A stretch of DNA of 13,275 nucleotides from an uncultured Methylococcaceae bacterium (lineage in GTDB: Bacteria > Pseudomonadota > Gammaproteobacteria > Methylococcales > Methylomonadaceae): positions 1 through 13,275 of the forward strand of contig CAIVAH010000236.1 of assembly GCA_903903765.1 (NCBI GenBank). Reading direction: 5' to 3'. Positions 1 to 13,275 of this stretch are shown one piece after another. The notes under the pieces are model-generated. The model was given only the letters and a program-made list of their open reading frames with translations, was not told the DNA's origin and did not search any database. Numbering within the stretch: the first letter of the stretch is position 1; each line of letters starts with the position of its first letter. Both the position numbers and the translations under genes were made by a program.

Positions 1-307
1 GCAAACAGCATCACATACTGCCCCAACCCGAACACCAGCTCCTGACATCTTAAAGAAATCAGCAAGTCAAAATGCAGATTTAAAAACAGCAGTCAGTTCA
101 CTTAATAATTTTGCCAAATCACTTAACACTTCTGTTACTTTTAACATGGATCACAGCAGTGGAAAAGTGATGATTAAGATTATTGATGCCAATACTACAC
201 AATTAATTCGCCAAATACCTTCAGAAGAAGCTTTGGCCGCCGTCCAAATAATTAACAATATTTCATCCAATAAAGCAACGGGTGTAGTAATTAATAGTAT
301 TGCTTAA
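1..307 (+). CDS. flaG: FlaG family flagellar protein, 3' part (N-terminus outside window)
   Basis: This is an open frame entering from the left edge (first full codon at position 2) and ending at TAA 305-307, giving the last 101 residues. A low-complexity T/P/A/S-rich stretch leads into the conserved FlaG core: a short beta-hairpin region (FNMDHSSGKVMIKIID) followed by the family signature IRQIPSEEAL near the C-terminus. In polar-flagellated gammaproteobacteria FlaG is a small cytoplasmic protein encoded beside flagellin and fliD, and it influences filament length; its biochemical role is not well defined. The start codon is off the window, so total length is unknown. Here flaG is followed by a 209-base gap and then a FliT-like gene, not by the usual fliD and fliS. 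The family call rests on the signature motif and on the flagellar context. Confidence 0.85.
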   Translation, partial: QTASHTAPTRTPAPDILKKSASQNADLKTAVSSLNNFAKSLNTSVTFNMDHSSGKVMIKIIDANTTQLIRQIPSEEALAAVQIINNISSNKATGVVINSIA

Positions 308-390
308 AACCCTATCTAAACTTAATAACATTTGTAGACTTCATTTTAGGCTTTTATTTAGCTTATTAAAAAAACAGCACATCAATTAAT

Positions 391-420
391 ATATTGCAAA
401 AGAAATCTTAATTGCAATAT
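391..420. promoter_or_regulatory. 9-bp dyad in the flaG-fliT gap
   Basis: A perfect inverted repeat has arms ATATTGCAA (391-399) and TTGCAATAT (412-420) around a 12-base centre. It lies in the AT-rich 209-base gap between flaG and the FliT-like gene. It could be an operator-type site or an RNA hairpin. It is not followed by a T-run, so a classical intrinsic terminator is unlikely. Function is inferred only from its symmetry and position. Confidence 0.3.
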
Positions 421-442
421 GCCTGTTATTTCTCACTTAAAT

Positions 443-471
443 TTGGCAAGTTGCGAAGCAAAATCTAAGTT
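443..471 (+). promoter_or_regulatory. Weak candidate sigma70-type promoter upstream of the FliT-like gene
   Basis: TTGGCA (443-448; five of six bases of TTGACA) is followed after 17 bases by TAAGTT (466-471; three of six bases of TATAAT). It lies about 45 bases before the ATG at 517, the first gene after the gap. The -35 is good and the -10 is poor, so this is only a candidate. The same TTGGCA also resembles half of a sigma54 -24 box, but the spacing to a GC element is wrong by one base. Confidence 0.2.
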
Positions 472-516
472 AAGGAATGCATATTAAAACATTCAGCCAA
501 GCGTATTAGGAAGTTT

Positions 517-846
517 ATGTTAAACAGTGAACAAACCCTTTGTGCTTTTGAAAATATTTTATCTATCACGCAACAAATGCTGCAAAGTGCTAAATTAAGC
601 AATTCAAACAATCTGCACACATTTGAATTAAAGTTACTTGAACAGACTGAATGTATAAAAAAAGCAGGAGGCGTGGTAAATTTATCAGGAGATGATCGCT
701 TTAAAAAAGTTGAACTACTCCAACAAATATTAGCTAACGATAGAGATACGCGTTGTATTACCGAACCCTGGCTAAATGACGTTCATGATTATATACATAA
801 TGTAAAATTACAATCACGCATCGATATGTCTTCAACACAAAAATAA
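517..846 (+). CDS. fliT: FliT-like flagellar export chaperone
   Basis: This is a 109-residue, mostly helical, charged protein without signal peptide or membrane segment. The central and C-terminal part (ELLQQILANDRDTRCITEPWL) resembles the FliT family pattern, in which a helix with LLxxIL..D..IR is followed by an acidic/proline turn and a last amphipathic helix. FliT proteins are cytoplasmic chaperones for the filament cap FliD and modulate flagellar gene expression. The start is supported by an AGGAAG purine run at 508-513, close to the ATG. It is the first gene of a three-gene group (517-1951), 9 bases ahead of the FliK-like gene. FliT proteins diverge strongly, so the call leans on size, helix pattern and location downstream of flaG. 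fliD and fliS, its usual neighbours, are not in between. Confidence 0.6.
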   Translation: MLNSEQTLCAFENILSITQQMLQSAKLSNSNNLHTFELKLLEQTECIKKAGGVVNLSGDDRFKKVELLQQILANDRDTRCITEPWLNDVHDYIHNVKLQSRIDMSSTQK

Positions 847-855
847 TTAAATCTC

Positions 856-1674
856 ATGGCTGGCCCTATAAATTTAACCAGTGATGCGCCTATTTCACCG
901 ATAAGTCACGTTAATGCTGGAGCCACTATTGGTAGCCCAAACCAAAAGGTGGCCGACCAAATAAAACTCACACTTGCATTACTTGATCATGGTAAACCTA
1001 ATATTCCCATAAGCCCAACAAACAACACCGAAACCGTAAACCTAAGTAACACGGCTATATTATTAGATAAATTACTTCAAAACAGCAATCAACAACCTAT
1101 TGTCAGTAGCAGCAGTCCTTTGTTATTAGCAAATACAGAAATCGACATAACGCAATTAACTACACAACTCAATACGGCTATTGAAAAAAGCGGCGGATTT
1201 TATGAGTCACATTTACAACAATGGCTAGAAGGACATCGTCAAGTAGATCAAATTCGTCAAGAGCCGCAAAATCAAAGCGCTCAGCCAGCAGAAACAGCTA
1301 ACAACCTCATAGCATTTCAATTAGATAGCTTAGAACATCAGCGCATAACTTGGGAAGGTGAATTATATCCCAATCAAATGATGCAACTGACTATTCACAA
1401 AGATGAAAACCAAAATAAAGAAAACGCTGCCTTATTAGACGCTGATGAAGCGTTGCCAATTTGGCAAACCTCACTCAAGTTGCAATTACCCAATCTCGGT
1501 CAAGTAGAAGTAAAAATACGTTTACAAGGTGAACACACCCAGTTAAACATTAATGTTGATGATGAGCGCATAGCCAGTTCAATCAAAACAGCCAGTGATC
1601 AATTGATGCAATCTCTTGCTGTTAGTGGAACGGCCTTAGATTTAATGACCGTACAAAGTGAGCATAATGCCTGA
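856..1674 (+). CDS. FliK-like protein with flagellar hook-length control C-terminal domain
   Basis: This is a 272-residue protein with two parts. Residues 1 to about 150 are polar, low-complexity and rich in N, Q, S and T, with short hydrophobic patches. Residues of about 155-272 form a compact domain: FQLDSLEHQRITWEGELYPNQ, then a strand-rich block ending in LPNLGQVEVKIRLQGEHTQLNINVD, followed by a helix. The LGQVEVKIRL...LNINV segment matches the core of the FliK C-terminal domain (Flg_hook; compare LGPxxVxLxxxxxxVxVxF). It is not the main FliK, which is encoded at 7536-8582. The gene ends inside the start region of the next gene, a free FlhB C-domain homologue. FliK C-domains act on the FlhB C-domain to switch export specificity, so this pair probably works together, by inference. 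ATG 856 has no clear ribosome binding site, so translation may be coupled to the gene before it. Confidence 0.65.
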   Translation: MAGPINLTSDAPISPISHVNAGATIGSPNQKVADQIKLTLALLDHGKPNIPISPTNNTETVNLSNTAILLDKLLQNSNQQPIVSSSSPLLLANTEIDITQLTTQLNTAIEKSGGFYESHLQQWLEGHRQVDQIRQEPQNQSAQPAETANNLIAFQLDSLEHQRITWEGELYPNQMMQLTIHKDENQNKENAALLDADEALPIWQTSLKLQLPNLGQVEVKIRLQGEHTQLNINVDDERIASSIKTASDQLMQSLAVSGTALDLMTVQSEHNA

Positions 1675-1951
1675 GACAACAGAATCGATGCGTAAAGCAG
1701 TAGCGCTTTCTTATCAATCTTTGGGTCATGCGCCTAAAGTAGTAGCGACAGGAAATGGCATAATAGCGGAACAAATCATTGAGCTAGCCAAACAAAGTGG
1801 CGTTTATGTGCACGAATCAGAAGAAATGGTAGCTTTATTGATGAATGTTAAACTCGATCAAGAAATACCAGCAAATTTATATCGTGTAGTAGCAGAAATA
1901 TTAGCTTGGCTATATAGAATCGAAAAGGCAAAACTACCTAACCAGAGCTAA
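1667..1951 (+). CDS. Stand-alone FlhB C-terminal-domain homologue (export-switch type)
   Basis: This is a 94-residue soluble protein that aligns with the cytoplasmic C-terminal domain of FlhB/YscU export-switch proteins: KAVALSYQ, then APKVVATGNGIIAEQIIELAKQSGV, then QEIPANLYRVVAEILAWLYRIE. It has no membrane segments. In true FlhB an NPTH autocleavage motif directly precedes the (Y)AVAL strand; here that position reads TESMRKAVAL, so NPTH is absent and self-cleavage is not expected. Short FlhB-C paralogues of this type occur in several bacteria and can partly replace the FlhB C-domain. ATG 1667 is chosen; a GTG at 1658 would add three residues. The gene overlaps the end of the FliK-like gene (stop 1672-1674), indicating coupled translation. 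It converges on fliE with a gap of 6 bases. Confidence 0.8.
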   Translation: MPETTESMRKAVALSYQSLGHAPKVVATGNGIIAEQIIELAKQSGVYVHESEEMVALLMNVKLDQEIPANLYRVVAEILAWLYRIEKAKLPNQS

Positions 1952-1957
1952 TAAGTG

Positions 1958-2299
1958 TTAGATAGACATATTCATAATATCGTTATAAGCGGTTACCAAT
2001 TTATTACGAACTTGAATTGAAGTTTGCATGGCAATACCGGCTTTTTGAGAAGCAATCATAACATCGGATAAATTGATCGAATCATCACCTAATGAATAGT
2101 TTTGACTTAATTGTTGCGAATTTTTCTGTAAGTTATTAACTGCATCAAGTTGATTCTTAAATATATGGCCAAAATCAACTGCACCTTGACTAGGCTCAAT
2201 CTCTTTTGAGGTGATAGCTGTAGGTAAGTTAACATTTGCTACTGCACTACGCATCTGTGCTAACATTGCATCGATTTTACTATTATCAATTCCAACCAT
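1958..2299 (-). CDS. fliE: FliE, flagellar hook-basal body complex protein (MS-ring/rod junction)
   Basis: The encoded protein has 113 residues and ends in the diagnostic FliE C-terminal helix region: INLSDVMIASQKAGIAMQTSIQVRNKLVTAYNDIMNMSI. The preceding segment (VDFGHIFKNQLDAVNNLQ) also fits the family. FliE joins the FliF MS-ring to the proximal rod and is among the first proteins exported. ATG at 2299 is chosen over the upstream TTG at 2305 because an AAAGG motif lies 7 bases before it on the minus strand. The orientation is odd: fliE normally sits directly upstream of fliF on the same strand, but here it is divergent from fliF and convergent with the FlhB-like gene. It therefore needs its own promoter; a candidate lies at 2322-2349. 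The family call is secure. Confidence 0.93.
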   Translation of the reverse strand: MVGIDNSKIDAMLAQMRSAVANVNLPTAITSKEIEPSQGAVDFGHIFKNQLDAVNNLQKNSQQLSQNYSLGDDSINLSDVMIASQKAGIAMQTSIQVRNKLVTAYNDIMNMSI

Positions 2300-2321
2300 A
2301 ATCAAACCTTTACTGAATCTT

Positions 2322-2349
2322 ATTATACGTTAATAATATATCATGCTAA
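2322..2349 (-). promoter_or_regulatory. fliE: Candidate sigma70-type promoter for fliE
   Basis: Read on the minus strand, TTAGCA (2344-2349, four of six bases of TTGACA) is followed after 16 bases by a perfect TATAAT (2322-2327). Transcription would start near 2315, leaving a short leader before the fliE ATG at 2299. The site lies in the 154-base divergent region that fliE shares with fliF. It is predicted from consensus only. Confidence 0.4.
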
Positions 2350-2414
2350 ATTACACCACATGCGCTAATAAGCGAGGTTTTTTAGTCTTATTTCAAGCTT
2401 TAAGCTAAAAAAAT

Positions 2415-2430
2415 AACCATGATAATGGTT
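2415..2430. promoter_or_regulatory. Short dyad upstream of fliF
   Basis: A perfect 6-bp inverted repeat, AACCAT-gata-ATGGTT, lies 23 bases ahead of the fliF ATG in the fliE/fliF divergent region. It could be an operator half-site pair or a small 5' leader hairpin. No convincing sigma54 or sigma28 promoter was found for fliF, so the start of the main operon transcript is not located. Confidence 0.25.
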
Positions 2431-2453
2431 CAGAAATAATAACTTTGTTGATT

Positions 2454-4049
2454 ATGCCAACTAATTCAGAAGCACAACCAACCGCAATAAAAAACTTTTT
2501 GCAAAGTCCCTTAGCTAATAACTTGGCGCTTGGCGCCGGTATGGCTTTGGTTATCAGTTTAATTGTCGGTGCTTGGTTATGGGGCCAAAAACCCGACTAC
2601 CGTATTTTATTATCTAATTACTCTGATAGAGATGGTGGTTCCATTATTGCTGCATTGCAACAGATGAACATCCCTTATCAGTTCGCAGAAGGCGGTGGCG
2701 CTATTTTAGTGCCCGCAGAACGAGTTCATGACGCCCGCTTAAAATTAGCGGCGCAAGGCTTACCCAAAGCCGGAAATGTCGGTTTTGAATTGATGGAAAA
2801 TCAAAAACTAGGTGTTTCACAATTTTTAGAACAAGTTAACTTTCAACATGCCTTGGAAGGAGAACTGGCTAGGTCGATTAATTCAATTGCTGTTGTGCAA
2901 TCATCACGCGTGCATTTAGCCATCCCTAAGCCAACTGTTTTTGTTAGAGAAGCGCAAAAACCGACTGCCTCTGTCTTGCTTAACTTACACCCCGGGCGCA
3001 CCTTAGATCCCCAACAAGTCAAAGCTATTGTGCATTTAGTGTCCAGTAGCGTCCCAGATTTATCTTCTAAAAATGTCACAATAGTAGATGATAGTGGCAA
3101 TTTATTATCGGACCAAGAAGACCTAGGGCGTAACAATCGTTTAGATCCAAATCAACTTAAATACATACAAGAAATACAAGAGGGAATTGTCCGTAGAGTC
3201 GAATCTATTCTGACACCGATTTTAGGTGCAGAAAATCTTCGAGCAGAAGCTACCGTTGAAGTTGATTTTTCGCATACCGAACAAGCCGCCGAAAAATATA
3301 CCCCTAATACAAAGCCAGAAAACACTGCAAAGCGTAGCGAACACATCAATGAATCTAAAAGTTCTGATGGATCAGGTGATGGTAAGCCCGAAGGCGTTCC
3401 AGGTGCAAACTCAAATCAACCCGGACAACAAAAAGACGCTAAAGAAAGCTCGGGTAATACTAGCTCTCAAAAAGAAAACACTATTAATTATGAATTGGAT
3501 AAAACAGTACGTTACGTACAAGAATCCATGGGAACCATCAAACGCTTAACCGTTGCGGTACTGATTAATAATAAAACCGAAATAGGCCCAGATGGTAAAT
3601 CAACTACCAAGCCACTCACCGAAGATGAAAAAACACAAATCACCGGCTTAGTCAAAGAAGCAATGGGCTTTAACAAAGACCGTGGTGATTCATTAAATGT
3701 TACGAATACTAATTTTACAGTTCCCACCAAAGAAGTCATTCCAGAAGAACCCTTTTGGAAACCTTATGCAAATATAGAAACAGCGAAAAGTGCGGGCCAA
3801 TATCTATTGTCTTTTATCGCCATGCTATATCTGTTCTTTAAGTTCTTAAAACCCATGCTTAAAAAGCTAACTGATCCGCCCTTGCCTTCTGCTGCTGAAA
3901 GATATAATAAAAACGAAACAAGCAATGATGATGGTAACTCAAATGAAAGTGCACGTAATAATGAGCCTAACCTTAACGATGCTATCCAATTAGCCAATAC
4001 CAATCCGCGTGTGGTTGCAAACGTAGTTAAAAATTGGGTAAATGAATGA
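2454..4049 (+). CDS. fliF: FliF, flagellar MS-ring protein
   Basis: FliF forms the membrane-embedded MS-ring that anchors the rotor and houses the export gate. The 531-residue product shows the full family plan. There is a short cytoplasmic N-terminus and a membrane helix at about residues 24-43. The periplasmic ring-building modules follow, with the typical stretch LLSNYSDRDGGSIIAALQQMNIPYQF and later QEGIVRRVESILTPILG. An acidic, G/S/N-rich insert follows (about 280-340). A second membrane helix lies near 446-466 (GQYLLSFIAMLYLFFKF). The cytoplasmic C-terminus ends in ANTNPRVVANVVKNWVNE, the FliG-binding motif. ATG 2454 is preferred; in-frame TTG codons at 2445 and 2448 are less likely starts. 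No strong ribosome binding site is visible. It is the first gene of the main operon, and its stop overlaps the fliG start by 4 bases. Confidence 0.97.
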   Translation: MPTNSEAQPTAIKNFLQSPLANNLALGAGMALVISLIVGAWLWGQKPDYRILLSNYSDRDGGSIIAALQQMNIPYQFAEGGGAILVPAERVHDARLKLAAQGLPKAGNVGFELMENQKLGVSQFLEQVNFQHALEGELARSINSIAVVQSSRVHLAIPKPTVFVREAQKPTASVLLNLHPGRTLDPQQVKAIVHLVSSSVPDLSSKNVTIVDDSGNLLSDQEDLGRNNRLDPNQLKYIQEIQEGIVRRVESILTPILGAENLRAEATVEVDFSHTEQAAEKYTPNTKPENTAKRSEHINESKSSDGSGDGKPEGVPGANSNQPGQQKDAKESSGNTSSQKENTINYELDKTVRYVQESMGTIKRLTVAVLINNKTEIGPDGKSTTKPLTEDEKTQITGLVKEAMGFNKDRGDSLNVTNTNFTVPTKEVIPEEPFWKPYANIETAKSAGQYLLSFIAMLYLFFKFLKPMLKKLTDPPLPSAAERYNKNETSNDDGNSNESARNNEPNLNDAIQLANTNPRVVANVVKNWVNE

Positions 4050-5041
4050 GTGAAATGGGTTTAAAAAAAGCGGCGGTTTTAATGTTAGCCATCGGTCAAG
4101 ATGCAGCAGCTGAAGTCATGAGATTTTTAGAGCCTAGAGAAGTTCAAAAATTAAGTATGTTAATGTCTACCATGCACTCTGTCTCAACAGAAGAACTAAA
4201 TAATGTGCTAAGCGAACTTAAAACTGAATCCAAAAAAACCAGTTACTTTGGCATAGACTCCGAAGTTTACATAAGTGAAGTGCTTAACAAGGCGCTGGGT
4301 GATGATAAAGCCGCGAACTTACTTGACCGCATCTTAACTAAAAATGATTCATCTGGTATCGACAATCTTAAATGGATGGAAGCAAAAGCGGTTGCAAAAT
4401 TAATAGGTAACGAACATCCACAAATTATTGCGGCCATATTACTGCATCTGGAACCCCTGCAAGCGAGTGAAATTTTAACTGAATTAGCAGAACAAACTCG
4501 AATTGACGTTATCTTAAGAATGAGCACACTAGATGGCATTCAGCCCGTGGTATTAAATGAACTTAACGATGTACTCAATAGTTTACTGATGGGTAATGAT
4601 AACTTTAGAAATAAAGCGATTGGTGGTGTAAAAGCCACAGCTTCAATATTAAATTTACTCAGTGCCGATATGGAAGCTGTGATTATGAACAGACTGCATG
4701 AATTTGATGGAAAAATTGCCCAACAAGTCGCCGATAACATGTTTGTTTTCGATAACATTATGGATATTTCAAATCGAGATATTCAAACCATATTGGTAGA
4801 AGTACCTTCCGAAGCGTTAATTATTTCGCTAAAAGGTGCTAAAGAAGATATTAAAGCTAAAATTGTGAGTAATATGTCAGAGCGTGCAGCAGAAATGATG
4901 CTTGAAGATCTTAAAGCGAAAGGCCCAGTGCGCCTATCAGAAGTTGAAAAACAACAAAAAGAAATTTTGCAAATTATTAGACGTTTAGCTGATGAAGGCC
5001 AAATAGACATCCAAAAAGGTGGTAATGATGCCTTCGTCTAA
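4046..5041 (+). CDS. fliG: FliG, flagellar motor switch protein
   Basis: FliG sits on the cytoplasmic face of the MS-ring and transmits torque from the stator; it also takes part in direction switching through FliM. The product has 331 residues, the normal length. The N-terminal FliF-binding domain begins GLKKAAVLMLAIGQDAAAEVMRFLEP. The middle domain carries the EHPQ motif (residues 123-126) needed for FliM contact. The C-terminal domain contains the torque helix region with alternating charges (VPSEALIISLKGAKEDIKAKIVSNMSERAAEMM) and ends in an EVEKQQKEILQIIRRLADEGQI helix. ATG 4046 overlaps the fliF stop in an ATGA arrangement, implying translational coupling. The 3' end overlaps the start of fliH. 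Confidence 0.97.
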   Translation: MSEMGLKKAAVLMLAIGQDAAAEVMRFLEPREVQKLSMLMSTMHSVSTEELNNVLSELKTESKKTSYFGIDSEVYISEVLNKALGDDKAANLLDRILTKNDSSGIDNLKWMEAKAVAKLIGNEHPQIIAAILLHLEPLQASEILTELAEQTRIDVILRMSTLDGIQPVVLNELNDVLNSLLMGNDNFRNKAIGGVKATASILNLLSADMEAVIMNRLHEFDGKIAQQVADNMFVFDNIMDISNRDIQTILVEVPSEALIISLKGAKEDIKAKIVSNMSERAAEMMLEDLKAKGPVRLSEVEKQQKEILQIIRRLADEGQIDIQKGGNDAFV

Positions 5042-5672
5042 ACCAGAGACCCAAACAGCTTATCAACGCTGGGAGATTGGTTCATTAACAGACGAATATA
5101 TATCCGCGGAAAAAAAATTATCCCAAGAATTAATCATTGCGCATGACAAAGGTTATCAAGTAGGGTTAGAAGAAGGACGCAATCAAGGTATAGCAGAAGG
5201 TATTGATATTGGTAAATCCTCCGGACATGCGGAAGCCCTTGAGGAAGGACGCATCCAAAATGCCCAGTTATTTGAGCAATTTGTTTCCCTCAGCAATAAT
5301 TTTGAACTTGAAATGCAACAAGTGCGAGAACATACTGCTCAACAAGTACTTGCATTATGCTTAGATATCTCTAAAACTATGGTTAATTCAGCACTCTCTG
5401 TACATCCAGAATTAATATTACCTGTTATAGATCAAGCTATCCAAAATCTACCCAGTACTCAACTCCCCGTTAATTTATATCTAAATAATGTTGACATTGA
5501 ATTAGTCAAACAGGCGATGGGAGAACAGTTAAAACAAGACGGCTGGCGCTTGATTTCAGATAACCATATTGAACCTGGTGGTTGTCGCCTTGAAACCCCA
5601 TCAAACATCGTGGATGCCACCCTACCCTCTCGTTGGCAAGAACTGCTGAATACGCTGGATTGGTTAAAATAA
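5028..5672 (+). CDS. fliH: FliH, flagellar export ATPase regulator / stator-like subunit
   Basis: FliH binds the ATPase FliI as a dimer and tethers it to the C-ring protein FliN. The product has 214 residues. A typical N-terminus ([10 protein letters not shown]) is followed by a clear GxxxG repeat, with glycines at residues 42, 46, 50, 54, 58, 62 and 66, exactly every fourth position. This is the hallmark helix-packing segment of FliH. The C-terminal half (about 100-214) is the FliI-binding, V-ATPase-E-like domain, ending in [24 protein letters not shown]. The start is one of two adjacent ATGs (5025, 5028). An AAAAGG stretch at 5014-5019 gives 8-base spacing to 5028, so that one is chosen. 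The gene overlaps fliG by 14 bases and fliI by one. Confidence 0.92.
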
Positions 5673-7066
5673 TGACGGCTAACGCTAATAGCCAATTTTG
5701 TCAGCAATATCTCAGCGATCACCAAATACAAATTGCCGACCTTAATACCATAAAGGTATATGGCAGAGTCACACGCGTTGCGGGTGTTGTGATGGAGGCC
5801 GTAGGACTTAATTTAGCAATTGGCACACCTTGCTATATTCCATTAATCAGCGGGCATCGTTTAGATGTAGAAGTGGTAGGTTTCGGCAACGAACGCTTAT
5901 TTTTAATGCCCTTAGGTGAAGTTGAAGGTGTACAACCAGGAGCCCCAGTTATACCGGCATTTCAAGAAAAACCACCTACAGACACAAAGCACAAAACCAC
6001 TGCTAATAGCAGTCAACATGGCAGACGACTACCGGTGGGAGATGCTCTATTAGGCAGAGTACTAGACGCCACTGGCCAACCTCTAGACAACTTAGGACCA
6101 CTGAAAGGGTATTCAACCGCACCCTTATATGTGCAAGCCGTAAACCCCTTATTAAGAGAGCCTATTTCCACAGTACTAGATGTCGGTATTCGGGCAATTA
6201 ATAGTGTTCTGACCGTTGGAAAAGGACAGCGCATGGGCTTATTTGCCGGATCTGGTGTGGGTAAATCCGTATTACTCGGCATGATGGCGCGTTATACAGC
6301 TGCAGACGTTATTGTGGTGGGTTTGATTGGTGAACGTGGCCGAGAAGTTAAAGAGTTTATCGAACAAATATTAGAAGCCGAAGGCTTAGCGCGTTCTGTC
6401 GTAGTTGCAGCACCTGCTGATTTACCCCCTTTATTACGCTTACAAGGTGCCGCTTACACGACCTTAATTGCTGAACATTTTAGAGATCAAGGTAAAAATG
6501 TTTTGCTGATAATGGATTCACTTACCCGCTATGCAATGGCACAACGTGAAATTGCCCTGGCAATTGGCGAACCTCCTGTTACAAAAGGTTACCCACCCTC
6601 AGTATTTGCAAAATTACCCGCATTAGTAGAACGTGCCGGCAATGGGCAAACCGGTGGTGGCGCAATAACGGCTTTTTATACCGTATTAACCGAAGGTGAT
6701 GATCAACAAGATCCCATTGCAGATTCAGCACGTGCTATTCTTGATGGGCATATCGTTTTAAATCGCAGCCTAGCAGAAGCGGGACACTATCCAGCAATTG
6801 ATATAGAACAATCCATTAGTCGTGCCATGCACAACATTACCGATAGTACTCACCAAGCCCAAGCACGACGACTTAAGCAATTAATGTCTAGTTATCAACG
6901 TAATCGTGACTTAATTAATGTCGGCGCTTACCAAGCAGGTAGTGACCCAACATTAGATGAAGCCATAAAAATGCATGAAACGATTGCAGAATTTCTTCAA
7001 CAAAGTATTGGTGACAAAGTCAGCATTCAGCAGAGCTTAGACGAACTTTCCTCTCTGTTCACCTAA
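5672..7066 (+). CDS. fliI: FliI, flagellum-specific export ATPase
   Basis: FliI is the F1-beta-like ATPase of the flagellar type III export system; it hydrolyses ATP and helps unload substrate-chaperone complexes. The product has 464 residues. It has an N-terminal beta-barrel region, then Walker A GSGVGKS (residues 193-199), then [13 protein letters not shown] with the catalytic glutamate region. The Walker B stretch is [27 protein letters not shown], followed by a C-terminal helical domain. ATG 5672 shares its A with the fliH stop (TAATG). A longer open frame from 5633 is rejected because its start codon is TTG, lies deep in fliH, and adds non-family residues. A short variable insert near residues 92-117 ([20 protein letters not shown]) is hydrophilic. 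All nucleotide-binding residues appear intact. Confidence 0.97.
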
Positions 7067-7084
7067 TTAGTTAACTTAAATATA

Positions 7085-7104
7085 AGCCATAATGAACTAT
7101 GGCT
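7085..7104 (+). promoter_or_regulatory. fliJ: Hairpin enclosing the fliJ start codon
   Basis: AGCCAT (7085-7090) and ATGGCT (7099-7104) are perfect 6-base complements around an 8-base loop. The second arm contains the fliJ ATG itself. No recognisable ribosome binding site precedes this ATG. The structure might limit fliJ initiation, or it may be chance; no pairing energy has been calculated. Confidence 0.25.
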
Positions 7105-7539
7105 AATAATAATGTAATACAAACACTCATTGACTTAAGCACTCGACAATCCGAGACTGTAGCTGTGCGCCTAAATAATGCGAATAAAACTAAATTAGAA
7201 GCGCAACAAAAATTAACCATGTTGCAAGAATATCGCAATGAATATGCAGAACAATTAAACCTGCAACTGGCACGTGGCTTAAGTTCGAGTCATTATAGTA
7301 ATTATCAGCAGTTTTTAATCAAACTAGATACCACTATCAATCAACAAAAACAAATCCTACAAAGCTCACATGCTACCGCCGAAAAACATAGGCTGGACTG
7401 GCAAGCCTCAGAAAGAAAAAGATTATCGTATAGTGTTTTAACAAAAAAATCAGCTATTGCTTTACAGCAATTAGAAACGCGACGCGAACAAAAACAATGC
7501 GATGAGTTTGCGGCTCGTATAAAATTGAAGGTCTTATGA
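7099..7539 (+). CDS. fliJ: FliJ, flagellar export chaperone-escort / ATPase stalk protein
   Basis: FliJ resembles the gamma subunit of F1. It sits in the centre of the FliI hexamer, links it to FlhA and recycles chaperones. The product has 146 residues, the usual size, and is almost wholly helical and charged. Long heptad-like coiled coils (NNANKTKLEAQQKLTMLQEYRNEY and EKHRLDWQASERKRLSYSVLTKKSAIALQQLETRREQKQCDEFA) fit the family, including the basic C-terminal half. It lies 32 bases after fliI, one of the widest gaps in the operon, and overlaps the fliK start by 4 bases (ATGA). The start codon lies within a small hairpin. Confidence 0.9.
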   Translation: MANNNVIQTLIDLSTRQSETVAVRLNNANKTKLEAQQKLTMLQEYRNEYAEQLNLQLARGLSSSHYSNYQQFLIKLDTTINQQKQILQSSHATAEKHRLDWQASERKRLSYSVLTKKSAIALQQLETRREQKQCDEFAARIKLKVL

Positions 7540-8582
7540 GTACGCTAGGTGTTTTGCCAACTCTGGGTACCACTGCTGCTCAATCTTCAGCAAATCCAGT
7601 ATCAGCTCAAAGTCTTGATAACGACAAGGAATCTTTTAAAGCAGATTTACTAGCAGAAATACTCAGCCAAAATTTAAATCAAGCTAATCCTATGTTCAAT
7701 TCTTCTAAAGCAACTGACACTGGCGTAACAGATGCAAAAATAAATACGACATTATCGATGCCTAATCAAGATATGTTGGCTATGATGTTAGCCATGCCAA
7801 CTAAAGTCGCCTTAATACAGCAAACAGACACTGCGATTAATCAAGATAAACTAATAAATCAAGATACACCAATAAATCAAGACAGTTTGGCTCAACAGCT
7901 AGAGACGACTAGTGAACCGCCACAAAAAACAATAATTCATGAAGATAGCTCAAGTTTCAATATAAATGAACCGGTTAAAACCCCGTTACTAAACCAAACC
8001 GAACCAGTCATAAATACTGCAGCTACTACACCTGATTTAATAAACGCCGTCAATCCACAAGTCATTGTTAAAAACACGCCAACTATTGTCAATTCTGCAC
8101 CAATAGTCGATAGAACAGCCACGTATACCATACCTTCTGCAGTGGGTGAATCAGGTTGGAGTGATGCAATCAGCCAGCGAATAGTGTGGATGAGCAGTGA
8201 AAATATCCAAACAGCGACTTTAAATATATCGCCACCGCATTTAGGACCAATACAAGTTCAAATACAAATGGATAACCAACAAACTAATGTCCAATTTTAT
8301 ACCACCCAAGCAGATGTAAAACTAGCGTTGCAAAACTCCATGCCCTTATTAACCCAGCTGTTTGAGCAAACTGGCATGCAATTAGGCGAAGCCAAAGTTG
8401 ATATGCAACATTTCGACTTCAATCAACAATCTAACCCTCAACAGCAGCAACAATCAGCACAACAGCAATTTAAGTCTAATTCCTTGTTAAAAAATGAACA
8501 TGTAATCGACCCTTCAACCGCGTCAAACACAGGCTCAAATACCTTCATCAACGGTAATGGCTTGTTAAATATTTACGCCTAA
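7536..8582 (+). CDS. fliK: FliK, flagellar hook-length control protein
   Basis: FliK is the secreted ruler that measures hook length and flips FlhB from hook to filament export. The product has 348 residues. The N-terminal two thirds (1 to about 215) are low-complexity and rich in N, Q, T, P and S, as expected for a flexible ruler. It contains three consecutive six-residue INQDxx repeats (7836-7889). The C-terminal switching domain (about 225-285) carries TLNISPPHLGPIQVQIQMDNQQTNVQFYT and LTQLFEQTGMQLGEAKVDM, the Flg_hook core. A Q-rich tail follows. It overlaps fliJ by 4 bases. A second FliK-type C-domain is encoded at 856-1674, but this gene has the canonical operon position between fliJ and fliL. 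Confidence 0.92.
   Translation: MSTLGVLPTLGTTAAQSSANPVSAQSLDNDKESFKADLLAEILSQNLNQANPMFNSSKATDTGVTDAKINTTLSMPNQDMLAMMLAMPTKVALIQQTDTAINQDKLINQDTPINQDSLAQQLETTSEPPQKTIIHEDSSSFNINEPVKTPLLNQTEPVINTAATTPDLINAVNPQVIVKNTPTIVNSAPIVDRTATYTIPSAVGESGWSDAISQRIVWMSSENIQTATLNISPPHLGPIQVQIQMDNQQTNVQFYTTQADVKLALQNSMPLLTQLFEQTGMQLGEAKVDMQHFDFNQQSNPQQQQQSAQQQFKSNSLLKNEHVIDPSTASNTGSNTFINGNGLLNIYA
7836..7889 (+). repeat. fliK: Three tandem 18-bp repeats inside fliK
   Basis: Three in-frame 18-bp units start at 7836, 7854 and 7872. Each begins with ATNAATCAAGA and encodes I-N-Q-D plus two variable residues (KL, TP, SL). Such units in the ruler part of FliK could change in number by slippage and so change ruler length. 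Confidence 0.75.
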
Positions 8583-8611
8583 CATGATTATTAAATGAAT
8601 GGACCTTTACA

Positions 8612-9118
8612 ATGGCAGAAAACACTGAAATATTAGAAATTGAACAAAAATCCACCCGAAAATGGTTAATTATTAGTCTTAGCACCTTATTATTGTTTGG
8701 CAGTGCCGGAGGTGTCTATTGGTTTACTTCTGATAACGCTACAGAGGTATTATCCGAATCGACGCCGACACCTAACGCCGAAACAGTGTCAGAAACAGAT
8801 GAAAATCTGACACCCGTGTTTGTAGAACTAGAATCCTTTACTGTAAATTTACAACCCGATGGGCAATTTTTACAAGCATCTTTCAACTTACAAGTGCATG
8901 ATGATGAAACGGCAAAAACAATAAATTTATATATGCCACACATTAGAAGTCGTATATTATTTTTGTTATCCGAAAAAACAGCAGACGAACTGGTTAAACA
9001 AAAAGGAAAAACCACCCTCATCAGCGAAATAAAACAATTAATTGAACAACCTTTTGCAAAAGGCAGTGCCGCAATTAAAATTACTGACGTTTTAATCACC
9101 TCATTCATCATTCAATAA
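8612..9118 (+). CDS. fliL: FliL, flagellar basal body-associated protein
   Basis: FliL is an inner-membrane protein that surrounds or stabilises the stator units at the motor. The product has 168 residues. It has a short charged cytoplasmic N-terminus and one membrane helix at about residues 16-38 (RKWLIISLSTLLLFGSAGGVYWF). A T/S/E-rich linker follows, then the periplasmic domain beginning FVELESFTVNLQPDGQFLQASFNLQV. The family-typical middle reads MPHIRSRILFLLSEKTADEL, and the C-terminus is hydrophobic (ITDVLITSFIIQ). It lies 29 bases after fliK and 9 bases before fliM. No strong ribosome binding site is seen. Confidence 0.94.
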   Translation: MAENTEILEIEQKSTRKWLIISLSTLLLFGSAGGVYWFTSDNATEVLSESTPTPNAETVSETDENLTPVFVELESFTVNLQPDGQFLQASFNLQVHDDETAKTINLYMPHIRSRILFLLSEKTADELVKQKGKTTLISEIKQLIEQPFAKGSAAIKITDVLITSFIIQ

Positions 9119-9127
9119 TCACATAAG

Positions 9128-9838
9128 ATGGACGAATTAGAACTCTCTCAAGATGAAATAAACACCTTATTACAAAGGATTTCAGGTGCGACTGAAGAAG
9201 TATTTAACTTTGCGACACAAGCTCGTGCAGTGCGTGGGCACATGCCCACATTGGATTTAATTTATGAACGTTTCATCCAATTTTTACGTATCGATTTATT
9301 TGAGTTATTAGGACGTACCCCAGAAATTACAATTACACCTGTTCGTCATATTAAGTACACTGATTTATTGCATGATTTAGAAGTACTGGCTAATGTAAAC
9401 TTAATAAAAATCAAACCGCTAAGCGGTACAGCCATGATAATAATGGATGCAAACTTGGTTTATTTATTGGTCGATAAATTATTCGGGGGTAATGGTAAGC
9501 TTCAAACTCGCATAGAAAGCAGAGAGTTTAGTGCCATTGAGCAACGTATCATTCAAAAAACTTTAAACATTATCTTCGATGCTTTAGTAAAAGCGTGGGA
9601 ATTGTTATATTCAGTTTATTTTGAATATGTACGCTCAGAAATGAATCCACAATTCGCCAACATCGCCTCACCTAACGAAATCGTAGTCACGGCGTCTTTT
9701 CGCATTGATATTGGCAATATGGGCGGTGACTTTCATATTTGTCTACCCTACAGTATGCTCGAACCGATTAGCGATTTACTCTGTCATGGCTTACAAAAAG
9801 AATCAACTACTGACAAAAAAAAAACTGGGCACATTTGA
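9128..9838 (+). CDS. fliM: FliM, flagellar motor switch protein, N-terminal and middle domains (gene frameshifted)
   Basis: FliM is the C-ring protein that binds phospho-CheY and couples it to FliG. This frame gives 236 residues. The N-terminal CheY-P-binding motif LSQDEINTLL lies at about residues 5-14. The middle CheC-like domain carries the FliG-contact motif FGGNGK at residues 119-124, followed by EQRIIQKTLNIIFDALVKAW and GGDFHICLPYSMLEPISDLL. Normal FliM is about 320-330 residues and continues into a SpoA domain. Here the frame passes a 10-A run (9815-9824), adds TGHI and stops. The missing domain is in the -1 frame immediately downstream. A -1 shift at the A-run restores 314 residues, including a conserved tryptophan just after the junction. 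As written, the product would lack the FliN-binding domain. Confidence 0.93.
   Translation: MDELELSQDEINTLLQRISGATEEVFNFATQARAVRGHMPTLDLIYERFIQFLRIDLFELLGRTPEITITPVRHIKYTDLLHDLEVLANVNLIKIKPLSGTAMIIMDANLVYLLVDKLFGGNGKLQTRIESREFSAIEQRIIQKTLNIIFDALVKAWELLYSVYFEYVRSEMNPQFANIASPNEIVVTASFRIDIGNMGGDFHICLPYSMLEPISDLLCHGLQKESTTDKKKTGHI
9815..9824 (+). other. fliM: A10 homopolymer at the fliM frame break (possible slippage site)
   Basis: Ten consecutive A follow the GAC codon of fliM. In the upstream frame this reads K-K-K-T-G-H-I-stop. With a -1 shift, or one extra A, it reads K-K-K-N-W-A-H-L-I-K-H-Q-I-K-D, which matches the FliM linker entering the SpoA domain. The run satisfies an A-AAA-AAA slippery pattern and is also long enough for RNA polymerase slippage. 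It is the longest homopolymer I noticed in the window (others reach about 7). Confidence 0.75.
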
Positions 9839-10071
9839 TAAAACATCAAATAAAAGACTCTAAAGTAGAAGCAATCGCTGAGTTATGTACAATAGACTCC
9901 AATTTAAGACAAATACTCAATATAAAAGTAGGTGACATTATTCCTTTTGAAATGCCTGATAATATTGCAGTTAATGTAGATTCTTTACCCATTTTAAATT
10001 GTAAATATGGCAAAATAAATGGCCAATATGCAGTACAAGTTGAACAAATAATCGACCAATCAACTAACTAA
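9835..10071 (+). CDS. fliM: FliM C-terminal SpoA (FliN-like) domain in the shifted frame
   Basis: This 78-residue frame begins formally at a TTG but has no ribosome binding site. It is best read as the continuation of fliM. KHQIKDSKVEAIAELCTIDSNLRQILNIKVGDIIPFEMPDNIAVNVDSLPILNCKYGKINGQYAVQVEQII follows the C-terminal SpoA domain of FliM, including the LNLKVGDxIP signature and the GxYGxxNGxxAlxv end. Open reading extends upstream of 9835 in this frame and joins fliM through the A-run with W-A-H-L-I. In the C-ring this domain pairs with FliN. An independent protein is unlikely, though internal initiation of a SpoA fragment is known in some type III systems (short SpaO/YscQ C-terminal products). 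Confidence 0.85.
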   Translation: MIKHQIKDSKVEAIAELCTIDSNLRQILNIKVGDIIPFEMPDNIAVNVDSLPILNCKYGKINGQYAVQVEQIIDQSTN

Positions 10072-10104
10072 GCATCAGTCAATACAAAATATCAGGAGTA
10101 AAAC

Positions 10105-10503
10105 ATGAGTGAAGAAGGTTTAGGCGAGGTAGATTGGTCTGCAGAACTATCCGAACAAGCCCGCACAGAAAACATGCAAGATATTATAAGTACAGATGTT
10201 TTTAACGAAATAACACCTGATTATAATGAAACGGGTTCGACAACGGATCTGGAGTTTATATTAGATATTCCCGTCCAACTGACCGTAGAACTAGGCCGTA
10301 CAAAAATTTCCATCAAAAATCTCATGCAACTTACGCAAGGTTCTGTGATTGAACTGAATGGCTTTGCCGGTGAGCCTTTAGATGTATTAGTCAATGGTTG
10401 TTTAATTGCGCATGGCGAAGTTGTCGTCGTTAATGACAAATACGGTATCCGCCTTATTGATATTACTAACCCCGCAGATCGACTCAAGCGAGTCAATAAA
10501 TGA
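10105..10503 (+). CDS. fliN: FliN, flagellar motor switch protein
   Basis: FliN forms the bottom of the C-ring with FliM and docks the FliH-FliI complex. The product has 132 residues, the normal size. An acidic, unstructured N-terminus of about 50 residues precedes the SpoA domain: LEFILDIPVQLTVELGRTKISIKNLMQLTQGSVIELNGFAGEPLDVLVNGCLIAHGEVVVVNDKYGIRLIDI. This contains the family core LxVELGRT, GSVIEL and the LIAxGEVVVVxxxYGIRI block. A strong AGGAG lies 7 bases before the ATG, the best ribosome binding site in the operon. The gene stands 33 bases after the fliM 3' end, and its stop overlaps fliO by 4 bases. Confidence 0.97.
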   Translation: MSEEGLGEVDWSAELSEQARTENMQDIISTDVFNEITPDYNETGSTTDLEFILDIPVQLTVELGRTKISIKNLMQLTQGSVIELNGFAGEPLDVLVNGCLIAHGEVVVVNDKYGIRLIDITNPADRLKRVNK

Positions 10504-10829
10504 CATTATCGTATATACAGTTATTTACACCCCTGGTTTTTATATTGCTAATGATAGCAGGAGCTGCTTGGTTGATAAAACGCCTGAATCAACCTAGGTC
10601 ACTCCATGCCAAATTAATGACAGTGCAAAGTTCGGTTGCAGTAGGCCCTAGAGAACGCATTGTGCTATTAGAAGTCGCCGACCAATGGTTAGTGCTGGGC
10701 ATTACCCCCGGCAACATTAATACATTATTAACCCTACCCGCTCAAGCCCTACCCGAATCAGAGCCTAAATATCCAGACAAAGCTCATTTTACTCAATCGT
10801 GGTTAGAGCGTTATACAAGACAAATTTAA
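10500..10829 (+). CDS. fliO: FliO, flagellar export-gate assembly protein
   Basis: FliO is a small bitopic membrane protein that helps the FliP ring assemble. The product has 109 residues. A membrane helix at about residues 5-27 ([20 protein letters not shown]) is followed by a cytoplasmic domain with the family pattern [37 protein letters not shown]. It overlaps fliN by 4 bases at the start, and its stop shares a base with the fliP ATG. Position between fliN and fliP supports the call, since FliO sequences are otherwise variable. Confidence 0.92.
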
Positions 10830-11566
10830 TGAAATTTACCCTTATTTTCATCATACTCGTTGGCATATTCTTGCCTATAAGTGCTAATGCGGCTTTACCT
10901 GGCTTTGTTAACGCCACCCCTACATCGGGCGGCGGTGAGTCTTATAGTTTAAGCTTAGAACTCTTAGTTTTATTGACCTCACTGACATTTTTACCCGCAG
11001 TGGTATTAATGATGACCAGCTTTACTCGCATCATTATTGTTTTGTCATTATTTAGAATGGCCATAGGCACTCAAAACACACCGCCTAACCAAGTATTAAT
11101 AGGCTTAGCTTTATTTTTAACGCTCTTTGTCATGAGTCCGGTCTTAGACAAAATCTATACCGACGCTTATATTCCTTTATCAGAAAATAAAATAACATTA
11201 ATGACGGCGCTAGAGAAAGGCGGTGAACCTCTAAGAGGCTTTATGCTAAGGCAAACCCGACAAGCCGATTTAGCCATGTATTTAAAACTCTCTAATACTC
11301 CTGAGCCAGAAACCCATGCCGACATACCTTTTAGGGTGTTAGTGCCTGCATTTGTAACTAGTGAACTTAAAACCGCATTTCAGATCGGCTTTGCCATCTT
11401 TATCCCGTTTATAATTATCGATATGGTAGTAGCCAGTGTATTAATGGCGATGGGGATGATGATGGTTTCACCGGCCATTGTGTCTTTACCCTTTAAAATT
11501 ATGTTATTTGTATTAGTTGATGGCTGGCAACTGTTGTTAAGCTCATTAGGGGGCAGTTTTGGATAA
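10829..11566 (+). CDS. fliP: FliP, flagellar export gate protein
   Basis: FliP makes the pentameric core of the export gate. The product has 245 residues, the standard length. A cleavable signal peptide is visible ([20 protein letters not shown], cut predicted before ALPG), as known for FliP. Family motifs follow: [56 protein letters not shown], then [50 protein letters not shown], and a terminal [18 protein letters not shown] 10829 (TAATG with the fliO stop) is chosen; an open frame from 10799 would place extra polar residues before the signal peptide. Confidence 0.97.
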
Positions 11567-11572
11567 GCGACT

Positions 11573-11842
11573 ATGACGCCAGAATCCATTATGAGCATGG
11601 GGCATCAAGCGATCATGGTTACCCTTATGATCTCTGCACCCATGTTGCTCGTCGCCTTAGTCATTGGTTTGATTGTGAGTATTTTTCAAGCCGCTACCCA
11701 GATTAATGAATCCACTTTATCTTTTATCCCTAAATTAATGGGTATTTTTATAGTGTTAGTCTTAGCAGGGCCGTGGATGTTAACCATTTTAACGGATTAT
11801 ATGCGTTCGGTATTAACTAACATCCCAAATCTAGTTGGCTAA
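11573..11842 (+). CDS. fliQ: FliQ, flagellar export gate protein
   Basis: FliQ has two membrane helices and wraps the FliP-FliR core of the gate. The product has 89 residues, the usual size. The first helix (AIMVTLMISAPMLLVALVIGLIVSIFQAATQINESTLSFIPKL) carries the strongly conserved FQAxTQINExTLxFIPK motif. The second helix is GIFIVLVLAGPWMLTILTDYM. A GGATAAG stretch overlapping the fliP stop can serve as the ribosome binding site. It lies 6 bases after fliP and 6 before fliR. Confidence 0.97.
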   Translation: MTPESIMSMGHQAIMVTLMISAPMLLVALVIGLIVSIFQAATQINESTLSFIPKLMGIFIVLVLAGPWMLTILTDYMRSVLTNIPNLVG

Positions 11843-11848
11843 GCAACT

Positions 11849-12631
11849 ATGATGGAATTTACCAGTGCCCAAGTACTGGCAGTATTCAGTGCTTATTTTT
11901 GGCCCTTAGCGCGTATTTTAGGCTTATTTAGCAGTGCCCCGTTTTTTGGACACCGAAACATACCGGTACGCATACGTGTTGCTGTGGGCGTTGCCATTAC
12001 CTTTTTAATCGCCCCCACTCTTCCCACATTTACTGCCCCTAACCCCATGTCATGGGAAGGTTTATTGATCCTCTGCCAACAGATACTTATCGGCGTCTCC
12101 ATAGGCTTTACCATGCGCCTTATATTTACAGGAGTAGAACTAACGGGGGATATGATTGGCATGACAATGGGATTTGGTTTTGCCTTATTTTATAACCCGC
12201 AATCCGGTGGCCAAAGCTCTGCAATTAATCAATTATTATCGGCATTAACCTTATTAATATTTTTAGCAGCAGATATCCATTTACAACTTTTACAATGTCT
12301 TATTAAAAGCTATAGCAGCATACCGATTGATATGACTAGTTTAAGTAAAAATATGTTTCATCAAGTCGCAATGCTCGGTAAACATATATTTTTAATTAGT
12401 TTTCAATTATCCATGCCCGTTATTGCTGCACTGCTTATGATTAACATGGCCTTAGGCGTATTAACCAAAGCCGCACCGCAACTTAATTTATTTGGCATAG
12501 GTTTTCCTATTATTCTACTGGTGGGTTTTTTAATGCTTGCTTTATTAATGCCTTATTGGGCAATTCCGATACATGAAAACCTGCAACACGGCATTAATTT
12601 AATCCTTGAACTAATCAGCATTATTAACTAA
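11849..12631 (+). CDS. fliR: FliR, flagellar export gate protein
   Basis: FliR completes the FliP5-Q4-R1 gate. The product has 260 residues, mainly hydrophobic with several membrane helices. Recognisable parts include the N-terminal FWPLARILGLFSSAPFFGHRNIPVRIRVAVGVAITFLIAPTLP, and ILIGVSIGFTMRLIFTGVELTGDMIGMTMGFGFALFYNPQSGGQSSAINQ, the most conserved stretch of the family. Near the end it has INMALGVLTKAAPQLNLFGIGFPIILLVGFLML. The start is ATGATG at 11849. It is the last gene of the visible operon. In many gammaproteobacteria flhB follows directly, but here the repeat array follows instead. Confidence 0.97.
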   Translation: MMEFTSAQVLAVFSAYFWPLARILGLFSSAPFFGHRNIPVRIRVAVGVAITFLIAPTLPTFTAPNPMSWEGLLILCQQILIGVSIGFTMRLIFTGVELTGDMIGMTMGFGFALFYNPQSGGQSSAINQLLSALTLLIFLAADIHLQLLQCLIKSYSSIPIDMTSLSKNMFHQVAMLGKHIFLISFQLSMPVIAALLMINMALGVLTKAAPQLNLFGIGFPIILLVGFLMLALLMPYWAIPIHENLQHGINLILELISIIN

Positions 12632-12667
12632 CGCTGACATATTTTAATGTTGTTTATAACTGAGAAA

Positions 12668-13110
12668 TTTTGTAAAGCTTGATCGACAAATTGTGAGTGG
12701 CATTGATAATTTTGTCAGCACCGGTTACAAAATTATTGAGTGGTCATACAGTTTTGTAAAGACTGCTTACAAAATTGCTTAGGGCGTTAAAAAAATTGTA
12801 AGCAGTCATTACAAAATGTTTAGGTTCGAGACAACTTTGTAAAGCCTGTTTGCAAAATTGTTTATACCGGAGAAAACTTTGTAAACACTGCTTACAAAAT
12901 TGTTTATACCGGAGAAAATTTTGTAACCACTGCTTACAAAATTGTTTAGCCGCGAAAAACTTTACAAACCCTAATTACAAAATTGTGAACACCCAAAGAA
13001 ACGTTGTAACCAGTGATGACAATATTGTTTGCCGCCAATATATTTTGTAAGCACGAATCACAAAATTTTTTATACAGGAAGAAATCTTGTAAAACTAGCT
13101 TGTAAAATGT
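12668..13110. repeat. Array of about 11 tandem 42-bp units with palindromic cores
   Basis: Left-arm hits (TTGTAA or a close variant) start at 12670, 12712, 12754, 12796, 12837, 12879, 12921, 12962, 13004, 13045 and 13087, a regular 41-42 base spacing. In the best units the core is TTTTGTAA, 7 bases (often xxACTGC), then TTACAAAA, a perfect 8-bp dyad followed by TTG. The linker between cores is partly conserved in the middle units (GTTTATACCGGAGAAAA). Units vary by substitutions and by 1-base length changes, so this is not a CRISPR: there is no constant repeat with unique spacers. It fills most of the 592 bases between fliR and the transposase ATG. The period is close to four DNA helical turns, so all palindromes would lie on one face. 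Function is unknown; terminator, protein-binding array or REP-like element are all possible. Confidence 0.85.
12752..12816. repeat. Inverted pair of array units forming a long imperfect hairpin
   Basis: Unit three (12752-12776) and unit four (12792-12816) are in opposite orientation: the core reads GACTGC in one and GCAGTC in the other. The two 25-base arms are complementary at 22 of 25 positions, with a 15-base loop (12777-12791). This is stronger than the hairpin of any single unit. It could end transcription from fliR or mark an inversion inside the array. Confidence 0.6.
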
Positions 13111-13117
13111 TTGTCGG

Positions 13118-13133
13118 CATAAAAATTTTTATG
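13118..13133. repeat. 16-bp perfect palindrome between the array and the transposase element
   Basis: CATAAAAATTTTTATG is a perfect palindrome without a spacer. It lies 7 bases after the last array unit and 14 bases before the transposase-element motif. It may be an operator-like site, a boundary mark, or chance in AT-rich DNA. Confidence 0.4.
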
Positions 13134-13147
13134 GCACTGGGGTAATT

Positions 13148-13275
13148 GGGGTCAGAGTAAACTTAAATTATTGCTTTACTGTATATTGTTTCGTTTAGAT
13201 CCATATATTTCAGGGAAAACGAAATGCCGCGACTTAGTAGAGTGTGCCCCGTCGATGTTCCGCAACATATTCCCC
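13148..13275 (+). mobile_element. 5' part of a REP-associated transposase (RAYT) element, running off the window
   Basis: The sequence GGGGTCAGAGTAAAC (13148-13162) resembles a motif I recall seeing repeatedly just upstream of, or at the ends of, RAYT/IS200-like Transposase_17 genes in proteobacterial genomes. About 60 bases later a RAYT-like coding region begins. The right half is outside the window, so the element's end and size cannot be given. The motif link is from memory and not from a search. Confidence 0.5.
13224..13275 (+). CDS. REP-associated tyrosine transposase, N-terminal 17 codons only
   Basis: The visible residues MPRLSRVCPVDVPQHIP fit the start of RAYT (Y1 HUH) transposases, which typically begin MPRxxRxxxPGxPxHIxxRGNN. 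The ATG is supported by AGGGA at 13212-13216, seven bases upstream. RAYTs are single-copy-type HUH nucleases that bind and process short palindromic REP sequences. The catalytic HUH and tyrosine motifs lie beyond the window, so activity cannot be judged. The gene follows the palindromic array and the GGGGTCAGAG motif. Confidence 0.65.
   Translation, partial: MPRLSRVCPVDVPQHIP

Follow-up and report, generated by a model that had tools for sequence, protein, structure and literature searches.

The window is the whole stretch of DNA that was analyzed, a contig of 13,275 bases (C236). It belongs to an assembly of 1.92 Mb in 328 contigs that is about 80% complete. The window carries a fli operon, and fliM lies there in two pieces (Table 1). 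The upstream piece matched the Pfam FliM profile PF02154 (profile 1–192 of 192, E 1.1e-60), and the downstream piece matched PF01052 (profile 2–73 of 73, E 5.3e-19). After the A10 run, the −1 frame reads NWAHLIKHQIKDSKVEA... up to 10071. The C-terminal SpoA domain of FliM is present, but it is not in frame with PF02154. An earlier note on this DNA had described fliM as split at a run of ten A with SpoA in the −1 frame, and the exact position of the run and the profile matches to both families confirmed this.

The stop codon of the upstream frame starts 12 nt past the last A, with 11 nt between the run and the stop. Since a TGA closes the −1 frame just 5′ of the run, the two frames overlap only at 9814–9838, and any rescue must fall in the run or just after it. 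Neither piece contains a second stop or shift. The remaining fli genes of the window are open and have counterparts in four genomes (G006, G019, G034, and G018). For FlaG, a counterpart was matched in G006 only, and the compared stretches of the other genomes may end short of it. No Rfam family matched the window at gathering thresholds. Replacement by another fliM copy was ruled out, as a search of the own genome gave a single PF02154 match.

Table 1. Features at and around the fliM break, with positions in the window.
Feature	Position	Strand	Remark
fliL	8612..9118	+	open
fliM, upstream part (N-terminal and middle domains)	9128..9838	+	236 aa, ends KKKTGHI
TGA closing the −1 frame just 5′ of the A10 run	9811..9813	+	read from the sequence
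A10 run between the fliM halves	9815..9824	+	no other A/T run in the window exceeds 8
A_AAA_AAA heptamer in zero-frame register	9817..9823	+	read from the sequence; compatible with −1 ribosomal slippage
Weak A+U hairpin of 7 bp, 3′ of the run	9833..9851	+	not better than shuffles
fliM, SpoA (FliMN_C) piece in the −1 frame	9835..10071	+	TTG at 9835 overlaps TGA at 9836–9838
fliN	10105..10503	+	open, own SpoA domain

Both fliM pieces were compared with 114 loci, and 110 loci matched both. Three of these were the window itself and four (L111–L114) were second copies of relatives already counted, which left 103; L012, L016, L029, and L035 lacked a SpoA match and were omitted. The fliM halves are in one frame at all 103 relative loci and split at none. 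Judged from these loci, the frame break is specific to this genome. The most similar FliM at a named locus, from a Methylococcaceae MAG (L030), was 53% identical. A PmoA/AmoA family search gave no match anywhere, not even in the controls, and so carries no information.

The linker between the middle domain and SpoA was then measured in an alignment of 117 intact FliM proteins. They were taken from 121 proteins (the best 120 of 2,419 matches plus a SpoA search) after the two window products and two proteins shorter than 318 aa were dropped. Between two fixed columns, the linker has 7 residues (21 nt) in 116 of the 117 relatives and 6 residues in the other one. The window has 23 nt, a net gain of 2 nt. 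An Arg precedes the Trp in all 117 relatives, near neighbours reading for example HDQRW; in the window the Arg is gone and the same place reads DKKK and then NW. The 23-nt linker and the lost Arg indicated that the A10 run is new. The run probably grew, and we infer this from growth being a simpler account than a lost base. A comparison with relatives, which the earlier note had suggested, thus gave a linker that differs from that of nearly all relatives and a break shared with none of the 103 loci.

An A10 run in itself is unremarkable. When the window was dinucleotide-shuffled 200 times, 77 of the shuffles held at least one such run (mean 0.79). On the comparison above, what is not due to chance is that the run is placed exactly between two halves that share one frame at every relative locus.

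The two halves were unequally conserved. In the SpoA piece, 2 of 13 columns conserved at 95% or more were changed, compared with 0–3 for the 117 relatives left out one at a time. In the N-terminal and middle (N/M) part, 15 of 85 such columns were changed, compared with 0–5 in the relatives; LSQDEI, which we take to be the CheY-binding motif, was kept. Within 9128–9814, 12 of the 15 changes fell in alignment columns 45–109, the early middle domain. The protein branch of the N/M part was 0.50 in the window versus 0.10 in the congener G006 and was the longest of 15 flagellar pieces fitted. FliL (0.47) and FliO (0.46) were nearly as long, and both are fast in relatives as well. The SpoA branch was not faster than that of G006 (0.31 versus 0.33). 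Outside the flagellum, rpoB had evolved no faster here than in G006 (0.039 versus 0.038), and a piece of rpoC had evolved faster (0.034 versus 0.000).

Branch codon models, run on a tree that we fixed ourselves, gave an omega of 0.21–0.24 for the N/M part versus 0.04–0.06 elsewhere (2dL 20.4 in one run and 15.2 in another). When the foreground was set to G006 or G019 instead, the N/M omega fell below background (0.026 and 0.040). No rise was observed for SpoA (0.15 versus 0.10, 2dL 0.33), and its differences from G019 were mostly at the third codon position (0.47 per codon versus 0.17 and 0.09). An omega of 1 was disfavoured for both (2dL 5.9 for N/M and 4.2 for SpoA). The N/M rise was not unique, as the FliO omega was even higher (0.30 versus 0.115, yet with a 2dL of only 2.8) and FliI was also raised (0.089 versus 0.037, 2dL 10.8); fliF, fliP, fliR, and fliE had low values of 0.04 to 0.07. 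Two near-identical runs gave a 2dL of 2.4 and 0.1 for FliG and of 3.6 and 1.8 for FliN. All omegas are rough because synonymous changes had reached saturation; most long branches had lengths of 1 to 8, and one had a length of 33. The rpoB and rpoC genes were not used in the codon model, rpoB having no value and rpoC an implausible 524.

By these measures, the SpoA piece is normally constrained on this branch, and the N/M part is, unexpectedly, relaxed. The idea that both halves are well conserved held for SpoA and failed for the N/M part, which has lost many near-invariant residues. An untranslated downstream piece should decay first, yet it was the better kept one, which points to a recent break or continued use. 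SpoA has no lesion and shows normal codon constraint, so the break should be recent or tolerated; purifying selection on the downstream part does not separate a rescued break from a recent one. The three readings first proposed (recent, artefactual, or tolerated) were the right set.

Long A runs are a usual place for sequencing and assembly errors. If sequencing or assembly went wrong at this homopolymer, or if the assembler chose a run length that is a minority allele, fliM would be intact in most cells. The normal constraint on the SpoA piece is consistent with this, and the direct evidence for A10 comes from contigs. A catalogue of 5.8 billion proteins argued in the other direction. Each broken product was listed there on 3 contigs, of which the window is the longest; the 236-aa product had 2 members and the 78-aa product had 1. 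The fliL cluster was on 1 contig. The two further contigs thus probably end before a complete fliL or carry a different one, and they may come from other assemblies. For run-length variants, these contig data contained the broken form only. The best of the next matches were 59–62% identical over 92–100% of the query, and one shorter protein was 67% identical over 76%. At roughly 60% identity, none of them is a close form, so an intact close form was absent among the 120 best matches.

A survey of frame shifts also spoke against an error. We compared 42 sequences of the own genome (254,056 bases, 20,495 read as N) with 62 stretches of G006, using G006 ORFs of at least 100 aa, an identity of at least 40%, and an E value of 1e-10 or better. 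Among 104 matched ORFs, several of which are window genes, fliM alone was shifted (0 of the 103 others), where a break is detected only if both halves match. General poor assembly was ruled out for this sample. The own genome has 8 distinct A runs of at least 10 (11 overlapping matches), and 5 are in genes by open-frame reading. The four coding runs other than that of fliM all lie within open frames, as read in the own genome. Two of them lie at gene starts, in genes that are presumably gpsA-like and xseB-like, and two lie within genes that are presumably VanZ-like and TPR-like. Weighing both sides, we consider an error or a minority allele rather unlikely. If A10 is not real, the case warns how a single run-length call in a MAG can give a motility gene the look of a dead one.

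A wrong bin was rejected as a source of the window. Its GC content is 0.384, compared with 0.382 for the own sample without N. The tetranucleotide correlation between the window and the own genome was 0.975, and 8 own contigs of at least 8 kb spanned 0.943–0.988; the value for G006 was hardly lower (0.966), which makes the tetranucleotide test a weak one. Separately, the gpsA-like and xseB-like genes have A10 at or just after their start codons (positions 1501–1510 of L115 and L116), and these may be slippage sites.

Alternatively, fliM could simply be a pseudogene that yields no functional FliM, in a lineage that has begun to lose its flagellar genes. The N/M part is relaxed on this branch, and its changed columns and codon models suit decay in progress more than a gene that is rescued well. 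The families PF00460 (rod), PF00669 (flagellin), PF00771 (FlhA), and PF06429 (hook/rod C-terminal) were not found in this MAG, about 80% complete. Rod genes and FlhA were present in all five fliM-bearing congeners tested, and PF06429 was present in all three tested. CheW-family matches numbered 2 here versus 6 to 10 in the fliM-bearing congeners. In the genus, a DNA match to fliM was found in 5 of 35 genomes and a FliM protein match in just 11 of 35, both counts including the own genome.

The absences are weak evidence because of the incomplete MAG and because 11 of 40 sampled own contigs, all under 3 kb, were read as N. In G006, the rod genes and FlhA share a contig with fliM and lie no more than about 35 kb from it, so they could be missing together. 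Decay is also opposed by the open state of the other flagellar genes in the window, by the low branch omegas of fliF, fliP, fliR, and fliE, and by the undecayed SpoA piece. Relaxation did not extend over the whole gene, as it affected the N/M part and left SpoA normal, and the gene carries no further lesion. A plain pseudogene appears unlikely to us, and less probable than an artefact. The fliE–fliR cluster is present in the own genome (G000) with the rod, hook/rod, flagellin, and FlhA families unfound there; MAG gaps, contigs read as N, or loss may underlie this.

We favour a recent, lineage-specific run-length mutation that is probably leaky through ordinary RNA polymerase slippage, and we give this reading a probability of roughly 0.45, ahead of an artefact or minority allele and of plain decay. 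On this reading, the A run grew in the linker that joins the FliM middle domain to SpoA, and SpoA is now out of frame. Going by the sequence and the comparison with relatives, plain translation would yield a 236-aa FliM lacking the SpoA domain that binds FliN and FliH. The SpoA domain of FliM forms a pair with FliN and also binds FliH (PMC4443714), so FliM without SpoA should not build a normal C-ring. RNA polymerase may slip at A10 and give some full-length FliM without a special signal, and the ribosome possibly slips too, at A_AAA_AAA. The outcome would be a leaky, incidental frameshift rather than a programmed switch.

Slippage at A10, which the earlier note had raised, is plausible from published cases. 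The frame break carries an A/T run of about 9 or more, namely A10, and at this length slippage may be frequent enough for some full-length FliM. Citrobacter rodentium tssM1 has A11 located 28 nt before the stop and about 20% slippage (PMC4256274). In Shigella spa33, a run of 9 leads to slippage in under 14% of the RNA (PMC6925163), and slippage was proposed for eight genes of Blochmannia vafer (PMC3017870). Slippage or ribosomal frameshifting was also proposed for Brucella melitensis flgI, fliG, flgF, and fliI, and a premature stop is listed for B. ovis fliM (PMC7410920). Against the favoured reading, A runs are less slippery than T runs for E. coli RNA polymerase and have to be longer. This kind of event, a slippage-prone poly-A frameshift, is already known. 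Among the papers listed, judged by title and the opening of the abstract, none was on fliM read by slippage.

The fliM case resembles these systems in part. Like tssM1, it has a premature stop soon after a long A run and a needed C-terminal domain in the other frame. For tssM1, the two forms and the ratio between them were shown to be important (PMC4256274), whereas here the run is seen in one lineage only. Blochmannia and Buchnera likewise have single A-run breaks in otherwise open genes that are possibly rescued by slippage. They differ in their extreme AT bias; the three Blochmannia have 114 to 153 coding A tracts of at least 9 (PMC3017870), whereas the own genome has a GC content of about 38% and five coding A runs of 10 or more. 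Spa33/SctQ is a C-ring protein related to FliM and FliN with a slippage site and short forms. There, slippage makes the short form from an intact gene (PMC6925163); here, it is the long form that would depend on slippage. If A10 is real and tolerated, a core flagellar motor gene in a moderate-GC bacterium would depend on slippage, and the question arises how little full-length FliM a C-ring needs.

Motility genes undergo homopolymer phase variation in Campylobacter, Helicobacter, and Bacillus (swrA), where the run length opens or closes the gene. The present case shares the run-length change in a motility gene and differs in that one allele was seen, in contigs. A proposal that the break tunes C-ring stoichiometry or phase-varies motility was not supported, as the break is in 0 of 103 relative loci, the folds are no better than those of shuffles, and only the broken form is catalogued.

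In a programmed version of slippage, the ratio of long to short FliM would be regulated, by analogy with the two forms of TssM1 or the variants of SctQ/Spa33. The distance from the run to the stop would suit such a device, as would the constrained SpoA and the heptamer in register, a −1 slippery motif. We know of no role for FliM lacking SpoA. Spa33, a FliM/FliN homologue, has a slippage site (PMC6925163). Table 1 of GeneTack sets at least five fs-genes and a conserved site as criteria, and the present site is absent from all 103 relative loci. No downstream stimulatory structure was found in three folded stretches (z −1.12, −0.70, and 0.39), since 27, 50, and 127 of 200 shuffles folded as well or better. 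These data give no support to a device that is conserved or programmed, and we hold regulated slippage to be very doubtful.

FliM might alternatively be made as two polypeptides, with a stop at 9838 and a restart at the overlapping TTG that gives a SpoA-only protein. Besides the overlap of start and stop, there is precedent in SctQ-type proteins, which make SpoA-only forms from internal starts (PMC6925163), and in GeneTack, where three large "Flagella" frame-transition clusters were ascribed to translational coupling, but with a +1 transition. The TTG has no clear Shine–Dalgarno sequence by eye, a separate SpoA protein would no longer be joined to the N/M part, and none of the 103 relative loci is split. 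Two separate polypeptides are thus extremely improbable.

The unequal constraint on the halves admits one more reading, in which the parts of FliM are uncoupled. The fast-changing N/M part would be made in excess and the constrained SpoA only by slippage or restart at A10, and limited full-length FliM or free SpoA would give an altered C-ring. We consider this a shade less credible than regulated slippage. If true, it would be the flagellar counterpart of the SctQ/Spa33 length variants.

Two further features of the window were recorded. After fliR, near the contig end, a degenerate tandem repeat occupies 12753–13072, with units of about 42, 83, and 125 bases. A small gene at 1658–1951, presumably FlhB-C-terminal-like, lies beside a gene at 856–1674 that we take to be FliK-like, and both were matched next to fliE in G006, G019, G034, and G018.
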